A DNA stretch of 64,000 bases from Roseibium sp. HPY-6. GTDB taxonomy: Bacteria; Pseudomonadota; Alphaproteobacteria; Rhizobiales; Stappiaceae. Below are positions 1 to 64,000 of the stretch, in pieces; the first letter of the stretch is position 1; the number at the start of each line of letters is the position of its first letter. The translations under genes were made by a program, and so were the position numbers. The DNA lies in contig NZ_JBEWCD010000005.1 in NCBI RefSeq assembly GCF_040530035.1, positions 1 to 64,000 of the forward strand, written 5' to 3'. Under the pieces are notes generated by a model that was given only the letters and a program-made list of their open reading frames with translations, had not been told where the DNA came from and did no database searches.

Positions 1-51
1 AAGGCGCAATGGAGCAACGCGAACATAAAATCCTGCTCCCGCAACCAAATT

Positions 52-91
52 CGACAACAGCCTCATCCCGTAAGGGGTGAGGCTGTTGTCG
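52..91. terminator. Strong hairpin, probable terminator
   Basis: An 18-bp inverted repeat (left arm 52-69, right arm 74-91) encloses a GTAA tetraloop; the only imperfection is one G-T wobble. It lies about 110 bp beyond the end of the leftmost minus-strand operon. On the minus strand the hairpin is followed by AATTTGG, a weak T tract; on the plus strand by TATTCG. It may end transcription from the PfkB operon, or from a plus-strand gene to the left of the window, or both. Confidence 0.55.
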
Positions 92-202
92 TATTCGGGT
101 GGGGGATACAGATTTTAACATGACCAGGGCCCCATCAAGGAGGACAACCTCCGACACAACGGGACAAAACCCAGCGAAGTCCTGTGAATAGAATATCGGC
201 GC

Positions 203-1105
203 CTACAAAGAAGCCTTAAGCATGGGTTCTTTTGCGAGCAATCCCAGAGTGCCGCCAATGTTTCCAACGGTTTTTGCTCCGCACTGGTTGCCGTTTTCAA
301 GACAGGTGCCCAGAGGCTCCCCGGTCAACCAGCCGGCAAGGAATCCTCCGTTGAAGGCATCGCCGGCACCGGTTGCATCGACAACCTGGACCGGTGTTGC
401 CGGAAGCTGCAGTCTCTGACCGTCCGAAAGAGCGGTTGCGCCCTTGGCGCCCTGTTTCAGGACCGTCAACGGTGCCACGTCGCTTTTCAGGCCGCTGGCT
501 TTCAGGGTTTCAAACTCGATCTCGTTTGGAAGAAAGACATCGACCTGAGAGACGAGTTTGTTCAATGCAGCTCCCTGCGGCATCAATTCATCATCCCACC
601 CGCAATCCAAAGAGATGGTCCAGCCCGCTGTCCTTGCCTGTTTCAGGAGAGCGGGCATTTCATACAGGGTCCGGATTTCTCCGATGTGCATATGCCGCAC
701 AGTTCGACACGTTGGATGCGTTGTGTCCAGCGAAGGTGCTGCTTTACCTGATTTGTTGGACAGGAACGATCGGTCGCCTTGAATGGCCATTGCGACCGTG
801 ATTTGAGGGGAAGCACCTGGAGGTGCTTGCCGGCAGAGGGACACATCCAGTCCGACTGCCTGGGCTTCCGTGAGGATTTGCGTGTCAAACGGGGTAGCTG
901 GAAGCGTACCGGACAACGCGGTGTTCCAGCCAAGCGCGCAAAACGTTACGGCGGAGTTGAAAGCGCCGCCACCTGCGTGCAGAGACACGTTGTCTGCGAA
1001 AACCTCTGATCCGAGCGTCGGCATCCGCGGAACACCGGCAAAGACAAGATCGCAATAGATCCTGCCAATACAGACAATCTTCGGTCCCTGGGTTTCCGAC
1101 ATCAT
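203..1105 (-). CDS. PfkB-family carbohydrate kinase
   Basis: This 300-aa protein is a ribokinase/PfkB-type sugar kinase that would phosphorylate the imported sugar or nucleoside-like compound with ATP in the cytoplasm. The C-terminal PfkB signature DATGAGDAFNGGF is present near residues 240-252, with the catalytic Asp in GAGD, and the N-terminal half has the GGGAFN sugar-binding glycine motif near residue 46. It is the last gene of the minus-strand ABC operon and overlaps the ATPase gene before it by an ATGA, so co-translation is likely. The substrate cannot be read from the sequence; fructose-like, ribose-like or 2-keto-3-deoxy sugars are all handled by this family. Confidence 0.85.
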   Translation of the reverse strand: MMSETQGPKIVCIGRIYCDLVFAGVPRMPTLGSEVFADNVSLHAGGGAFNSAVTFCALGWNTALSGTLPATPFDTQILTEAQAVGLDVSLCRQAPPGASPQITVAMAIQGDRSFLSNKSGKAAPSLDTTHPTCRTVRHMHIGEIRTLYEMPALLKQARTAGWTISLDCGWDDELMPQGAALNKLVSQVDVFLPNEIEFETLKASGLKSDVAPLTVLKQGAKGATALSDGQRLQLPATPVQVVDATGAGDAFNGGFLAGWLTGEPLGTCLENGNQCGAKTVGNIGGTLGLLAKEPMLKASL

Positions 1106-2160
1106 CGATCCAGCGCCGCTCCGCTCTGACCATCAAAGAGATGCAGTGCATCGACGGAGGCCCCGAGGCGGACTTCATCGCCGACCTGCGCATCGCTCTG
1201 GCTGGAAACCTTGGCGACGATTTCTCCTTCCGAGCTGTTTACATAAATGAGCATCTCCGACCCGAGGGGTTCACAAACGGAAATTTTGCCCGAAACCAGC
1301 GGCACGCCGTCGTCAAAAGACAAGTCGTCCGGCCTGACACCAAGCAGGATGTTCCGATCCGTTCCGGGCCGTGGACTGGCCATGATTTTCTGTCCGTTCA
1401 GGAGCCTGATCTCCTGATCGTCGGAGGTGGCCTGAAGCAGGTTCATCGATGGCGCACCGATGAATTTGGCAACAAATGTGTTGGCGGGTTTGTAAAAAAC
1501 CTCCTGCGGTGTGCCCACCTGCTGAATGTGCCCGTCCTTCATGATCACAATCCGGTCTGCCAGCGTCATTGCCTCGACCTGATCATGCGTCACGAAGATG
1601 ATGGTGTTTCCGACACTCTGATGCAGTTTCTTGATCTCAAGACGCATCTGGGTGCGCAATTGCGCGTCGAGATTGGACAGCGGTTCATCGAACAAAAAGA
1701 CGGCCGGGTGCCGCACCATGGCGCGCCCGATCGCAACGCGTTGCCTTTGCCCGCCGGAGAGCTGAGAAGGTTTGCGGTCCAGAAGATCACTCATATCGAG
1801 GATGCGCGCGACTTCTTCGATGCGCTTGTTCTTGTCCGCCTTGCTCATGGTGGAGGTCCATAACCCAAAGGCAATGTTCCTGCGCACGGTCATGTGGGGA
1901 TAGATCGCATAGTTCTGGAACACCATCGCAATGTCGCGATCCTTTGGTTCCATGTTGTTGACCATCCTGTCGCCGATCCAGACCTCGCCGGATGTGATTT
2001 CCTCAAGGCCTGCGATCATTCTGAGGCTGGTTGATTTCCCGCAGCCGGACGGCCCGACGAACACGACGAACTCTCCATCGGCAATGTCAAGATCGATACC
2101 GTGCAACACTTCGGTTTTCCCGTAAGCCTTGGTGAGTTTCTTCAAGGAGAGGTTGGCCAT
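1102..2160 (-). CDS. Sugar ABC transporter ATP-binding protein (UgpC/MsmK type)
   Basis: A 352-aa ATPase that powers a sugar importer of the CUT1 class. Walker [10 protein letters not shown] lies near residues 37-45, the ABC signature LSGGQRQR near 134-141, and Walker B with the catalytic Glu ([13 protein letters not shown]) near 154-166, followed by the H-loop THD. The C-terminal 110 residues form the TOBE/MOP-type regulatory domain of the UgpC/MalK group. The start codon overlaps the stop of the lyase gene by one base (TAATG). It would drive the permeases encoded at 3659-5457. A second, separate UgpC-type gene sits at 12825-13895 for the next transporter. Confidence 0.93.
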
Positions 2161-3662
2161 TAGCTTTCAAGCTCCAACAAGGCACCAAAGGTGTTCTCCA
2201 GGGTGACAGCGGCGCGTGTGTGCCGGTCGGTGCGTTGGCGGTGGCGGGCCGCCAGATCCGAGAGTTGCTCACGGTAGATCGCAAGCGCGCCTTCAAGTGC
2301 ACCCGGTGCCGGACCGCCAGGGCGATCCCGGTTGGCGACGAAGGTCTCAAGAGCGACAGCCTTCTCGAAGGCGTCTTTCGACATCCCCGGTGAGCGCATT
2401 GCCATGCTGGAGAAGGCATTCTGGAAAGGGCCATAGCCATCTGCGAGGACGGTACCGTCCGACAGCACGGCCCTGGCCGTTGCTGCCGCGATTTCATGTG
2501 CCAGGCGAAACGTCAATCCTTCCGTCCGGACAAGCGTGTCTGCCAGTTCGGTGATGGTTACACAGGCCGCATCCGCGTTGTGCTGTACCCGATCGGCATT
2601 GATGCGGCATGCGGGGAGAAAGGCCGTCATCAATTTGAGGACCCGTCCGGCACTGTCAAATACGGCATAGCCTGCCTGCTGAACTTCGCCCTCGCTGTCG
2701 TTCATGTCGGTAAAGGGCGTGTTGCGCATCGTATCGACCAGCATGTCGCACCGGCCCACCGTTACGGCGGCAAGGTGGCGCATATGCTCAATCGGGACCG
2801 GATTGCGTTTCTGGGGCATGATCGAGGAGATCTGAACAAACGCGTTCGGCACATAAAGCTGTCCGACTTCGAAGGATGACCAGAACGCGAGATCCTGTAT
2901 CAATCGTCCCAGGTGGACGAAAATCAGCTTGATCGCGGAATAGAGCCCGGTGATGTAATCGACCGAGGCTATGCAGCCATAGGAATTGAGTAGAGGTTCC
3001 TGAAACCCGAGCAACTCCGAAACCCTCGCGCGGTCGATCGGAAATCCTGTCGTCGTAATGGCGGCAGCGCCCATTGGGCAATGTTCCAGGCCATCAGCCG
3101 CCATGTTCAAGCGGTCCAGATCGCGCAGCAGCACCTCAAGCGCGGCGCAAAGATAATGGCCGAATGTGGTTGGCTGCGCAGGTTGACCGTGCGTGTAGGC
3201 GACTACAAGCGTTTCCTTTTCTGCTTCGGCCTTTTCCAGAACAGCATGAGCGAGTGCCATCGTCTCCTGCCACAAAACATCCGTTCTGGCGCGCAGTGCG
3301 AGCTTGAAAAGGGTGTGATCCATGTCGTTACGGGAACGGGCGGTATGTAGCATGCCGCCAAGGTCGCCAAGCTTTTGCCTCAACTCAGCTTCGACAAAGA
3401 AAAAGTAGTCTTCGTACTCGCCGGTATAGGTCAGACTCGCGACATCGGTGTCACGGTCGATCTGTTGGAGGGCCTGAGCCAGTTTGCACGCATCTTCTGC
3501 CGTCAGAATGCCGGTCTCTGAAAGCATGACCAGATGCGCCGCGTTTATGGCCGCCATGTGCCCGGCATAGTGCGCCTTCACGCCTTCGAACAGCTGGGAA
3601 AGAACCGTTTCCCTGTAGACAGGATCGGGAAACCTGGAGGTATCGTCGGAAAATCCACTCAT
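2160..3662 (-). CDS. Argininosuccinate lyase-like protein
   Basis: This 500-aa protein belongs to the aspartase/fumarase/argininosuccinate-lyase superfamily, whose members cleave C-N or C-O bonds with release of fumarate. Argininosuccinate-lyase hallmarks are clear: HTARSRND near 104-111, THGQPAQPTTFGHY near 158-171, and the superfamily signature SSIMPQKRNP near 282-291 with the catalytic Ser. Its place between an ABC permease gene (4-bp overlap) and the ATPase gene (1-base overlap) is odd for an arginine-biosynthesis gene. I infer a catabolic lyase acting on the imported compound, perhaps a sugar or amine joined to a C4 dicarboxylate; the real substrate is unknown. It is slightly longer than typical ArgH (about 460 aa). 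Confidence 0.8.
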   Translation of the reverse strand: MSGFSDDTSRFPDPVYRETVLSQLFEGVKAHYAGHMAAINAAHLVMLSETGILTAEDACKLAQALQQIDRDTDVASLTYTGEYEDYFFFVEAELRQKLGDLGGMLHTARSRNDMDHTLFKLALRARTDVLWQETMALAHAVLEKAEAEKETLVVAYTHGQPAQPTTFGHYLCAALEVLLRDLDRLNMAADGLEHCPMGAAAITTTGFPIDRARVSELLGFQEPLLNSYGCIASVDYITGLYSAIKLIFVHLGRLIQDLAFWSSFEVGQLYVPNAFVQISSIMPQKRNPVPIEHMRHLAAVTVGRCDMLVDTMRNTPFTDMNDSEGEVQQAGYAVFDSAGRVLKLMTAFLPACRINADRVQHNADAACVTITELADTLVRTEGLTFRLAHEIAAATARAVLSDGTVLADGYGPFQNAFSSMAMRSPGMSKDAFEKAVALETFVANRDRPGGPAPGALEGALAIYREQLSDLAARHRQRTDRHTRAAVTLENTFGALLELES

Positions 3663-4558
3663 CCCTTCAACCCCGCCATGACAACGCCCCGGATGATGAA
3701 GCGCTGGAAAATCAGAAAGACGATCAGTGTCGGCAGGGTTGAGATTGCTGCGCCCGTTGCAATCAGCTCCCAGGCAACGTCGACTTCATCGCCGAAACTC
3801 GAAAGACCGACCGGGACCGTGTACATCTCGACCGAATTGGTGACAATGAGAGGCCACAGGAACGCGGTCCAGTTGCCGAGAAAAACAAAGATGGCAAGTG
3901 CGGCCAGTGCCGGTTTGACCAGTGGCATCGCCACTTTCCACCAGATCTGAAACTCGTTCAAACCGTCAATGCGGGCTGCCTCGAGAAAATCGTCCGGCAC
4001 GCTTTCAAAGAACTGTTTCATCAAGAAGGTGCCGAAGGCAGTCATGAGTCCGGGAAACATGATGCCCCAGTAGCTGTCCAGCCAGCCGAACGCCTGGCTC
4101 ATCATGTACCACGGGATGACCAGCATCTCCGTCGGGATCATCAGCGTCGACAGGATGGCGATGAAGACGATGTATCTGCCGGGAAAGCGGAACTTGCACA
4201 GCGTGTAGCCCACAAGGCTGTCGAAGAACAGGTTACAGACCGTCGTGATCAGCGCGATGATGATGGAATTCAGGAACCACAGGTAAAACCGGCCGTCTTC
4301 CAGCACATAGGTGTAGTTTTCCAGGTGCGGTTCGTCCGGGATCAGTTTCACATTGTAGACTTCGTGCGGCCATTTGAGGGACGTTGAAATCATGTAGGCG
4401 ATGGGGGCGACCATCAGAAGTCCGCCCAGAAACAGGATGAGCCAGCGAATGACCTGCCCCATATTGGCCTGCTTGGGTGTGCGGCCTGCAAACACGGTGT
4501 CGGACGTTGCTTTGAGCGGGGCTGCCGGGTCACCGACCCTTTCGGAAACGATGCTCAT
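3659..4558 (-). CDS. Sugar ABC transporter permease (MalG type)
   Basis: A 299-aa inner-membrane permease of the carbohydrate CUT1 family with about six membrane segments; the first runs near residues 27-47 (WLILFLGGLLMVAPIAYMI). The EAA loop that contacts the ATPase is visible as EAARIDGLNEFQIWWKVAMPL near 191-211. I chose the ATG at 4558 because it overlaps the stop of the upstream permease gene (ATGA); an ATG nine codons earlier also exists. It pairs with the MalF-type permease at 4555-5457. Confidence 0.9.
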   Translation of the reverse strand: MSIVSERVGDPAAPLKATSDTVFAGRTPKQANMGQVIRWLILFLGGLLMVAPIAYMISTSLKWPHEVYNVKLIPDEPHLENYTYVLEDGRFYLWFLNSIIIALITTVCNLFFDSLVGYTLCKFRFPGRYIVFIAILSTLMIPTEMLVIPWYMMSQAFGWLDSYWGIMFPGLMTAFGTFLMKQFFESVPDDFLEAARIDGLNEFQIWWKVAMPLVKPALAALAIFVFLGNWTAFLWPLIVTNSVEMYTVPVGLSSFGDEVDVAWELIATGAAISTLPTLIVFLIFQRFIIRGVVMAGLKG

Positions 4559-5457
4559 TTCGTCGCATCTCCCCTGAGAAGCCAAAGCTGCAACAGGCTG
4601 ACCACAAGCAGGATCGTGAACAGAACGACCGTCTGGGCTGCGGCGTAGCCCATGTCGAAATCTCTGAAAGCCGTCTCGTAGATCATCAGCACCAACGGTT
4701 TGGTGGAGTTCAATGGTCCGCCCGGATTGTTGGTCGTCATGTTGAAGACATGATCAAAGATCCGCAGGAAGCCGATGGACGAAAACACCACGATGAAAAC
4801 AATGGTCGGCTTGAGAAGGGGCAGAGTGATCCGGGTCAAAACCGTCCACCATCCCACGCCATCGATTTTTGCAGCCTCGTAGTAGGTAACCGGAATGGCG
4901 CGGAGCCCGGCCATGAAAATGATCACCTGAAAGCCGAGCCCGGCCCAGACGGCCGGGGCCAGAATGGACGGCAGCGCATTGGTGGTCGAGTTCAGAAATT
5001 CGATCTGGGGGATGCCCATGGAAGCCAGGAAATTGTTGAAGAGCCCGACAGGAACCGGCTGGTAGAACCACCGCCAGATCCATGCCATCGCAACGGCTGA
5101 TGTCATGAACGGCAGGAAATAAAGCATGCGCAGGAAGCCGTGCATGAAACGCGTCTTGTCGAGATGGTAGGCAATCACGAAACTGATCACCAGCGAAATG
5201 GGCGTCCCGATGATCAGATACGCGAAAGTGTTTCGGAAGACCTTCCAGAAAACAGGATCGTTCCAGAGTTTCTCGTAGTTTTCGAGCCCGGTCCATGCGC
5301 GCGTGCCAAGCAGATTCCATTCCTGAAATGAGGTCACAAAGGCGGACCCAGTGGGATAGAACCGGATGACGACATAAAAGACGACCGGTACGGCCAGGAA
5401 GGCCCATGCCCAGACAATCTGTTTTTGGCGTATCGAAAGATTTTTGTAACCGGGCAT
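4555..5457 (-). CDS. Sugar ABC transporter permease (MalF type)
   Basis: A 300-aa inner-membrane permease with six predicted membrane spans, the first near residues 14-32 (AWAFLAVPVVFYVVIRFYP). The EAA motif YYEAAKIDGVGWWTVLTRITLPLLKP lies near 192-217. It is the first of the two permeases and follows the binding-protein gene after a 78-bp gap containing a strong hairpin. It forms a heterodimer with the MalG-type protein and uses the ATPase at 1102-2160. Confidence 0.9.
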   Translation of the reverse strand: MPGYKNLSIRQKQIVWAWAFLAVPVVFYVVIRFYPTGSAFVTSFQEWNLLGTRAWTGLENYEKLWNDPVFWKVFRNTFAYLIIGTPISLVISFVIAYHLDKTRFMHGFLRMLYFLPFMTSAVAMAWIWRWFYQPVPVGLFNNFLASMGIPQIEFLNSTTNALPSILAPAVWAGLGFQVIIFMAGLRAIPVTYYEAAKIDGVGWWTVLTRITLPLLKPTIVFIVVFSSIGFLRIFDHVFNMTTNNPGGPLNSTKPLVLMIYETAFRDFDMGYAAAQTVVLFTILLVVSLLQLWLLRGDATK

Positions 5458-5483
5458 TCAGGACCGCAATTTCGATCTGAGTT

Positions 5484-5514
5484 CCGCAAACCGGCCTGAT
5501 TGGCCGGTCTGCGG
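5484..5514 (-). terminator. Hairpin between binding-protein and permease genes
   Basis: A 13-bp inverted repeat (5484-5496 and 5502-5514) with one mismatch and a 5-nt loop lies just after the end of the solute-binding-protein gene. It has no T run, so it is more likely a stem that stabilises the upstream mRNA or partly attenuates transcription. This would give more binding protein than permease, a common arrangement in binding-protein operons. Confidence 0.6.
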
Positions 5515-5535
5515 GCTAAGCCAACAAGGCCTGCG

Positions 5536-6789
5536 TCACTTGTAATAGTCGTCGAGGATTTTCTGTTCTTCGGAGGCAGCTGCTGCCAGGCTTTCGGCCG
5601 GGTCCTGTCCTTCGATGTCGATGCGGCCGACCATATCCACCATTGCCTGCCGCTGAGCGGATTCATTGGCGAATTTGGTGGTATTGGCATAGGCCAGTCC
5701 CTTTATGAACGGGCCATAGGTTTCGTGCGTCGCGTTCGCGTCGATCATTCCGACAGACGGTTTGGCGGGCAATTCGCCGACAATATCCAGCCAGACCTGC
5801 ATCGCTTCGTCGGATGTCAGATAGTCCAGGAACTTCACCGCAGCGTCGTATTTTTCACCGGTTGCCTTGGTGGTGATGCCGTTCACCCAGTAGGATGAAT
5901 AGTTTGATTTCGTTCCGTCCGGACCTGCCGGCAATTCCGCGACAGCCCATTTGAGCCCTCGGACCTTGTTCAGCGAGCCGATGCGGAATGATCCGTCTAT
6001 ATGCATTCCGGCCCGGTTGCCCTTGAAGGCCGCCTGCGGCTCGTCCATGAAGCCGGATTTCGTGACCTTGTGATCCTTTTCCAAGCCAACGTAGAAATTT
6101 AGGGCCGCGAGACCGGCGTCATCGGTGTAATTGACTGTCTTGTAGTCATCCTTGTATGGCTCGCCGCCAAACTGCCGGACGAGCACTTCGCGCCACCAAT
6201 GGTGATCCTGCGCCGTCATGCCGGTGGTGATGCCCACCTGGGTGATGTTTCCAGCGCCATCGACCTTGGTGAGTTTCTTGGCTGTTTCGACAAGTTCGTC
6301 GAGGGTTGCCGGGGGAGCCTCGATGCCGGCCTCGTCAAACAGGCGGGTGTTGTAAAAGAGCGCGAGCGAGCGCACGGCGGTCGGCAGCGCGTAATAGGCA
6401 TCGTCGCGCTTCATGGCCTGAACCATCGGGAAAAATTCTTCGTCGATGCGGGCCGGGTCGAAAACATCTGTTGGCAAAGGTTGAATGAGATCGGCTTCGA
6501 TATAGTCATTCAGCCAGCCATAGAACAGCTGGACCACGTCTGGTCCTTCGCCGGCCGGTATCGCAGCAGCCACTTTCGTGCGGTAATCGGCGTAGGGGAA
6601 GTGGGTCATCTTCACCGTGATGTCCGGGTTAGCCGCCTCGAACTTCTCAATCAGTTGTTCCATGGCATCGACGCGCGCGTCGAAAAAATACTGCCAATAC
6701 TCGATTTCGACAGCCATCGCTGAGCTGCCTATCAGGGACGCAAGCGCGGTCATGCCGCCGAGCGCCGTGCGCCTTAGAAGTTTGAACAT
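5536..6789 (-). CDS. Sugar ABC transporter solute-binding protein
   Basis: A 417-aa periplasmic binding protein of the carbohydrate family (SBP_bac_1/MalE-like). The N-terminus MFKLLRRTALGGMTALASLIGSSAMA is a Sec signal peptide with cleavage near AMA-V. I chose the ATG at 6789, preceded by GGGAGC, over the ATG at 6858, which would put 23 non-signal-like residues in front of the signal peptide. The mature protein starts VEIEYWQYFFDAR, typical of sugar-binding proteins. It is the first gene of the minus-strand operon, and the promoter region is shared with the divergent ROK regulator. Confidence 0.9.
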   Translation of the reverse strand: MFKLLRRTALGGMTALASLIGSSAMAVEIEYWQYFFDARVDAMEQLIEKFEAANPDITVKMTHFPYADYRTKVAAAIPAGEGPDVVQLFYGWLNDYIEADLIQPLPTDVFDPARIDEEFFPMVQAMKRDDAYYALPTAVRSLALFYNTRLFDEAGIEAPPATLDELVETAKKLTKVDGAGNITQVGITTGMTAQDHHWWREVLVRQFGGEPYKDDYKTVNYTDDAGLAALNFYVGLEKDHKVTKSGFMDEPQAAFKGNRAGMHIDGSFRIGSLNKVRGLKWAVAELPAGPDGTKSNYSSYWVNGITTKATGEKYDAAVKFLDYLTSDEAMQVWLDIVGELPAKPSVGMIDANATHETYGPFIKGLAYANTTKFANESAQRQAMVDMVGRIDIEGQDPAESLAAAASEEQKILDDYYK

Positions 6790-6880
6790 TTTGCTGCTCC
6801 CGTTTGGGCGGATGAGTACTTCGCTCTGGAAAAACGGTCTTTTGCCGCCTGAACTCATGACGATTAAGTCAAATAAATTG

Positions 6881-6891
6881 AATTGTCAATT
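6881..6891. promoter_or_regulatory. Candidate ROK operator in divergent promoter
   Basis: The sequence AATTGTCAATT is a perfect 11-bp palindrome midway between the binding-protein gene and the ROK regulator gene, in a short AT-rich stretch (6860-6905). ROK repressors usually bind AT-rich inverted repeats in the promoter they share with the transport operon. It is short, so chance is possible. Confidence 0.35.
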
Positions 6892-6914
6892 TTCTTGAGT
6901 TAATACTGGCGGCC

Positions 6915-8063
6915 ATGAATATCAGCTCACAATTTACGGGGTCGAATCCTCTGCGCAGCCGCAACCGGAACCGGCAGGCCGTGCTGGGGCATATCCGCTC
7001 CGCGGGGACAATGGGGCGCGCGGAAATCGGCCGGTCCTTGGGGCTTAGCACCCAGGCCGTGTCCAACATCATCGCCGACCTGCTGGAAGAAGGCTGGATT
7101 CTTGAAAAGGGCGCGCGCACGCTCGGGCGAGGTCTTCCAGCCGTTCAATATGGTCTCAATCCGAAGGGCGGCTATGCATTCGGCGTGGAGATCCGCCCGG
7201 ACGCTGTCTTCACCGCGCTGCTCGATCTTTTTGGCACGCCTGTCAAAACAGAGCGGACAAAGCTGTCGAACACCATGCCGGACACCGTGGCCAGTACAGT
7301 GCTCGATTTGCGCAAGTCGCAACTCAAAGCTGCCTCGGTTCGTGAAAAGAGATTGCTTGGCACCGGAATTGTTATGCCCGGCCCCTTCGGCAAAACCGGT
7401 CTGTCCGGCAGGAGCACCGATCTGAAGGGCTGGGAAGTCACGGATGCCCGGGCATTGTTCGAGAGTGTGCTTGGTGCACCGGTGGAACTCTCCAACGACG
7501 CCAATGCCGCGGCCCTTTCTGAAAGCCTGAACGGCGTTGCCCAGGGTATTCGATCCTTCGCTTACATCTATTTCGGTCGAGGTGTCGGTCTCGGCATCGT
7601 CAATGACAGACGCCTGGTGACCGGCGCATTCGGAAATGCAGGCGAGGTTGGTCAGATCCCGGTTGCCGGTGAGGGAGGCCTTGTACCGCTGGAAAGCCTG
7701 CTCAGCCGAGACTCCCTTCAATCTCGCATTGGTGGTGAAAAGGCACTTGGCCTGGAAGAGCTTGCCGCTCTTTTCGATGGGGGTGATCCCAAATTGAGCC
7801 GCTGGCTTGAGAGCGCTGCCGGCGCATTGGGGCAGGCCGTGCCGATCCTGGAAAATCTGCTGGATCCTCAAACGATCATTCTGGGCGGAGCCATGCCGCC
7901 CCAGTTGGTCGACCATCTGGTTGATCGCTGCCAGCTTCCTGCGGCATCGGTCTCCAGCCGGGAGGATAACCCGCTCCCCAGGCTGCAACGCGGCACATGC
8001 GGACGGCTTGCAGCCACCGTCGGAGCTGCTTCGTTGATTTTGCACCGGGCGCTCACGCCCTAA
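6915..8063 (+). CDS. ROK-family transcriptional regulator
   Basis: A 382-aa regulator (XylR/NagC type): an N-terminal winged helix-turn-helix (residues about 15-75, with GRAEIGRSLGLSTQAVSNIIADLLEEGWI) followed by a sugar-kinase-like ROK domain. The phosphate motif near residues 150-160 (GTGIVMPGPFG) and the LSNDANAAALSE stretch near 192-203 are visible. The Cys-rich zinc motif of classical ROK proteins is not evident. It is divergent from the sugar ABC operon and probably represses it until the sugar is present. It is followed by the PIG-L deacetylase gene after 31 bp. Confidence 0.88.
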   Translation: MNISSQFTGSNPLRSRNRNRQAVLGHIRSAGTMGRAEIGRSLGLSTQAVSNIIADLLEEGWILEKGARTLGRGLPAVQYGLNPKGGYAFGVEIRPDAVFTALLDLFGTPVKTERTKLSNTMPDTVASTVLDLRKSQLKAASVREKRLLGTGIVMPGPFGKTGLSGRSTDLKGWEVTDARALFESVLGAPVELSNDANAAALSESLNGVAQGIRSFAYIYFGRGVGLGIVNDRRLVTGAFGNAGEVGQIPVAGEGGLVPLESLLSRDSLQSRIGGEKALGLEELAALFDGGDPKLSRWLESAAGALGQAVPILENLLDPQTIILGGAMPPQLVDHLVDRCQLPAASVSSREDNPLPRLQRGTCGRLAATVGAASLILHRALTP

Positions 8064-8094
8064 CCTGTTTCCTGACGTCTCCGGATCTGATGAC

Positions 8095-10428
8095 ATGCCC
8101 CTGACAGCCCCACAACGCATCGCGCGCGAAGCTGGACGACCCTTCCTTGTTGAATTGTGGCGAGCGCTGATGCCGTTGCGCTCGACAGTTTCCTTCATGA
8201 ACACCGGTGCCCATCCGGATGATGAGATCTCGGACCTGCTGGCTAAGCTCAGCCTGGGTGATGGCCTGGACGTCTCCTACGCCTGTTCCACACGCGGAGA
8301 AGGCGGTCAAAACGATATTGGCCGGGAGGCGACGCAGGCTCTTGGCGTTCTGAGAACCGCAGAAATGGAACAGGCAGCTCTGAGGCTCGGGATGCGCCTT
8401 TACTGGCTGTCTGAGAGCCCGCAGGACAGTGTCTTTGACTTCGGTTTTTCCAAGTCAGGTCAGGAAACGCTGAAAAAATGGGGGCGCGCACGTACGCTCA
8501 AAAGGTTTGTCGACATTTTGCGCAGCGAACGGCCGGACATTGTCTGCACGACCTTTCTGGACGTTCCCGGTCAGCACGGACATCACCGTGCGATGACCGA
8601 GGCTGCGGAAGAGGCGATCGGGCTGGCTGCAGATCCTGCTTATGTTGAGAGCGCTCTGCCGGTTTGGTCGGTGTCCAAGTTCTATCTTCCGGCGTGGTCC
8701 GGTGCGGGGCAGGCCTATGATGACGATCTTCCGCCGCCTCCGGCAACGATTACAGTCTCCGGAAAGGGCTTTGATCCGGCGACGGGACAGTCCTTTCAGC
8801 GGCTCGGTCAATGGAGCCGTGCCTGCCACCTGACGCAGGCCATGGGACGTTGGGTCCCGCACGGAACAGAAGCAGACTGGCCGCTACACCTCAAACTGAC
8901 AAACATCGGCGGAGCTGAAACGTCGTTGATCTCCGGACTTCCGGAATCGCTTGCAGATCTTGGGGGCGGCGATGCTTTGAGGGCGGCTGACCAGGAGATC
9001 GCCGCGGCTGTCGAGGCGTTTGGCGATGGCGCCAGCGTGCTCGGCCACGCAACCGCTGCCTTGAAGCTTGTTCGGGAAGGCGCCGAAACGGTGGACCCGC
9101 GCTACGCTCACAAGATTGCGCGCAAAGAAACGCAGCTTGCAAATCTGATCCGGATTGCAGCCAGGATCGACTGCCGTGCGTGGCTGGACCGAGATATTTT
9201 GCAGCCCGATGATACGGTCGGCATGACGGTAGAACTTCACAAGGGTCTTGCCGACAGCGCTGATGCTGATCCGGTTCTTCCCGAGGGCTGGGAAAAGACG
9301 CCCGGCGGACTGAAGACACGCGCGGCGGCACCGAGCAATCCCTATCCCGACCGGTTCTTGCCCGATGAACCCGAAGCGCCTTTTCTGTCGGTTGATGTAT
9401 CTGTGAACGGCGTGACGAGCACGTCGCGCATTCCTTTCGAGGTGCCTCCGCAGATCCGTCCGGCGGTTTGCGCCGATTTGTCTCCCTCAACGGCGGTTGT
9501 CAATCTCAGCAGCAGCAGGCGCAGCTTGCATCTCGGAATTTCCTCCGTCCAGCCGGAGGGCAGTGTTGCTTCGCTGCATGTTCCGGAAGGATGGGATGTC
9601 TCGCAGACAGAGGATGGGTTCGTCGTATCGCTTCCGCGTGATGTACCGGAAGGCCTCTACAAGATCGGCGTTCGCGTGGACGGTCGGGAGGCGCGCTCGG
9701 TGCAGACTGTTTCCTATCCGCATACTGCTCCGCGGCATCTGAGTGCACCGGCCGAGGTGGCGGTGCTGGCCGTTGAGGCCGGGCCGACCGTCGGAAACAT
9801 TGGCTATATCGGCGCGGGGAACGACCGCGTCGAGCACTGGCTCGACGCGCTCGGCTTTTCCGTTACGACGCTTTCTCCCGAAGACCTGACCAACGAAACG
9901 GTGCTGGAACGTCTCCAAACGATCGTTATCGGCATTTTTGCCATGCGCTTTCAGGAGAGCCTCAAAGAAGCAATGCCTGCGCTTCATCGCTGGGTCCAGC
10001 GAGGCGGAACGCTTCTGACGCTTTACCATCGTCCCTGGGACAACTGGGATCCGGATACCGTGCCGCCGGCGCGACTGGAGATTGGACAGCCTTCGTTGCG
10101 CTGGCGGGTGACCGACGAAAACGCCGCTGTTTCGTATCTTGAAGATAATTACCCCGTTTTGACCGTGCCGAACATGATCGGGCCTGATGACTGGAAGGGG
10201 TGGCACAAGGAGCGTGGTCTTTATTTCGCCAAGAGCTGGGACCCGGCTTATCGTCCGCTGCTTCAGATGGCAGACCCGGACGAAGCGCCCCATCAGGGGG
10301 CGTTGCTCACCGGCGATTTCGGCGAGGGCCGCCACATCCACTGTGCCCTGATCCTGCACCACCAGATGGAAAAGCTTGTGCCGGGGGCTTTCCGGCTCAT
10401 GGTCAACCTGGTCACACCGCGATCCTGA
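8095..10428 (+). CDS. Large PIG-L family deacetylase
   Basis: A 777-aa protein whose first 250 residues are a PIG-L/LmbE-type zinc deacetylase: the metal motif HPDDE is at residues 40-44 and a second His motif (GQHGHHRAM) near 162-170. Family members remove N-acetyl groups from N-acetylglucosaminyl conjugates. The region from about 270 to 530 is unrecognised and beta-rich, and the C-terminal 220 residues (LAVEAGPTVGNIGYIGAGND onwards) resemble a glutamine-amidotransferase-like fold seen in some long PIG-L proteins. There is no signal peptide, so a cytoplasmic role on the imported substrate of the adjacent operon is likely. The gene lies between the ROK regulator and an EamA permease. Confidence 0.82.
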   Translation: MPLTAPQRIAREAGRPFLVELWRALMPLRSTVSFMNTGAHPDDEISDLLAKLSLGDGLDVSYACSTRGEGGQNDIGREATQALGVLRTAEMEQAALRLGMRLYWLSESPQDSVFDFGFSKSGQETLKKWGRARTLKRFVDILRSERPDIVCTTFLDVPGQHGHHRAMTEAAEEAIGLAADPAYVESALPVWSVSKFYLPAWSGAGQAYDDDLPPPPATITVSGKGFDPATGQSFQRLGQWSRACHLTQAMGRWVPHGTEADWPLHLKLTNIGGAETSLISGLPESLADLGGGDALRAADQEIAAAVEAFGDGASVLGHATAALKLVREGAETVDPRYAHKIARKETQLANLIRIAARIDCRAWLDRDILQPDDTVGMTVELHKGLADSADADPVLPEGWEKTPGGLKTRAAAPSNPYPDRFLPDEPEAPFLSVDVSVNGVTSTSRIPFEVPPQIRPAVCADLSPSTAVVNLSSSRRSLHLGISSVQPEGSVASLHVPEGWDVSQTEDGFVVSLPRDVPEGLYKIGVRVDGREARSVQTVSYPHTAPRHLSAPAEVAVLAVEAGPTVGNIGYIGAGNDRVEHWLDALGFSVTTLSPEDLTNETVLERLQTIVIGIFAMRFQESLKEAMPALHRWVQRGGTLLTLYHRPWDNWDPDTVPPARLEIGQPSLRWRVTDENAAVSYLEDNYPVLTVPNMIGPDDWKGWHKERGLYFAKSWDPAYRPLLQMADPDEAPHQGALLTGDFGEGRHIHCALILHHQMEKLVPGAFRLMVNLVTPRS

Positions 10429-10465
10429 TCAGGTGGAGGAAACTTCGGCCACGACGAAAAACACG

Positions 10466-11296
10466 ATGTCCGGCGGTGCCTGGCTGCTCGCCGACATGGG
10501 CCTGATCCTGTGTGCCCAGAGCATCGTGAAACATCTGGGTCTTGAATATTCGTCCGGCCAGCTCGTCTTTTTTCGGGCGTTGACCGGACTGGTCGTGATG
10601 CTTCCCTGGATCCTTGTCTCCGTGGACCTTTTCCGCCGTGTCGACCGGCTGCCGCTGCATCTTGTGCGCGTTGCAGCTTCGACCATCGCGTTGACGGCTG
10701 GTTTCTATGCGATTGCGCGCTTGCCGTTGGCCTTGATCACCGTCGTGAATTTCACGCGGCCGATCCTGACCATGGTGATGGCCGTTGTGATCTTGCGGGA
10801 AATGATCGGACCGCGCCGCTGGATCGCCGCGGCAATTGCCTTTGCGGGGGTTGTCGTTGCGGTTTCTCCCGGTTCGGTGGCCTTTTCCTGGGCGTTGCTG
10901 GCTCTTCTGTGCGCTGCCTTTTTCGGAACGGGCGCCATCATCATCACGCGGCTTCTCAACGATGTGCCAACAGTCGTCATGATGACTTTCTACACGGCGG
11001 GATTGACGCTCCTGGTTTTGCCGCTGGCGCTTCGGAGCTGGACCCCGGTCACTCTGGCCGACATGGCCCCGCTGCTCGCCATCGGTATCTGTGCGCAAGT
11101 TGCACAATTGTGCTTTCTCAAGGCGCACCGTCTGGCATCAGCCGGGTTTCTCTCCGTCCTCAGTTATCTCAGCCTGCCCCTTTCGGCGAGCGTTGGATAC
11201 TTCGTCTTTGGGGAGGTTCTGTCATTCGAGTTTCTGGCAGGGGCTGCATTGATCATGGCGTCAGCCTTGTGGACCGTGCGCCGACAATTGTCTTAG
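10466..11296 (+). CDS. EamA/DMT-family transporter
   Basis: A 276-aa inner-membrane protein with about ten hydrophobic segments arranged as two EamA repeats, typical of drug/metabolite transporters that export amino acids, nucleosides or other small molecules. The ATG at 10466 begins MSGGAWLLADMG, directly before the first span; a GTG at 10433 would add 11 residues. The only GGAGG (10434-10438) is too far from the ATG to be a normal ribosome site, so the exact start is unsure. It follows the deacetylase gene closely and probably forms an operon with it. The cargo is unknown. Confidence 0.78.
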   Translation: MSGGAWLLADMGLILCAQSIVKHLGLEYSSGQLVFFRALTGLVVMLPWILVSVDLFRRVDRLPLHLVRVAASTIALTAGFYAIARLPLALITVVNFTRPILTMVMAVVILREMIGPRRWIAAAIAFAGVVVAVSPGSVAFSWALLALLCAAFFGTGAIIITRLLNDVPTVVMMTFYTAGLTLLVLPLALRSWTPVTLADMAPLLAIGICAQVAQLCFLKAHRLASAGFLSVLSYLSLPLSASVGYFVFGEVLSFEFLAGAALIMASALWTVRRQLS

Positions 11297-11340
11297 CGCC
11301 GTTTCGTCGCGATCTGAGAGACCGACCCGCAGGACGCAAG

Positions 11341-11369
11341 CCGGTGATTGGAAGATCGCTAATCACCGG
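11341..11369. terminator. Hairpin between convergent genes
   Basis: A perfect 9-bp inverted repeat (CCGGTGATT at 11341-11349, AATCACCGG at 11361-11369) sits in the 62-bp gap between the convergent EamA and ribokinase genes and overlaps the ribokinase stop codon. No T run follows on either strand, so it is only a candidate bidirectional terminator. Confidence 0.35.
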
Positions 11370-12291
11370 AATGCTTCTGCAACAACGCTTCTATTTCCGT
11401 TCGGGCCGGCATTGATGGGGCCGTGCCTTGCCGCGTCACGGAAATGGACGCCGTTGCCGTCGCGAAGCGGATGGCCTCCAATGGCGGCATGCCCTGCGCC
11501 AGGCCTGCCGCGAAGCCGCCGTTGAACGCGTCGCCAGCACCAGTGGTCTCCATGACGGGTCCTGCAGACATGGCCGGAACGTGTGTTGCCTCAGCGCCAT
11601 CGTGAAACAAAGACCCGTTTTCGCCGAGTGTAACGATCGCAGCTGTTGCGCCGCGGTTGATCAGCTCTTCGGCAGCTTTCGTGGCGTCTTCAACGGTCTT
11701 TACGCTCATCCCGGTAATGGCTTCGGTCTCGGACTCGTTTGGCGTGACATAGTCGCAAAGGCCGAGTAGGGACGCCGGCAATTCGGCGGCTGGGGCAGGA
11801 TTCAGGATGGTTGTTACTCCGGCCTGTTTTGCAATCCTCAAGGCATATTCTGCCGTCGCCAGCGGTTGCTCGAGTTGTGTCAAAAATACCTTGCTGTTTT
11901 CGATCGCCTCCTGTTGGGCATCAATATCACTCGGTCCCAGGCGGGCCGCGACACCGGGACAGACAATGATGGCGTTGTCACCTGTGCTGTCGTCGACAAA
12001 GATATACGCCGCCCCGGTGTAGCTGTCCGCATGCTGGGAGGCCAGCGATGTCACCCCGGCCTTCGACCATGTTGCAAGCGCCATATCCGCGAATGGGTCC
12101 ATCCCAAGCCGGGTCAGCATGCCAACGCTTGCGCCGGCCATGCCGGCCGCAACCGCCTGGTTGGAGCCCTTTCCACCCGGTCCCAGTGCGAAGGATTCTC
12201 CCAAGATGGTCTCGCCCATTTTGGGCTGCCGCGATGCACGATAGGCGGTGTCCGCCACAAAGACACCCAGAACGACAATGTCGAAACTCAT
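11359..12291 (-). CDS. Ribokinase-like sugar kinase
   Basis: A 310-aa PfkB-family kinase closest in style to ribokinase: GGKGSNQAVAAGMAGA near residues 40-55 is the ribokinase substrate motif, and TTGAGDAFNGGFAAGLAQG near 248-266 carries the catalytic Asp. It would phosphorylate a pentose or related sugar at O5 using ATP. The ATG at 12291 overlaps the stop of the FucU/RbsD gene (ATGA) and is preferred to an ATG 13 codons earlier. Pairing of a kinase with a pyranase/mutarotase is typical of ribose and fucose operons, where the mutarotase supplies the correct anomer. Confidence 0.88.
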   Translation of the reverse strand: MSFDIVVLGVFVADTAYRASRQPKMGETILGESFALGPGGKGSNQAVAAGMAGASVGMLTRLGMDPFADMALATWSKAGVTSLASQHADSYTGAAYIFVDDSTGDNAIIVCPGVAARLGPSDIDAQQEAIENSKVFLTQLEQPLATAEYALRIAKQAGVTTILNPAPAAELPASLLGLCDYVTPNESETEAITGMSVKTVEDATKAAEELINRGATAAIVTLGENGSLFHDGAEATHVPAMSAGPVMETTGAGDAFNGGFAAGLAQGMPPLEAIRFATATASISVTRQGTAPSMPARTEIEALLQKHSGD

Positions 12292-12740
12292 TGGTCCGGT
12301 CCTATCACGCCTTTGCGCAACACGAAGCATCCATAAAAACGCCTCTCACCCGTCTGGATAACGGCATAGCTTTGCCGTGCCAGATCATAAAATGCGAACC
12401 GCTCAACACCGAGCATGGGGCGGGAACCACCCTCGGCCGTGTCGATCTTTTCCTGAACTTCGCTCTGAACGTCCGGGATTTCATCCGGTGCGCCGACAAT
12501 TTCCATGCGCATCGCGAAATCGTCGACGAAGGTATCCAGCGGGAGAACGGACAGGATCGCTTCGATAGCTTCGGCGGCACTGAGATTTTCCATCCGCAAC
12601 AGGGAACCGTAGACCGTGTTTCTGGCAACGCTGTCCGATGGGAAATTCGTATCGGAAATGACGATGGCATCTCCATGACCCATCGCCCGCAAACAATGCA
12701 ACACATCCGCGTTCAGTCTTGGATCAATCCCTTTCAGCAT
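12288..12740 (-). CDS. fucU: RbsD/FucU family sugar mutarotase
   Basis: A 150-aa protein of the RbsD/FucU family, which speeds interconversion of sugar anomers or ring forms. The N-terminus MLKGIDPRLNADVLHCLRAMGHGDAIVISDTNFP matches the FucU group, including the catalytic-site His of GHGD. FucU proteins are about 140-150 aa, which fits better than RbsD (about 139 aa with a different start). It overlaps the ribokinase gene by 4 bp and follows the ABC ATPase gene with an 84-bp gap. The sugar is probably a fucose- or ribose-like aldose. Confidence 0.82.
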   Translation of the reverse strand: MLKGIDPRLNADVLHCLRAMGHGDAIVISDTNFPSDSVARNTVYGSLLRMENLSAAEAIEAILSVLPLDTFVDDFAMRMEIVGAPDEIPDVQSEVQEKIDTAEGGSRPMLGVERFAFYDLARQSYAVIQTGERRFYGCFVLRKGVIGPDQ

Positions 12741-12824
12741 TTTTGGCTCCTCTCTGCAGCTACCGATCTACGCGGCTTCACCGATCAAGTCTGAACTATC
12801 GTCAGGTCTGGAGTCGACCTGTCC

Positions 12825-13895
12825 TCACAGTTCAATCCGCAATCCGTCATCGGCCCCGAACAGGTGGAAGTGGTTCGGGTCGATCCCCAGATGGACCTGA
12901 TCACCCGTTGCCAGGGCATGCCGTTCCCGGAAAACCGCCGTCATTTCCCCTGCACCGAACTGGAACACGACATGGATTTCCGGACCGGTCGGCTCGACAA
13001 CCCTTACGGTCGCCGGCAGACCGGTCTCCGACAATTGCAAATGCTCCGGGCGCACACCCAGTCTTACCGGGCGGCCGGGTTCCAGTTCACTGAATCCGGG
13101 CAAATCGAGTAATGTCCCGCCCACGGAAATCTGGAAGCTGCCTGCATCAGACTTTTCAATTTTTCCATCAAGGAGGTTCATCGCAGGGGACCCGATGAAA
13201 CTGGCGACAAAACTGTTTTTGGGCCGGTCGTACAAATCAAGCGGACTTCCGATCTGCTCGACATTGCCGCCGTTCAAGACCACGATCTTGTCAGCCATCG
13301 TCATGGCTTCTATCTGGTCATGGGTGACATAGATGGTGGTTGTCTGCAAACGCTGATGAAGTTCACGGATTTCCGTGCGCATTTGCACGCGAAGCTTGGC
13401 GTCCAGGTTCGACAGCGGTTCGTCAAACAAAAAGACCTGCGGATCGCGTACGATCGCACGGCCCATTGCGACCCGCTGGCGCTGTCCTCCCGACAATGCG
13501 CGCGGATAGCGCCCGAGATAGGGCGTAAGGCCAAGGATTTCCGCAGCATCCGCCACGCGTTTCTTGATAGCCGTCTTGTCCATCTTTTTCAGCTTCAGCG
13601 AAAATCCCATATTCGCCTCGACCGTCTTGTGCGGATAGAGCGCGTAGGACTGAAACACCATCGCAATGTCGCGCTGGTTGGGAGGCAGATTATTGACCCG
13701 GCGCTCCCCGATATGAATGTCGCCTGATGTGATTTCTTCCAGTCCGGCGATCATGCGCAGGAGCGTCGATTTTCCGCACCCTGAAGGTCCCACCAGGACT
13801 ACGAATTCGCCATCCGTGATATCGACGTCGATACCGTGAATAACTTCGATATCACCATAACTCTTGCGTACTTGCTTGACAGCGACTTCAGCCAT
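12825..13895 (-). CDS. Sugar ABC transporter ATP-binding protein (UgpC type)
   Basis: A 356-aa importer ATPase with Walker [10 protein letters not shown] near residues 37-45, signature LSGGQRQR near 134-141, Walker [14 protein letters not shown] near 154-166 and a C-terminal TOBE domain. It is divergent from the binding-protein and permease genes at 14132-17863, which lack their own ATPase and so very likely use this one. Downstream it is followed by the FucU and ribokinase genes, so import, anomer conversion and phosphorylation are encoded in one divergent unit. Confidence 0.93.
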   Translation of the reverse strand: MAEVAVKQVRKSYGDIEVIHGIDVDITDGEFVVLVGPSGCGKSTLLRMIAGLEEITSGDIHIGERRVNNLPPNQRDIAMVFQSYALYPHKTVEANMGFSLKLKKMDKTAIKKRVADAAEILGLTPYLGRYPRALSGGQRQRVAMGRAIVRDPQVFLFDEPLSNLDAKLRVQMRTEIRELHQRLQTTTIYVTHDQIEAMTMADKIVVLNGGNVEQIGSPLDLYDRPKNSFVASFIGSPAMNLLDGKIEKSDAGSFQISVGGTLLDLPGFSELEPGRPVRLGVRPEHLQLSETGLPATVRVVEPTGPEIHVVFQFGAGEMTAVFRERHALATGDQVHLGIDPNHFHLFGADDGLRIEL

Positions 13896-13969
13896 TGAGC
13901 CTCACAAAGCCGATCCTACCCCATTCACCGGGTAGCTTATTGTCATGAATTTGTCCACCTCTGACCCGA

Positions 13970-13981
13970 CTAACATGTTAG
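13970..13981. promoter_or_regulatory. Candidate GntR operator, copy 1
   Basis: CTAACATGTTAG is a perfect 12-bp palindrome in the 236-bp divergent promoter region between the ATPase and binding-protein genes. Close relatives occur at 21284-21295 (CTAGCATGTCAG) and 24942-24953 (CTAGCATGTTAC). A TTGACA hexamer begins 5 bp after it at 13986, so binding here could block a promoter for the transporter genes. The likely binder is the GntR protein encoded at 24206-24934. Confidence 0.55.
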
Positions 13982-14131
13982 CTACTTGACACAACGTCAG
14001 CTTATTGGGACGGTACGAATTGAGCGTTTGCTCCGCTTGGAAAAAGCCTGCCGCTCTGGAGGAGAGATGCCCGGTGGAATGGGTGTCTTTGAAGCGCCAG
14101 GCCATAATGAAGTGTTAAGGGAGGAAGTGAC

Positions 14132-15772
14132 GTGAAAGTTAGCGATTACAACACGATAATGCATCGTCAACTGAGCCGGCGCGGTTTGCTCAAGGGGGCC
14201 GCGAGCGTTGGCGCCATTGCTGCAGTCAGCTCAATGACAACCGCTGTTCCTTTCAGCGCAGCCCATGCCCAGTCGGATCTTAGGGCGCAAATCCTGAAGA
14301 TCCCCGGTGTCGGTCAAGGGTCGCCAACGGATGCGGACTGGCAGAAAGTCGGCGAGATGTGCCTGGGACCGACAAAAGAGCGCGTCGCCGAAGGCGAGTT
14401 TGAAGGTGTTGAGCTGACATTCATGGGCCTCAACAACCAGAACCTCCACAATTTCCTCTTCCGGGGGTTCCTGAAACCATGGGAAGCCTATACCGGCGCG
14501 AAGATCAACTGGGTTGACCTGGCACAGGCAGATTATAATCCACGCCTGCAGCAGGCCATCGCAACCGGGACCGTCGACTTCGACATAATCGAGATGGGCG
14601 CACCGTTCGAAGGTGACACGGCCGGAAAAGGTCTCCTCGACGAAATGCCGGACTGGGTCGAAGAGCAGATCGATGCGGAAGATCTCGTGAGTTATCTCAA
14701 GCCGCCGGTCGGGACATGGGATGGCAAGAAATACCGCGTCACTATTGATGGCGACTGCCATACATTCGCGTACCGGACGGACTACTTCGGCGACGGAGCC
14801 ATCGGTGGCGCGTCGGTTCCAAAAACCTGGCAGGATGTCAACGCCGCCTCCAAGGCCCTGATCGGCAAGGAAGACCCGCTGACCGGACTGCCCGCTCACG
14901 GCTACCTCGATCCGCTGAAAGGCTGGGGCGGCTTCGGCTTCTACTTCCTTGAAAACCGCGCTGCGGCCTATGCCAAGCATCCGGATGATCCTGCCTGGCT
15001 GTTCGATCCGGACACCATGAAGCCGCGCGTCAACAACCCGGCCTGGGTACAGGCGATCCAGGACGTTCTTGACCTGATTGAGGCCGGTGCTTACCCGGCG
15101 GACCAGATCAACGCGGATCCGGGAACGACCGGCTTCCAGCAATTCCTTGCAGGAACGGGTTCCATGTTGATGTGGTGGGGCGATATCGGCTCCAGCGCAC
15201 GCACATCCGACACGTCCGTTGTCGGCGATGTGGTCGGTTTCGGGATCAATCCGGGCTCCGACCGCGTTTACAACAGCAAGTCGGGCGCATGGGAAGACAC
15301 CTACAACGAAGCGCCGAACATGGCCTATCTCGGCTGGGGCATCTATGTGACCAAGCGGGTTTCGGGCGACGAGAAGAAGCGCAAGGCAGCCTGGAGTGCG
15401 GCAGCCCATCTCGGCGGCAAGGATATCAGCCTTTGGATGTCGGCCTATCCGTCCGGTTTCCAGCCGTACCGCAATTCCCACTTCCAGTTTGATGAGTGGG
15501 AAGCTGCCGGTTACGACCGTGCCTATATTGAAGACTATCTGGGCTCGAACGCCGACAGCTACAATCATCCGAACGCAGCCATCGAGCCCCGCATCCCGGG
15601 CATCTTCCAATATTATTCGGTGGCAGAGGACGAACTCGCCAAAGGATATGCCGGCCAATATGGATCGGCTCAGGAAATCGGCGATGCAATTGCGGCCGCC
15701 TGGGAGAAGATTACCGACCAGATCGGCCGGGACAACCAGATCAAGCTTTACAAGGCATCTCTGGGACTTTGA
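14132..15772 (+). CDS. ABC transporter solute-binding protein, Tat-exported
   Basis: A 546-aa periplasmic sugar-binding protein, larger than the usual 420 aa. The N-terminus has a twin-arginine signal (SRRGLLKGAASVGAIAAVSS, near residues 15-34) with likely cleavage after AHA near residue 46, so it is probably exported folded. GGAGG lies shortly before the ATG at 14132. The gene is followed by two permease genes after a 65-bp gap with a hairpin, and is divergent from the matching ATPase. Its position in a cluster with FucU, ribokinase and FGGY kinases points to a pentose, deoxyhexose or their glycosides as ligand, but this is inference. Confidence 0.88.
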   Translation: MKVSDYNTIMHRQLSRRGLLKGAASVGAIAAVSSMTTAVPFSAAHAQSDLRAQILKIPGVGQGSPTDADWQKVGEMCLGPTKERVAEGEFEGVELTFMGLNNQNLHNFLFRGFLKPWEAYTGAKINWVDLAQADYNPRLQQAIATGTVDFDIIEMGAPFEGDTAGKGLLDEMPDWVEEQIDAEDLVSYLKPPVGTWDGKKYRVTIDGDCHTFAYRTDYFGDGAIGGASVPKTWQDVNAASKALIGKEDPLTGLPAHGYLDPLKGWGGFGFYFLENRAAAYAKHPDDPAWLFDPDTMKPRVNNPAWVQAIQDVLDLIEAGAYPADQINADPGTTGFQQFLAGTGSMLMWWGDIGSSARTSDTSVVGDVVGFGINPGSDRVYNSKSGAWEDTYNEAPNMAYLGWGIYVTKRVSGDEKKRKAAWSAAAHLGGKDISLWMSAYPSGFQPYRNSHFQFDEWEAAGYDRAYIEDYLGSNADSYNHPNAAIEPRIPGIFQYYSVAEDELAKGYAGQYGSAQEIGDAIAAAWEKITDQIGRDNQIKLYKASLGL

Positions 15773-15780
15773 TGTGAACG

Positions 15781-15809
15781 TGCGGGCAGGCGCCTTGTGC
15801 CTGTCCGCA
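15781..15809 (+). terminator. Hairpin between binding-protein and permease genes
   Basis: An 11-bp inverted repeat (15781-15791 and 15799-15809, one G-T wobble) with a 7-nt loop lies 9 bp after the binding-protein stop codon. No T run follows. It is placed like the hairpins at 5484, 28892 and 39950, and probably sets the ratio of binding protein to permease. Confidence 0.55.
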
Positions 15810-15837
15810 AACCTGATGAAGGCGGGGCAAGACAGGA

Positions 15838-16944
15838 ATGAGTTCCGAAGGCGATCGGCTGCATGTTGTTACCGCCGACGATATCTCCGAACAGCGCAAG
15901 CGTTTTGGAAAGCTCCTGGTCTGGGGATCAGCGGGCCTGTTGGCGCTCATCGCAATTTTGCAGACCGCTGATCAGAACGGCTGGCTTGAGCTTGGGTTCA
16001 CGAGTTGGCGGCCGACCCTTTATGCATACATCTTCTGGGGCATTTGCCTGTGCGCGTCGCAGGTAATCACGCGCGGTGAGCATGGCAAGCGGACGCTTTT
16101 TGTGCTGCCGGCCACCTTGTTCGTGGTCTCGATGGTCGTTTTTCCGCTTCTGTTCGGGCTGGTCATCGCCTTTTCCGACTGGAACCTCGCTTCACCTGAC
16201 GGACGCAAGTTCAACGGCATCGATAATCTTCGGCAGATGTGGAACGACCCGTTCTACTGGAACGCGCTGCGCAACATGGTCTGGTACACCCTCGCGATCA
16301 TCGTGGAATACGCCATCGCGTTCGGTCTCGCCCTGCTGCTGAACGCGGAAATAAGGGCGCGCAAATTCTTTCGGGTGGCTTTTCTGCTGCCGCTTATGCT
16401 GTCGCCGGTCGCAGTGTCCTGGATGATCGGCAAGTCGATGCTGGAAAACCGGTTCGGGCCGGTGGCCAGATTGTTGCGGGAGCTGGGAGTGGACAATCCC
16501 TCGTTCTTCTCTTCTCCTGAAATCGCGCAGCTGATGATCATGCTGATGGACGCCTGGACGTATATTCCGTTCATGATGATCATGATCCTGGCGGGCCTGC
16601 AGGCGATCCCAAGAGAGCTTAACGAAGCCGCACGCGTTGACGGTGCGGGTCCGTGGACCCAGTTCTGGGAGGTTACCTTCCCGCTCATGCTGCCGGTTTC
16701 CATCACCGCAATCCTGATCCGGATCATTTTCAAACTGAAGCTGGCAGACATCATCATCAACGTCACGTCCGGAGGCCCTGGCGGGGCTACGGACAGCGTG
16801 ACCAGCTTTATATTCCGGGAATATCGCGACAGGTCCAACGTCGGCTACGGAACCCTTCTTGCCATTGTCTATCTGGTCATCATCGTCATCGCCATGACCC
16901 TTTTGATCAAGGCGGCGGACCGTTGGATGCGCCCGAGGTACTGA
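15838..16944 (+). CDS. Sugar ABC transporter permease (MalF type)
   Basis: A 368-aa inner-membrane permease with eight hydrophobic segments: two extra N-terminal spans (about residues 26-42 and 61-77) before the six-span CUT1 core. The EAA loop NEAARVDGAGPWTQFWEVTFPLMLP lies near 262-286. GGGGCAAGACAGGA precedes the ATG. It pairs with the MalG-type protein encoded one base downstream. Confidence 0.9.
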   Translation: MSSEGDRLHVVTADDISEQRKRFGKLLVWGSAGLLALIAILQTADQNGWLELGFTSWRPTLYAYIFWGICLCASQVITRGEHGKRTLFVLPATLFVVSMVVFPLLFGLVIAFSDWNLASPDGRKFNGIDNLRQMWNDPFYWNALRNMVWYTLAIIVEYAIAFGLALLLNAEIRARKFFRVAFLLPLMLSPVAVSWMIGKSMLENRFGPVARLLRELGVDNPSFFSSPEIAQLMIMLMDAWTYIPFMMIMILAGLQAIPRELNEAARVDGAGPWTQFWEVTFPLMLPVSITAILIRIIFKLKLADIIINVTSGGPGGATDSVTSFIFREYRDRSNVGYGTLLAIVYLVIIVIAMTLLIKAADRWMRPRY

Positions 16945-16945
16945 G

Positions 16946-17863
16946 ATGACGACCCAGATTTTCCACGACACAGAGGCTGACCGGTCATTCAAGGCCAAAC
17001 GCATATCGGGTAGAATTCTGATCTACGGTATCCTGATCGTCTGGGCGTTCATTTCGATCTTCCCGATCTACTGGACGATCACCACGAGCTTCAAGATGGC
17101 CCCCGATGTCATGAAGGGGAACATGGTGCCCTGGTGGGATTACATCCCGAAGTGGCTTGGGTGGCGCTCGCTCGGGCTGTCACCGGATACCATTGCCAAC
17201 GAGAGCACGGTTCGGGATGAGTTCCTGAAAAGGTTCTGGAACTCGACCGTCGTTGCGGTTTCCGCCTCCACGCTCGCGGTCATGCTGGGCAGCATGACGG
17301 CCTATGGCCTGTCCCGCTTCAATTACCGCTTCGGCTTCATGCGCAATCCGGACATCTCGTTCTTCTTCCTGAGCCAGCTTATTCTTCCGCCGGTCGTGCT
17401 CGCGCTTCCGTTTCTGGTTCTCTACAAATCGCTTGCGATGCTGGATACGCGCATTGGCCTCATTCTGCTCTATACGCTCACGGTCCTGCCTATCGTGATC
17501 TGGATCATGCGCGATCAGTTCGGCTCCATTCCAACGGAGCTTGAGGAGGCCGCGCTCGTTGACGGTCTGTCGATCTGGGGCGCGTTCCTGACAATCATTC
17601 TGCCCATCGCGGCACCCGGCATGGTCGCGTCGTTTATCCTGTCGCTTGTCCTGACGTGGAACGAGTATTTCTTTGCTGCACTGCTGACATCGAGCCACGC
17701 AACAACCCTGCCCGTAATGGTCGCGAGCCAGACCGGATCGCAGGGCATAAGCTGGTGGTCCATGGCAGCGCTCAGCTTTGCGGCCATCCTTCCCTTGATC
17801 ATCATCGGAATTGCGCTTGAGCGGTTTATCATCAAGGGCATGGCAGCCGGTGCGGTGAAATAA
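16946..17863 (+). CDS. Sugar ABC transporter permease (MalG type)
   Basis: A 305-aa inner-membrane permease with six spans, the first near residues 25-45 (LIYGILIVWAFISIFPIYWTI). The EAA motif EEAALVDGLSIWGAFLTIILPIAAP is near 199-223. It starts one base after the stop of the partner permease gene. Its end is only 4 bp from the end of the convergent FGGY kinase gene, with no terminator in between. Confidence 0.9.
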   Translation: MTTQIFHDTEADRSFKAKRISGRILIYGILIVWAFISIFPIYWTITTSFKMAPDVMKGNMVPWWDYIPKWLGWRSLGLSPDTIANESTVRDEFLKRFWNSTVVAVSASTLAVMLGSMTAYGLSRFNYRFGFMRNPDISFFFLSQLILPPVVLALPFLVLYKSLAMLDTRIGLILLYTLTVLPIVIWIMRDQFGSIPTELEEAALVDGLSIWGAFLTIILPIAAPGMVASFILSLVLTWNEYFFAALLTSSHATTLPVMVASQTGSQGISWWSMAALSFAAILPLIIIGIALERFIIKGMAAGAVK

Positions 17864-17867
17864 CCTG

Positions 17868-19355
17868 TTACCCAAGCTCGGCCGCAATATCCCTGGTTTG
17901 CTCATAGAGCCGGCGGAAGAGCGGGTAAGTCTTGCGGTAAGCCGGAACGTCGTTCGGGTGGATCGTCTGCGATGCGGGGTTCCACCTTGCAATGTCGTCA
18001 ATATTTGCTTCGCCGATCGCCAGCCGGGCCAGGAACGCATCGCCGTAGCTCGCACCAACCGTTTTTTGACAAACGATTTGGCTTAATCCGGACGCATCTG
18101 AAGTTCCCTGCAGCCATACGCCGTTTTTTGTGCCGCCACCGACCGCGAGGATGCGCGTCGGTTCGACACCGGCGTCCCGATACGTCTCGACAACGTGGGC
18201 CGTGCCAAATGTGATCCCCTCAAGGAGGGCCCGGTACATGTGCCCGCGCGTATGGGTCAGGTTCAGACCGAAAAAGGTCCCCTTTGCATGCGGATCATGC
18301 AAGGGCGTCCGTTCGCCCGAAAAATAGGGCAAAAAAAGCAGACCGTTCGCGCCCGGGGCGACTGCCTCCGCTTCTTGCGCGAGTGTCAAAAACGCCTTCT
18401 CCCTGGGAAGCTCGCGCGCGAACTGATCGCGGAACCAGTGTGTCAGCGTGCCAGACGTTGCCAGTCCCGCCATGGATGCGTGCAGTCCGGGAAAAAGCCA
18501 GGGCGCATACCAGAGACGTCCATCCCGGACGCGATCTTCGGTCAGTGTGATGATGAAGATGGTTGATCCATACATCATCATCATGTCACCGGTTGAGCGA
18601 ACGCCCACGCTGAGCGCTTCCGCGGCTGCGTCTATCGTTCCCGACGTGACGGGTGTTCCTTCCGCAAGACCCGTTTGTGCAGCAGCTTTCGATGTCACGT
18701 GGCCAGCAATCTCGGACGACCACAGCAATCGCGGCAACAGGTCCGGCTGCAGGATTTCGGGGGCGAGATCGAAGCACCAGTCTTGCGTGATCACATCATA
18801 AAGCGGTGAAAAATTCGCAGCCGTATAATGGTCGATCACATATTCACCGGTCAGCCGATGAACGATAAAGCTGGTGGAGGTCAGGATCTTGTGCGCCGCT
18901 TGATAAATCGGCGGGCGATTGTTTTTCAGCCACAGGATCTTCGGCCCGACCGACTGGGATGTAAGAGAGTTTCCGCAGCGCTCCAGTAGAACGTCGTCTC
19001 CGATCCGGGCGGTGAGGCTTTCGACTTCACTCATCGCCCTGGTGTCGACCCCATAGAGCACACCATTCATAAGCGGAGCGCCATCCTTGTCGACCGGCAG
19101 CATGCACGGGCCGATCGCAGAGCATGCGACGCATTTAATCTGATTGCCGGTGATGCCGGATTGCCGGATGAGATCTTTTGTGACGGCGACGAAGTCACCC
19201 CACCAGTCCTCTTCGGGCCGATGTTCCGCCCACCCAGGCTGAGGCACCGTCATTTCGTGAGCCTTGCGTGCGGTGGCGACAACCTCACCGCTTGCGTCGG
19301 CCAGTACGCCTTTCGTTTCATAGGTGCCGATATCGACCCCGAGCGTATAGGTCAT
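17868..19355 (-). CDS. FGGY-family carbohydrate kinase (xylulokinase-like)
   Basis: A 495-aa kinase of the FGGY family, which phosphorylates open-chain or cyclic sugars such as xylulose, gluconate or ribulose using ATP. The N-terminal phosphate motif GVDIGTYETKG is at residues 6-16, the catalytic-type Asp lies in SGTIDAAAEALSVG near 235-250, and the adenosine motif AVGGGTKNGVWLQGTSDASG near 405-425. I chose the ATG at 19355 because it overlaps the stop of the M42 peptidase gene (ATGA); earlier in-frame ATGs add a non-family extension. It ends an operon with the M42 and BtpA-type genes. Confidence 0.88.
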   Translation of the reverse strand: MTYTLGVDIGTYETKGVLADASGEVVATARKAHEMTVPQPGWAEHRPEEDWWGDFVAVTKDLIRQSGITGNQIKCVACSAIGPCMLPVDKDGAPLMNGVLYGVDTRAMSEVESLTARIGDDVLLERCGNSLTSQSVGPKILWLKNNRPPIYQAAHKILTSTSFIVHRLTGEYVIDHYTAANFSPLYDVITQDWCFDLAPEILQPDLLPRLLWSSEIAGHVTSKAAAQTGLAEGTPVTSGTIDAAAEALSVGVRSTGDMMMMYGSTIFIITLTEDRVRDGRLWYAPWLFPGLHASMAGLATSGTLTHWFRDQFARELPREKAFLTLAQEAEAVAPGANGLLFLPYFSGERTPLHDPHAKGTFFGLNLTHTRGHMYRALLEGITFGTAHVVETYRDAGVEPTRILAVGGGTKNGVWLQGTSDASGLSQIVCQKTVGASYGDAFLARLAIGEANIDDIARWNPASQTIHPNDVPAYRKTYPLFRRLYEQTRDIAAELG

Positions 19356-20422
19356 GCGCGGCGGTCCAGCTGGGTTTCGGGTGTGATTTTTTCCAGTGCG
19401 GCACGCAGGAGCTTGGCTAGGTCTTCCAGATCGCTGATCTGGCACACCTCCAGCGACGAATGGCTGTAGCGCATTGGAAAGCCGACATCGATTGACGCCA
19501 CGCCTTCACCCACCAATTGCACATAGCTGAGATCCGTCAAAACGCCCACCTGTGCGGACCTTTGAAGATTCATCGCAAGACCCGTGGCCGCGTTTTCAAA
19601 GACAGTGACAAGCGCAGGATGCGGCAAGACCCCGTTCAGCGTGCCGCGGCCGTGGAAGCTGTAAAGACTGATGCCGGGTCCGCCGCCAAGGCTCATGTCG
19701 CCCAGCTCGGACGTGTCCGGCGTGTCGCACGCGAGCATGAGATCAATCTGAATGGCAATGTCCGGTTTCAGGTTTTGCGCCGCGACGACGGCACCGCGTA
19801 AATTGAATTCCTCCTGGGTGGAAAACACAACGTGAACCGTCGGGCCGTCCTGCCGATTGGCGAGCGACCTTGCAACGTCCAGGAGCACTGCGCATCCGGC
19901 CCTGTCGTCGATCGCGGTCCCGGCAACACGTCCCTCGGCAAGCTGCATGTAGTTCGGAGCGTAAGTAACCGGCGTCCCGATTACGATCCCGTCCCCTTCT
20001 GCACGGGCCTTGCTCGTGTAGCCGGCATCAATGAAGAGCTCCGCTGCCTTCGGAACTGAATATTTTTCGTCAGGCTGGGTGGCGTGGTGGCTTTTGTTCG
20101 CAATGACACCGGGAATGTCTTTGCCGTTCGCGGCAGACAGAACGACTGCCTGTGAAAGCAGCGCCCGTTCCGGCACGCCGCCGACCCGATGGACTCTGAT
20201 CAGACCGTTGTCTTCAACCTTTCTGACCACGAAACCCAATTGATCCATATGGGTGAAAAGCATCACCGAAGGGTTTGTCCCCGGAAAGGTCGCGATCAGG
20301 TTGCCAAGACGATCTGTCCGGCACGGCACGGGCATTCTGGCGGCAATTTCGCCGGCGACGCGTTCTTCGTGGCCGGAGAGGCCGGGGATCAGAGCGAGGG
20401 CCCGGAGGTCTTCGGCAATCAT
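19352..20422 (-). CDS. M42-family metallopeptidase (FrvX/SgcX-like)
   Basis: A 356-aa member of the M42 family of dinuclear zinc/cobalt aminopeptidases and related hydrolases. Metal ligands are visible: FTHMDQLGF near residues 56-64, AIDDRAGCAVLL near 175-186, the catalytic and ligand Glu pair in STQEEFNLRG near 206-215, and RYSHSSLEV near 313-321. Some relatives in sugar operons (FrvX, SgcX) have been annotated as endoglucanases or peptidases of unknown role. Both ends overlap neighbours by 4 bp, placing it firmly between the BtpA-type and FGGY-kinase genes. Confidence 0.87.
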   Translation of the reverse strand: MIAEDLRALALIPGLSGHEERVAGEIAARMPVPCRTDRLGNLIATFPGTNPSVMLFTHMDQLGFVVRKVEDNGLIRVHRVGGVPERALLSQAVVLSAANGKDIPGVIANKSHHATQPDEKYSVPKAAELFIDAGYTSKARAEGDGIVIGTPVTYAPNYMQLAEGRVAGTAIDDRAGCAVLLDVARSLANRQDGPTVHVVFSTQEEFNLRGAVVAAQNLKPDIAIQIDLMLACDTPDTSELGDMSLGGGPGISLYSFHGRGTLNGVLPHPALVTVFENAATGLAMNLQRSAQVGVLTDLSYVQLVGEGVASIDVGFPMRYSHSSLEVCQISDLEDLAKLLRAALEKITPETQLDRRA

Positions 20423-21222
20423 CGGGCGGCCCTCGCCAGGTCCATGAACTGCCTGGCGCGCTCCGGATCTACCGCATTCCAGGTATTGCCGTCGACTTTC
20501 AGACTGGAGCCGACAACGCAGCCGTCGGCGATGCGAAGAACTTCGGCGACGGTCGCGTGCTTTACGCCGGTATTCGCGAGGACAGGCGTATCGGGCAGAA
20601 CAGACTTTACGGCTTCTAGGTCTTCCATCCGCGCGGCCTCTCCGGTGATTTGACCAGACACTAGAACGGCGTCAGGGATCGATGAAAAAACCGCCGAGCG
20701 TGCCCGGTCGGGAAGCGGCCGGCGATCCAGACTGTCGGCAAATTCCGCGGACACGTTGTAGAGCATCAGGAGATCGTCTCTATCCAGGCGCTTTCGATAG
20801 CGCAGGGCGCCTCCGGCATCCGGTGCCCAGTGTCCCATGTCGCTCGCATAGGTGCCGGTGAAAATCTCACGGCAAAACGCAGCGCCGCAGGCAGTCGCCA
20901 ATGCGACGGTGCTCTTCGGATCCCAAAGGACATTGACCCCGAAGGGGACGGTGATCTGCTCCCGCAGACGGCCGATGACATAGGCCATCGTTGTTGTGCT
21001 CGCAGGGTCGACGGTGAATTCGTAGGGGCGGTCATTTTCGTTCCCGAACATCACCGCGTCGACGCCAGCTGCCTGAAGCGCGCGAAGGTCGGCTTCAGCG
21101 TCCCTCAAGAGGCCATCGACGCCGCGGTCCGCGTTGTAAAGCGGTGTCCCCGGCAATGCGCCCAGATGAACCATGGCGATGACGGGTTTGGGTGTTCCAA
21201 AAACAGCTTCGAATTTGCCCAT
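20419..21222 (-). CDS. BtpA/SgcQ-family TIM-barrel protein
   Basis: A 267-aa protein of the BtpA/SgcQ family. BtpA was first linked to photosystem I stability in cyanobacteria, but homologues in carbohydrate operons (SgcQ in enterobacteria) are thought to be TIM-barrel enzymes of unknown reaction. Typical stretches are MVHLGALPGTPLY near residues 18-30, FGVNVLWDPKSTVALATACGAAFCR near 97-121, and TGVKHATVAEVLRIADGCVVGSSLKVDG near 220-248. It is the first gene of the minus-strand BtpA-M42-FGGY operon and shares a 90-bp promoter region with the aldo-keto reductase gene. Confidence 0.85.
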   Translation of the reverse strand: MGKFEAVFGTPKPVIAMVHLGALPGTPLYNADRGVDGLLRDAEADLRALQAAGVDAVMFGNENDRPYEFTVDPASTTTMAYVIGRLREQITVPFGVNVLWDPKSTVALATACGAAFCREIFTGTYASDMGHWAPDAGGALRYRKRLDRDDLLMLYNVSAEFADSLDRRPLPDRARSAVFSSIPDAVLVSGQITGEAARMEDLEAVKSVLPDTPVLANTGVKHATVAEVLRIADGCVVGSSLKVDGNTWNAVDPERARQFMDLARAAR

Positions 21223-21283
21223 TAGGTTTCCTCCGTATCTCCATGCTGCCGAAAATTGAAGGTGCAGTCCAGACTATTTAATA

Positions 21284-21295
21284 CTAGCATGTCAG
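21284..21295. promoter_or_regulatory. Candidate GntR operator, copy 2
   Basis: CTAGCATGTCAG, extended upstream as ATACTAGCATGT, lies in the divergent gap between the BtpA operon and the aldo-keto reductase gene, 17 bp before the reductase ATG. The 13-base stretch ATACTAGCATGT is repeated exactly at 24939-24950 in front of the GntR gene. Confidence 0.55.
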
Positions 21296-21312
21296 TGGAT
21301 AGGAGGCTTTCC

Positions 21313-22335
21313 ATGGCGCTACGGACACGACATTGGGACAGGATCGGAAACGGGGGTGTTACCGTCACGGATCTTGGATTTGGAACGGCACCGCTGGGAA
21401 ACCTTTATCGCGCGATTTCGGACCAGGACGCCGAGGAAATCCTGTTGTCCTGTTGGGACGCAGGTGTGCGTTACTACGATACAGCGCCACTTTACGGGCT
21501 TGGTCTTTCGGAGACCCGGCTCAACCCGCTCCTGCGTGGCAAGGACCGCGACAGCTATGTACTGTCGACCAAGGTCGGCAGGATCCTCCAGGTGACAGCT
21601 CCTGATCAAAGGGACGGGTTCGGCAAGTGGTTTGACGTGCCTTCGCGGCGCGAGATCTACGATTACACCTACGACGGTGTCCTGCGTTCAATCGAGTTCA
21701 GTCTTGAACGGCTGGGTGTCGACCGGATCGATATCCTGTTCGCCCACGATCTCGATATATTCAATCACGGCACGCAAGATGCGCTCGACGCCAAATTGAA
21801 CGAGTTCATGGATGGTGGTTACAAGGCTTTGCTTTCCTTGAGAGATCAGGGTGTCATCAAGGCCTTCGGCGCTGGTGTGAACGAATGGCAACCCTGCCAG
21901 TGGATGGCCGAGCGGGGAGACTTCGACATCTTCCTTCTGGCGGGGAGATACACATTGCTTGAGCAGGAGGCCTTGACCAGCTTCCTGCCGCTATGTGAGA
22001 CGCGCAACATTGGCGTAGTCATCGGTGGTCCCTACAATTCCGGTATCCTGGCAACGGGCCCCAAACCGGGCGCTTTCTACAACTACGATCCGGCGCCCGA
22101 AGGCGTGCTTGAAAGGGTTCGCGGGATCCAAGGCATCTGTGACAGCCATGGCGTTCGCATGGTGGATGCTGCCTTTCAGTTTCCACTCCGTCACCCGTCG
22201 GTGATTTCAGTTATCCCGGGCGGACAGGGCGTCAGCGAAATGGAAAGCAATCTCGAAGCGGAGAACGCTGAGATCCCAGAGGCACTTTGGGCCGACTTGA
22301 AACACGAAGGTCTGGTGCGGGAAGACGCTCCATGA
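21313..22335 (+). CDS. Aldo-keto reductase (aldose 1-dehydrogenase type)
   Basis: A 340-aa (beta/alpha)8 NAD(P)-dependent oxidoreductase of the group that includes D-threo-aldose 1-dehydrogenase (L-fucose dehydrogenase) and pyridoxal 4-dehydrogenase. Catalytic residues fit: Asp-Tyr in VRYYDTAPLYGLGLSE (near residues 51-66), Lys in STKVGRIL (near 84-91) and His in LFAHDLD (near 142-148). The ATG at 21313 is preceded at ideal spacing by AGGAGG; two earlier in-frame ATGs lack this and one falls within the candidate GntR operator. It probably oxidises a fucose-like aldose to the lactone, matching the FucU mutarotase in the same island. Confidence 0.85.
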   Translation: MALRTRHWDRIGNGGVTVTDLGFGTAPLGNLYRAISDQDAEEILLSCWDAGVRYYDTAPLYGLGLSETRLNPLLRGKDRDSYVLSTKVGRILQVTAPDQRDGFGKWFDVPSRREIYDYTYDGVLRSIEFSLERLGVDRIDILFAHDLDIFNHGTQDALDAKLNEFMDGGYKALLSLRDQGVIKAFGAGVNEWQPCQWMAERGDFDIFLLAGRYTLLEQEALTSFLPLCETRNIGVVIGGPYNSGILATGPKPGAFYNYDPAPEGVLERVRGIQGICDSHGVRMVDAAFQFPLRHPSVISVIPGGQGVSEMESNLEAENAEIPEALWADLKHEGLVREDAP

Positions 22336-22392
22336 TTTCGGGCATCGCTTCGTGATTGAAAGCCTGGTGGCAGGCGGCGCGGATGTCTGTTT

Positions 22393-23241
22393 CTACAGGC
22401 TTCCGGAAACGTGTTCCGCAGCCGCAGTTTGCGCTCTTTCGATGGCCGTTTCGAATGGAGTGCCGTCTGCATATGCCGCTGCAAAGGCACCGACAAAGAC
22501 ATCTCCGGCACCGTGTGTTGAGTGGACCACCGCTTCCTTGGCGGGCTGATGTCGCGGTGTCTGACCGCTCTGTGCGAAACACACGCCGTCTCCGCCGAGT
22601 GTCACGATGACGCTCGATCCTGGAACCAGGGTCTGAAGCTTGCGCACACTGCCGGCCCAATCTGTATCAGAGGGCTCGTTTCCCAAAAGGTCCGAAGCCT
22701 CCAGGCGATTGACAATCAGCACGTCGACGGATTGCAGGTCTTCTCCAGTCAGGCCTGTTGCGGGGGCCGCGTTGAGGACGATTGGCACACCCGCATCAAG
22801 AGCCTTTTGTTTGACCCGGCGCAACGCGGAGTGCGTCATCTCGTTCTGCAAGAGCAGCATTTGGCACCCGCTCGGGATGTTCATCAACTCGGCATCGAAT
22901 TTGTGGTTCTCTGCCGAGACGATCACAGCGCCGTAGTTGCCGTCTTCATCGACAATGGCGGCGCTCATTCCGGACGCATCCGGCCCGGCCTGAAGTCCGG
23001 ACACGTCGATCCCGGCTTCTGTCAATCTGAGTTTCATTTCGGCACCAGCCTGATCCGATCCGATCCGCCCTGCAAATGCGACATCTGCACCTGCAAGGGC
23101 TGCCGCGATGGCCTGGTTTCCGCCTTTTCCGCCAAATTGATAAGCGACTGACGAGCCGCGCAGTGTTTCATCGATATGCGGCAGTCTGGACGCGCGCACC
23201 ACGACGTCCCAGTGCAGCGCCCCCACGACCAGTATCGTCAT
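22393..23241 (-). CDS. Ribokinase-like PfkB sugar kinase
   Basis: A 282-aa PfkB kinase, the third in the window. GGKGGNQAIAAALAGA near residues 37-52 and STHGAGDVFVGAFAAAYADG near 230-249 give the substrate and catalytic motifs. It is the last gene of a three-gene minus-strand unit (GntR regulator, TIM-barrel isomerase, kinase) joined by 4-bp overlaps. It is somewhat shorter than ribokinase, ending soon after the ATP-binding region. The product would be a sugar phosphate; the precise sugar is not evident. Confidence 0.87.
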   Translation of the reverse strand: MTILVVGALHWDVVVRASRLPHIDETLRGSSVAYQFGGKGGNQAIAAALAGADVAFAGRIGSDQAGAEMKLRLTEAGIDVSGLQAGPDASGMSAAIVDEDGNYGAVIVSAENHKFDAELMNIPSGCQMLLLQNEMTHSALRRVKQKALDAGVPIVLNAAPATGLTGEDLQSVDVLIVNRLEASDLLGNEPSDTDWAGSVRKLQTLVPGSSVIVTLGGDGVCFAQSGQTPRHQPAKEAVVHSTHGAGDVFVGAFAAAYADGTPFETAIERAQTAAAEHVSGSL

Positions 23242-24209
23242 AATCCGTAGAGCTCCCGGGCAACGATCCGCTGGGAAATCGCCGCATCCTGCCGGCTGAT
23301 CGCGTCGCTGAGCTCAGGGTCGTCGGACAAGCGATAGGCGACGTCCAGAAGGCGATCGGTCATGAGAACATTCGTGCGCGCTTCCTCGATCGGGTTCAGG
23401 CCGCCCATGTCGGGAAAGGTATCGAAGTAGATCACATCCGTCTGGTTGGCCCGCAGCATTGCGATCAGGAGTTCGACAGTCTGTATGGCGTGAACGGAAC
23501 CCACCATGAGGCCATCGTCGCGTTTGCCATAGCCGTCGTTCAGGTGCAGACCGATCATCCTGGAATGGCGCGCGATCAAAGCAGCCGAACAGGCAGGCAT
23601 TTCGTCTGCATAAAGGACATGGGCAAAATCGAGCGTCACGCCGAGATTGGCGGCATTCACTTCCCTGCAGGCGAGCAAAGTCGTGCCAATGTCCGGCATG
23701 AGAGAAAACGCCCGTGGCTCATTCGGTTTGTACTCGATCGCGATATCAAGGCCGGGGTTGTGAGCGCATACCTCCCGGATCGCCTCAATCGTATGGTCCC
23801 AGGCTGACGAGTAGTTCATCTGAAAGGCATAGTCGAACCCGTCCTGTCCCATCCAGAGCGTGACGACCTTGCCTCCCATCCGGGTACAGGCATCCAGTCC
23901 CTGCTTTGTGATGTCGAGGGCAGCCTGGCGGACAGACGGGTCAGGATTGGTAAAGGCTCCAAGCTTGAATGCGGGCTCGGAATAGTAACGCATGGCGATG
24001 CCGTTCAGCTCCAGTTCCGCCTTGTCCAACGCGCCTTTGACGGCTTCTTCGCCGTGTTTCGAAAAATGATCCGGATAGTTCAGGTCGGCTGCGCCGAGCC
24101 CTTCCACCTGTCCGGCGGCAGCGATCCAATCGAGCACATCGGAGCCAGGCAAGAGCTGTTTGAAGGCATTGAGGCGAGCCGCATAGCGGGGACGGTTGCG
24201 TCTTGTCAT
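23238..24209 (-). CDS. Sugar isomerase/epimerase TIM-barrel protein
   Basis: A 323-aa protein of the xylose-isomerase-like TIM-barrel superfamily. Metal-binding residues can be proposed from the conserved strand ends: AIEYKPNEPRAFS (Glu, near 156-168), VTLDFAHVLYADE (Asp/His, near 191-203) and IGLHLNDGYGKRDDGL (His/Asp, near 221-236). Members isomerise or epimerise free sugars or sugar acids with Mn2+ or Mg2+. Its start overlaps the GntR stop and its stop overlaps the kinase start, so isomerisation followed by phosphorylation is likely. It resembles the L-rhamnose-isomerase-like subgroup, but I cannot fix the substrate. Confidence 0.82.
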   Translation of the reverse strand: MTRRNRPRYAARLNAFKQLLPGSDVLDWIAAAGQVEGLGAADLNYPDHFSKHGEEAVKGALDKAELELNGIAMRYYSEPAFKLGAFTNPDPSVRQAALDITKQGLDACTRMGGKVVTLWMGQDGFDYAFQMNYSSAWDHTIEAIREVCAHNPGLDIAIEYKPNEPRAFSLMPDIGTTLLACREVNAANLGVTLDFAHVLYADEMPACSAALIARHSRMIGLHLNDGYGKRDDGLMVGSVHAIQTVELLIAMLRANQTDVIYFDTFPDMGGLNPIEEARTNVLMTDRLLDVAYRLSDDPELSDAISRQDAAISQRIVARELYGL

Positions 24210-24934
24210 GGTCGAGAAAAAAGCTCCGGGCGATCGCGTTCTACCGCTTCCAGGTGGCGAATAAGCTGGCCCAGGTGAAATTCCGTTGCGCTTCTGGCTG
24301 CACCTGGATCGCGCGCCGCGAGGGCATCGACAATCGCATAATGCTCATCAAGCGTATCCGAAACGCGCCTCGGATTCGGCAAGACAAGCTGGCGGGCGCG
24401 GTTGACATGCAGCCAACTTGTCTCGGCGATGGATGCCAGGCGTTTGAAGTGCGTGAACCCCATGATCAGATTGTGCATTGCCGTGTCGGACTTGTAAAAT
24501 CCCTGAATGTCCTGATGCTCCACAAGCCCCTGCTGAACCTTCAGGTTTCGTCGCAAGAGCGTGATCTGGTCGTCGGTAATGATCTGGGCCACATACTCAA
24601 CGGCAGCCAGCTCAAAAGCTTCTCTGATGAACGCCGCCTCGCGTATCTCGTCCATTGACAATTGAGCCACATAGGTCCCCGACTGTGGCATGACTCTGAG
24701 CAATCCCTCGGCGGCGAGCTTCGTCACGGCTTCTGCAACAGGGCTGCGCGAAATGCCCAACTGGTCGCATATCTCGGCTTTCCGCAGGACTTCTCCGGGT
24801 TCGTAAGCCAGGGTGAGAATCGCGTCCTTGAGGCTCATGTAAACGCGAGACGAAAGACTGCCTTCGTACTCTGACAAAGGTGTCAGCCGAACGGTGCCGG
24901 AGGTCTCCATATCTGTGGCCGTCGTTTCGCTCAT
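24206..24934 (-). CDS. GntR-family regulator with FCD domain
   Basis: A 242-aa regulator of the FadR/FCD subfamily. The winged helix-turn-helix covers about residues 27-95 (LRKAEICDQLGISRSPVAEAVTKLAAEGLLRVMPQSGTYV), and the all-helical FCD ligand domain follows with metal-type His residues (DTAMHNLIMGF, EHYAIVDAL, ATEFHLGQLIRHL). It leads the isomerase-kinase unit. A candidate operator lies 8 bp before its start and related sites lie at 21284 and 13970, which suggests it controls the whole 12-25 kb sugar island including itself. Confidence 0.9.
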   Translation of the reverse strand: MSETTATDMETSGTVRLTPLSEYEGSLSSRVYMSLKDAILTLAYEPGEVLRKAEICDQLGISRSPVAEAVTKLAAEGLLRVMPQSGTYVAQLSMDEIREAAFIREAFELAAVEYVAQIITDDQITLLRRNLKVQQGLVEHQDIQGFYKSDTAMHNLIMGFTHFKRLASIAETSWLHVNRARQLVLPNPRRVSDTLDEHYAIVDALAARDPGAARSATEFHLGQLIRHLEAVERDRPELFSRP

Positions 24935-24941
24935 TGGTATA

Positions 24942-24953
24942 CTAGCATGTTAC
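24942..24953. promoter_or_regulatory. Candidate GntR operator, copy 3 (autoregulatory)
   Basis: CTAGCATGTTAC, within GGTATACTAGCATGTTAC, lies 8 bp upstream of the GntR start codon. It matches the sites at 13970 and 21284 at 10 of 12 positions each. Immediately next to it (24954-24967) is a perfect 14-bp palindrome, ATTTCGCGCGAAAT. Confidence 0.55.
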
Positions 24954-24967
24954 ATTTCGCGCGAAAT
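24954..24967. promoter_or_regulatory. 14-bp palindrome beside the GntR operator
   Basis: ATTTCGCGCGAAAT is a perfect palindrome in the 276-bp divergent region between the GntR gene and the second FGGY kinase gene. It abuts the candidate GntR site. A second regulator may bind here; the rest of the gap (24968-25200) shows nothing I can name. Confidence 0.4.
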
Positions 24968-25210
24968 CCGGACAAGGGCGTTTGTCGGCAGTCTGCCGCT
25001 TCTTTGTGAATTTGAAGCTGTGCTCGTGTTGAAGGCTGTCGATGGCGTCGTTGGAGTGCAGCGGTCAAATAGTTGAGCGGTGCATCGGTCAAGGCGCGCG
25101 AAAGCACGCGTTGAGGTGAAAAGGGGAGTGTGACAGGCTTCGAAACGGCGCATCTTTCCATTTGATCCGGAACGGAGCGCCAACGGGAAATTGGTCGCAC
25201 AGGAGCGTAA

Positions 25211-26593
25211 GTGAGACACGTAGCGGTCATAGATATTGGCAAGACGAACGCCAAGGTTGGCGCGGTGGATGCGGTCGAAGGCACCGAAATCGACATCGCG
25301 ACACAGCCGAACGTCGTTCTGGCAGAGCCACCCTATCCGCATTACGACCTTGAAGGGCTTTGGCGCTTCATCATCGCAGTACTGGCAGAGCAGAACACGA
25401 AACACGGGATCGATGCGATCTCAATCGCGACGCATGGCGCAAGCGTGGTTCTCCTGGATGACGAAGGCAACCTGGCAGCTCCGATGCTGGACTATGAGTA
25501 CGCCGGGCCTGATGAATCGTCGGCAGGCTATGAGGCCATTCGCCCCGACTTTCAGGAAACAGGGTCGCCCCGTCTTGCACTGGGTCTCAATGCAGGTGCC
25601 CAGATCTACTGGCAACTTCGCCAGGATGCTGGCCTGAAGGATCGGATCGCCAGCGTGGTCACGTATCCCCAATACTGGTCCTTCAAGTTGACGGGTGTGC
25701 GGCACACGGAAATGACCTCACTTGGCGCGCATACCGACCTGTGGAACCCGCAGGAGCGCCGCTTCTCGTCGCTGGTCCACCGGTTGGGTATTGAGAACAA
25801 GATGGCGCCCGCCCGAATTGCGGCCAACTGCATGAATGGTTTGAAGCCGGAGATTGCCGCTCTCACGGGACTGCGGGCTGGCATTCCGGTTGCGAGCGGC
25901 ATTCACGACTCGAATGCATCGCTCTATCCCTACCTTCGCGCGCTGAAAGGGTCTTTTTCAGTCGTGTCGACCGGGACATGGGTGATCTCGTTTGCTGTTG
26001 GCGGTCAAAAGACGGAGCTGTCTCCTGAACGCGATACTTTGTTGAATGTGAACGCGTTCGGAGATCCCGTCCCGTCTGCACGGTTCATGGGGGGACGAGA
26101 GTTCGACCAAGTGATGCAGGACGGCGTCCGTCAGGCCTCCGATAAGGATGTGTCACGCGTTCTGGCCAATCAGATCCAGCTTTACCCGGCCGTAGATCCT
26201 CTGTCGGGACCGTTTCGGGGCGCCCGGGCAGGCTGGAACATCGACGATAGTTCCCTCTCTGATGGTGAGCGGTATGCGGCCGCCTCCTTCTACCTTGCGC
26301 TGGTAACGAGCAAGTGCCTGGACCTGATCGGCGCTGAGGGGCCGACGATCGTGGAGGGTCCGTTCGCCAGGAACGACCTATTCATGAAGATGCTTGAGGT
26401 CGCCAGCGGGCGCGTCGCTGAAGGCTCGAAAGTCTCTACAACGGGCACAGGTCTCGGGGCCGCCTTGCTGGTCTCGGACACTTTGAAAAATCCTGTTGAA
26501 CCGCCAGACGCGTGCGCCGTTCTTAACTCAGATTCATCGTATCTCGATTATGCACAAAACTGGTTCCAACAGGTTGCCACGAGACAGTCATGA
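25211..26593 (+). CDS. FGGY-family carbohydrate kinase (fuculokinase/rhamnulokinase-like)
   Basis: A 460-aa FGGY kinase distinct from the one at 17868. The N-terminal motif VIDIGKTNAKVG is at residues 6-17, the central catalytic-type Asp lies in ASGIHDSNASLYPYL near 229-243, and the ATP-site region is VEGPFARNDLFMKMLEV near 381-397. The IGKTN form of the phosphate motif is usual in L-fuculo-/rhamnulokinase-like members. It starts with GTG at 25211, preceded by AGGAG at 25201. It is divergent from the GntR gene and probably belongs to its regulon. Confidence 0.86.
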   Translation: MRHVAVIDIGKTNAKVGAVDAVEGTEIDIATQPNVVLAEPPYPHYDLEGLWRFIIAVLAEQNTKHGIDAISIATHGASVVLLDDEGNLAAPMLDYEYAGPDESSAGYEAIRPDFQETGSPRLALGLNAGAQIYWQLRQDAGLKDRIASVVTYPQYWSFKLTGVRHTEMTSLGAHTDLWNPQERRFSSLVHRLGIENKMAPARIAANCMNGLKPEIAALTGLRAGIPVASGIHDSNASLYPYLRALKGSFSVVSTGTWVISFAVGGQKTELSPERDTLLNVNAFGDPVPSARFMGGREFDQVMQDGVRQASDKDVSRVLANQIQLYPAVDPLSGPFRGARAGWNIDDSSLSDGERYAAASFYLALVTSKCLDLIGAEGPTIVEGPFARNDLFMKMLEVASGRVAEGSKVSTTGTGLGAALLVSDTLKNPVEPPDACAVLNSDSSYLDYAQNWFQQVATRQS

Positions 26594-26691
26594 TGTGAGA
26601 TTTGTTTTGGTGTGTATTCGTTTTGTCATTGATCACTGATTGGGGTCTCAGGCTTTAACTGATTTTGTAACCGTCGCATCGACGACAATGC

Positions 26692-27573
26692 CTAAAGATC
26701 CACCGTGCTGCGAATATGATCATTGATGGCGCCTGCGGTGGTCCACCACACAAGGTCGCCGGAATTGGCCTGCATATATCGAAGTGCGCGCTCAAGGTGT
26801 TTGATCCTGTGCGGATGGCCCATCAGATAACCGTGGAGCGCTATTCCCATGACAAGCGGGCGGGTTCTTGCCTCCTCCAGCAGAACGTCGAATGCATCGA
26901 TGATCATGTCCGCAAACTCATTCCCTTCGCGTTTGCGTCCAACGATCTGAGGTATGTCGTTCAGTTCCTGCGGGTAAGGAATTGACAAAATGCGCCCGGA
27001 GCGCGTTGTCATCCAGGTCGGCTGGTCGTCGTGGCACCAGTCCAGAAGATACTCGTATCCGGCTTCCTGCAGCAGATCCGGCGTGACATGGCTTTGAGAT
27101 ATCCACGGCCCCAGCCAGCCTTTCGGGTTTTGACCATGTTGCGCCGCCAGGATCTCGGTTGACTGTTCGATGAGCCTTCTCTCTTCATCTTCAGACAAGG
27201 TTCCCTGCCGCTCGGCATTTGTGCGTCCATGGCCGGCGATCTCGTCTCCCCTAGCGGCAAATGCGTCGGCAAGTCCCGGTGCCTCGGTGTAGATTTCCGA
27301 GTTGACCAAGGCCGTGCAGGGCAGAGCCAGGCGGTTGAACAGCGCAAGCAGGCGCGGTGCGCCCACCCTGTTGCCGTAATCGCGCCAGGCGAAATTCAGA
27401 ACGTCGGGCTGCAGGCCGCCCGGGGCAAGTTCAGCCCCCAGTCCTTCACCGAACGAAAACACTTCCAGGTTCATGCCGAGATACACCGCAAGGCGTCGGC
27501 CGCCCGGCCAATCGTAATCTGCCCGGTTTTGTATCTGGCTGAATTCATAACGACCGTGACGAACGATCCCCAT
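26692..27573 (-). CDS. Polysaccharide-deacetylase-fold protein (PuuE-like)
   Basis: A 293-aa NodB-fold protein like PuuE-type allantoinases and related amidohydrolases, which act on C-N bonds in small molecules rather than on polysaccharides. Features include NLEVFSFGEG near residues 31-40, EIAGHGRTNAERQG near 108-121, GWLGPWISQS near 146-155 and MGIALHGYLMGHPHRI near 240-255. The metal-binding Asp of true chitin deacetylases is not obvious. There is no signal peptide, so it is cytoplasmic. I chose the ATG at 27573 (MGIVRHGRYEFS), typical of the family start, over one at 27642. It is divergent from the TRAP transporter operon and may process its cargo. Confidence 0.8.
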   Translation of the reverse strand: MGIVRHGRYEFSQIQNRADYDWPGGRRLAVYLGMNLEVFSFGEGLGAELAPGGLQPDVLNFAWRDYGNRVGAPRLLALFNRLALPCTALVNSEIYTEAPGLADAFAARGDEIAGHGRTNAERQGTLSEDEERRLIEQSTEILAAQHGQNPKGWLGPWISQSHVTPDLLQEAGYEYLLDWCHDDQPTWMTTRSGRILSIPYPQELNDIPQIVGRKREGNEFADMIIDAFDVLLEEARTRPLVMGIALHGYLMGHPHRIKHLERALRYMQANSGDLVWWTTAGAINDHIRSTVDL

Positions 27574-27698
27574 CCTGCTCAGTCCCTTCGCTTTCGTCTT
27601 ACGCTGCCTATCGCCCGACCAAAAGGCATATTTTCTGCACAAAGAATCAGCAAAAAAGCTTCGGTATCAAAAAATAGGCACAATCACTATTGATTTGG

Positions 27699-27710
27699 AT
27701 TGCATACAAT
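27699..27710. promoter_or_regulatory. Candidate GntR operator in TRAP promoter, site 1
   Basis: ATTGCATACAAT is nearly palindromic and matches the TNGTNTACNA style of FCD-type GntR operators. It lies in the 212-bp gap between the PuuE-like gene and dctP. A second copy (ATTGTATACGAT) lies 62 bp downstream, centre to centre. The regulator encoded at 30935-31597 at the end of the TRAP operon is the likely binder. Confidence 0.5.
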
Positions 27711-27760
27711 TTATTTCAACGCTAGTGCAAAAATCAGAAAACATTGCAAAAACGCCTTTG

Positions 27761-27772
27761 ATTGTATACGAT
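27761..27772. promoter_or_regulatory. Candidate GntR operator in TRAP promoter, site 2
   Basis: ATTGTATACGAT sits 13 bp before the dctP ATG, immediately upstream of the AGGAG ribosome site. Its arms match site 1 (ATTGCATACAAT) at 10 of 12 positions. Binding to both sites could loop or block the promoter. Confidence 0.5.
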
Positions 27773-27785
27773 CAGGAGACAAATC

Positions 27786-28868
27786 ATGGATAGACGTTCG
27801 TTTCTCACGACGGCCGGTGTCGCCGGTGCAGCCACACTTGCTGCCCCAGCTGTTGCACGGGCCAGCTCAATTGAATGGAAGATGACGACGGCTTTTCCCG
27901 CAGGTCAGCCGTTCTATTCGACGGGCCCGGGCTCCCTTTCCGACTTTGCCGATCGCGTCCGCGCCATGTCCGGCGGCCGGCTCGATATCCAGGTATATAA
28001 CGGCGGTGAACTGGTGCCGGCCTTTGAAGGGTTTGACGCCGTACGCCAGGGCATCGTCCAGATGAACGGCTGGGTCAGCTATTTCGGAGCAGGCAAGGTG
28101 CCGGCCGCCCAGTTCTTTGGCGCTGTTCCCTTCGGCATGTCCACGCAGGGCCAGAACGCCTGGTTCTATATCGGTGACGGCATCAAGCTCTGGAATGAAG
28201 TCTATGAACCCCTCGGTCTGGTGGCGATGCCCATCGGCGCAACCGGGGTGCAGATGACCGGCTGGTTCAACAAGGAAATCAACTCGATCGACGACATGAA
28301 GGGTTTGCGGCTGCGCATTCCGGGCCTCGCCGGCAAGGCTTACTCGCGCATTGGTGTCGACGTGAAGGTTTTGCCTGGCGGTGAGATCTTCCCGGCCCTG
28401 GAACGCGGTGTGATCGATGCTGCGGAGTGGGTTGGCCCGGCGCAGGATAAGATCCTGGGTTTGAACAAGGCCGCCAAATACTACTACACGACCGGCTGGC
28501 ATGAGCCGACCACGGTCACCGAGCTCACGATCAACAAAGCGGCGTGGGATACGCTTGATGCGGAACTGCAGGCGATTGTCACCAACGCGGCCGCAGCCTG
28601 CAACGTAATTTCGCACAGCTGGGGTGAAGCCAACAACGCCGCAGCCTTGAAGGAGTTTGCTGCATCCGGAACGGAACTGCGCACGCTTCCAACCGAGGTC
28701 GTTGAATCGCTCCGTGTCGAAATGGATGCCGTCTATGCAGAAATGGGTGCTGCCGATCCGCTCTTCAAAAAGGTGATGGACAACTACTTCGCCTTCAAGG
28801 CGGAGCATGATGTCTGGGCAGATGGTTCAGAGAAGGTCTGGCACTCCGAATTGCGCACCGCGTCATAA
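27786..28868 (+). CDS. dctP: TRAP transporter solute-binding protein (DctP family)
   Basis: A 360-aa periplasmic binding protein of the TAXI/DctP type. It starts MDRRSFLTTAGVAGAATLAAPAVARASS, a Tat-like signal (DRRSFL) with cleavage near ARA-S. I chose the ATG at 27786 because CAGGAG precedes it by the right distance and the earlier ATG at 27762 adds eight residues outside the signal. The conserved central Arg region LRLRIPGLAGKAYSRIG (near residues 177-193) binds the ligand carboxylate in this family. It heads the dctP-dctQ-dctM operon; the ligand is most likely an organic or keto/sugar acid. Confidence 0.92.
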   Translation: MDRRSFLTTAGVAGAATLAAPAVARASSIEWKMTTAFPAGQPFYSTGPGSLSDFADRVRAMSGGRLDIQVYNGGELVPAFEGFDAVRQGIVQMNGWVSYFGAGKVPAAQFFGAVPFGMSTQGQNAWFYIGDGIKLWNEVYEPLGLVAMPIGATGVQMTGWFNKEINSIDDMKGLRLRIPGLAGKAYSRIGVDVKVLPGGEIFPALERGVIDAAEWVGPAQDKILGLNKAAKYYYTTGWHEPTTVTELTINKAAWDTLDAELQAIVTNAAAACNVISHSWGEANNAAALKEFAASGTELRTLPTEVVESLRVEMDAVYAEMGAADPLFKKVMDNYFAFKAEHDVWADGSEKVWHSELRTAS

Positions 28869-28891
28869 GAAACCTTCTGACACGCAACCAG

Positions 28892-28916
28892 ATCCAGCCG
28901 CGGCGCGCGGCTGGAT
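28892..28916 (+). terminator. Hairpin after dctP
   Basis: A perfect 11-bp stem (28892-28902 and 28906-28916) with a 3-nt loop is followed by TTTC. It lies between dctP and dctQ, and is probably a partial terminator or mRNA-stabilising stem that keeps binding-protein levels above permease levels. Confidence 0.65.
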
Positions 28917-28943
28917 TTTCATTCTCAAATATCAAGTATCTCC

Positions 28944-29450
28944 ATGACGATTGCCCTGAAGTTCGCCGATTTCATCGATGCCATGACACGCATAATTTCG
29001 CGTATCGCTTCCGCATTGTTGCTGTTCATGGTTGGCCTGGTTTTCTTCAACGTTGCCGGTCGATATGTGTTCGGCAATGCATCTGTCTGGATGCAGGAAT
29101 TGGAGTGGCATCTCCTCGTGCCGATCGCGCTTCTCGGCATCATCGTTCTGATGCTTGAGAATGGCCATGTTCGCGTTGATATGGTGTATGACAAGCTCGG
29201 TTCGCGAGCCCGTCGCTGGATCGATCTGGTGTCCATGCTGCTCGGCGCTGCGGTCTCCGTGCTTTTCATCAAATACTCAATGGGCTTCGTCGACAGCTCG
29301 TTCTCCCTTCTGGAAGGGTCACCCGATCCGGGCGGGTTGCCGGGGCGATGGCTGCTCAAGGGCTTTATTCCGTTTGCCTTTGCGCTGCTTGCACTGCAAT
29401 GCCTTGCGAACGCCGTCCGTCATGCCGCCGCACTGAGGAGTGGTGCCTGA
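28944..29450 (+). CDS. dctQ: TRAP transporter small permease (DctQ family)
   Basis: A 168-aa inner-membrane protein with four spans (near residues 19-39, 53-72, 92-110 and 133-155), the layout of DctQ subunits. The conserved segment FFNVAGRYVFGNASVWMQELEWHLLV is near residues 34-59. It forms the small membrane subunit of the sodium-driven TRAP importer and its stop codon overlaps the dctM start by one base. Confidence 0.9.
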   Translation: MTIALKFADFIDAMTRIISRIASALLLFMVGLVFFNVAGRYVFGNASVWMQELEWHLLVPIALLGIIVLMLENGHVRVDMVYDKLGSRARRWIDLVSMLLGAAVSVLFIKYSMGFVDSSFSLLEGSPDPGGLPGRWLLKGFIPFAFALLALQCLANAVRHAAALRSGA

Positions 29451-30775
29451 TGCCCATGATGGAACTGTTGGCAATTGGCCTTATCCTGGGCTTCATGCTC
29501 CTGCTTCTGGCGGGTATTCCGGTCGGCATCGGAATTGCGGTGGCGGGCTTTGTCTTCGGCTGGATGGGGTTCGGCGACTTTCTCTTCAATCTGACACCGT
29601 CCCGGATTTACGGGGTCGTGACCAAATACGAATTCATTGCCATTCCTCTGTTTGTCTTCATGGGCGTGATGCTTGAAAAATCGCGCGTTGCCGAAGACAT
29701 GCTGGAAGTTGTCGGCCGTCTTTCCGGACGACTAAATGGTGGAATGGCAATTGCGCTCATCATCGTTGGTGTGCTGATGGGGGCCTCGACCGGCATCGTC
29801 GGCGCGACTGTCGCGACGCTCACCATGTTGACGCTGCCGGTGTTGCTCCGGCGCGGTTACGATGGCGGCCTTGCATCCGGTGCCATTTGCGCTTCGGGCA
29901 CATTGGGCCAGATCATTCCTCCGTCCCTGGTGCTCATACTGCTGGCCGATATCATGGGAGAAAGCGTCGGCACGCTGTTCGCCGCCGCCATGATGCCCGG
30001 GTTGATGCTTGCGGGTCTCTACGTCGCTTTCATTCTGATCTACGGAAAAATGCGCCCGGACCTGATGCCGGCCCTGCCGGCTGAGGAGCGATCCGACCTG
30101 ACCGGCTGGCCCCTTGCCATCAAGGCGGTGCAATCGCTTGCCCCGCCGCTGGTCCTCGTTGGCGGTGTGCTTGGATCGATCATTGGCGGGATTGCCGCTC
30201 CAACCGAAGCGGCCAGTGTCGGGGCCGTATTTGCTATCCTGATCGCCGCTCTCTACGGACGTCTGCGCTTGTCGATGATTTGGGAAGCAGCCCAAGGCAC
30301 CCTGCGAATCTCGGCGATGATCTTTTTCATCCTTGTCGCGGCGCAGGTTTTTGCCATCGCCTTTCGGGGCCTCGACGGCGAAGATCTCGTCAAGGACATG
30401 CTCTACATCCTGCCGGGTGGCGAGATCGGAGCCCTTCTGTTCCTGATGGTTCTGCTCTTCGTTCTCGGCTTCTTCCTCGAATGGATCGAAATCAGCTATA
30501 TCGCCCTACCACTGTTGCTGCCCTTCTTCGTGGAACAAGGCACCGACATGGTCTGGCTGGCGGCCCTGATTGCGCTGAACCTGCAAACGTCCTTCCTGAC
30601 GCCGCCCTTCGGGTGGGCGCTTTTCTTTTTGAAAGGGGCTGCGCCTCCGGGGGTCACCACGACCATGATCTATCGAGGCGTGCTTCCCTTCATCGCCATT
30701 CAGGCCATCGCTCTTGCGCTTTTGTTTGGCTTTCCGTCAATAGCAACCTGGCTACCGCAGGCAATCGGTTGGTAA
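29450..30775 (+). CDS. dctM: TRAP transporter large permease (DctM family)
   Basis: A 441-aa inner-membrane protein with about 12 spans, the ion-coupled transport subunit. Typical stretches include AIPLFVFMGVMLEKSRVAEDML near residues 65-86, GATVATLTMLTLPVLLRRGYD and SGTLGQIIPPSLVLILLAD, the conserved hairpin region. The ATG at 29450 begins MPMMELLAIGLILGF and is preceded by GAGGAG; an upstream in-frame ATG lies inside dctQ and gives a non-membrane extension. It completes the TRAP transporter. Confidence 0.92.
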   Translation: MPMMELLAIGLILGFMLLLLAGIPVGIGIAVAGFVFGWMGFGDFLFNLTPSRIYGVVTKYEFIAIPLFVFMGVMLEKSRVAEDMLEVVGRLSGRLNGGMAIALIIVGVLMGASTGIVGATVATLTMLTLPVLLRRGYDGGLASGAICASGTLGQIIPPSLVLILLADIMGESVGTLFAAAMMPGLMLAGLYVAFILIYGKMRPDLMPALPAEERSDLTGWPLAIKAVQSLAPPLVLVGGVLGSIIGGIAAPTEAASVGAVFAILIAALYGRLRLSMIWEAAQGTLRISAMIFFILVAAQVFAIAFRGLDGEDLVKDMLYILPGGEIGALLFLMVLLFVLGFFLEWIEISYIALPLLLPFFVEQGTDMVWLAALIALNLQTSFLTPPFGWALFFLKGAAPPGVTTTMIYRGVLPFIAIQAIALALLFGFPSIATWLPQAIGW

Positions 30776-30934
30776 TGGTATCGTCAGGAACACGCTTTCC
30801 GTCACAGCGGCATCCGGTGCTGGGACGCTAAGAGGTTGCCAAAGATGGTAACAAAACCGGCGGTCAGAAGACTGGACTTGCAACGTTATGGTATTCATGC
30901 GGACGCTTAGACCGATCTGCGCATTCAGCTGAAC

Positions 30935-31597
30935 GTGCAACTGACAAGAGGTGACAAGGCTTTGAAGGGTGTACACAGCGCAATGATCTCCGAAGCGCTG
31001 GAGGACGAGATCGTCCGGGGGAGCCTGGCACCCGGTACACGGCTGAGCGAGGCTGCGATCGCAGAGCGTTTTGGTGTGTCGCGAACCCCCGTCCGTGAAG
31101 CCTTGCAAACCATTGTATCCCGCTCACTGGCGGAGCGCTCGCCGTATAAAGGCGTTATCGTGCGCAGTTTTGACGCCGCGCGGCTTGGATCGATGTTTGA
31201 GGCCATGGCGGAGATGGAGGCCACATGCGGCGGACTTGCGGCCCGAAGGATTTCGCAGGATGATCTTAGCCGCCTGCAGGCCATGCATGGTCGCATGACG
31301 GAGTTTGCCGCCAACAAGGCTTTCCGGGAATACGAGGCTATGAACCTCGATTTTCACTCGCTCATTTATGAGGCGAGCGGCAATGTCGATTTGGCCGAAA
31401 TGGCGTCCGAGTTGCGGCTGAAGCTGGCGCCTTACCGGAAATCGCAACTTTTCCAAGTCGATCGCCTCAGAGATTCGAACCACGAACATGAGTTGATCGT
31501 TCGTTTGCTCAGCGCTGGAAACAAGCCGGGCGTGGAAGAGGCGTTGCGCGCACATTTGCATGGCGCCCGCCGCGCTGCGCTGAAAGTGCGCGAATAA
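30935..31597 (+). CDS. GntR-family regulator with FCD domain
   Basis: A 220-aa FCD-type GntR regulator. The winged helix covers about residues 10-75 (RLSEAAIAERFGVSRTPVREALQTIVSRSLAERSPYKGVIV) and the FCD domain follows. It lies 159 bp downstream of dctM on the same strand and probably controls the TRAP genes through the two ATTGYATACRAT-type sites at 27699 and 27761. The start is uncertain: the GTG at 30935 has no clear ribosome site, while AGAGGTGA lies before an in-frame TTG at 30962. Confidence 0.87.
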   Translation: MQLTRGDKALKGVHSAMISEALEDEIVRGSLAPGTRLSEAAIAERFGVSRTPVREALQTIVSRSLAERSPYKGVIVRSFDAARLGSMFEAMAEMEATCGGLAARRISQDDLSRLQAMHGRMTEFAANKAFREYEAMNLDFHSLIYEASGNVDLAEMASELRLKLAPYRKSQLFQVDRLRDSNHEHELIVRLLSAGNKPGVEEALRAHLHGARRAALKVRE

Positions 31598-31661
31598 GTT
31601 TCTGCGTCTTTCCAAGCGAGCCGCCAATACAGCTATCGTTTTGGCAATTCCTTGTGTGCTG

Positions 31662-31691
31662 AAAAAAAACGCCGCCCAAAAGGGGGCGGCG
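31662..31691 (-). terminator. Rho-independent terminator of the chemoreceptor gene
   Basis: On the minus strand, CGCCGCCC and its complement form an 8-bp GC stem with a short CCTTTT loop, followed by eight T (seen as the A run at 31662-31669). This is a textbook intrinsic terminator for the chemoreceptor gene, which ends at 31754. It could also end the convergent GntR transcript less efficiently. Confidence 0.85.
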
Positions 31692-31753
31692 CGTTGTTGA
31701 TGGGAGCGACTTTGACGACAGGTCCGGGGCCGAATAGCTGTCCGCGATCCTCG

Positions 31754-33394
31754 CTAGGCCGAAGCCACCTGTTGGAGGAAGTCGTCAATTCGCTCAGCGA
31801 GTTCGCGGGTGTTTTGCGCAACCTCAGTGGAAGCCAATGAGACGTTGCCGGCGGAATGAGACGTTTCTTCAACCGCTGACTTCACGCCGGTCATGTTTTC
31901 GCTGATTTCGCGTGTGCCCGACGCAACATCCTGAATTGAGCTGCTGATTTCCGCGGTTGCTGATCCTTGCTGCTCAAGCGCCTCGGTGATGGAACTCGTG
32001 AACTCGTTGACCTTGAACATGATGTTCGCGATTTCCTCGATCGCCACGACCGAGTCTGTGGAGGCCGACTGGATCGCATTGATCTGCGCCGAGATCTCTT
32101 CGGTGGCCTTTGAGGTCTGGGTTGCCAACTCCTTGACCTCTGCTGCAACAACAGCAAAGCCGCGCCCGGCTTCCCCTGCGCGCGCAGCTTCGATCGTTGC
32201 GTTCAGGGCCAGCAGGTTGGTCTGCTCCGCGATTTCCTGGATGAGCTGAAGAACGGCACCGATCTTCTGGGCAGAAGACGCCAGGCTCGAAACCTGTTCG
32301 TTCGCCGACGTTGCTTTTGCATTTGCCGAAGAGACAACATCGCTCGTTTCGGCGATCTGACGGGATATTTCCGCAATGGAGGCGGACAGTTCTTCGGATG
32401 CCGACGCAACGGTTTGTACGTTGCCGTAAGCCTGTTCCGTTGCGACCGCGACGGACGCCGTGCGCTCCGTATTGCCGGTCGAGAGGTCCATAAGCAAATC
32501 GGACGTGTTTTTCATGTTGTCGGTTGACTGCGTAACCGGTTCGAGGAGACGCTGTGAATCATCGCGGAAGGCTGAAATCAGTTCTTCCAGACCTGCCTGG
32601 CGGCGGCGTTCATTTTCAATGTTCTGTTGTTGCTCTTCCTCAAGTTCCCGCTGGCGCAGGCCATTGTCCCTGAAGACTTCGACCGTACGTGCCATCTGAC
32701 CCATCTCGTCCACTCTTGCAACGTATGGGATGTCGATGTCGTAGTTGCCGGATGAAAGAACATTCATGGTGTCAGACAATCGGCCAATCTGACCAGTAAT
32801 TCTGCGTATCAGGGCCACGAGCACGATTGAGACGGCAAGAACAGCAACGAGCGTTATCGTCAATGCCGTTACAAAGGCCTCGCTCCGCGCCTGCTCGATC
32901 CCCGCAATGTCGAAGCCCACATAAATGAAACCGAGTGTTTCGCCACCGTCGTTGTTTCCGCGGACAATTGGCTTAATGCCAATCTGGAAGTCCGCGTCGG
33001 CCACAAACGCCGTTTCGGCAAGTGCGTTTTCACCGCGCATGTTTTCAGGAATTCGCGACACCAGAGCGTCGGCATCGACCTCCTGATCGCTTTCGCGCAT
33101 CAGAGAGGAAAAGGTGCTTCCGTCTGTCTCCTGGACAACCGCCCAGGCGAAATTCCTGTTGTCGAGCAACGGTGCCAGCAGGCTGTCGGCCAGATCCTGG
33201 TCAAAGTCCCAGATTGCGCTTGCCAACGCTTCGTTGGTCAGGCTGGTGCTCATGCTGATCTGCTGCTCGAAAGCATTTTGAACAGCCGAAACGCGTTGCG
33301 AAGACGTGATAAAGGCGAACGAGACAAAAGCGACCGCAACGACCACAACGATTGGCACCGTAGTGGTGAATTTCACAGATTGCCAAAACTTCAT
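31754..33394 (-). CDS. Methyl-accepting chemotaxis protein
   Basis: A 546-aa inner-membrane chemoreceptor. Membrane span 1 is near residues 13-30, a periplasmic sensor of about 150 residues follows (single-Cache-like by size and by the ending [13 protein letters not shown]), span 2 is near 183-200, then HAMP and the long signalling coiled coil. The highly conserved hairpin tip [31 protein letters not shown] lies near 390-420, which binds CheW and CheA. No C-terminal CheR-tethering pentapeptide is seen. It is transcribed away from the orphan periplasmic binding protein at 33637, which may present ligand to it. Confidence 0.93.
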
Positions 33395-33636
33395 GGTGAC
33401 TCCCCAAAGGCGTTTCGTGGAATCTATCGGTCTCGTGCAAATTTTTTCTTAACTCAGGTTGCATTTGTCATGTGTTGACAAATCGTCAAAGCATTTCTGA
33501 CTTTTTTACCGATGACGTTACGTTTGGTTGCTGCAAAAGTTTTTTTAGATACTACGAAGAATTCCAAACTATTTTGTAAAACTCAATTTAACGAATTGAT
33601 ACTACCAGAATACTCGGGAACCACGAGGAGAAATGA

Positions 33637-34362
33637 ATGTTCAACATCAAATCCAACATTGTCGCAGCTGCAGCAATTCTTTGCTGTCTCATTGTTCCGG
33701 CCAAAGCCGAAACGTATAATTTTGTGCGCATTCAAGGTCTTGCGGAACAGGCTGTTGGCGAAGAACTGCTCAAGGAAGTCTATAAGAGAGCAGGTATCGA
33801 CATGACCATCGAAGCGATGCCTGGGAAGCGTGCGCTTGCGGAAGCCTCAGCGGGCCGCAAGGACGGCGAGACGCTCCGCGTTTATGCTCTGGGCGAGAAT
33901 GTCAAGTCGCTCATTCGCGTACCGACCCCCCTCTCGAGCCTTGAAACGGTCGCTTTCGCCAAAAACGACGGTGTGAACGGTGTGACGGCGGACAAGCTGG
34001 GCGACTACACAACCGCAGTTGTTGCCGGTGTTCTTCATACGGAGGCCATCACGAAAGGCCTGGACAACGTGAATGTGGTTCGCAGCCCTGAGCAGCTGTT
34101 CACGATCGTCTCCAAAGAACGTGCGCAACTTGCTCTGACCAGCAACCTGGACGGCCGTGCGGAACTCAAAAGAACCGGTCTGAATGACATCGTCATGCTG
34201 GAACCGGCGCTGAAAGAGCTGCCGCTCTATCACTACGTCCATGAATCCAAGGCGGACAAGCTGGTGCCCGTGATTGACAAGATCGTCAAGGAAATGACTG
34301 AGTCCGGTGAACTTGCTGAGCTTCGTGCAAAGCTGGAAGCCGACTATCTGGCAAATCAGTAA
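33637..34362 (+). CDS. Orphan periplasmic binding protein (type 2 fold)
   Basis: A 241-aa secreted protein with a signal peptide MFNIKSNIVAAAAILCCLIVPAKAE (cleavage near AKA-E). The rest resembles bacterial type-2 periplasmic binding proteins of the amino-acid/HisJ class (family 3): GKRALAEASAGRKDGETLRV, a mid-domain switch near GDYTTAVVAGVLHTEAI, and a C-terminal ELAELRAKLEADYL helix. GAGGAG lies before the ATG. No permease or ATPase genes adjoin it. It is divergent from the chemoreceptor gene, so a sensing role is possible. Confidence 0.75.
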   Translation: MFNIKSNIVAAAAILCCLIVPAKAETYNFVRIQGLAEQAVGEELLKEVYKRAGIDMTIEAMPGKRALAEASAGRKDGETLRVYALGENVKSLIRVPTPLSSLETVAFAKNDGVNGVTADKLGDYTTAVVAGVLHTEAITKGLDNVNVVRSPEQLFTIVSKERAQLALTSNLDGRAELKRTGLNDIVMLEPALKELPLYHYVHESKADKLVPVIDKIVKEMTESGELAELRAKLEADYLANQ

Positions 34363-34386
34363 CAGCTGGCCGTAAAAACCAGTCAA

Positions 34387-34419
34387 GTGCCTGCACAGTC
34401 CTGTGCGGGCGCTTTTTTT
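34387..34419 (+). terminator. Rho-independent terminator of the binding-protein gene
   Basis: A 12-bp stem (34387-34398 with 34401-34412, two G-T wobbles) has a minimal TC loop and is followed by seven T. It lies 25 bp after the orphan binding-protein gene and separates it from the convergent TCT operon. Confidence 0.85.
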
Positions 34420-34485
34420 GTGGGCTTCCAACCGGGCAGGTTTTCTTGTGCCGAGGCACGCGAGACCTGAGCCCATCGAGCAGTG

Positions 34486-35466
34486 TTACCCGTTGCTCCC
34501 GCTCCATACTTCCGGATTGATCATGTGGATCGGGTCGCCCGCGGCGAAGGCATTTACCTGGTCGAAAATGTCCGAAAACTGTAGGTCGAATTCGTCCTCG
34601 GTTACGTAGCCGACATGTGGTGTCGGCAAGACGTTCGGATGGGTCAGAAGCGGGTGTCCGGTATCCGTCAAAGGCTCCGTGTCGTAGACGTCCACAGCAG
34701 CAAAGATGCGGCCCCGGTCGATTTCGCTCTCCAGGACACCCGGAGCAACCAAACCCGAGCGGGATGTGTTGACCAGAAGGGCACGGGGCTGCATGGCCGC
34801 TAGGTCTGCTGCCGTGATGATGCCTCTCGTATCCGGTTTCAGCCGGACGTGAAGGCTGACAATGTCGGAAGTTGCGAAAAACGCCTCGCGGCTCGCGGCC
34901 AAACGCACGCCGTCGGCTTTGGCGCGTTCACGTCCCGCCTCCGACGACCACCACTGGACCTTCATGCCGATTGCTTCGGCATAGCCGGCAACGGCTTTTG
35001 CGATGCGGCCATAACCGTAAAGCCCGAGCGTGCGCCCGCGCAGCGTTCTCCCGACGCCCATCTGCCAGTCGCCCCGCCGGATGGCAGCGACCTGTTCAGG
35101 GATCTGCCGGAAACTTGCCAACATGAGCGTCAACGTCAGTTCCGCAGCCGCATAGCTTGGCGTGCCCGCATGCATGTTTGAACACAGAAGCACGCCGTTT
35201 TTTGTGCAGGCATCGACATCAATGTGCGGATAGACGCTTCTCTGGGAGATCAGTTTCAAACCGGGGAGCCGCTCGAGCAGCTCAGCCGTGATTTTCGTGC
35301 GTTCGCGGAACAGGACCACTGCCTCCGCCGCTGTAAGACGAGATGCCAGAACGGCCGGGTCCTCGACATGGTCCGTCCAGACAGTGACATCGTGTTGTTC
35401 AAGTTTGGCAAAGCACGGCAGCGTCCGCAGCGTGTCGAACCAGTCATCAAGTATGTGAACTTTCAT
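34486..35466 (-). CDS. D-2-hydroxyacid dehydrogenase family protein
   Basis: A 326-aa NAD(P)-dependent dehydrogenase of the D-isomer-specific 2-hydroxyacid family (phosphoglycerate/glyoxylate reductase-like). The nucleotide motif LGLYGYGRIAKAVAGYAE lies near residues 145-162, the catalytic Arg in LVNTSRSGLV near 233-242, and the catalytic His in LPTPHVGYVTEDEF near 284-297. The ATG at 35466 (MKVHILDDWFDTL) overlaps the stop of the small upstream gene (ATGA), so a longer start at 35595 is rejected. As last gene of the TCT operon it may reduce or oxidise a 2-keto/hydroxy acid made from the imported tricarboxylate. Confidence 0.87.
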   Translation of the reverse strand: MKVHILDDWFDTLRTLPCFAKLEQHDVTVWTDHVEDPAVLASRLTAAEAVVLFRERTKITAELLERLPGLKLISQRSVYPHIDVDACTKNGVLLCSNMHAGTPSYAAAELTLTLMLASFRQIPEQVAAIRRGDWQMGVGRTLRGRTLGLYGYGRIAKAVAGYAEAIGMKVQWWSSEAGRERAKADGVRLAASREAFFATSDIVSLHVRLKPDTRGIITAADLAAMQPRALLVNTSRSGLVAPGVLESEIDRGRIFAAVDVYDTEPLTDTGHPLLTHPNVLPTPHVGYVTEDEFDLQFSDIFDQVNAFAAGDPIHMINPEVWSGSNG

Positions 35467-35708
35467 CTGCTCTCCACACCGCTGCCTTCTGTGAGCGTGC
35501 GCGGGGTCGGCACAAAAACATCGCTGTTCAAGGTGGTCAACGCCTTGGTGATCTGGGCGCGCCTGGCAAGAAGGTGATTGTACTGCGCATCGCATCCGGA
35601 GACCGGTGTCGGATAATCCCGGATCTCATCCGCAATCATTTGCCTTGCGGTTTCCAGCGCCCGTGCGGCGGCATCAATACTGTCCTGATAATGCATCAAC
35701 TGCTCCAT
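35463..35708 (-). CDS. Small protein of unknown function in TCT operon
   Basis: An 81-aa acidic, mostly helical protein starting MEQLMHYQDSIDAAARALETARQMIADE. It has one Cys (residue 39), no signal peptide and no motif I recognise. It is supported as a real gene by its position: 17 bp after the PrpF-like gene and with a 4-bp ATGA overlap with the dehydrogenase start. Its function is unknown; a small partner or chaperone for a neighbouring enzyme is possible. Confidence 0.65.
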   Translation of the reverse strand: MEQLMHYQDSIDAAARALETARQMIADEIRDYPTPVSGCDAQYNHLLARRAQITKALTTLNSDVFVPTPRTLTEGSGVESR

Positions 35709-35725
35709 TTCCGACCGTTCGGGTC

Positions 35726-36817
35726 TCAGGGCCGGGACCAGACATCCCCAGGAACAAACACTTCGCCGGCTGCGAGCTTTCTGGCGGTGCGCAGCAGCCC
35801 GGCGGAGGTCACATGGAATGTGCCATCCCGCATTTCATAGTCTATCACGACTTCCATCTTTCCCATTGGATGTTCAAGCTGAAGTCTTGCAGGAGAGTGT
35901 TGCGTATCTGCAAGAATGCCTTCTCCCACCGTACCGGGTGCCAAAAGGCATGACGCAAGACATTGCGACCCCGTGACAGCCAGTGTCGGGTGGCAGTTCC
36001 AAGGCATGAAATAGCGAATGCATGCGGAGCCTCCGTCGCGCGCCGGCGCGAGCAATCCGAATTTCGGAGTCACCGATTTGGTGACGTCTCCCAGCCCCAT
36101 GCGCTCTCCGGCGAGAAGGCGAATAGCTTCCATTTTTTCAAAGAGGGGCTTATTGGCGTCAAGCTCCTTGGCGCTTTCGTAGCCGGTGATGCCAAAGTCC
36201 GCAGCCCGGCCGATCACCATGGGCATGGCAACGTCCATGCAGGTGACTTCGATATCGTTGATCACTTCCCGTGTGACCCCTGTCGGGAAAATCCCGCTCG
36301 TTATACTGCCTTCCACCTTCATGAACTGCAGCTGAATGGGCGCAGCCGTTCCAGGTACGCCGTCGATCGAAGCCTTGCCATCATACCGAACCGATCCGCC
36401 AGGCGTTTGAACAAGCTCAGAAACCAGCGCGCCGGTGTTGACCGCCCTGATCCTCACTTCCGTGACATCGCCGATCGGCTCAATGAGACCCATTTCGATA
36501 GCGGCCGGACCGACACCGACCAGGATATTGCCGCAAGAAGGTCTGTAGTCGACCAGCTTCTCCTCAACGCCAACTTGCGCGAAGAAATAGTCAACGTCAG
36601 CCCAATCATCATCGGACCTGGACAGCATCGCGACCTTGGTCGTCACGGCGGTACCGCCACCGATGCCGTCGATGTTGAACGGATGGCCTGCACCAACAAT
36701 GGAGATGAGGACTTTCGACAGGTCGTTGAGGTCCTCGGGCAGGTCGCTGCGTTTCAGATAAGGCCCGCGAGAGGATCCCGCACGTATGAAAATGAAGGGA
36801 GTGGATGTCTGCATCAT
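35726..36817 (-). CDS. PrpF-family isomerase (aconitate/oxalomesaconate type)
   Basis: A 363-aa protein of the PrpF family, which isomerises double bonds in tricarboxylate-like compounds (2-methylaconitate, aconitate, 4-oxalomesaconate). The family motif appears as RAGSSRG near residues 12-18, with GHPFNIDGIGGGTAVTTKVA near 44-63 and the catalytic Cys region PSCGNILVGVGPAA near 93-106. There is no signal peptide. It overlaps the dehydrogenase gene upstream by 4 bp. In a TCT-transporter operon, an aconitate or citraconate-type isomerisation is the most sensible role. Confidence 0.87.
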   Translation of the reverse strand: MMQTSTPFIFIRAGSSRGPYLKRSDLPEDLNDLSKVLISIVGAGHPFNIDGIGGGTAVTTKVAMLSRSDDDWADVDYFFAQVGVEEKLVDYRPSCGNILVGVGPAAIEMGLIEPIGDVTEVRIRAVNTGALVSELVQTPGGSVRYDGKASIDGVPGTAAPIQLQFMKVEGSITSGIFPTGVTREVINDIEVTCMDVAMPMVIGRAADFGITGYESAKELDANKPLFEKMEAIRLLAGERMGLGDVTKSVTPKFGLLAPARDGGSACIRYFMPWNCHPTLAVTGSQCLASCLLAPGTVGEGILADTQHSPARLQLEHPMGKMEVVIDYEMRDGTFHVTSAGLLRTARKLAAGEVFVPGDVWSRP

Positions 36818-37875
36818 ATGTCAGCCTCCTGGATGAGATCGACAAGGACGGAGGTGAAGGCCCGGGTCCCGAGAGGGCCTCCCAGGTCTGCGGTTCGGGT
36901 CTCAGGCGACGCCAGAGCTTTTCCGAGCGCGGCCTCGATCGAGGAAGCGGCGTTCACATGTCCCAGGTAGCGGAGCAACATGGCCGCTGAGCCGATCAAT
37001 GAGGTTGGATTTGCCCGATCCTGGCCTGCGATATCCGGCGCAGACCCGTGCTGCGCCTGCGCGGCAGCGCTTTCCGGTCCGAGGTTCAGGGAGGCCGCCA
37101 GCCCCAGCCCCCCGGCGAGTTCTGTGGCAAGATCGGAGAGGATATCGCCGAACATGTTGGTTGTGACGATAACGTCAAAGCGGCCTGGGTCTCGGACAAG
37201 CAGGGCGGCCGCTGCGTCCACCAGAACTTCATCGTACTGAATTTCCGGGTGCTCACCCGCAATCCGGCGGATTGTCTCCAGAAAAAGACCATCGCTGGTG
37301 CGCATTACGTTGGCCTTGTGGATCGCTGTGACCCTTTTCCTGCCGTTTGCTGCGGCGAAATCAAAGGCAGCGCGGCCGATGCGCTCGCTGCCGTGCTCGG
37401 TGATCAGCCGCATTGCCATGGCGACACCCGGAACAGGCATGAACTCGCCGCTCCCGGCGTGCAGGTTACGGTCTGCGTAAAAGCCTTCCAGATTCTCGCG
37501 GAAGATCACCAAATCGAGCTGTTTACCGGTCGGTGTCCGAACGCCTGCGAAACTTCGGGCCGGCCGGATATTTGCAAAGAGATCGAGTTCCTTGCGCAAA
37601 ACGCCAGAAGGATTGAGCCCGCCTTCTTCCCTTGGGGGATAGTCGTTGTGGGACACAGGGCCAAGAACGATCCCGTCAGACTCGCGGGCGGCATCAATCA
37701 CGCTCTGCGGGATTGTCGACAAGCCGTCGTCCAGCGCGCGAAACCCGATGAGCCGTTCCGGCAATTCGATTTTTACGCCGTTCTTCGCGCAGCCCGTTTC
37801 AACGACTTCCTTTGTGGCCGCCATGATCTCCGGCCCGATACCGTCACCGGCAAGGCAAAGGAGCGAAGTCGTCAT
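36814..37875 (-). CDS. Isocitrate/isopropylmalate dehydrogenase family protein
   Basis: A 353-aa NAD-dependent beta-decarboxylating dehydrogenase. Hallmarks are GDGIGPEI near residues 10-17, the substrate-binding RENLEGFYADR near 125-135, KANVMRTSDG near 189-198, and the metal/NAD region TNMFGDILSDLATELAGGLGLAASLN near 238-263 with HGSAPDIAG near 276-284. The set includes isopropylmalate, homoisocitrate and tartrate/malate dehydrogenases, and a role with the tricarboxylate pathway (isocitrate-like product) is inferred from the operon. It ends with a 4-bp overlap on the PrpF-like gene. Confidence 0.87.
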   Translation of the reverse strand: MTTSLLCLAGDGIGPEIMAATKEVVETGCAKNGVKIELPERLIGFRALDDGLSTIPQSVIDAARESDGIVLGPVSHNDYPPREEGGLNPSGVLRKELDLFANIRPARSFAGVRTPTGKQLDLVIFRENLEGFYADRNLHAGSGEFMPVPGVAMAMRLITEHGSERIGRAAFDFAAANGRKRVTAIHKANVMRTSDGLFLETIRRIAGEHPEIQYDEVLVDAAAALLVRDPGRFDVIVTTNMFGDILSDLATELAGGLGLAASLNLGPESAAAQAQHGSAPDIAGQDRANPTSLIGSAAMLLRYLGHVNAASSIEAALGKALASPETRTADLGGPLGTRAFTSVLVDLIQEADI

Positions 37876-37885
37876 TGCGCCCCCC

Positions 37886-39913
37886 TCAGGTCAGCGGCCA
37901 GGGCAAGGTGACATAGGACTGCAGCAAACCAGGCGGGAAGTCCCGGTTCAGCAGCCAGGCCATGCCGCACATGAAGGCGATCCCGCACGCTCCGTAAAGA
38001 AGGGCGTAGGGCAGGCTTCGTTTGGCGCGGTAGTGGATGAAGGCGACCAGAAATGCAGCGAGCGCGAGAATGAAACCCACCAGCGAGGTCAGGATCAGAA
38101 GTTCCGCAAACCACGCAAGCGTTGCCCGCAGACCGTGCTGATTGCCTTCAGAATTGCCTGCTTCGCTGTCGCTGAAAAGCGGGCTGGTTTCCGGGCTTGT
38201 CCGCATCCGGAACAAAAGGATCAGGCAACCGATGATCGAGACAAGACCGACAAATTGCGGGAAGACACGGTCCGCAGAAGCGTAGTCCGGAATGAGGGAG
38301 GCATTGGTGAAAGCGAACGCCAGATACCCCAGGATCGCAAGCAGGAACATCAGCGGCGCGCGTTTGGTGCCTGTCGGAACGTCGCCTTCGGCGCGGATGT
38401 TCTTGGATTGACGCAAGCCGATCACGACGGAAACGATTGTGATGATGATGAGCACGATCACAATCGGTGAGAAGATGTATTCCATCCCCTCAGCGAAGCC
38501 TTTGCGGAAACGGGAGGCTGCGATCTGGACGGCCTGGTTGGTATACGTTTCCGCCGGATTGGAAAGCACGAAGCCGATCAGGAAAGCAGGGCGCGACCAG
38601 TCAAACCGGCGCATCAGAATTCCGAGCAGGCCGATTGTGAACAGCGCAACCAGATCCATCAGGTTCTGGCCTGACTGGAACGCGGCGAAAGAGATGATCA
38701 TAAACAGGAACGGAGCGAGCAGCGCGAAAGGGATCGTCGTCAGGCGAGCGATGCCACCGGATCCGAGTATGCAGATGACCGTGCCGACCACATTTGCAAG
38801 CGCCAGCAACCAAACGATTGCGTATGTGACGTCGAGATTGTTTTTCAGCATTGACGGGCCGACTTCGATCTGGCCCGAGCCGAGCAGGGCGACGGCACCG
38901 ATAAAGACGGCCATGGAACCGGATCCCGGAATGCCGAATAGAAGTGTCGGTACGAGACCGCCGCCTTCCTTGGCATTGTTGGAACTTTCCGGGCCGATCA
39001 CGCCGCGCACGTCACCGCTGCCGAATTTGGATTTGTCCTTTGAGGTCTGAACGGTATGCCCATAGGCAATCCAGTCGACAACGGAACCGCCAAGGCCCGG
39101 GATGACGCCTACGGTAACGCCGATCAGCGAACAGCGAATGCTCAGCCAGATATTGGCGAACCAGTCGCGCACGCCGTGAAGCCAGCCGCCACCGAGCATG
39201 GAGCGTTCGGATATTGCCCGGTCCTGACGCAATAGGGCGACGATTTCCGGGATTGCGAATATGCCGAGCCCGACAATGACCAGTTTCAGGCCGTCGGTCA
39301 GATAGGGCATGTCATAGGTTGCCATGCGCAGCGCGCCTGCGCTGTCGCCTTCACCGATGGTTCCGACCATCAGACCGAGGCCGGCTGCAACGATACCCTT
39401 GATGGCGACCTGTCCGGCAAGAATGCCGACCATTGACAGGCCGAACAGGGTGATCATGAGAAGTTCCGGGGTCCGGAATTCCAGTACGATCGGCCGCGCC
39501 ACAAGGATGAAAACGGTCAGGAACGCCGCGCCTACCAGACCGCCGAAAAGCGACGATGCAAACGCGGCGGAAAGCGCCCGCGCGGCTTCGCCCCTTTTTG
39601 CCAGCGGGAAGCCGTCGAGAACGGTTGCCTGCGAGGCGGAGGAGCCCGGAATGCCCATCAGGACCGATGCGAATGTGTCCGAGGTCGGAACCACCGCGAC
39701 CATGCCGATCATCAAGGCAAGTCCGAGGACGGGATCCATGCCGAACATGAAGGGCAGCAGCAGTGACAGGCCGGCGATGCCGCCAAGTCCGGGAAAGACC
39801 CCGATGCAAAGGCCCATCACCACGCCGAGAATCAGGTAGCCGATCACGGCGGGCTGAAAGATCATCGCCGACGCATCGGCGAGCGCAGGTAAAGCGGTGC
39901 CAAGAATGTCCAC
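37886..39913 (-). CDS. TCT transporter permease, TctA-TctB fusion
   Basis: A 675-aa inner-membrane protein. Residues 1 to about 505 are a complete TctA large permease with the two conserved repeats GVFPGLGGIAGLSLLLPF (near 38-55) and GVIPGLGGSVVDWIAYGHT (near 270-288), and the GESSNNA-type motif appears as GPESSNNAKEGG near 305-316. From about 520 to 675 a TctB-like four-span domain follows (MFLLAILGYLAFAF... LLILTSLVGFILALAAFLVAF). Separate TctA and TctB are usual, so the fusion is notable. With TctC it imports a tricarboxylate using an ion gradient. Confidence 0.92.
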   Translation of the reverse strand: MDILGTALPALADASAMIFQPAVIGYLILGVVMGLCIGVFPGLGGIAGLSLLLPFMFGMDPVLGLALMIGMVAVVPTSDTFASVLMGIPGSSASQATVLDGFPLAKRGEAARALSAAFASSLFGGLVGAAFLTVFILVARPIVLEFRTPELLMITLFGLSMVGILAGQVAIKGIVAAGLGLMVGTIGEGDSAGALRMATYDMPYLTDGLKLVIVGLGIFAIPEIVALLRQDRAISERSMLGGGWLHGVRDWFANIWLSIRCSLIGVTVGVIPGLGGSVVDWIAYGHTVQTSKDKSKFGSGDVRGVIGPESSNNAKEGGGLVPTLLFGIPGSGSMAVFIGAVALLGSGQIEVGPSMLKNNLDVTYAIVWLLALANVVGTVICILGSGGIARLTTIPFALLAPFLFMIISFAAFQSGQNLMDLVALFTIGLLGILMRRFDWSRPAFLIGFVLSNPAETYTNQAVQIAASRFRKGFAEGMEYIFSPIVIVLIIITIVSVVIGLRQSKNIRAEGDVPTGTKRAPLMFLLAILGYLAFAFTNASLIPDYASADRVFPQFVGLVSIIGCLILLFRMRTSPETSPLFSDSEAGNSEGNQHGLRATLAWFAELLILTSLVGFILALAAFLVAFIHYRAKRSLPYALLYGACGIAFMCGMAWLLNRDFPPGLLQSYVTLPWPLT

Positions 39914-39949
39914 TGGATCGCCCCGGATTTTGTTTTTCAGGTAAGGGAA

Positions 39950-39972
39950 CCCGTCCGGTCAGACCGGACGGG
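39950..39972 (-). terminator. Hairpin between tctC and the tctA-tctB gene
   Basis: An 11-bp GC-rich perfect inverted repeat (39950-39960 and 39962-39972) lies just after the binding-protein gene. On the minus strand it is followed by CCTTACCTG, not a T run. It is placed like the hairpins at 5484, 15781 and 28892 and probably attenuates read-through into the permease gene. Confidence 0.6.
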
Positions 39973-39983
39973 CAGAAGTGTTG

Positions 39984-41090
39984 CTACTTAAGGGAGACGC
40001 CGTAGCGTTCCTGCAGCCAGCCGACCACGAATTCCTTCGCGCTGTCGGGCACTTCCGTCGCGCTCTTGAGGGCGTTGTCAGCTTCAGCGCCGGTCATCTG
40101 CGGGTATTTGCCAAGCCGGCCTGCGGAGATCTCAGCGAAGTCCGCCCGTGCCTTGACCGTGTCAAACGCCTTCGAATAGGTGTCGATTGCGTCCTGGGAT
40201 GCGCCGTTCGGCAGGAAGACCATCTTCTGCGCCGGGAAACCGGCAATGAAAAACGCCTTCCACGCGTCCCATTTTTCGCCTGACGTTTCGCAGCCTTCAG
40301 TCGCTTCGCAAACCTCTTTGAAGGTCGGCATGTCGGGGAATGTCGGGTCGCGAACGATGTTGCCATCGGCGTCCAGAGCCCCCCAGCTCATCATCGGGAC
40401 CGCCGTTCCGGCTTCCACCAACGGAGTGACGCCTTTGAGGTAAGACGAGGATGTCTGATAGTCGATATTGGCTTCACCGCGTTCGAACATCAGGCGCCCA
40501 TCGCCGCGACCCTTGATGCCGAAGACAGGCTCGACATTCAGGCCGAGCATTTCCCAGGCAAGCAGCGGAACGAGATCGAGGCGGGTCGCGCCTTGAGACC
40601 CGTAGATGAAGTCAGTCTCTTTCAAAGCGCTTGCATCATTGCCGCTCATCTTGGCGGCCAGATCCGGCGGCAGATAGGCAACGCCACCGGTTCCCGAGGC
40701 CAGAACGACATTCCAGTCCTTATAGTCGTAGCGCACCCTTGGGTCGCCGAGCAGATAAGGGAACTGCGTCGAACCGGAAGACCCGAAAATGACAGTGCCT
40801 TCGCTGCTGTCGTATTTCTGCTGCTGGAACCAGTTGGCGCCCTTGGTAGACCCGGCACCCGGCATGAATTTCACGACGACGGTCGGCTGGCCCGGAAGGG
40901 CTTCGCTGAGCAACGGAGCATAAAAGTTGGCCCACTTGGCAGAGCCGCCTGTTTCAGAAAACGGGATAACCCATTCGACCGTTTTGCCGGACAGGTCAAG
41001 GTCGGCCGCCAGGGCCTGAGCCGGCAACAGAGCGCCAGCCACACATGTCACACCGAGCGCGAGCTGGCGCGCAAGCTTCTTCAAAACCAT
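39984..41090 (-). CDS. TCT transporter solute-binding protein (TctC/Bug family)
   Basis: A 368-aa periplasmic binding protein with a signal peptide (MVLKKLARQLALGVTCVAGALLPAQALA, cleavage before ADLDL). The Bug/TctC fold is recognised by VEWVIPFSETGGSAKWANFYAPLL near residues 38-61 and VVKFMPGAGSTKGANWF near 72-88. The ATG at 41090 is preceded by GGAGG; the long upstream reading frame (to 41852) overlaps the divergent response regulator and is not part of the gene. It heads the TCT operon at a divergent promoter shared with the two-component system. Confidence 0.92.
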   Translation of the reverse strand: MVLKKLARQLALGVTCVAGALLPAQALAADLDLSGKTVEWVIPFSETGGSAKWANFYAPLLSEALPGQPTVVVKFMPGAGSTKGANWFQQQKYDSSEGTVIFGSSGSTQFPYLLGDPRVRYDYKDWNVVLASGTGGVAYLPPDLAAKMSGNDASALKETDFIYGSQGATRLDLVPLLAWEMLGLNVEPVFGIKGRGDGRLMFERGEANIDYQTSSSYLKGVTPLVEAGTAVPMMSWGALDADGNIVRDPTFPDMPTFKEVCEATEGCETSGEKWDAWKAFFIAGFPAQKMVFLPNGASQDAIDTYSKAFDTVKARADFAEISAGRLGKYPQMTGAEADNALKSATEVPDSAKEFVVGWLQERYGVSLK

Positions 41091-41134
41091 TATTTCCTCC
41101 CATTGGTGTGGACAGCCCCTCCAGGCTGACGCAC

Positions 41135-41197
41135 TTGAAGCGCTTTCAAAAGCAGCTTGATGGAAAGAGTTTTCCCTGCGAAGCTTGCAACAAGCTT
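41135..41197. promoter_or_regulatory. Two inverted repeats in the tctC/response-regulator promoter
   Basis: Two dyad elements lie in the 129-bp divergent gap: TTGAAGCGCTTTCAA (41135-41149, arms TTGAA/TTCAA) and AAGCTTG-CAA-CAAGCTT (41181-41197, perfect 7-bp arms). Either may be the binding site of the TctD-like response regulator encoded at 41220, which normally activates its adjacent TCT operon. Confidence 0.45.
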
Positions 41198-41219
41198 TCA
41201 TCGTAAAAGAATAACAAAA

Positions 41220-41891
41220 ATGCGGATCGCACTCGTTGAGGACAATGTCAGTCTTGCAAAGGGCATCGCTTACCAGCTTCGGGATGCCGGACATTCGGTC
41301 GACATTCTGCATGACGGCGATGATGCTGAAGCTTTTCTGAGGCAGGAAGGCGGTGATCTCGTCATTCTGGACCTCAACCTGCCAGGCAAGAACGGGCTGG
41401 ACCTGCTTGCCGATTTGAGAGAACGCGGCGATCCGCGTCCCGTCATTCTGCTGACCGCGCGATCGGAAACTGAAGATCGCGTGAAAGGTCTCGACGCAGG
41501 CGCGGACGATTACCTCGTCAAACCGTTCGAAATGGAAGAGCTGGCAGCGCGCATACGCGCTCTTGGACGCCGCAAGGGTGTTGCGCCGCGGCAGTTGATC
41601 GAGATAGGCTCGCTGAAACTCGATGTCGGTGCACTGCAATTGCTTGACGGCGAAACCGCATTGGATGTTCCCAGGCGGGAACTCGCGCTGCTTGCTGCCT
41701 TGGCGCAGGTCAAAGGCAGGACAATGTCGAAGGCGAGCCTGCTGGATCAGCTTTACGGAGCCGGCAGTGAAACCGACGAGAAGGTCATCGAAGTCTATGT
41801 CTCGCGGCTCAGGAAGCGGCTGGCAGGCTATGGCGTCAATATCCACGTTCACAGAGGGATAGGCTATTCCCTGGGCAGTGCGACTGCATGA
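41220..41891 (+). CDS. OmpR-type response regulator (TctD-like)
   Basis: A 223-aa regulator. The receiver domain (residues 1-115) has the acidic pocket EDN at 7-9, the phosphorylation site D51 in LVILDLNLPG, and Lys in DYLVKPF near 97-103. The C-terminal winged helix (about 125-220) ends RKRLAGYGVNIHVHRGIGYSL. The ATG at 41220 begins MRIALVEDN, a family-typical start. It overlaps the sensor kinase gene by 4 bp and is divergent from tctC, so it very likely controls TCT transporter expression in response to tricarboxylates. Confidence 0.92.
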   Translation: MRIALVEDNVSLAKGIAYQLRDAGHSVDILHDGDDAEAFLRQEGGDLVILDLNLPGKNGLDLLADLRERGDPRPVILLTARSETEDRVKGLDAGADDYLVKPFEMEELAARIRALGRRKGVAPRQLIEIGSLKLDVGALQLLDGETALDVPRRELALLAALAQVKGRTMSKASLLDQLYGAGSETDEKVIEVYVSRLRKRLAGYGVNIHVHRGIGYSLGSATA

Positions 41892-43258
41892 AGAGAACCT
41901 ATTCTCTTCGGCTGCGCCTGACCCTGATCATCCTCGTGCCGCTCTTGTTCGTGGCCGGAGCGACGGGCCTGTGGCAACTCAACAATGCGCGTGTGACGGC
42001 CAATGAGGTTTTCGACCGGAGCCTGCAGTCGGCGGCGCTTTCGGTAACCAATGATGTTGCGCTTTCGGGCGGCGATGCGCTTGCGCCGGCCACGCGCAAG
42101 ATCCTTTCAGACACGTCCGGCGGCCCGGTTTTCTATCATGTCTATGCACCTGACGGGGTTATCGTTGCCGGCTATGCAACGCCGCCGGTCGGCATCCCGT
42201 TGGCCGGTGACGGAGACCTCAGCCCTGTTTATTTCAATGGGGTGTATCTTGGTCGGGAGGTGCGTGGGTACCGCATGCGAACGCGCATGCAGGTTGACGA
42301 CTTCAGTGGGATCTTCACCACGACCGTCTGGCAGGAAGTGACCATCCGTGCCGCCTTCGTTCGGGACCTTATGCTGCGGTCACTGATAACAATTTCATCG
42401 ATCATCACGTCGCTGTCCCTGATCGTCTGGTTCGGTATTCGCATCGGACTGCACCCGCTGAACGACCTGCAGCAGGCTATTGATCTTCGATCCGGAGAAG
42501 TGCTGAAACCGATCCAGAGAGCGGTGCCTGTCGAAGTTGAGGGGATCGTTCGCACACTCAACAGATTGCTTGCACAGGTGTCGGAAGCCATGGCGACCCA
42601 GAACGAGTTCATTTCGAATGCCGCCCACCAGCTTCGCAACCCCATCGCGGGTGTCCTCGCACTGGCTGAATCGGTCAGATCAGCGCCTTCTGATGCGTCC
42701 ATGCGCGAGCGCGCAGATGATCTGGTAGATGCAGCCAAGGAAACCAGCCAGCTTGCTCAGAAACTGCTGACCTATGAGCGCACCAAATCGATCAGCCCCG
42801 TTTCGGCAAAAGAAACGTTTGCCATCAATGATCTCGTGAGCGGCGTTACGAAGGAATATTGCCGCAGAAACACACACGGTGTCTCGATCACGTTCGAAAC
42901 TGCAGCAGATACCATGTCCGTCGCGGGTGACCGCACGATGATCCGCGAGGCTGTTTCCAACCTGATCGACAATGCACTCAAACATGGCGGTCCGGACCTT
43001 TCCAGGATATCGATCCGGCTTGAAACATCACCGGAAGAGGTCACCGTGGTGGTAACCGACAATGGGGTCGGTCTCACCGATGCGCAAATCCAAACCGCGC
43101 TTCAGCGTTTCGGTCAGGTCTCGGAAAACAGCGGCGGCAGTGGCCTTGGGCTGCCAATCGTCGAACGGGTTGCGGAGCGGCATGGCGGCGGTCTAAAGCT
43201 CCAGGGTCTGCAGCCGGGTCTGGAAGCACGCTTTACGCTTGCCCTCAAGGGCATATGA
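41888..43258 (+). CDS. Sensor histidine kinase (TctE-like)
   Basis: A 456-aa membrane kinase. The first span is near residues 12-30, a periplasmic sensor of about 130 residues follows, and the second span is near 163-183. The phospho-acceptor His247 lies in FISNAAHQLRNPIAGV. ATPase motifs are seen: N box LIDNALKHGG near 358-367, G1 DNGVGL near 393-398 and G2 GGSGLGLPIVERV near 414-426. It would sense external tricarboxylate and phosphorylate the overlapping response regulator. Confidence 0.92.
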   Translation: MKRTYSLRLRLTLIILVPLLFVAGATGLWQLNNARVTANEVFDRSLQSAALSVTNDVALSGGDALAPATRKILSDTSGGPVFYHVYAPDGVIVAGYATPPVGIPLAGDGDLSPVYFNGVYLGREVRGYRMRTRMQVDDFSGIFTTTVWQEVTIRAAFVRDLMLRSLITISSIITSLSLIVWFGIRIGLHPLNDLQQAIDLRSGEVLKPIQRAVPVEVEGIVRTLNRLLAQVSEAMATQNEFISNAAHQLRNPIAGVLALAESVRSAPSDASMRERADDLVDAAKETSQLAQKLLTYERTKSISPVSAKETFAINDLVSGVTKEYCRRNTHGVSITFETAADTMSVAGDRTMIREAVSNLIDNALKHGGPDLSRISIRLETSPEEVTVVVTDNGVGLTDAQIQTALQRFGQVSENSGGSGLGLPIVERVAERHGGGLKLQGLQPGLEARFTLALKGI

Positions 43259-43377
43259 CAGGTTTTGTTGATTTGAACGTGATCAGGCCGTTCTGCGCTA
43301 ACGCATGTCAAAGGCTCGCGGTTTGGCCGATACCGGTTCTCGCGGCGCGGCCTTAGCTTTCTTTCGCGTTCCGGGTT

Positions 43378-43929
43378 CTAGTAAAGCGGAGCGTATTTCC
43401 AGTTATCAGAGTCAGGTGTGACTTCGTCCAAATCGTAACCCGCATTCCGCAGACGTTCCGCGATCGCCAGCCCATCTTCAGCCGCCTGATCGATATACTG
43501 GCGTCCCAAAGCTTCGTCCTGCGCAACGCCGTGACCACGGATGAGATCCAAGCCATAGTTGAAGCGCCCGACCGGGTCACCGGCCTCGGCAGCGAGGCGA
43601 TCCCATTCTGCTGCTGCATCGGGATTGTAGTCGCCGCCCATTCCATTGTTTTCAAGCTGGCTCATCCAGGTCATCGCTTTGGTGTATCCGGCTTCGGCAC
43701 AGCGCCGTGTCAGCTTTCTGGCAAGCACGTGGTCGTCATTTTTTGTGGCGTTGATCCCGAGAGAACAGGTTACGGAATCAATGACACCCATCTCGATCTT
43801 GCGCTTGAGCATTGCAACGCCGGTATCCTGCGGATTGAGAATACCGAGTTCGTCCTCGACCGTTTCGGGAGACTGCGCCAGGGCTGCACCCGTGAGAGCA
43901 AGTGAAAAAAGAAACGCCAGTGTCCGCAT
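43378..43929 (-). CDS. Secreted Sel1-repeat-like protein
   Basis: A 183-aa exported protein with signal peptide MRTLAFLFSLALTGAALAQ (cleavage after ALA). Two to three Sel1-like helical repeats are suggested by KAMTWMSQLENNGMGGDYNPDAAAEWDRLAAEAGDPVGRFNYGLDLIRGHGVAQDEALGRQY near residues 85-145. Two Cys may form a disulfide (in SVTCSLGI and RRCAEAG). The ATG at 43929 is chosen for the signal peptide and the GGGAGG before it; one at 43980 adds 17 residues in front of it. Such repeats mediate protein contacts; the partner is unknown. Confidence 0.72.
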   Translation of the reverse strand: MRTLAFLFSLALTGAALAQSPETVEDELGILNPQDTGVAMLKRKIEMGVIDSVTCSLGINATKNDDHVLARKLTRRCAEAGYTKAMTWMSQLENNGMGGDYNPDAAAEWDRLAAEAGDPVGRFNYGLDLIRGHGVAQDEALGRQYIDQAAEDGLAIAERLRNAGYDLDEVTPDSDNWKYAPLY

Positions 43930-44028
43930 GCCGACCTCCCGCTTTTGTGCAAAAATACCAGCGCCCGCCAAAGGCGTCACCGGTGCTTAGGTCGCATACC
44001 AATTGAGTCCACTGGCGGATGGACCCGG

Positions 44029-44967
44029 TCAGCCGAACCTGCGGGCGAGCTCCGCAATATGCGCCGGACCGACTTCGCAGCAGCCGCCAATGATGGTCGC
44101 GCCCGACGCGATCCACCCGCTGACATGGTCGGCATAGGCATCCGGGGTGAGGTCGACACGGGAAGTCAGTTTCGTTACCGCGCTGCCGGCGGACAGGAAT
44201 TCCTTACTTATCCCGGTGAACCCGTTGGCATAGCCGCCGGTCGGCAGGTCCGTCTCCGGCATGGTGTCCAACCCGGCGGCCACAGCTTCCGGTATGGAGC
44301 AGTTCAGAAGAACGGCTTGCGGCGAGAGCGCGGCAACTTCGCGCACGGCATCCGAAAGGCTTTCTCCCGAGCGCAATTTGGTGCCGTCGGCATCGTCGAC
44401 CGTCAGCCCGATCCAGACCGGTTTGCCGTGACCAAGAGCGCCGTTGACGGCAGCCCTTGCTTGTTCGATCGAAGCGATTGTTTCGATCAGGTAGGAGTCA
44501 ACGAAATCCGCCTGGATACGGCAGATTTCCGCGTAAAGCTCGGTGGATTCATCTTCCGGCGGCGCGCCGTCATGGCTGTAGGACCAACCGAGCGGACCGA
44601 CGGCACCGACGACCGATCCGGAGCCGTGCGCATCGCGGGACCGGCAAGCGATTTCGCATGCGAGCGTCTGGAGCTCCTCGAACCGGTCTTCGATCCCGTT
44701 CGGGCGCAGGCGGTCGCGGTGGATCGCATAAGTGTTCGCCGTTGCCACATGCGCGCCGGCGGCGAAATAGGAATCGTGGATCTCCGCGACGAGGTCCGGC
44801 CGTTCCATCATGATCCGCGTCGACCAGAGCCCTGTGGGTTCCAGCCCGCTCAGGCGGACAAGCTCCTGGCCCATGCCGCCGTCGAGAATTGTTATCTTTT
44901 GCGTTTCCACCACAGCACCCGGATTTCTGTTTGTTCTGTTTAAGGTTCCGGAGACTGTCGCACTCAT
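44029..44967 (-). CDS. Homocysteine S-methyltransferase family protein
   Basis: A 312-aa TIM-barrel zinc methyltransferase of the MmuM/BHMT family, which transfers a methyl group from S-methylmethionine, betaine or similar to homocysteine to give methionine. The zinc ligands are Cys in LLNCSIPEAV and the Cys pair in TIIGGCCEVGP near the C-terminus; the N-terminal ILDGGMGQEL is typical. The start is uncertain: the ATG at 44967 is used, but a GTG at 44913 gives a more family-like beginning (VVETQKITILDGG). It lies alone between the Sel1-like and LuxR genes. Confidence 0.85.
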   Translation of the reverse strand: MSATVSGTLNRTNRNPGAVVETQKITILDGGMGQELVRLSGLEPTGLWSTRIMMERPDLVAEIHDSYFAAGAHVATANTYAIHRDRLRPNGIEDRFEELQTLACEIACRSRDAHGSGSVVGAVGPLGWSYSHDGAPPEDESTELYAEICRIQADFVDSYLIETIASIEQARAAVNGALGHGKPVWIGLTVDDADGTKLRSGESLSDAVREVAALSPQAVLLNCSIPEAVAAGLDTMPETDLPTGGYANGFTGISKEFLSAGSAVTKLTSRVDLTPDAYADHVSGWIASGATIIGGCCEVGPAHIAELARRFG

Positions 44968-45079
44968 GTTTGCGCGCCGCATCGCCGGTCTGGAGTCCAA
45001 GCGTTCGGGGGTTATATCTCGCTACCGGGGTCTGACAAGGCCGGGACGCGACGTTTTGAGGTCGCATAGCATCTATTGG

Positions 45080-45619
45080 TTACTCGACCCGGGCGGGTAA
45101 CGGATCCAGCATGTCTTCGAAGAACCATGCGGTCAGCTCGTTCCGGCTGGAGACGCCGGCTTTCCGATAGACGGTGGAGGCCTGCTGCCGCACCGTTTTC
45201 TCGCGCGTTTCCCTGAGCCCCGCGATTTCCCGGAACGAAAGCCCCTTCAGCATTCCGATCACGACATCCTGCTCACTGGCCGTCAGGTTCCAGGCGTCGA
45301 ACTGCTTTTGCATGACCGCGCGGTATTGACCTGCAAGCTCAACCGAACGGGAATCGAGCCTCGCCAATTGGCCGCGTGCTTTTTCAAGCTGACCGCTCAG
45401 TTCCCTGAGCGTTTTCTGCTGAATGTTGCGATCGTATAGAAAGGCGCCCAGGACCAGGGCGCTGATCACGAGTCTGGCAAGATCGTCACCCATGGAACCA
45501 AGCGTTTCTCCAGCCCGGAATTCGTTGAAAACTTCAACGACGCTTGTGGCAAACACTATCAGAACGAACAGGGCAAAAAAGGTTCTCCAATTCCAGAACG
45601 GTCCGTTCGTATCCAGCAT
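45080..45619 (-). CDS. Membrane-anchored LuxR-type regulator
   Basis: A 179-aa protein: two membrane spans near residues 8-28 (FWNWRTFFALFVLIVFATSVV) and 44-62, then a coiled coil (NIQQKTLRELSGQLEKARGQLARLDSRSVEL) and a C-terminal LuxR/GerE helix-turn-helix (LTASEQDVVIGMLKGLSFREIAGLRETREKTVRQQASTVYRKAG). The DNA-binding domain would face the cytoplasm. The ATG at 45619 is preferred because a longer frame (to 45814) adds low-complexity residues. It is divergent from the multicopper oxidase gene and may control it. Confidence 0.82.
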   Translation of the reverse strand: MLDTNGPFWNWRTFFALFVLIVFATSVVEVFNEFRAGETLGSMGDDLARLVISALVLGAFLYDRNIQQKTLRELSGQLEKARGQLARLDSRSVELAGQYRAVMQKQFDAWNLTASEQDVVIGMLKGLSFREIAGLRETREKTVRQQASTVYRKAGVSSRNELTAWFFEDMLDPLPARVE

Positions 45620-45840
45620 GAAGTCGTTCCCTGTCTTGCGTGTCTTTGGCACCTTGGTGCTCGGTTGAGCCACCCGAATTGACCTTATGTCCCATAGCCG
45701 GGACGGTCGATCCGGCATTTGTCCGATGGACGGATACGTATGCGTTTCCCATTCACATTTACATCGAGTTTTTGCGCGTTGTCTCGCCAATGTCAGCGGG
45801 GTGCGCGGCCTCACCGTATCTGTTGATCTGGAGATCTGAA

Positions 45841-47373
45841 ATGTCGCTCAAGTTGTCCCGGCGCCAATTCCTTGGAGGCGGCCTCTCATTCACAGGCCTT
45901 TGCCTTGCAGGACCGGCATGGTCGAATACCGCGCGGCCGTCCCTGCCAATACCGCCTCTTGCCGACGGCACCAATGGCGAGCCGCTGGATCTGACCATTC
46001 GCACCGGCATGTGGTCTTTCAAACCGGGCGTCATGACACCGACGCTCGGTATCAATCAGGATTATCTGGGTCCGACCATTCGCACGCGGCGGAACACGGA
46101 GCTCAACCTCAACTACCACAACACACTGACTGAAGGCGTTTCCGTTCACGGCCATGGTCTCCATGTTCCGGGGAACGTGGATGGCGGACCGCAGCTGGAA
46201 ATGCCTGCGGGAGAACACTGGCAGCCAACCTTGTCGATCGTCCAGCCCGCAGCGACGTGCTGGTACCATTCCCATACCCATGGAAAAACCGGTACCCAGA
46301 CCTATCGGGGCCTCGCCGGCATGATGATCATCGATGATGATGAGGCTGTCTCGAAAGAGCTCCCGAACCGCTACGGCCTCGATGATCTTCCGGTGATCAT
46401 TCAGGACAGAACCTTCGATGCGGCGGGACGGCTGGTCTATTCGCTTGAGGACGCCGGTGAAGACGGTTGGTTCGGCGATACGGCGGTTATCAACGGTGCG
46501 CTGTCCCCGGTTGCAGAAGTTCCTGCCGGCATGGTGCGTCTTCGTATTCTCAACGGCGCGAATGCGCGGTTTTACATCCTGACATTCGCCGACAACCGGA
46601 CCTTCCACAAGATCGCCAGCGATGGTGGGTTGCTGGAAGCACCCGTGCCGATGACCACCATGGAAATGTCGCCAGGCGAACGGTGCGAAATCATCGTGGA
46701 CCTGTCCGAAGACACCTCCGCCGAGCTGTTGACATTCTTCGAGGACGACATCGACGAAGAAGGTGAGGGCATCGTTTCCGGTCTTGTGGGTCTTGTCACC
46801 GGACCCGGTCAATCGGCTGCTCCGGCATCGTTGCTTTTGAGAGTTGACAGGACGCTGGTCGCTCATACCGTGCCGATGCCGGAGCGGTTGGCGACGATCG
46901 AGCGTCCGGACCCGGAAGAGATCAGAAAGACGCGCGAATTCGTTCTGGAGATGGATCATGGCGAGAGTGACAGGGCACATGCCGGCCACTCCGGAGGCCA
47001 CGGCGCGCATGCCGGCCATGGTGCCATGACCATGACGATCAACGGTGCGGTTATGGACATGAGCGTCATCAACGAGCGCGTCGAACGCGGTGTCTGGGAG
47101 CGTTGGCGCATTCGCTCAGATCAAGGCGCGCATCCGTTCCACGTGCATGGCTGTTCGTTCCTGGTCGAGCAAATGGAGGGGGCCGCCGTAACGCCGGACC
47201 AAGCTGGCTGGAAGGACACGGTGGTGCTGGACGACGATGATTGGTCCGAATTCGTCGTGCGGTTCGATCACCTCGCAGACGAAGACTTCCCGTATATGTA
47301 TCACTGCCACATTCTGGAGCATGAAGATCAGGGCATGATGGGGCAGTTCACGGTCACCGACACGACCGGATAA
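45841..47373 (+). CDS. Tat-exported multicopper oxidase (CueO-like)
   Basis: A 510-aa periplasmic multicopper oxidase with a twin-arginine signal (SRRQFLGGGLSFTGLCLAGPAWS). All four copper motifs are present: SVHGHGLHV near residues 101-109, CWYHSHTHG near 140-148, AHPFHVHG near 429-436 and the type-1 site YHCHILEHEDQGMMGQF near 487-503. A His/Met-rich loop lies near 370-400 (DHGESDRAHAGHSGGHGAHAGHGAM in shorter pieces). The first motif reads HGHG where most oxidases have HWHG. It likely oxidises Cu(I) or phenolic compounds. GGAG precedes the ATG. Confidence 0.92.
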   Translation: MSLKLSRRQFLGGGLSFTGLCLAGPAWSNTARPSLPIPPLADGTNGEPLDLTIRTGMWSFKPGVMTPTLGINQDYLGPTIRTRRNTELNLNYHNTLTEGVSVHGHGLHVPGNVDGGPQLEMPAGEHWQPTLSIVQPAATCWYHSHTHGKTGTQTYRGLAGMMIIDDDEAVSKELPNRYGLDDLPVIIQDRTFDAAGRLVYSLEDAGEDGWFGDTAVINGALSPVAEVPAGMVRLRILNGANARFYILTFADNRTFHKIASDGGLLEAPVPMTTMEMSPGERCEIIVDLSEDTSAELLTFFEDDIDEEGEGIVSGLVGLVTGPGQSAAPASLLLRVDRTLVAHTVPMPERLATIERPDPEEIRKTREFVLEMDHGESDRAHAGHSGGHGAHAGHGAMTMTINGAVMDMSVINERVERGVWERWRIRSDQGAHPFHVHGCSFLVEQMEGAAVTPDQAGWKDTVVLDDDDWSEFVVRFDHLADEDFPYMYHCHILEHEDQGMMGQFTVTDTTG

Positions 47374-47387
47374 TTTCCGCTGAGTGT

Positions 47388-48455
47388 TCAGCCGGTCGAC
47401 TTGCGCTGTTCATCGCGTACCAGCGCCGCGAGGCGGTAAAAACCATGAGCCATCTTGGTATAGGGCGTCAGCAGGAAGAAGCTGAGCACGGAGCCGAGGT
47501 GTATGGCCAGAAGCGCGGGCATGGCTGCTGTATTGCCAAGTACGTAGAGCAAAAGGCCGGAAAGCGCGACCAGGAACAGGAGCAGGACAAAGCCCATCTC
47601 CCCACCCCAGGCGGACGGTGCGCCGAGCGACCGGTCGGCCTTGAGCTTCAGCGAGGCCAGCATGACCGTTCCGATCACCATCAGGATGCCGCCCGGAATT
47701 CCCAGAAGCTTCGGCAGCGACCAAAGCGGATAGGGGGCGGGTATGTCGAAGATATAGTGCAAGATGGTTCCGGCAGACGTTGAGGCGAAACAGAGCAGGA
47801 ACCCGTACATGACCGCCTGGTGCGCATGACGGCGTGCCTGGCTGAACCGGTCCTCGTCCTCGAAATTGCAGCCGTCACCGTGCCCGCCTGCAAGGTTCTT
47901 CATCTTCGCGGCGGACCCGAATGCTCCGACGATCTGGCTGGGCGTGATCGTCTTTCCGCCAGTTTCCTGCCAGTAGCGTCGGAGGCTGACGGCAATGCTG
48001 GCAAGAGGAAACAGGAAGGCCGGCAGGAAGATCGCGACCATGGCGGAATGAGACAGAACCGCGTAAAAGCCTTCGCCGCCGTTGGAACCGAGCGCGCGGA
48101 ACGCGAGGAACAGCAAGGCGAAGCCGAGAATGGTGGCCAGGGCGATCATCACGCCGCTTTTTTGAAACCGTCGCGCCAGTGGAGCGGGCCAGGCAAAGCT
48201 CTCCCAGCTGTCCTGGCGCACTTCGGCGAGCGCCTTCGGCAGGTTGAGATCGAACTCGTGCGGGGCGGTGTACTGGCACGCATAGTAGCAGCCCCGGCAG
48301 TTGTGACAGAGATTGGCCAGCTGCGTGAGGTTGGCATCGGAAAAGAAGCGTTCCTGGTGCAGGGCCGGGAACACGGAGCAGTAGCCTTCGCAGTAACGGC
48401 AGGCATTGCAGATCTCCGCCTGCCGGCGGGCTTCCTGAAGCAGATCAGCTTGCAT
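47388..48455 (-). CDS. tcuB: Tricarballylate utilisation protein TcuB
   Basis: A 355-aa membrane protein that passes electrons from the reduced FAD of TcuA to the quinone pool. Two ferredoxin-like Cys clusters are visible, CNACRYCEGYCSVFP near residues 16-30 and CHNCRGCYYACQYTAPHEFDLN near 49-70, followed by about six membrane spans. It overlaps tcuA by 11 bp and is convergent with the multicopper oxidase gene with a 14-bp gap. Confidence 0.9.
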   Translation of the reverse strand: MQADLLQEARRQAEICNACRYCEGYCSVFPALHQERFFSDANLTQLANLCHNCRGCYYACQYTAPHEFDLNLPKALAEVRQDSWESFAWPAPLARRFQKSGVMIALATILGFALLFLAFRALGSNGGEGFYAVLSHSAMVAIFLPAFLFPLASIAVSLRRYWQETGGKTITPSQIVGAFGSAAKMKNLAGGHGDGCNFEDEDRFSQARRHAHQAVMYGFLLCFASTSAGTILHYIFDIPAPYPLWSLPKLLGIPGGILMVIGTVMLASLKLKADRSLGAPSAWGGEMGFVLLLFLVALSGLLLYVLGNTAAMPALLAIHLGSVLSFFLLTPYTKMAHGFYRLAALVRDEQRKSTG

Positions 48456-49830
48456 GATTGGCGGCCTCCCGGCCTGCGATACGTCCGAACACGGTCCCGA
48501 TGGTCATGCCGAAACCGGCGAGATAGCCCTGTCCCAGGATGGAGCCGGCCATGGTTTCTCCGGCCGCCCACAGGTTCCGGATTGAGCCCTTCTCCGCTCT
48601 GCACTGGGCGTTTTCATCTACCTTGAGGCCGAGATAGGTGAAGGTGACACCTGTCTTCAGGCTGTAGCCGTAAAAGGGCGGCTCATCGATCGGACGCGCC
48701 CAATTGGTCTTTGGAATGTTGATCCCAATCGTTTTGACACCATCCAGTTCGGTCGGATGAAAACCTGATGTGTCACCGCAGGCGGCATTGAATGTCTTCA
48801 CGGTCTCGACCAGCTTTGCCTGCGGCAGCCCCATCTTCCCGGCAAGCTCTTCCAGCGTATTGGCCTTTATGGGTGGGAAAACCGACGGCATGAACAGTTT
48901 CAGCGACTTGGAATCGATGATGACATAGCCGACCTGGTCGGGCTGGTTGGCAACGAGACGTCCCCAGATGGCATAGCGCTTCGGCCAGACGTCCTCGCCT
49001 TCGTCATAAAAGCGGTCCGCCTCCTTGTTGACGACAATGGAAAACGGAACGCAGTCGAGCCGCGTGACGATGCCGCCATCGAATTTAGGCGCACGTCCGT
49101 CGATCGCAACCGCATGGCACTGCGTCGGATCGCCGACTGACTGGACGCCCTGGTCCAGAAGATCCGCCAGAACGACGCCTCGGTTGTACGGCGTTCCCCG
49201 GATGAGGAAATTCTTCGCCGCCGGACCCCAGGCGCGGGTAAGCCACTCGGTATCCGCCTGAAATCCGCCGGAGGCGACTATCACGGCGCTGGGCTCGAGG
49301 TATTTTGCTTCGCCTTCATGCGTGTAGTCGATCTGGGCGATCCTGTCCCGATCAAGCTCCAGATGTGTGACATTGGCCTCATATAAAACCGAGACACCAA
49401 GCTTTTCAGCGGTGCGGTAGTAGGCGTTGACCAGCGACTTGCCGCCACCCATGAAAAACGCATTGGTGCGCGCCAGCGAAAGCGTGCCGGACAGGGACGG
49501 CTGAAAGCGGACGCCGTGTTCTTCCATCCAGGGCAGGCACTCCTCGGAGGTGCGGATCGCCAGCCGTGCGAGCGTCTCGTCGGTCTTGCCGCCGGTGACC
49601 TTCAAAAGATCGTCGAAATACTCGTCCTCGCTGTAGTCGTCGACCAGCGGGCCAAGCGGGGCGGAGTGCATGCATCTGAAGTTTCTGGTGTGGCGCGAGT
49701 TTCCGCCGCGATATGCCTTGGGTGCCGTTTCCAGAATGATGACTTTGGCACCCCTTTCCGCAGCCGTCATGGCCGCGCAAAGAGCGGCATTGCCGCCGCC
49801 GATGATGGCGATGTCGTATTGGCTGGTCAT
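48445..49830 (-). CDS. tcuA: Tricarballylate dehydrogenase TcuA
   Basis: A 461-aa FAD-dependent dehydrogenase of the fumarate-reductase/succinate-dehydrogenase flavoprotein family. It oxidises tricarballylate to cis-aconitate in the cytoplasm. The FAD motif IIGGGNAALCAAMTAAERGAKVIILE is near residues 9-34, the RGGNSRHTRNF loop near 41-51, and the C-terminal LWAAGETMAGSILGQGYLAGFGMTIGTVFGRIAG near 422-455. It is the first gene of the tcuAB unit and is divergent from the LysR regulator. TcuC, the usual transporter, is absent here; the TCT system at 38-41 kb may supply uptake. Confidence 0.9.
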   Translation of the reverse strand: MTSQYDIAIIGGGNAALCAAMTAAERGAKVIILETAPKAYRGGNSRHTRNFRCMHSAPLGPLVDDYSEDEYFDDLLKVTGGKTDETLARLAIRTSEECLPWMEEHGVRFQPSLSGTLSLARTNAFFMGGGKSLVNAYYRTAEKLGVSVLYEANVTHLELDRDRIAQIDYTHEGEAKYLEPSAVIVASGGFQADTEWLTRAWGPAAKNFLIRGTPYNRGVVLADLLDQGVQSVGDPTQCHAVAIDGRAPKFDGGIVTRLDCVPFSIVVNKEADRFYDEGEDVWPKRYAIWGRLVANQPDQVGYVIIDSKSLKLFMPSVFPPIKANTLEELAGKMGLPQAKLVETVKTFNAACGDTSGFHPTELDGVKTIGINIPKTNWARPIDEPPFYGYSLKTGVTFTYLGLKVDENAQCRAEKGSIRNLWAAGETMAGSILGQGYLAGFGMTIGTVFGRIAGREAANHAS

Positions 49831-49874
49831 GATGCGTTTCCTTTGAAGAGCGTCTTACCAGCGGGCTGATTGTT

Positions 49875-49903
49875 TTGACAATTGTTGCTTCTTGGTCGAT
49901 TAA
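49875..49903 (+). promoter_or_regulatory. Promoter of the LysR gene
   Basis: TTGACA (49875-49880) and GATTAA (49898-49903) with a 17-bp spacer form a good sigma-70 promoter pointing to the LysR gene, whose ATG is at 49910. The start of transcription would fall close to or on the ATG, so the mRNA may be leaderless. Confidence 0.5.
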
Positions 49904-49921
49904 TGCACAATGCGCATTAAT
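49899..49921. promoter_or_regulatory. Candidate LysR-type operator overlapping the start codon
   Basis: ATTAATGC (49899-49906) and GCATTAAT (49914-49921) form a perfect 8-bp inverted repeat with a 7-bp spacer. It covers the LysR start codon at 49910 and the -10 element. It fits the autoregulatory, T-N11-A style of LysR operators and lies in the 79-bp gap to tcuA. Confidence 0.5.
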
Positions 49922-50830
49922 TTCGATTTCAATGACCTTGAAGCTTTCCTGGCGGTCATGGAAACGGTCTCGTTTCACCATGCCGCCGAGCGATTGAACC
50001 TGTCGCAATCGGCCGTAACCCGCAGGATCCAGAAGCTGGAGGAAACACTAGGCTCGGTTCTGTTCGATCGAACGACACGTGCGGTCAAACCGACGCTTGC
50101 AGCAAAACGTTTGCAGGCACGGGCCGAGGCGATGCTGGAAAGTGCTCGGGAAACAACACTCGCTATGCGGGACGAAAGTGTTGCTTTTGCCCACCAGCGC
50201 GGGGCCGTCGTGACCGTCGCAATGATCCCGACACTTGTGCATCCACTCCTCATTCCCGCTCTTCAGATGTTGCACGACAAAGGGCTTCCCGTGAGATTGC
50301 GGTTACTTGATCAAGCTGCCAATGAGGTCGCGGAAGCCGTGTCGCGCGAAGACGCGGACTTTGGTGTCTGCTCCATTGGCCTGCTGGAACCGAACACGCA
50401 TTTCGAACCGCTATTCGATGACCTGATCGTGCTTTGTTTGCCGCAAGGCCATCACCTTGCCACCAAATCAAAAGTGACATGGGCTGATATTCAGTCGGAG
50501 AGCCTGATCCTTCCGGCGAGAGGCACAGGAAACCGTTTGCTGATCGACGAAGCGATGGCTCGAAGCCGCTTCACCCCTCAATGGGCATTTGAAGTCGGAC
50601 GCTCCACCACTGCCATGGAGCTCGTGAATGAGGGCCTTGGCGTTGCCCTGCTGCCTCGAACGTCGATGCTTTCTTCGCAGGGGCGAGGTCTTGTTTACAA
50701 GGCGCTCGGAGCCCCGGTGGTGGCGCGGCCGGTCGGGCTGCTGACGCGCATTTCAGCTCCAGACACCTCGCTCGCCCAGGCCTTCAAGTCGGCATTGCGT
50801 GAAACATCGGCCGCGCTCAGGGCGTCTTGA
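49910..50830 (+). CDS. tcuR: LysR-family regulator of tcuAB (TcuR-like)
   Basis: A 306-aa LysR-type regulator. The N-terminal helix-turn-helix covers about residues 6-65 (HHAAERLNLSQSAVTRRIQKLEETLGSVLFDRTTRAVKPT), and a substrate-binding-like effector domain follows (GAVVTVAMIPTLVHPLLIPALQMLH). It is divergent from tcuA, as tcuR is from tcuABC in enterobacteria, so tricarballylate-dependent control is likely. Confidence 0.85.
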   Translation: MRINFDFNDLEAFLAVMETVSFHHAAERLNLSQSAVTRRIQKLEETLGSVLFDRTTRAVKPTLAAKRLQARAEAMLESARETTLAMRDESVAFAHQRGAVVTVAMIPTLVHPLLIPALQMLHDKGLPVRLRLLDQAANEVAEAVSREDADFGVCSIGLLEPNTHFEPLFDDLIVLCLPQGHHLATKSKVTWADIQSESLILPARGTGNRLLIDEAMARSRFTPQWAFEVGRSTTAMELVNEGLGVALLPRTSMLSSQGRGLVYKALGAPVVARPVGLLTRISAPDTSLAQAFKSALRETSAALRAS

Positions 50831-51210
50831 CCCTCAATCTCGCCGTCGGAGCGGGGCGTTGTGGGGCGCAGACCTCCGCAACCGCAATTTGTCCGGTTGG
50901 TATTCTGCGTGTCTTGGAGCCTGGCTTTTTTTCGATCAGAATATAAATTTCAGGCGGCAAGTGTTCGATTTTTCTGACAGAAATAGTTTGTATCAATCTC
51001 TGCAACTCTCGATGCAAGTAAAGCGCGTGATTGCGCTTACATCATCGAAGTTTCCTTGCTGATGTTGACGTAAAGTAATACTTCAACTTACTATCTAATT
51101 CAGAGACTTTTCACTTGTAATATATTGCTAATCGCCACATTCGGCGAGCGGTATGCCTTTGCATTCGTGAAGGTGTGCGCGTTTTATTGGAAAAGAAGCG
51201 GTGCTCCTCC
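50831..51210. other. 380-bp gap before the contractile injection operon
   Basis: No gene is seen here. It is AT-richer than its surroundings, especially 50935-51130, and separates the LysR gene from the injection-system operon. It contains the candidate promoter described at 51065. Confidence 0.6.
51065..51094 (+). promoter_or_regulatory. Candidate promoter of the contractile injection operon
   Basis: TTGACG (51065-51070) and TACTAT (51089-51094), 18 bp apart, look like a sigma-70 promoter about 115 bp before the first gene of the cluster. It is the best match on the plus strand of the gap; no clear operator or terminator was found. Confidence 0.4.
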
Positions 51211-51765
51211 ATGATCAATGAAGCACTCGAATTTGTCCGCCGCGAAGTCCGTGATCATCTCAGTGTGAGCGACACGGAAGCCCAGCTTGAAAGCGCGAGA
51301 GTTCTTGCTGAGGAAGGCTCCGAAGGGCTGACCATCACCCTGATCAATGTCGAGGAAGAATCCGCGCTTCGCAACACACCGAACATGTTCATCGTCGATG
51401 GTCAGCCGGTCCAACGGCAGCCTTCGGTTTTCATGAACCTTTATCTGCTGTTTGCCTTCGATTTTCAGAACTACGGAACCAGCCTTTTCAATCTTTCCCA
51501 GACGATTGCGCTCTTCCAGGACCGGCGGATCTTCACGCCGGCGGACAGCCGTGCCGACAATCCGTTTCCACAAAGAGCCGTGCAGCTTGCCTTCGATCAT
51601 CACAACATGAGCTTCGAGGCTCTCAACAACCTGTGGTCCATCATGGGCGGAACGATTTTTCCCTGCGTGATCTACAAGGTCAGGCTGGTTGAAATCCGCC
51701 GCGAGGTCGAAGACGAGGTTCTACAGGAAATCGACACCATCGAACTGAATATGAGCGGCACATGA
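51211..51765 (+). CDS. DUF4255 protein (Pvc16-like, contractile injection system)
   Basis: A 184-aa protein of the DUF4255 (Pvc16_N) family, characteristic of extracellular contractile injection systems. It starts MINEALEFVRREVRDHL, the typical DUF4255 beginning, and keeps the SVFMNLYLLFAFDFQNYGTSLFNLSQTIALFQ core near residues 74-105. In Photorhabdus and Serratia particles the homologue is a cap protein that closes the tail end. The ATG at 51211 fits the family start; a GTG at 51175 would add 12 residues. Here it opens the operon, whereas in PVC/Afp loci it is near the end. Confidence 0.87.
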   Translation: MINEALEFVRREVRDHLSVSDTEAQLESARVLAEEGSEGLTITLINVEEESALRNTPNMFIVDGQPVQRQPSVFMNLYLLFAFDFQNYGTSLFNLSQTIALFQDRRIFTPADSRADNPFPQRAVQLAFDHHNMSFEALNNLWSIMGGTIFPCVIYKVRLVEIRREVEDEVLQEIDTIELNMSGT

Positions 51766-52508
51766 GCTTCATTCGCCAATATCGCCGCTTTCTGCGGGTC
51801 AGGTTCGAAGACGATGGTGGGGATGCGGTCGATGCCTTCGATGTGCGTCCGAGCACTCACACACGACGGGTTATGGCTGATCATTCATTGATCTTCAGAA
51901 CCGGCACTGCGGGTTTTTCGATTTACAGCCGCAACAATCCGGATGCAGCGGACCCGCTCATCGGGCCGATCAGCGATCGGACGCGCCTGAGCTTCGGACT
52001 GCGGATCACAGACCCGCAGTTTTACGATCGGTACCATCCGGACCTGACACCTGCGCGCCGCCAGATTTTGTTGGAGAACCTCGGTGCGACCGGTGCCATT
52101 CAAGCCTCCGGAGCGCTGAGTGCAATTGCGACTGTCGAGCAGAGCGAACTGGTCCAATCAGGCCCCGCGAGCGATTTCCCGGTCGCGATAGATCTGACGG
52201 CAGGTTCGCCCGATCGTCTGCACGCCCGGAACCGTTTCGACAACACGCTTTTGGCCGAGCAAAGGTTCACGGCGCCACCCGGCACCGTATTCAGACTGGG
52301 CGCGGATCTCAGTTCTCTTCAGCACCCCGCCGCGCGTCTGACGACGCCTGTCGCGGGCGCCTTGGACCAGATCGTTTACGCCGACGATGAAATCAGCAAC
52401 AGCGGTGCGGAAATGATCCTCGACCTTTGGTGGGACCAGCGGCAGGACGCCGTACCGTCACCGAATGGAGCCCTCTTTACCGCCTCCTTTCGAGCCAGGA
52501 CCTCGTGA
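51762..52508 (+). CDS. Unrecognised protein of the injection operon
   Basis: A 248-aa soluble protein with no signal peptide or membrane span and a mixed, beta-rich character. It starts MSFIRQYRRFLRVRFEDDGG and contains RLSFGLRITDPQFYDRYHPDLTPARR near residues 73-98. I do not recognise a family. It is tied to the injection system by the 4-bp overlap with the DUF4255 gene and by lying just before the sheath. Candidates are a second cap or chaperone-like protein, or a capsid-tail joining protein, but this is inference. Confidence 0.7.
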   Translation: MSFIRQYRRFLRVRFEDDGGDAVDAFDVRPSTHTRRVMADHSLIFRTGTAGFSIYSRNNPDAADPLIGPISDRTRLSFGLRITDPQFYDRYHPDLTPARRQILLENLGATGAIQASGALSAIATVEQSELVQSGPASDFPVAIDLTAGSPDRLHARNRFDNTLLAEQRFTAPPGTVFRLGADLSSLQHPAARLTTPVAGALDQIVYADDEISNSGAEMILDLWWDQRQDAVPSPNGALFTASFRARTS

Positions 52509-52686
52509 TGATCTTTATCGGACAGAAAAACCAGCGCGCTATAGCGAAGGTGTTCGCAACAACGGGTGGATTGCCGAAAGGCGAGCGTCGCCAACCTTTG
52601 CTGAGGTCTCGCCACTGCTTTCTGGAGCCCCGGACAAAGCCTTCCAATCCAAACCCGTTTCAATTCCGGATCTGAGCCAAGACTAA
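52465..52686 (+). CDS. Possible small protein before the sheath gene
   Basis: A 73-aa reading frame starting MEPSLPPPFEPGPRDDLYRTEKPARYSEG and ending 22 bp before the sheath gene. Its codons look like neighbours in composition. It overlaps the preceding gene by 44 bp, more than is usual. A competing frame (to 52675) looks less natural. Proline-rich N-terminus, no known motif. Function unknown. Confidence 0.45.
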   Translation: MEPSLPPPFEPGPRDDLYRTEKPARYSEGVRNNGWIAERRASPTFAEVSPLLSGAPDKAFQSKPVSIPDLSQD

Positions 52687-52707
52687 GCCCCCGAGAGGAA
52701 ACCCGCC

Positions 52708-54249
52708 ATGACCAATTTAATGCTTTCAACGCCCGGCGTGGCCATACAGGAACTGCCTTTCAACACGCCGACGATCGCGGGCGTCGCAACGGCGATACCT
52801 GCCTTCATTGGTCCTGTTCGCAACACTAATGCGCCTGACGGGACCACCCTGATCGGAAACACCTGGCGCATCAGCTCGTTGCAGGAATTTGAAGCGTTGT
52901 TTGGGATACCGGCGGCGAGCGGCTTTACCATACGCGCAGACAAACGCATCGATCAGAACGGTGCGTTGCTTGGCGTTGATACAAGTTTTCAGGCGGCGCC
53001 GGAACGCGTGCCGACGGGACAGCGCCTCTTTTACCACGCGTTGCAGCTTTACTTCGACAACGGGGGTGGGCCCTGCCACATCCGGCCGATTGATGCCGCG
53101 GCCAATGCGCAATCCAACTATGATGATGCGATTACGGCGCTGGAGAGCACCGACGAAATCACGCTGAACGTCATCGTCAACACGATCGGCGCAAATGCCG
53201 CGAACTACGGTTCATTGGCAACGGCCTCAATGCAGTCCTGCAATCGCACGCAGGACCGTTTCACGATTGCCGATGTGATTGACTCCTACCCCGGGGGCAC
53301 TGTCGACAATTCGGGGATTCCCTCAACGCTTGGTCAGGATGTGACAGCAGAATTCAGAGACCGGGTTACGGCGGTTTCAGAAGATGTTCTCAAATATGGC
53401 GCGGCATATATTCCTTACCTCAACACCAACATGCCGGTGCTTTACGCGGCCGGAACCGTTGATATCGACGCAGCGTCGCAGTTGATCACTTTCGACGCGC
53501 AGGGCAATCAGACCAATACGACAGATCTGTTCACGAATGGTGGCTCGGACCTGCCACTGTCAGACAACTTCTTTCAAGGTGTCGTTGACCTTGTGACGCC
53601 TGCCAATTCGCAACCAGGCGAAAAGCCGGTCGTCGAAGCGGTTCTGAACCTTTTGAACAGCACAACGCTGATCATGCCGCCGTCACCGGCAATGGCCGGG
53701 ATTTACGCCCGGGTCGACCGGCAGCGCGGTGTTCATGTCGCACCGGCCAATGTCGGCGTGATGAACACTGTGGGGCCCGCGCTCGCGATCACGGACGAAG
53801 AACAGGGTCTTTTGAACGTCGACCCGACATCAGGCAAATCCGTAAATGCGATCCGCTTCTTCACCGGGCGCGGCACGGTGGTCTGGGGTGCACGAACACT
53901 TGCCGGCAACAGCGGCGACTGGAAATTCGTCAACCGGCGCAGAGCTGCCCTTTACCTGGAAGAGAGCATTGGCGATGCGCTCGAAGCCTTCGTGTTCGAA
54001 CCCAACGTGTCCAAAACCTGGGTCCGTGTGAAGCGCATGATCGAAGGGTTCCTGCTCAACGAGTGGCGCGCGGGAACGCTTGCGGGCCCGACGGCGGCAG
54101 ATGCATTTGAGGTTTCCATCGGACTTGGAACCACGATGAGCCAACAGGACATTGTCGACGGCATCATGCGGATCCTTGTGCGTGTGGCGCTTCCCGGCCC
54201 GGCCGAAAAGATCATCCTGCAATTCACGCAAAAGGCCCAGGTGGCCTGA
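52708..54249 (+). CDS. Tail sheath protein of the contractile injection system
   Basis: A 513-aa phage-tail-sheath-type protein that forms the contractile outer tube. It starts LMLSTPGVAIQELPFNTPTIAGVATAIPAFIGPV, the typical N-terminus, and ends with the conserved sheath core: FVFEPNVSKTWVRVKRMIEGFLLNEWRAGTLAG near residues 430-462, plus PGPAEKIILQFTQKAQ at the end. GAGAGG precedes the ATG. It is the only sheath gene seen; PVC and Afp loci carry three. Confidence 0.93.
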   Translation: MTNLMLSTPGVAIQELPFNTPTIAGVATAIPAFIGPVRNTNAPDGTTLIGNTWRISSLQEFEALFGIPAASGFTIRADKRIDQNGALLGVDTSFQAAPERVPTGQRLFYHALQLYFDNGGGPCHIRPIDAAANAQSNYDDAITALESTDEITLNVIVNTIGANAANYGSLATASMQSCNRTQDRFTIADVIDSYPGGTVDNSGIPSTLGQDVTAEFRDRVTAVSEDVLKYGAAYIPYLNTNMPVLYAAGTVDIDAASQLITFDAQGNQTNTTDLFTNGGSDLPLSDNFFQGVVDLVTPANSQPGEKPVVEAVLNLLNSTTLIMPPSPAMAGIYARVDRQRGVHVAPANVGVMNTVGPALAITDEEQGLLNVDPTSGKSVNAIRFFTGRGTVVWGARTLAGNSGDWKFVNRRRAALYLEESIGDALEAFVFEPNVSKTWVRVKRMIEGFLLNEWRAGTLAGPTAADAFEVSIGLGTTMSQQDIVDGIMRILVRVALPGPAEKIILQFTQKAQVA

Positions 54250-54276
54250 GCCGCCGCATCCGAAAGGATCTGAAAA

Positions 54277-54708
54277 ATGGTCAATTATCCGATCGCAAAA
54301 TACAATTTCGAGGTCGAGATGGAGGGGTTCACCCGGATCGGCTTCACGGAAGTCTCCGGGCTGGACATCGAGACGGAAGTTATCGAGTACCGCGAAGGCG
54401 CTTACCCGGAACCGTCGAAAATCCAGATCCCGGGCATGAAGAAATACGGCACGGTGACCTGCAAGCGGGGCATGGTGCGCGGTGACAACGAAATCTACGA
54501 CTGGTTCCAGGCGATCCTTGACCCGGCAAACCGGCGGGATGTTCAGATTTCGCTTCTGGATGAAATGCGCGAGCCGGTCTTCGTCTGGGTGATTTCGAAT
54601 GCCTTCGTGACCAAGATCGCTTCCACCGATCTCAAGGCGGACGGCAACGAGATTGCGATCGAATCCATGGAGTTCAAAGGCGACTCCATCGCAATCTCGG
54701 CACCGTAG
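54277..54708 (+). CDS. Tail tube protein 1 (Pvc1/Afp1-like)
   Basis: A 143-aa phage-tail-tube protein of the gp19/Hcp-like family, which stacks into the inner tube. It has the family N-terminus YPIAKYNFEVEMEGFTRIGFTEVSGLDIETEVIEYREG (residues 3-41) and the GMKKYGTVTCKRGMVRG core near residues 52-68. It lies 27 bp after the sheath gene. This is the main tube subunit; the second copy next to it is more diverged. Confidence 0.92.
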   Translation: MVNYPIAKYNFEVEMEGFTRIGFTEVSGLDIETEVIEYREGAYPEPSKIQIPGMKKYGTVTCKRGMVRGDNEIYDWFQAILDPANRRDVQISLLDEMREPVFVWVISNAFVTKIASTDLKADGNEIAIESMEFKGDSIAISAP

Positions 54709-54718
54709 GGCGTTTCCC

Positions 54719-55168
54719 ATGACATTGGCTCACCCCTACAATCTGCCCCTCATCCACAATTTCCGGGTCGAGTTTGATCTGCCCGGTGCGGGAGATCTGG
54801 ATGTCCGCTTCAGGGAGGTCTCCGGGCTTTCCATGGAGCTGGAACAGGAGACGGTGACGGAGGGCGGTGAGAACCGTTTCGTTCACAAGGTTCCGGTTCG
54901 AGCGAGCTATCCAGACCTCGTCCTGAAACGCGGGCTGATTGCGGAAAGCGCGGTGACCCAATGGATCCGGGACGCCGTTCAAAGCCTCGTCATCCGGCCC
55001 ATCACCTTGAGCGTCGTCCTCCTCGATACAGAGCTGGAACCGCTGCGCACATTCTCCGTAGTGAATGCCTGGCCGAAGAAATGGACCGTGTCCGATTTCA
55101 ATGCCGAGACAAGCGATATCGCGGTTGAAACGCTCGAACTTGCCTACGCGCATTTCCGGGAGGTCTGA
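54719..55168 (+). CDS. Tail tube protein 2 (Pvc5/Afp5-like)
   Basis: A 149-aa second tube-family protein with PYNLPLIHNFRVEFDLPGAGDLDVRFREVSGLSMELEQE near residues 6-44 and PVRASYPDLVLKRGLIAESAVTQWI near 58-82. It is related to, but distinct from, the tube protein at 54277 and matches the baseplate-proximal tube ring (Pvc5-type). The ATG at 54719 lies 10 bp after the first tube gene and is preferred over an earlier one at 54653 inside it. Confidence 0.88.
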   Translation: MTLAHPYNLPLIHNFRVEFDLPGAGDLDVRFREVSGLSMELEQETVTEGGENRFVHKVPVRASYPDLVLKRGLIAESAVTQWIRDAVQSLVIRPITLSVVLLDTELEPLRTFSVVNAWPKKWTVSDFNAETSDIAVETLELAYAHFREV

Positions 55169-55169
55169 C

Positions 55170-55340
55170 ATGGCGGTGCAGGTCAATCTCATCGAATTCC
55201 GCGGCCGTATCGAAGGTTCGCCGAAAACGAAGCCGGCAAATGAAATGTCCGACACGGAAAAAGCCGCTGAGCGCGAACATGTAATCTCGGCCGCCGTTGC
55301 CGAGGCCATCGCCGTGATCCGGCGCCGGGAGGAACGCTGA
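55170..55340 (+). CDS. DUF5908 small protein (Pvc6-like)
   Basis: A 56-aa protein starting MAVQVNLIEFRGRIEGSPKTKPANEMSDTEKAAEREHVISAAVAEAIAVIRRREER. It matches the small DUF5908 family found between the tube and Pvc7 genes in contractile injection loci (Pvc6/Afp6). The C-terminal helix is charged. It starts 1 bp after the previous gene and ends 1 bp before the next, which supports a real gene. Its role in particle assembly is not well known. Confidence 0.8.
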   Translation: MAVQVNLIEFRGRIEGSPKTKPANEMSDTEKAAEREHVISAAVAEAIAVIRRREER

Positions 55341-55341
55341 A

Positions 55342-56049
55342 ATGCCCCCGCCGGACGGTACATTGGTGAAGCTGACGATCGTTCCTTACGAATCCTCAAA
55401 GGCGTTCGCGGACAGCCTGCCTGCCGGACCGACCTTTGAAGCCCAGATCAACCCGGCGGAATATACCGACGCTGTCGAACTGGAAATGAATGCCGACGAG
55501 ACGCCTCAGGGTGCCGACGGGAACGAGGCGAAGGTCAAGGGCATCAAACCGAGGACCTATACGTTCGACTTGCCGCTCGAAGGTTCGGGTGCGCTTGACG
55601 TGGATGGCCGTCACGGCGGGGATCCGAGTTCGGCGGAGACCCTGATTGAACGTCTCGATGCGTTTCGGGAGACTGTCGGATTTTCCGGCGAGGTCCACAG
55701 ACAGAGATTTCTGCATCTGGCCTGGGGGCGATTGTCCGTCACCTGCGCGCTGGAAACCTATTCCGTCAATTTCAAGCTGTTCGATTCACAGGGTAATCCG
55801 CTTCGGGCGGTCCTCAGCGCGACTTTCAAGGAGCACAAGGATCCGGAAGTCCAGGAGAAGGAGAAGAACCTCGCAAGCCCGGACATCACCCACGGGCGTC
55901 TTGTTCACGACGGAGACACGCTCGTAAATCTCACCTACGGGGTTTACCGCGATCCGGGACTTTACATCGCTGTGGCTGAAGCGAACGGGCTTGATACCGT
56001 CCGTCAACTTGAGACGGGATCGGACCTGATCCTGCCTCCGGTGAGGTGA
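55342..56049 (+). CDS. LysM-type tube/baseplate protein (Pvc7-like)
   Basis: A 235-aa protein of the gp53/LysM type that links tube and spike (Pvc7/Afp7 role). The N-terminal half carries a tube-family-like fold (FEAQINPAEYTDAVELEM, GIKPRTYTFDLPLEGSG near 70-86) and the C-terminus is a LysM domain (HDGDTLVNLTYGVYRDPGLYIAVAEANGLDTVRQLETGSDLILPP near 188-232). It sits between the DUF5908 and spike genes, as in PVC loci. Confidence 0.9.
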   Translation: MPPPDGTLVKLTIVPYESSKAFADSLPAGPTFEAQINPAEYTDAVELEMNADETPQGADGNEAKVKGIKPRTYTFDLPLEGSGALDVDGRHGGDPSSAETLIERLDAFRETVGFSGEVHRQRFLHLAWGRLSVTCALETYSVNFKLFDSQGNPLRAVLSATFKEHKDPEVQEKEKNLASPDITHGRLVHDGDTLVNLTYGVYRDPGLYIAVAEANGLDTVRQLETGSDLILPPVR

Positions 56050-56052
56050 CCG

Positions 56053-57783
56053 ATGCCGCTTGAGCCGACACAGAGCGCAGCCCTGACCACGGTCACGATC
56101 CGGTCGAACGGAACCGAGATCCCGGGGACCTTCGCGCTTTTGTCGTTGGAAATCTCACAGGTCTGCGGAAGTATTCCCTATGCCCATCTCATTTTCCAGG
56201 ATGGTGACCCGGCTAAACAAAGCTTCGATATCGCCGCGTCCGATACATTCGTACCGGGCGCGGAAGTCGAGATTGACCTCGGCTACAACCGCAACGAAGA
56301 GCTGATTTTCAAGGGCATTGCGACACGCCTGCGCGCCGAGGCTCCCTTGAAGGGATCGTCGCGGCTGCATGTCGAGGTAAAGCATGCCGCTTTCCGCATG
56401 CATCACGCACGACATTCGCGCGTCTGGGTCGATGTGAGCGATGCCGACGCCATCGAGCAGATTGCCGGTGGCTACGGGATCGGGTTCGAGGGAAGCTCGG
56501 AAATGCAACAGCCGCAGCTCGTGCAGCACCAGGCGACCGACTGGGACTTCTGCGTGCTAAGGGGCGAAAGGATCGGGCAGCTTTTGGTCGGCGAAACGGA
56601 CGGATTGCGTCTGTTTACGCCCGATCCCGGCAAAGACCCGGCGGCGACCCTGGAATACGGCCGGACGCTTTTCAGCCTGGATGTCGAGCTCAATGCAGAA
56701 GCGCAGGCAGCCGAGATTTCGGTTGGCGCCTGGAGCGCGGCCGAAGCGGAAATCGAAACGGCCGAAAGCGCCGCGAGCGATGTGCCGGGGCCTGGAAATC
56801 TCGACGGCAATGCGCTCTCCGATGCTTCGGGGCACAAGCCGAAACCAAGGCAGGCAGGGGCTCGCAATCAGGCCGAGCTTGACGATTGGGCGCGTGCTGC
56901 CATGCAACGGCGCCGGCTGTCGGCGGTGACCGGAATGCTGGAGGTTCAAGGATCCACAAGCCTTTCGGTTGGCAACATGGTCGAACTGAAAGGATTGGGG
57001 CCGCGCTTCGACGGCAAGGCGTTTGTCTCCGGCCTACGTCACTCGATCGCCCGCGGAGACTGGCGATGCTTCGTCCAGATCGGACTGGATCCCGCGTTTC
57101 ACGACGAGCGGCACGATGTCTGTGCGCCCCCGGCAGCCGGACTTATTCCTTCGATCTCGGGACTGCAGATCGGCGTCGTCGATGAAGTTCATAACGATCC
57201 TGCAGGGGAAGACCGGGTGTCCGTTCGCCTCGTGAGCGAGACTGAAACATCGGAACCGATCTGGGCACGCCCGATGAGTATCGGCGGCGGCGAAAAGCGT
57301 GGTCTGGTGATGTTGCCTGATCCCGGCAGCGAATGCCTGCTCGGGTTTCTGGACAGTGATCCGCGAGACCCTGTGCTGATCGGCGGTCTGCACAGCTCGG
57401 CCGCGGCCTCACCCCTGCCGGGCGCTGAGGACAACGACCTGAAGGGTCTGGTGTCGCGTGCGGGCACGCGGATTGTTTTTGACGACAGCGGGCCATCGCT
57501 CGTGATCGAAACCGAAGGCAACCGGCTGATATCGCTGTCCGATGACGAGGGAATAATCACCATTTCCGACAAGTCCGGAAACAAGATGGAATTCGACAAT
57601 AACGGGATCACGCTCACCAGCAATGCCGACATAACGCTCGACGCCAAGGGCAACATCACGATCGACGGAACCAACGTCAACGCGGCTGCGAAAGCCGGCA
57701 TGGAAATGAAGGGGACCACGTCGGCCAACTTCAAAAGCTCGGGATCGACCGTCGTGCGCGGCGCAACGGTCGACATCAACTAG
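56053..57783 (+). CDS. VgrG-like spike protein (Pvc8-like)
   Basis: A 576-aa spike protein of the VgrG/gpV family that forms the puncturing tip. Residues 1 to about 340 hold the VgrG-type base (GNMVELKGLGPRFDGKAFVSGLRHSIARGDWRCFVQIGL near 308-346), residues about 375-455 the OB-fold with gp5-type segments (VSVRLVSETETSEPIWARPMSIGGGEKRGLVMLPDPGSECLLGFLDSDPRDPVLIGG), and the C-terminus a beta-helix built of short repeats (KSGNKMEFDNNGITLTSNADITLDAKGNITIDGTNVN). It starts 3 bp after Pvc7. Confidence 0.92.
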   Translation: MPLEPTQSAALTTVTIRSNGTEIPGTFALLSLEISQVCGSIPYAHLIFQDGDPAKQSFDIAASDTFVPGAEVEIDLGYNRNEELIFKGIATRLRAEAPLKGSSRLHVEVKHAAFRMHHARHSRVWVDVSDADAIEQIAGGYGIGFEGSSEMQQPQLVQHQATDWDFCVLRGERIGQLLVGETDGLRLFTPDPGKDPAATLEYGRTLFSLDVELNAEAQAAEISVGAWSAAEAEIETAESAASDVPGPGNLDGNALSDASGHKPKPRQAGARNQAELDDWARAAMQRRRLSAVTGMLEVQGSTSLSVGNMVELKGLGPRFDGKAFVSGLRHSIARGDWRCFVQIGLDPAFHDERHDVCAPPAAGLIPSISGLQIGVVDEVHNDPAGEDRVSVRLVSETETSEPIWARPMSIGGGEKRGLVMLPDPGSECLLGFLDSDPRDPVLIGGLHSSAAASPLPGAEDNDLKGLVSRAGTRIVFDDSGPSLVIETEGNRLISLSDDEGIITISDKSGNKMEFDNNGITLTSNADITLDAKGNITIDGTNVNAAAKAGMEMKGTTSANFKSSGSTVVRGATVDIN

Positions 57784-57811
57784 GACCTATAGAATCGCAA
57801 GGAGGATCGAC

Positions 57812-58111
57812 ATGCCGCCGGCCGCCAGGATCAGTGACTTTCACACCTGTCCGTTGCAGACACCCGCTGTCGTGCCGATCCCGCATGTGGGCGGTCCGAT
57901 TGCCGGACCCGGCGTGCCGCTTGTGCGGATCGGCGGATTGCCGGCAGCCGTGCAGGGCGACATTGCAACATGCGTCGGTCCGCCGGACACGATCCTCAAG
58001 GGGTCGACGACCGTTCGCATCGGCGGACGTCCCGCCGCGCGGCAGGGTGACCCGACGGCCCATGGCGGCACCATTTCCGCCGGGCTGCCAACCGTCCGGA
58101 TCGGAGGTTGA
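57812..58111 (+). CDS. PAAR-domain spike tip (Pvc10-like)
   Basis: A 99-aa PAAR-repeat protein (MPPAARISDFHTCPLQTPAVVPIPHVGGPI start), which caps the spike and sharpens it. The repeating RIGGLPAAVQGDIATC and RIGGRPAARQGDPTAHGG blocks are clear, with His and Cys residues (H11, C13, C53, H85 region) that bind the metal. GGAGG precedes the ATG. It comes before the gp25 gene, the reverse of the PVC order. Confidence 0.92.
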   Translation: MPPAARISDFHTCPLQTPAVVPIPHVGGPIAGPGVPLVRIGGLPAAVQGDIATCVGPPDTILKGSTTVRIGGRPAARQGDPTAHGGTISAGLPTVRIGG

Positions 58112-58114
58112 ATA

Positions 58115-58510
58115 ATGGCCGTTGAGGACCGCTTCATCGGGACGGGCTGGGGCTTTCCGCCGACATTCGAAAACGACGGAGTTCAGTTGACCGGTGGCGC
58201 GAGCAACATTCGGGAAAGCCTTCGGATCATCCTGACCACGACCCTTGGCGAACGCGTCATGCGTCCGGATTTCGGTTGCCGCATCGAGGAAGAGGTTTTC
58301 GGTCCGATGAACGCCACGCGGCTGACGATGATCGAAACGGTGATCCGCCGCGCGATCCTGCTGCACGAACCACGGGTGGATGCCAAGCGCGTGGCCGTAG
58401 AGGCCCGGCAGCCGGAGGGTATCCTGGAGATTTCACTCGACTATGAGATCCGGGGCGCAAAGTCGCGCTTTAGCCTTGTGCTGCCATATGATCTGGAGGC
58501 AGGGGTATGA
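58115..58510 (+). CDS. gp25-like baseplate wedge protein (Pvc9-like)
   Basis: A 131-aa gp25/GPW family protein that anchors the sheath to the baseplate. It has GWGFPPTFENDGVQLTGGASNIRESLRIILTTTLGERVMRPDFGCRIEEEVF near residues 9-60, including the conserved ExR-like E and R. It starts 3 bp after the PAAR gene and its end overlaps the next gene by 4 bp. Confidence 0.92.
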   Translation: MAVEDRFIGTGWGFPPTFENDGVQLTGGASNIRESLRIILTTTLGERVMRPDFGCRIEEEVFGPMNATRLTMIETVIRRAILLHEPRVDAKRVAVEARQPEGILEISLDYEIRGAKSRFSLVLPYDLEAGV

Positions 58511-61500
58511 GCACTTGCGACCGCCGCGGCCCCCTGTCAAGGACCGGCACTGCCCAACCGGATCGCGATATCGCAGAACGCAGGGCGGATCACTTCCAGC
58601 TTGACGAAAGAGACGTGGCGGATCTGATCCAGTTCGGTCGCAGATTTGCCCGGCAAATCCGGTTTTACGCGAAAGACGGCGCTCCCGCCGGTGATTGGTC
58701 GGCGTTTTTCGACAGCGACATTTCCGCGGTACTTGCCTCGATTGCGAAATTGCCGGTCGATCCTTTCCGGCGTGCGCTCGGGGACGCAAAAGGCTTTCTG
58801 GAAGATGATCCGTCCCGGCCGGAAGCACAGCTCAGGGCGCATCTGGCGCTGGTCTTTCATTTGCCGATTGCATTGCTTCAGGAATTGACGCTGCGGCTGT
58901 CGCCACTTGAGGCCGAGAACCCTTTCCGCCGCAGAATGACCCGCCTGCTGGAGACGAGCGTTGCGCCGCGGCTGGCGGAGTTGGCGCGGTATCACCAGGG
59001 CGGGGTGGATGAAGGGGTTATTCTGGCAAGCGCACTGAGCAAGACCAATTTGAACACCTCTGACAATCCCGGTCCGGGACCGCAAATCGCGGACGAAGTG
59101 CGCGACATCATATTCAATGGCGAGGCATTCGAGGTGACGTCTCTGCCGGTTCACGTCGTCGGAGGGTTTGCCGCGACGGGATGGAGCGACTTCTATGACG
59201 CGCAGACGCCGGACCCGTCACCCTATCTCGACGGTTCGGACACCTATGCGCAGATCTATGACGCGCTCAATTACAATCTTCTTGTCTCCAGCATGGAACG
59301 CGTTTTCCAGGCGCTTGCCCGCGCCCGGAAGGAAGCCGAAGCACAGCTCCAGGAGAGCCTGACGGATTTTGCGCGCCACACGCCGCATTACGGGCTCTGG
59401 CTTGCATTTCTTTCCATGTACGACCGGGCCCGGTCGGAACTGAACGCGTTTACCGGCCGGCACATGGATTTCTATTTTGAAGATGTGTTGCGCCTGTCGC
59501 GCAAAGCGCCGACGCCGGATCACGTCCATCTACTCGTCAATCTGGCGCGGGGAACGGAGGCGCATCTATTGCCTGCGGGCACCTTGGTGCGCGCCGGAAA
59601 GGACGCAACCGGGGCGGACGTCGCCTACGCACTCGAAGAAGACTTTGTTGCCAATCGCGCGCTGGTCACCGAGCTGAGGTCCGTACGCGTCAACACGAAG
59701 AAATCCGGCGGCAAGGAGTCCGTCTCGGTGCAGGCTTCGCCGATCACCGCATCCTCGGACGGTATCGGTGACGAGCTGCCTGAGGAAACGCCGCACTTTG
59801 CTCCATTTGGCCCGGAGGCGGCGCCCTTTGCACGGCTTGGATTTGCAGTCGCGGACCGGCAGCTCTTCATGCGTGAGGGAAGCCGCGTTGCGAAGATCAG
59901 CTTCAAGACAGCGTTCGGCGGATCCATCGCGGTGCTGAAGGGCTTCAAGGTCCGACTGACCACAGAAGAGGGCTGGCTGGAGCTCTCTAAGTCGGCTGAG
60001 CTCAAGGCGGAAGTCACCAAGGGCACGGTCGTGTTCACGATGACACTTGCCGGCAATCATCCTCCGATTGTTCCGCACGATCCGGCCGTCCACGAAGGAC
60101 CGTATCCTACCGGTGTTCCTGTTGCCGAAATCCTGCTTGACTGGGATGGCAATGAAGCGGCCGCCTCAAGCGCTATGGCGGTTTTCAGGAATGCCAGCCG
60201 CAACAAGGTCAAGATCCAGACCGAGGCAACAGGTTTGCGGCAGATGAGCGTGCGCACGGACGACGGCACTGCCGACCCGTCCGCTGTCTTCACACCGTTC
60301 GGTGCACAGCCCCGCAAAAACGCACGCTGGATCCTCGGCTCCAGCGAGGTGTTCAGCCGCCCGCTGGACACACTGACGGTCAATGTGACCTGGGCGGAGG
60401 CTTACGTAAAAGGCCAGTTCTTCGAGAACCAGGCCGCAAGCGCTTATCAGGTCGGCTTCGACTACCTCTCCAGCGGTTCGTGGCAGAGCGGCGACACGAA
60501 GACGATATCGCTTCAGCTGGATGGAACGGGAACGAATCCGCTGGCTGCGAAGGGAACCGGCAAAGCGCCGGCAGACGCGGAACTGTTGCTTGAAGACCCT
60601 TCCTTTGACGCAAAGCAGCGCACCGGCTTCATGCGCATGACCTTGAACCGCGACTTTGGCCATGATCGGTATCTCGACGCGAAAACGCTTGCGCTTATTG
60701 ACCTTGCCAGCGGGAATGGGATCAAGCCTGTCACCAACCTTGCCGCCGGTGACACGATTGTCGCGGAATCTCAGATCCTGCCGGGTTTCGATCCGGGTCT
60801 CGATTCCCTTACGCTATCCTCCGGTTTGCCCAACCCTCCCTACACGCCCGAAATCGCGGAAATTTCGATTGACTACGCTGCGAAGCAGAGCACGGCCGAG
60901 GGCGTCTGGCGGGTGCACCCCTTCGGCGTCGAACCTGCGAACGGTTCGGGACGCGTTTTGCCGGACCTGCCCTTTGAAGGGGCGCTTTTCATCGGCGTCG
61001 ACGCACTCGATCCTTCTGAAACCTTTTCGCTCCTTGTCCAGGTCGCTGACGGCACGGGAGATCCGCTCCTGGAGTTGCCTGATCTTGATTTTGCCTGGCT
61101 GAAAAACAGCGGCTGGACAAAGTTCAAGTCGCAGGAAGTCATTGACAGGACCGGAGGCCTCGCCGGTTCCGGGCTTTTGTCCTTCGCCGTGCCGACCGAC
61201 GCGTCGAGCGACGCCCCTCATATGCCACCCGGGCTGCACTGGTTCAGGATTTCCGTGGCTGAAAATGCGGACGCCGTCAATCGACTGCATCTGGTCGCGG
61301 CGCAGGCTGTCCGGGCTAGCTTCGTCGATCGCGGCAATGATCCGGTTTTTCTGGAAAGTGCGTTGCCGGCCGGAACGATCAGCAAACTGTTGCAGCCGGA
61401 TCCCGCCGTCAAAAGCCTTGAACAGCCTTTTGCAAGTTTCGGCGGACGCGGTTTGGAAACGCCGGACGACTTCCGCCGCCGTGTGTCTGAACGCCTGCGC

Positions 61501-62139
61501 CACAAGGACCGGGCGGTGACGATGTGGGACTACGAGCACCTGGCGCTGGAATCCAACCGGAGCGTCTACCGCGCAAAATGCCTGAACCACACCGAGCTGA
61601 AACGCCAGGCCGGCAAGGTGGTTGGAGACAATGAGATGGCACCTGGTGCGGTCACCTTCGTGGCTGTTCCCTATACATTCGGGACGGACCTGCGCGATCC
61701 TCTGCGACCCTATTCCGATCAGGCGACGCTGCACGGATTGCACGAACATCTTGCACGCCGCTGCTCTCCCTTTGTGAGGCTTGAAACCGCCAATCCGAAA
61801 TTTGAAGAGATCCATGTCTCGATGAATGTGGCGTTCCGGGAGGGGATCGCCGACACGGATTTCTATCGCAAGGAAATCGAAACAGCGTTGATCGGTCATC
61901 TGACGCCCTGGACGCAAAGGGGCGCGCGCGGTGTCGAGTTCGGCGGCCGGATCTACAAATCGACCGTGATCGACTTTGTCGAGGAACTGCCCTTTGTCGA
62001 TTACCTTGAAGACGTGAAGCTGTTTCACAGGCGGAACCCGGATGGCCCGGTGCCGCAAACCGATCTGGAAATCATCCAGGCGTCAACGGCCCGCTCCGTA
62101 CTCGTCTCCGCACGATCTCATTCGATTGGACTTGTGTGA
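58507..62139 (+). CDS. Large baseplate protein (Pvc11/gpJ-like)
   Basis: A 1210-aa baseplate component of the Pvc11/Afp11 type. A gp47/baseplate-J-like region is recognisable toward the C-terminus (ETPDDFRRRVSERLRHKDRAVTMWDYEHLALESNRSVYRAKCLNHT near 986-1030 and ETALIGHLTPWTQRGARGVEFGGRIYKSTVIDFVEELPFVDYLEDVKL near 1123-1170). It forms the wedge ring at the base of the sheath. It overlaps the gp25 gene by 4 bp and the next gene by 1 bp. Confidence 0.9.
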   Translation: MSTCDRRGPLSRTGTAQPDRDIAERRADHFQLDERDVADLIQFGRRFARQIRFYAKDGAPAGDWSAFFDSDISAVLASIAKLPVDPFRRALGDAKGFLEDDPSRPEAQLRAHLALVFHLPIALLQELTLRLSPLEAENPFRRRMTRLLETSVAPRLAELARYHQGGVDEGVILASALSKTNLNTSDNPGPGPQIADEVRDIIFNGEAFEVTSLPVHVVGGFAATGWSDFYDAQTPDPSPYLDGSDTYAQIYDALNYNLLVSSMERVFQALARARKEAEAQLQESLTDFARHTPHYGLWLAFLSMYDRARSELNAFTGRHMDFYFEDVLRLSRKAPTPDHVHLLVNLARGTEAHLLPAGTLVRAGKDATGADVAYALEEDFVANRALVTELRSVRVNTKKSGGKESVSVQASPITASSDGIGDELPEETPHFAPFGPEAAPFARLGFAVADRQLFMREGSRVAKISFKTAFGGSIAVLKGFKVRLTTEEGWLELSKSAELKAEVTKGTVVFTMTLAGNHPPIVPHDPAVHEGPYPTGVPVAEILLDWDGNEAAASSAMAVFRNASRNKVKIQTEATGLRQMSVRTDDGTADPSAVFTPFGAQPRKNARWILGSSEVFSRPLDTLTVNVTWAEAYVKGQFFENQAASAYQVGFDYLSSGSWQSGDTKTISLQLDGTGTNPLAAKGTGKAPADAELLLEDPSFDAKQRTGFMRMTLNRDFGHDRYLDAKTLALIDLASGNGIKPVTNLAAGDTIVAESQILPGFDPGLDSLTLSSGLPNPPYTPEIAEISIDYAAKQSTAEGVWRVHPFGVEPANGSGRVLPDLPFEGALFIGVDALDPSETFSLLVQVADGTGDPLLELPDLDFAWLKNSGWTKFKSQEVIDRTGGLAGSGLLSFAVPTDASSDAPHMPPGLHWFRISVAENADAVNRLHLVAAQAVRASFVDRGNDPVFLESALPAGTISKLLQPDPAVKSLEQPFASFGGRGLETPDDFRRRVSERLRHKDRAVTMWDYEHLALESNRSVYRAKCLNHTELKRQAGKVVGDNEMAPGAVTFVAVPYTFGTDLRDPLRPYSDQATLHGLHEHLARRCSPFVRLETANPKFEEIHVSMNVAFREGIADTDFYRKEIETALIGHLTPWTQRGARGVEFGGRIYKSTVIDFVEELPFVDYLEDVKLFHRRNPDGPVPQTDLEIIQASTARSVLVSARSHSIGLV

Positions 62140-64000
62140 TGGCTGACGATCTCTTCATTCTTCCGGGAAACCGGCCTCCAGGCGCGCGGGACTTTGAAGC
62201 CTTGCGGCGGCTTGGCATCGACCGCATCACAGCACTCAGCGGCGAAATCTGGGACAATCACAACACGTCCGACCCCGGCATCGCGATGCTTGAGACGATT
62301 GCCTATGCGATCACGGATCTGGGTTACCGGACCGCGTTTCCCATGGAAGATCTCGTCAGCAGACCGGACGGCATGATTGGTCCGGCCGCCGAGACCGGCC
62401 TCTTCCCGGCCCACGAGATTCTAACGACGTCACCGGTCACGATCAACGATCACCGCCGGCTTCTCATTCGTATTGAAGGCGTGCGGAATGTCTGGCTCGA
62501 CCCGATGACCGATCCGGGCGAGCCGAACAATTTCCGTCTTTCCGAAACACCGATTTTTGCAGACTGCCTGGCCGATGCCCTGTCGCACGATCCGCTCAAC
62601 GCGGAAGGTCATGACAATCACCCGGTCAAGGTGAGTGGACTCTACCGTGTACTGGTCGAGCTGCCGGTGGATGATGTTCTCGGTTCTCTGAACGAGGCGG
62701 CGCTGGAAGTCACTCTGCGCGCCGGTCCGCTGAAAGGCGTCGTGATCGCGATTAACCCCGTCAACGATACTATCCTGGCTTATGAACATGACGCGCTGCC
62801 CGATCCGTTCGAGCCGGATGCCGTCACGGTCAGCAACGTGACGGAGGCGGGCAACGGTATCGAATTTGGAGCGGACCTCAGCGTTGAGCAGAACGGCAGC
62901 GTTATCGCCGCGCTCAACGGCTTGGAGATCACGGTGCTGGAGGACCGGCCGCGCCCGACAGACGATCCTGTCGTCGTAACAGCCGGCGATCTGCAGGACG
63001 TGTTGGGCGAAACCGGACCCGATGGCCCAGCCGGATTGTTCCTCAGGAAACGGGAAGCCCGCCGGCGCGCTCTGACCGCTGTCCGCCGCGTGCTTCATGC
63101 CCATCGTCCGCTTTGCGAAGATTACCTGTCGATCGACAGCGTCGCACCCCACCGGGTGGGTCTTTGCGCGGATGTTGATGTGACACCGGACGCGGATCTG
63201 GAAGAGGTCGAGGCCAGGATCATTCACGCCATTGAGCTTTATCTGAACCCGCCACCGCTATTCCGGACACTTGATGCGCTTCTGGCAGATGATGTTCCGG
63301 CAGACGAGATATTCAACGGTCCCTACATAGACTTCGGCTTCGAAGTCGAAGGCCGTCCCATCTTTACCAAACCGGGTTTCATTTCCGACGAGGATCTTGC
63401 GGCCTGCGAACTCAGGCGGAAGGTCCATGTATCCGACCTGATCAATATCATCGTCGATCTTGAGGGCGTCGTTGCCGTCAGGAACCTCTCGCTCCGGGCT
63501 TACGACCTGCAAGGGGTGCCCATTGGCGATACGGAGCACTGGACACTGGAGGTGCCGCCCGGACATCAACCGGTGCTGTTTTTCCCCGGTACGAAGCTGA
63601 CGCTTTACAAGAACGAACTGCCCTATCGCGCGCAGCCGACCGAACTTGAGCGCACTCTGGAACATCTTCGAGCCTTGTCACAGGCCGAGCTCTACGTGCC
63701 ACCGGATCAGGTGCTGCCTCCCGTCATGGGGCGTTGGAGGAAACTGGACCAGGTCCCGACGCTGCAGAATGAACTGCCGCGGAATTTCGCGACAGACCGC
63801 TTCGGCCTGCCACCGGATGCGCCAAAGGAGCGCGTTGCGCAAGCGCGGCAGTTGAAAGGTTATCTGACATTTTTCGATCAGGTGCTCGCCGACTATCTGG
63901 GGCAGCTCGCCTCTGCCCGGCGGATCCTGTCACCGGACAAATCACTCGAGCAGACGTGGTTCCCACCGAGCCTTGAACACTTTCCGGGTCTTCGGGAGGA
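62139..64000 (+). CDS. Pvc12-like baseplate protein, cut by the window end
   Basis: An open reading frame of at least 620 residues that runs off the end of the window without a stop. It starts MADDLFILPGNRPPGARDFEALRRLGIDRI and has GEIWDNHNTSDPGIAMLETIAYAITDLGYRTAFP near residues 35-68. The segment KERVAQARQLKGYLTFFDQVLADYLGQLASARRILS near 563-598 is the well-known Pvc12/Afp12-family helix. The ATG overlaps the previous stop (TGATG). In PVC particles Pvc12 completes the baseplate wedge. Confidence 0.88.
   Translation, partial: MADDLFILPGNRPPGARDFEALRRLGIDRITALSGEIWDNHNTSDPGIAMLETIAYAITDLGYRTAFPMEDLVSRPDGMIGPAAETGLFPAHEILTTSPVTINDHRRLLIRIEGVRNVWLDPMTDPGEPNNFRLSETPIFADCLADALSHDPLNAEGHDNHPVKVSGLYRVLVELPVDDVLGSLNEAALEVTLRAGPLKGVVIAINPVNDTILAYEHDALPDPFEPDAVTVSNVTEAGNGIEFGADLSVEQNGSVIAALNGLEITVLEDRPRPTDDPVVVTAGDLQDVLGETGPDGPAGLFLRKREARRRALTAVRRVLHAHRPLCEDYLSIDSVAPHRVGLCADVDVTPDADLEEVEARIIHAIELYLNPPPLFRTLDALLADDVPADEIFNGPYIDFGFEVEGRPIFTKPGFISDEDLAACELRRKVHVSDLINIIVDLEGVVAVRNLSLRAYDLQGVPIGDTEHWTLEVPPGHQPVLFFPGTKLTLYKNELPYRAQPTELERTLEHLRALSQAELYVPPDQVLPPVMGRWRKLDQVPTLQNELPRNFATDRFGLPPDAPKERVAQARQLKGYLTFFDQVLADYLGQLASARRILSPDKSLEQTWFPPSLEHFPGLRE

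Follow-up and report, generated by a model that had tools for sequence, protein, structure and literature searches.

A probable contractile injection system of the AlgoCIS/thylakoid-CIS branch with one giant candidate effector in Roseibium sp. HPY-6

Described relatives and layout of the locus

The solved relatives of the system described here are, as judged by sequence similarity, AlgoCIS of Algoriphagus machipongonensis, an extracellular contractile injection system (eCIS) of subtype Ib, and the thylakoid contractile injection system (tCIS) of Anabaena PCC 7120. The thylakoid system is anchored via fibre and baseplate extensions, according to the text available from PMC8894136. For AlgoCIS, the available part of PMC13314943 reports that particles bound to a resin by their fibre stay unfired; its authors suggest a second receptor. 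Traits given for the AlgoCIS-tCIS branch (eBAP4) in the accessible text of PMC12923769 are a fibre whose first 200 or so residues resemble the tCIS crown and the presence of Afp11- and Afp12-type proteins without a Tail_P2_I protein.

The solved sheath, Cis11, Cis12, cap and fibre (Alg19) of AlgoCIS all match Roseibium proteins. However, AlgoCIS has two DUF4157 cargo proteins where the Roseibium locus has one giant effector, and its fibre has 1443 residues whereas that of Roseibium has 1082 and includes a membrane-type helix. Unlike tCIS, the Roseibium locus has no gene for a Cis13 anchor; the membrane-type helix sits in the Cis19 homologue.

The stretch of DNA analysed (the window, 64,000 nucleotides) is the left half of contig C5 (128,258 bp) of Roseibium sp. 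HPY-6. Reading past its end reveals 16 genes over 25 kb (51211-76386), all on the + strand: 11 complete genes and the start of the twelfth (Cis12) lie inside the window and four more beyond 64000. The genes have a coding share of 98.9% (overlaps counted twice) and are separated by -4 to 28 bp, with a sole exception of 199 bp. We consider it probable that the locus encodes a full contractile injection system of the AlgoCIS/thylakoid-CIS branch with one candidate effector, operating by the mechanism proposed below. The sequence shows that these closely packed genes encode a sheath and tube together with the cap, baseplate, spike, fibre, tape measure and AAA ATPase.

A sigma-70-like promoter sequence (TTGACG-18-TACTAT, 51065-51094, + strand; a consensus match only) lies 146 bp upstream of the first gene. 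The region 50830-51300 contains three promoter-like sites on the two strands, compared with a mean of 0.4 in shuffles, and the promoter stretch is much alike in G039, G005 and G021. An Rfam scan of the window gave no RNA element at gathering scores.

The first gene encodes a cap or tail terminator of the Alg16A/All3327 type (Pvc16_N, DUF4255; 51211-51765, 184 amino acids; Pfam 3.6e-26, 7adz_0A 2.7e-18). The adjoining gene (51762-52508, 248 amino acids) may encode a cap adaptor of the All3326 type: its match to All3326 (7b5i_AB, E 0.071) is not significant alone, and it has no Pfam, PHROG or NCBIfam match. The gene is thereby a candidate for the second cap protein that is a trait of the eBAP4 branch. 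It was missing from the list of parts in the preliminary description. The contractile sheath (52708-54249, 513 amino acids) strongly matches solved CIS sheaths (7b5h_AO 2.5e-85, 7adz_2A 5.7e-84) and the PHROG tail sheath (1.3e-39); its Pfam match (3.5e-06, 27.4 bits) falls below the cut-off of 31.4. Two gp19 inner tube proteins follow, A (54277-54708, 143 amino acids, Pfam 3.4e-38) and B (54719-55168 with the start corrected to 54719, 149 amino acids, Pfam 1.1e-37).

Next comes a small DUF5908-like protein at the Pvc6 position (55170-55340, 56 amino acids). Its match to DUF5908 (Pfam E 0.035) is weaker than had been written, with 15.4 bits where the cut-off is 27.7. It is followed by a Pvc7-type tube initiator (CIS_tube, 55342-56049, 235 amino acids, Pfam 2.6e-32), a VgrG-like spike (56053-57783, 576 amino acids; Phage_base_V 1.6e-14, Phage_GPD 5.4e-09), a PAAR tip (57812-58111, 99 amino acids, Pfam 6.4e-22) and the gp25 baseplate wedge Cis9 (58115-58510, 131 amino acids, Pfam 8e-24). 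Two large baseplate proteins complete this part of the run: the J-like Cis11 (58507-62139, 1210 amino acids; All3317, 7b5h_AH, 5.4e-134; 7aeb_G 2e-120; Baseplate_J 1.2e-06) and Cis12 (62136-65204, visible in the window up to 64000; 1022 amino acids; All3315, 7b5h_AD, 8.3e-124; Alg12 2.4e-110), for which NCBIfam gave a sub-threshold baseplate match only.

The preliminary description had named collinear eCIS parts from 51211 to 64000; all are present on the + strand. It had also predicted a fibre, a tape measure, an AAA ATPase and toxins to the right of 64000. These were found as a Cis19/Alg19-type tail fibre (contig 65217-68465, 1082 residues, identified by sequence and fold), a tape measure (68469-69773, CIS_TMP 1.5e-82), one giant candidate effector with a DUF4157 (eCIS_core) match (69770-75010, 1746 amino acids) and an AAA ATPase (75007-76386, 9.7e-25, with AAA-type PADLOC matches). 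Of the features that define an eCIS, those of gene content occur together: the DUF4255 cap, sheath, gp19 tubes, CIS_tube, spike, PAAR, gp25 and baseplate J in one cluster; the AAA ATPase, tape measure and DUF4157 effector; and a tail-fibre protein, the Cis19/Alg19 homologue (by sequence and fold), whose attachment to the baseplate is putative. As regards the eBAP4 branch, fibre profile positions 3-192 match All3314 7-189, the Afp11- and Afp12-type proteins are both present (Cis11 and Cis12), and none of the 16 proteins matched Tail_P2_I at E limits from 0.001 to 1.

Flanks and genomic setting

Downstream of the AAA ATPase lie spoVR, DUF444 and prkA, which are neither phage nor type VI genes; the phage head, terminase and lysis genes or TssJLM genes that would have refuted the earlier reading did not turn up. 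The neighbours of the locus are a LysR gene and spoVR, and in two sister species that lack it a gap of 23 bp separates these two genes. A BLAST comparison of the window's junctions with these two empty sites gave the expected flank matches only, with no junction repeats, and the window contains no tRNA, beside the insertion or elsewhere. No transposase or integrase was noticed in the ORF lists, which were inspected without a dedicated scan. The suggestion of a probable marine alphaproteobacterium also fits, the nearest named relatives being Roseibium; R. album is among the carriers.

Sheath, tube and baseplate proteins are common to phages, as their PHROG matches illustrate, and the cluster might be a prophage, a tailocin or a type VI cluster misread as an eCIS. 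This is extremely improbable: DUF4255, CIS_tube, CIS_TMP, AAA and eCIS_core occur together. All three candidates were rejected on gene content, on the spoVR/DUF444/prkA flanks and on the location of TssK and IcmF on another contig, C2. That contig carries two type VI loci apart from the injection system; TssK and IcmF/TssM are absent from the cluster, and all their genome matches lie on C2 (about 0.19 and 2.82 Mb).

We did not find this system described in the literature available to us on contractile injection in Roseibium or Labrenzia; the supplementary tables of eCIS catalogues, which were outside the scope of that search, may list the locus.

The tail fibre and its membrane-type helix

The fibre has neither an NCBIfam name nor a PADLOC match. 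Its second well-matched block ends near residue 526 in comparison with All3314, where, on this alignment, we provisionally place the end of the fibre's neck. After it comes a transmembrane-like helix (residues 558-583; mean hydropathy 2.86 over the best 19 residues), then a mostly helical middle part and a C-terminal domain that resembles a target-binding module. Among the structural proteins of the locus, a 19-residue stretch of mean hydropathy of at least 1.6 occurs only in the Cis19 homologue. At the helix place, 20 of 80 fibres reach at least 1.99 and the remaining 60 at most 1.59. Of these 20, 18 could be placed in a quick tree built from a different gene, Cis12; they make up a single branch (support 100) that spans four phyla (Pseudomonadota, Bacteroidota, Nitrospirota and Thermodesulfobacteriota). 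Other structural ORFs from the same loci seldom have a stretch of at least 1.95 at any position (5 of 562).

These data would suit a machine whose fibre trimers, with three membrane helices each, hold the baseplate to the producer's cytoplasmic membrane, in the manner of a type VI system or tCIS but without TssJLM or a Cis13 anchor. The thylakoid system provides an anchoring precedent (PMC8894136, available text), and all 16 tightly packed genes are accounted for, with none spare for a separate Cis13-type fibre with a transmembrane domain. We nevertheless regard such tethering as doubtful. The helix of the HPY-6 fibre contains Asp and Arg, its longest run free of D, E, K, R, N, Q and H is 10 residues, and such a run reaches 18-22 in just 12 of the 20 helix-bearing fibres. 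In addition, nine fibres outside the branch have a comparable stretch at other places, the fibre terminates in a target-binding-like domain, and a monomer model says nothing about burial of the helix inside the fibre trimer.

Burial of this kind, with the helix in the core of the trimer's middle domain, unrelated to membranes and part of an ordinary eCIS, is a real possibility, if still an unlikely one. The helix precedes the mostly helical middle part, its hydrophobic moment in HPY-6 is 0.85, and a second helix of the same fibre (230-245) is also hydrophobic (1.97 over its 16 residues). However, the corresponding stretches in L021, L022 and L025 (no D, E, K, R, N, Q or H over 22 residues; moment 0.14-0.55) look more like membrane helices. 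It is also conceivable, although unlikely, that the particle is released and that its fibre helix, once the fibre has bound, enters the membrane of the target as part of the firing trigger. The failure of resin binding to fire AlgoCIS and the second receptor suggested for it (PMC13314943, available part) are in keeping with this, as is the position of the helix after the block that ends near residue 526, but the same helix data serve tethering equally well.

In the accessible parts of the literature on membrane-anchored CIS and tail fibres (PMC8894136, PMC11566945, PMC12237407, PMC13314943 and PMC13277306) we found no membrane helix in a Cis19-type fibre, and the word 'transmembrane' is absent from the main text of PMC12923769 as available.

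The giant effector and a proposed mode of action

In the helix-bearing branch the effector is one giant protein with DUF4157, CHAP-like, middle and tape-measure-like parts; the middle part, of about 340 residues, is confined to this branch among the loci examined. The effector tip is exchanged between relatives on a constant carrier of about 1480 residues. By description, the tape-measure-related effectors Tme (S. davawensis) and Sle1 (S. lividans) are likewise large, have DUF4157 within or next to them and end in a variable functional domain; the last two traits were found here as well. The Roseibium effector differs from these descriptions in that a single polypeptide also includes a CHAP-like region and the middle part. 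Effectors of this type further have a region rich in helices, with membrane segments and homology to phage tape measure proteins; in the Roseibium effector, hydrophobic stretches at 1313-1391 reach only 1.65-1.72. The effector has no PHROG family at E <= 0.01, no NCBIfam name and no PADLOC match; some relatives carry the source names 'phage-related protein' or 'phage tail protein'.

Most tips resemble nucleases; for the HPY-6 tip the resemblance is limited to a weak fold match. In the modelled piece, the part that starts at residue 137 has seven helices and three strands, which agrees with the description of the DNase of TseN from Acidovorax citrulli, but identity is 11%, the Z score is weak and TseN is delivered by another machine, a type VI system. 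The tip, which has conserved D-H and R-H motifs, is possibly a DNase. A protein search with it, in which only proteins of about its size are visible, gave 19 short proteins, none functionally named.

No gene lies between the effector and the AAA ATPase, and spoVR is next; therefore no immunity gene is evident at the locus. This would be expected of a self-directed or stress-death device like those of Streptomyces or Anabaena, which would act inside the producing cell or close kin, and tape-measure-related Streptomyces effectors do act in the producer (PMC11126660 and PMC13277306, in the text available). Such a role is quite improbable here: the fibre carries a binding-type C-terminal domain, and the missing immunity gene fits a eukaryotic target equally.

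Gene content is compatible with both a released and a membrane-bound particle; the label 'extracellular' is to that extent presumptive, and the membrane-type helix of the fibre makes the mode of deployment a genuine issue. We consider release somewhat more likely, since Alg19, by sequence the closest of the solved fibres, comes from a released system. In the mechanism that we propose, the tail would be assembled in the producer's cytoplasm and the single 1746-amino-acid effector loaded into the tube with the help of the AAA ATPase and its own DUF4157 region. Cis19/Alg19-type fibre trimers at the baseplate would bind the target, and contraction would push the PAAR-capped spike and the tube through the envelope. 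The tape-measure-like part of the effector would then enter the target membrane and pass the C-terminal tip, possibly a DNase, into the target cell.

There is a small chance that the branch is a new deployment class, in which the Cis19-type fibre itself fixes the machine to the cell's own membrane, without a type VI membrane complex or Cis13 anchor, and in which the one nuclease-tipped effector that is fired also brings an envelope hydrolase and a membrane-crossing section. What decides whether CIS particles are released, anchored in a membrane or used for self-killing is a general question in CIS biology. Scattered over four phyla, the branch couples a membrane-type fibre helix with one large modular effector, and the exchangeable tip on its constant carrier shows how a machine type changes its payload. 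With Roseibium carriers and sister species that lack the locus, the mode of action can be tested in a marine bacterium.

Gene run and its class

The genome comprises 7.03 Mb in eight contigs, and the window takes up bases 1-64000 of contig C5 (128,258 bp). Reading was extended to the right over C5:62001-122000. The tape measure, fibre, AAA ATPase and toxins that a preliminary description had expected beyond base 64000 were found there as a fibre gene (65217-68465, 1082 aa), a tape measure (68469-69773, 434 aa), a candidate effector (69770-75010, 1746 aa) and an AAA ATPase (75007-76386, 459 aa), all downstream of Cis12 (62136-65204). The 16 genes, of which the last stops at 76386, account for 98.9% of a 25.2-kb stretch when overlaps are counted twice. 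Their order is cap, possible cap adaptor, sheath, tube A, tube B, DUF5908-like protein, Pvc7, spike, PAAR, gp25, Cis11, Cis12, fibre, tape measure, effector and AAA ATPase. Families were assigned by Pfam domain matches together with PHROGs. Two members of this list are weak: the cap adaptor candidate (E 0.071) and the DUF5908-like protein. The DUF5908 protein claimed earlier does have a gene at its place, but the match falls below the cut-off (E 0.035).

Between a promoter-like site and the first gene lies a stem-loop followed by a T-rich stretch (window 51151-51188), which could be an attenuator. By count, terminator-like sites in this leader are not beyond chance (1 versus 0.7 expected); the CCTTTG...AAGG stem recurs, by eye, in three other Roseibium genomes (G039, G005 and G021).

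In comparisons with solved structures, the best match of sheath, Cis11 and Cis12 is the Anabaena thylakoid contractile injection system (tCIS), with AlgoCIS second, while that of cap and fibre is AlgoCIS. The locus belongs to the already known AlgoCIS/tCIS (eBAP4) branch.

Distribution and insertion site

Among named organisms, the fibre is most similar to that of an uncultured Roseibium (97%), followed at 88% each by Roseibium sp. MMSF_3544, R. album and Labrenzia sp. DG1229, which makes Roseibium the very probable source of the window. A sheath match occurs in 12 of 45 genomes of the genus and reaches at least 78% identity in five, our own included; among the 12 sheath-positive genomes, the fibre is present in the same five. 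Among 289 genomes drawn from the class, the fibre was found only in our own (E <= 1e-10). Four other Roseibium species (G002, G008, G019 and G027; loci L092-L095) have sheaths just 35-39% identical and no fibre match, and perhaps contain a different CIS or a phage tail. Besides the eCIS, our genome has two type VI loci on contig C2 (TssK and IcmF matches at about 184-190 kb and 2.817-2.824 Mb).

The neighbours of the locus, a LysR gene and spoVR, are both above thresholds in 10 of the 45 genomes. They enclose the locus in our genome (G000), G039, G005 and G021. Five of the ten lack it: in G037 and in G042 (where one 6.35-Mb contig carries both) the genes converge, with matched frames 23 bp apart, and in G006, G032 and G034 they are on separate contigs. 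In the tenth, G036, both have the same orientation with 27 kb between them, and the CIS locus is on a different contig, flanked by what we take to be short-chain dehydrogenase/epimerase types and a 716-aa NosR-like protein. These occupied and empty sites and the different location in G036 suggest that the locus came or went as a whole, and did so at more than one site. Its GC content is 59.5%, versus 58.1% on either side.

A membrane-type helix in the fibre

The fibre model includes a single helix at residues 558-583, whose best 19 residues have a mean hydropathy of 2.86. We aligned 80 fibres (the window and all 79 loci, from the best 80 of 208 relatives). At the helix position, hydropathy is 1.99-3.51 in 20 (the window and L008-L026, here called the branch) and at most 1.59 in the other 60. 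In a quick tree of a different gene, Cis12, built from the 71 rows of at least 800 aa among the 80, a branch with SH-aLRT 100 separates the 18 placed helix-bearing rows from all others and the trait changes once, a value as low in 0 of 500 shuffles; the program warns of uneven letter make-up in 30 rows, including the window. Helix-bearing loci come from Pseudomonadota, Bacteroidota, Nitrospirota and Thermodesulfobacteriota. The remaining structural ORFs of these loci (tubes, Pvc7, spike, PAAR, gp25, Cis11, Cis12, tape measure and AAA) served as a control: 5 of 562 have a hydropathy of at least 1.95 anywhere, against 15 of 100 effector ORFs.

Several observations speak against a membrane placement. 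An Asp and an Arg occur in the window's segment, where no more than 10 consecutive residues are free of D, E, K, R, N, Q and H (18-22 in 12 of the 20 branch fibres). The best 19 residues lack all of these in only four of the 20, and nine non-branch fibres have a stretch of 1.95 or more at a different position. The helix may instead be buried, which is compatible with the monomer model. Computed insertion free energies are negative and carry little weight.

Hydrophobic stretches also occur elsewhere in non-branch fibres (L031 at about 724, L034 at about 701 and L029 at about 750), perhaps as separate gains of membrane contact.

An all-in-one effector and its proposed deployment

The effector is the sole eCIS_core match in the genome. 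It has 136 relatives among 7991 candidates scored (120 listed); by BLAST, the first ~1480 residues are common to relatives and the remainder often is not. In an 89-row alignment, all 83 rows that have residues at the core's HExxH position keep the motif; the Cys of the CHAP-like region is retained in 78 of 82 rows and its His in 78 of 79.

Piecewise searches covered the effector ORFs at all 79 loci. A single ORF carries core, CHAP-like, middle and tape-measure-like parts, in this order, in 13 of the 16 branch loci with an effector seen (the sequence stops short of it in L013, L018 and L025). The 13 include L016, with core and CHAP-like parts shortened; the other three of the 16 are L011, with the order divided between two ORFs, L023, with the tape-measure-like part only, and L024, without core and CHAP-like parts. 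Outside the branch, where 47 of 60 loci have an effector ORF, the middle part was found in none, the tape-measure-like part in 10 and the CHAP-like part in three.

In two Chlorobiaceae effectors (L048 and L076) the CHAP-like region precedes the DUF4157 core, the opposite order to that at the present locus. One relative of the effector tip, the 207-aa P0232, comes from the record of a methanotrophic gill symbiont of Bathymodiolus.

In our best reading, the CIS takes up a single carrier-effector, whose tip it delivers. By analogy with known systems (PMC11126660, PMC13277306, PMC11297309), the AAA ATPase and DUF4157 would load the carrier-effector and the tape-measure-like part would enter the membrane; a role for the CHAP-like region would follow from the same systems. 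No immunity gene is evident at the locus, where the AAA gene begins before the effector gene has ended and spoVR comes next on the opposite strand. The lack of an evident one suggests either a target that is not close kin or a self-directed role.

Within the AlgoCIS/tCIS (eBAP4) kind, the Roseibium locus is a variant that couples a membrane-type fibre helix to an all-in-one effector, features for which we found no description in the literature examined. An eCIS as such is expected biology; what surprises is the helix in the fibre and the way the system may be deployed.
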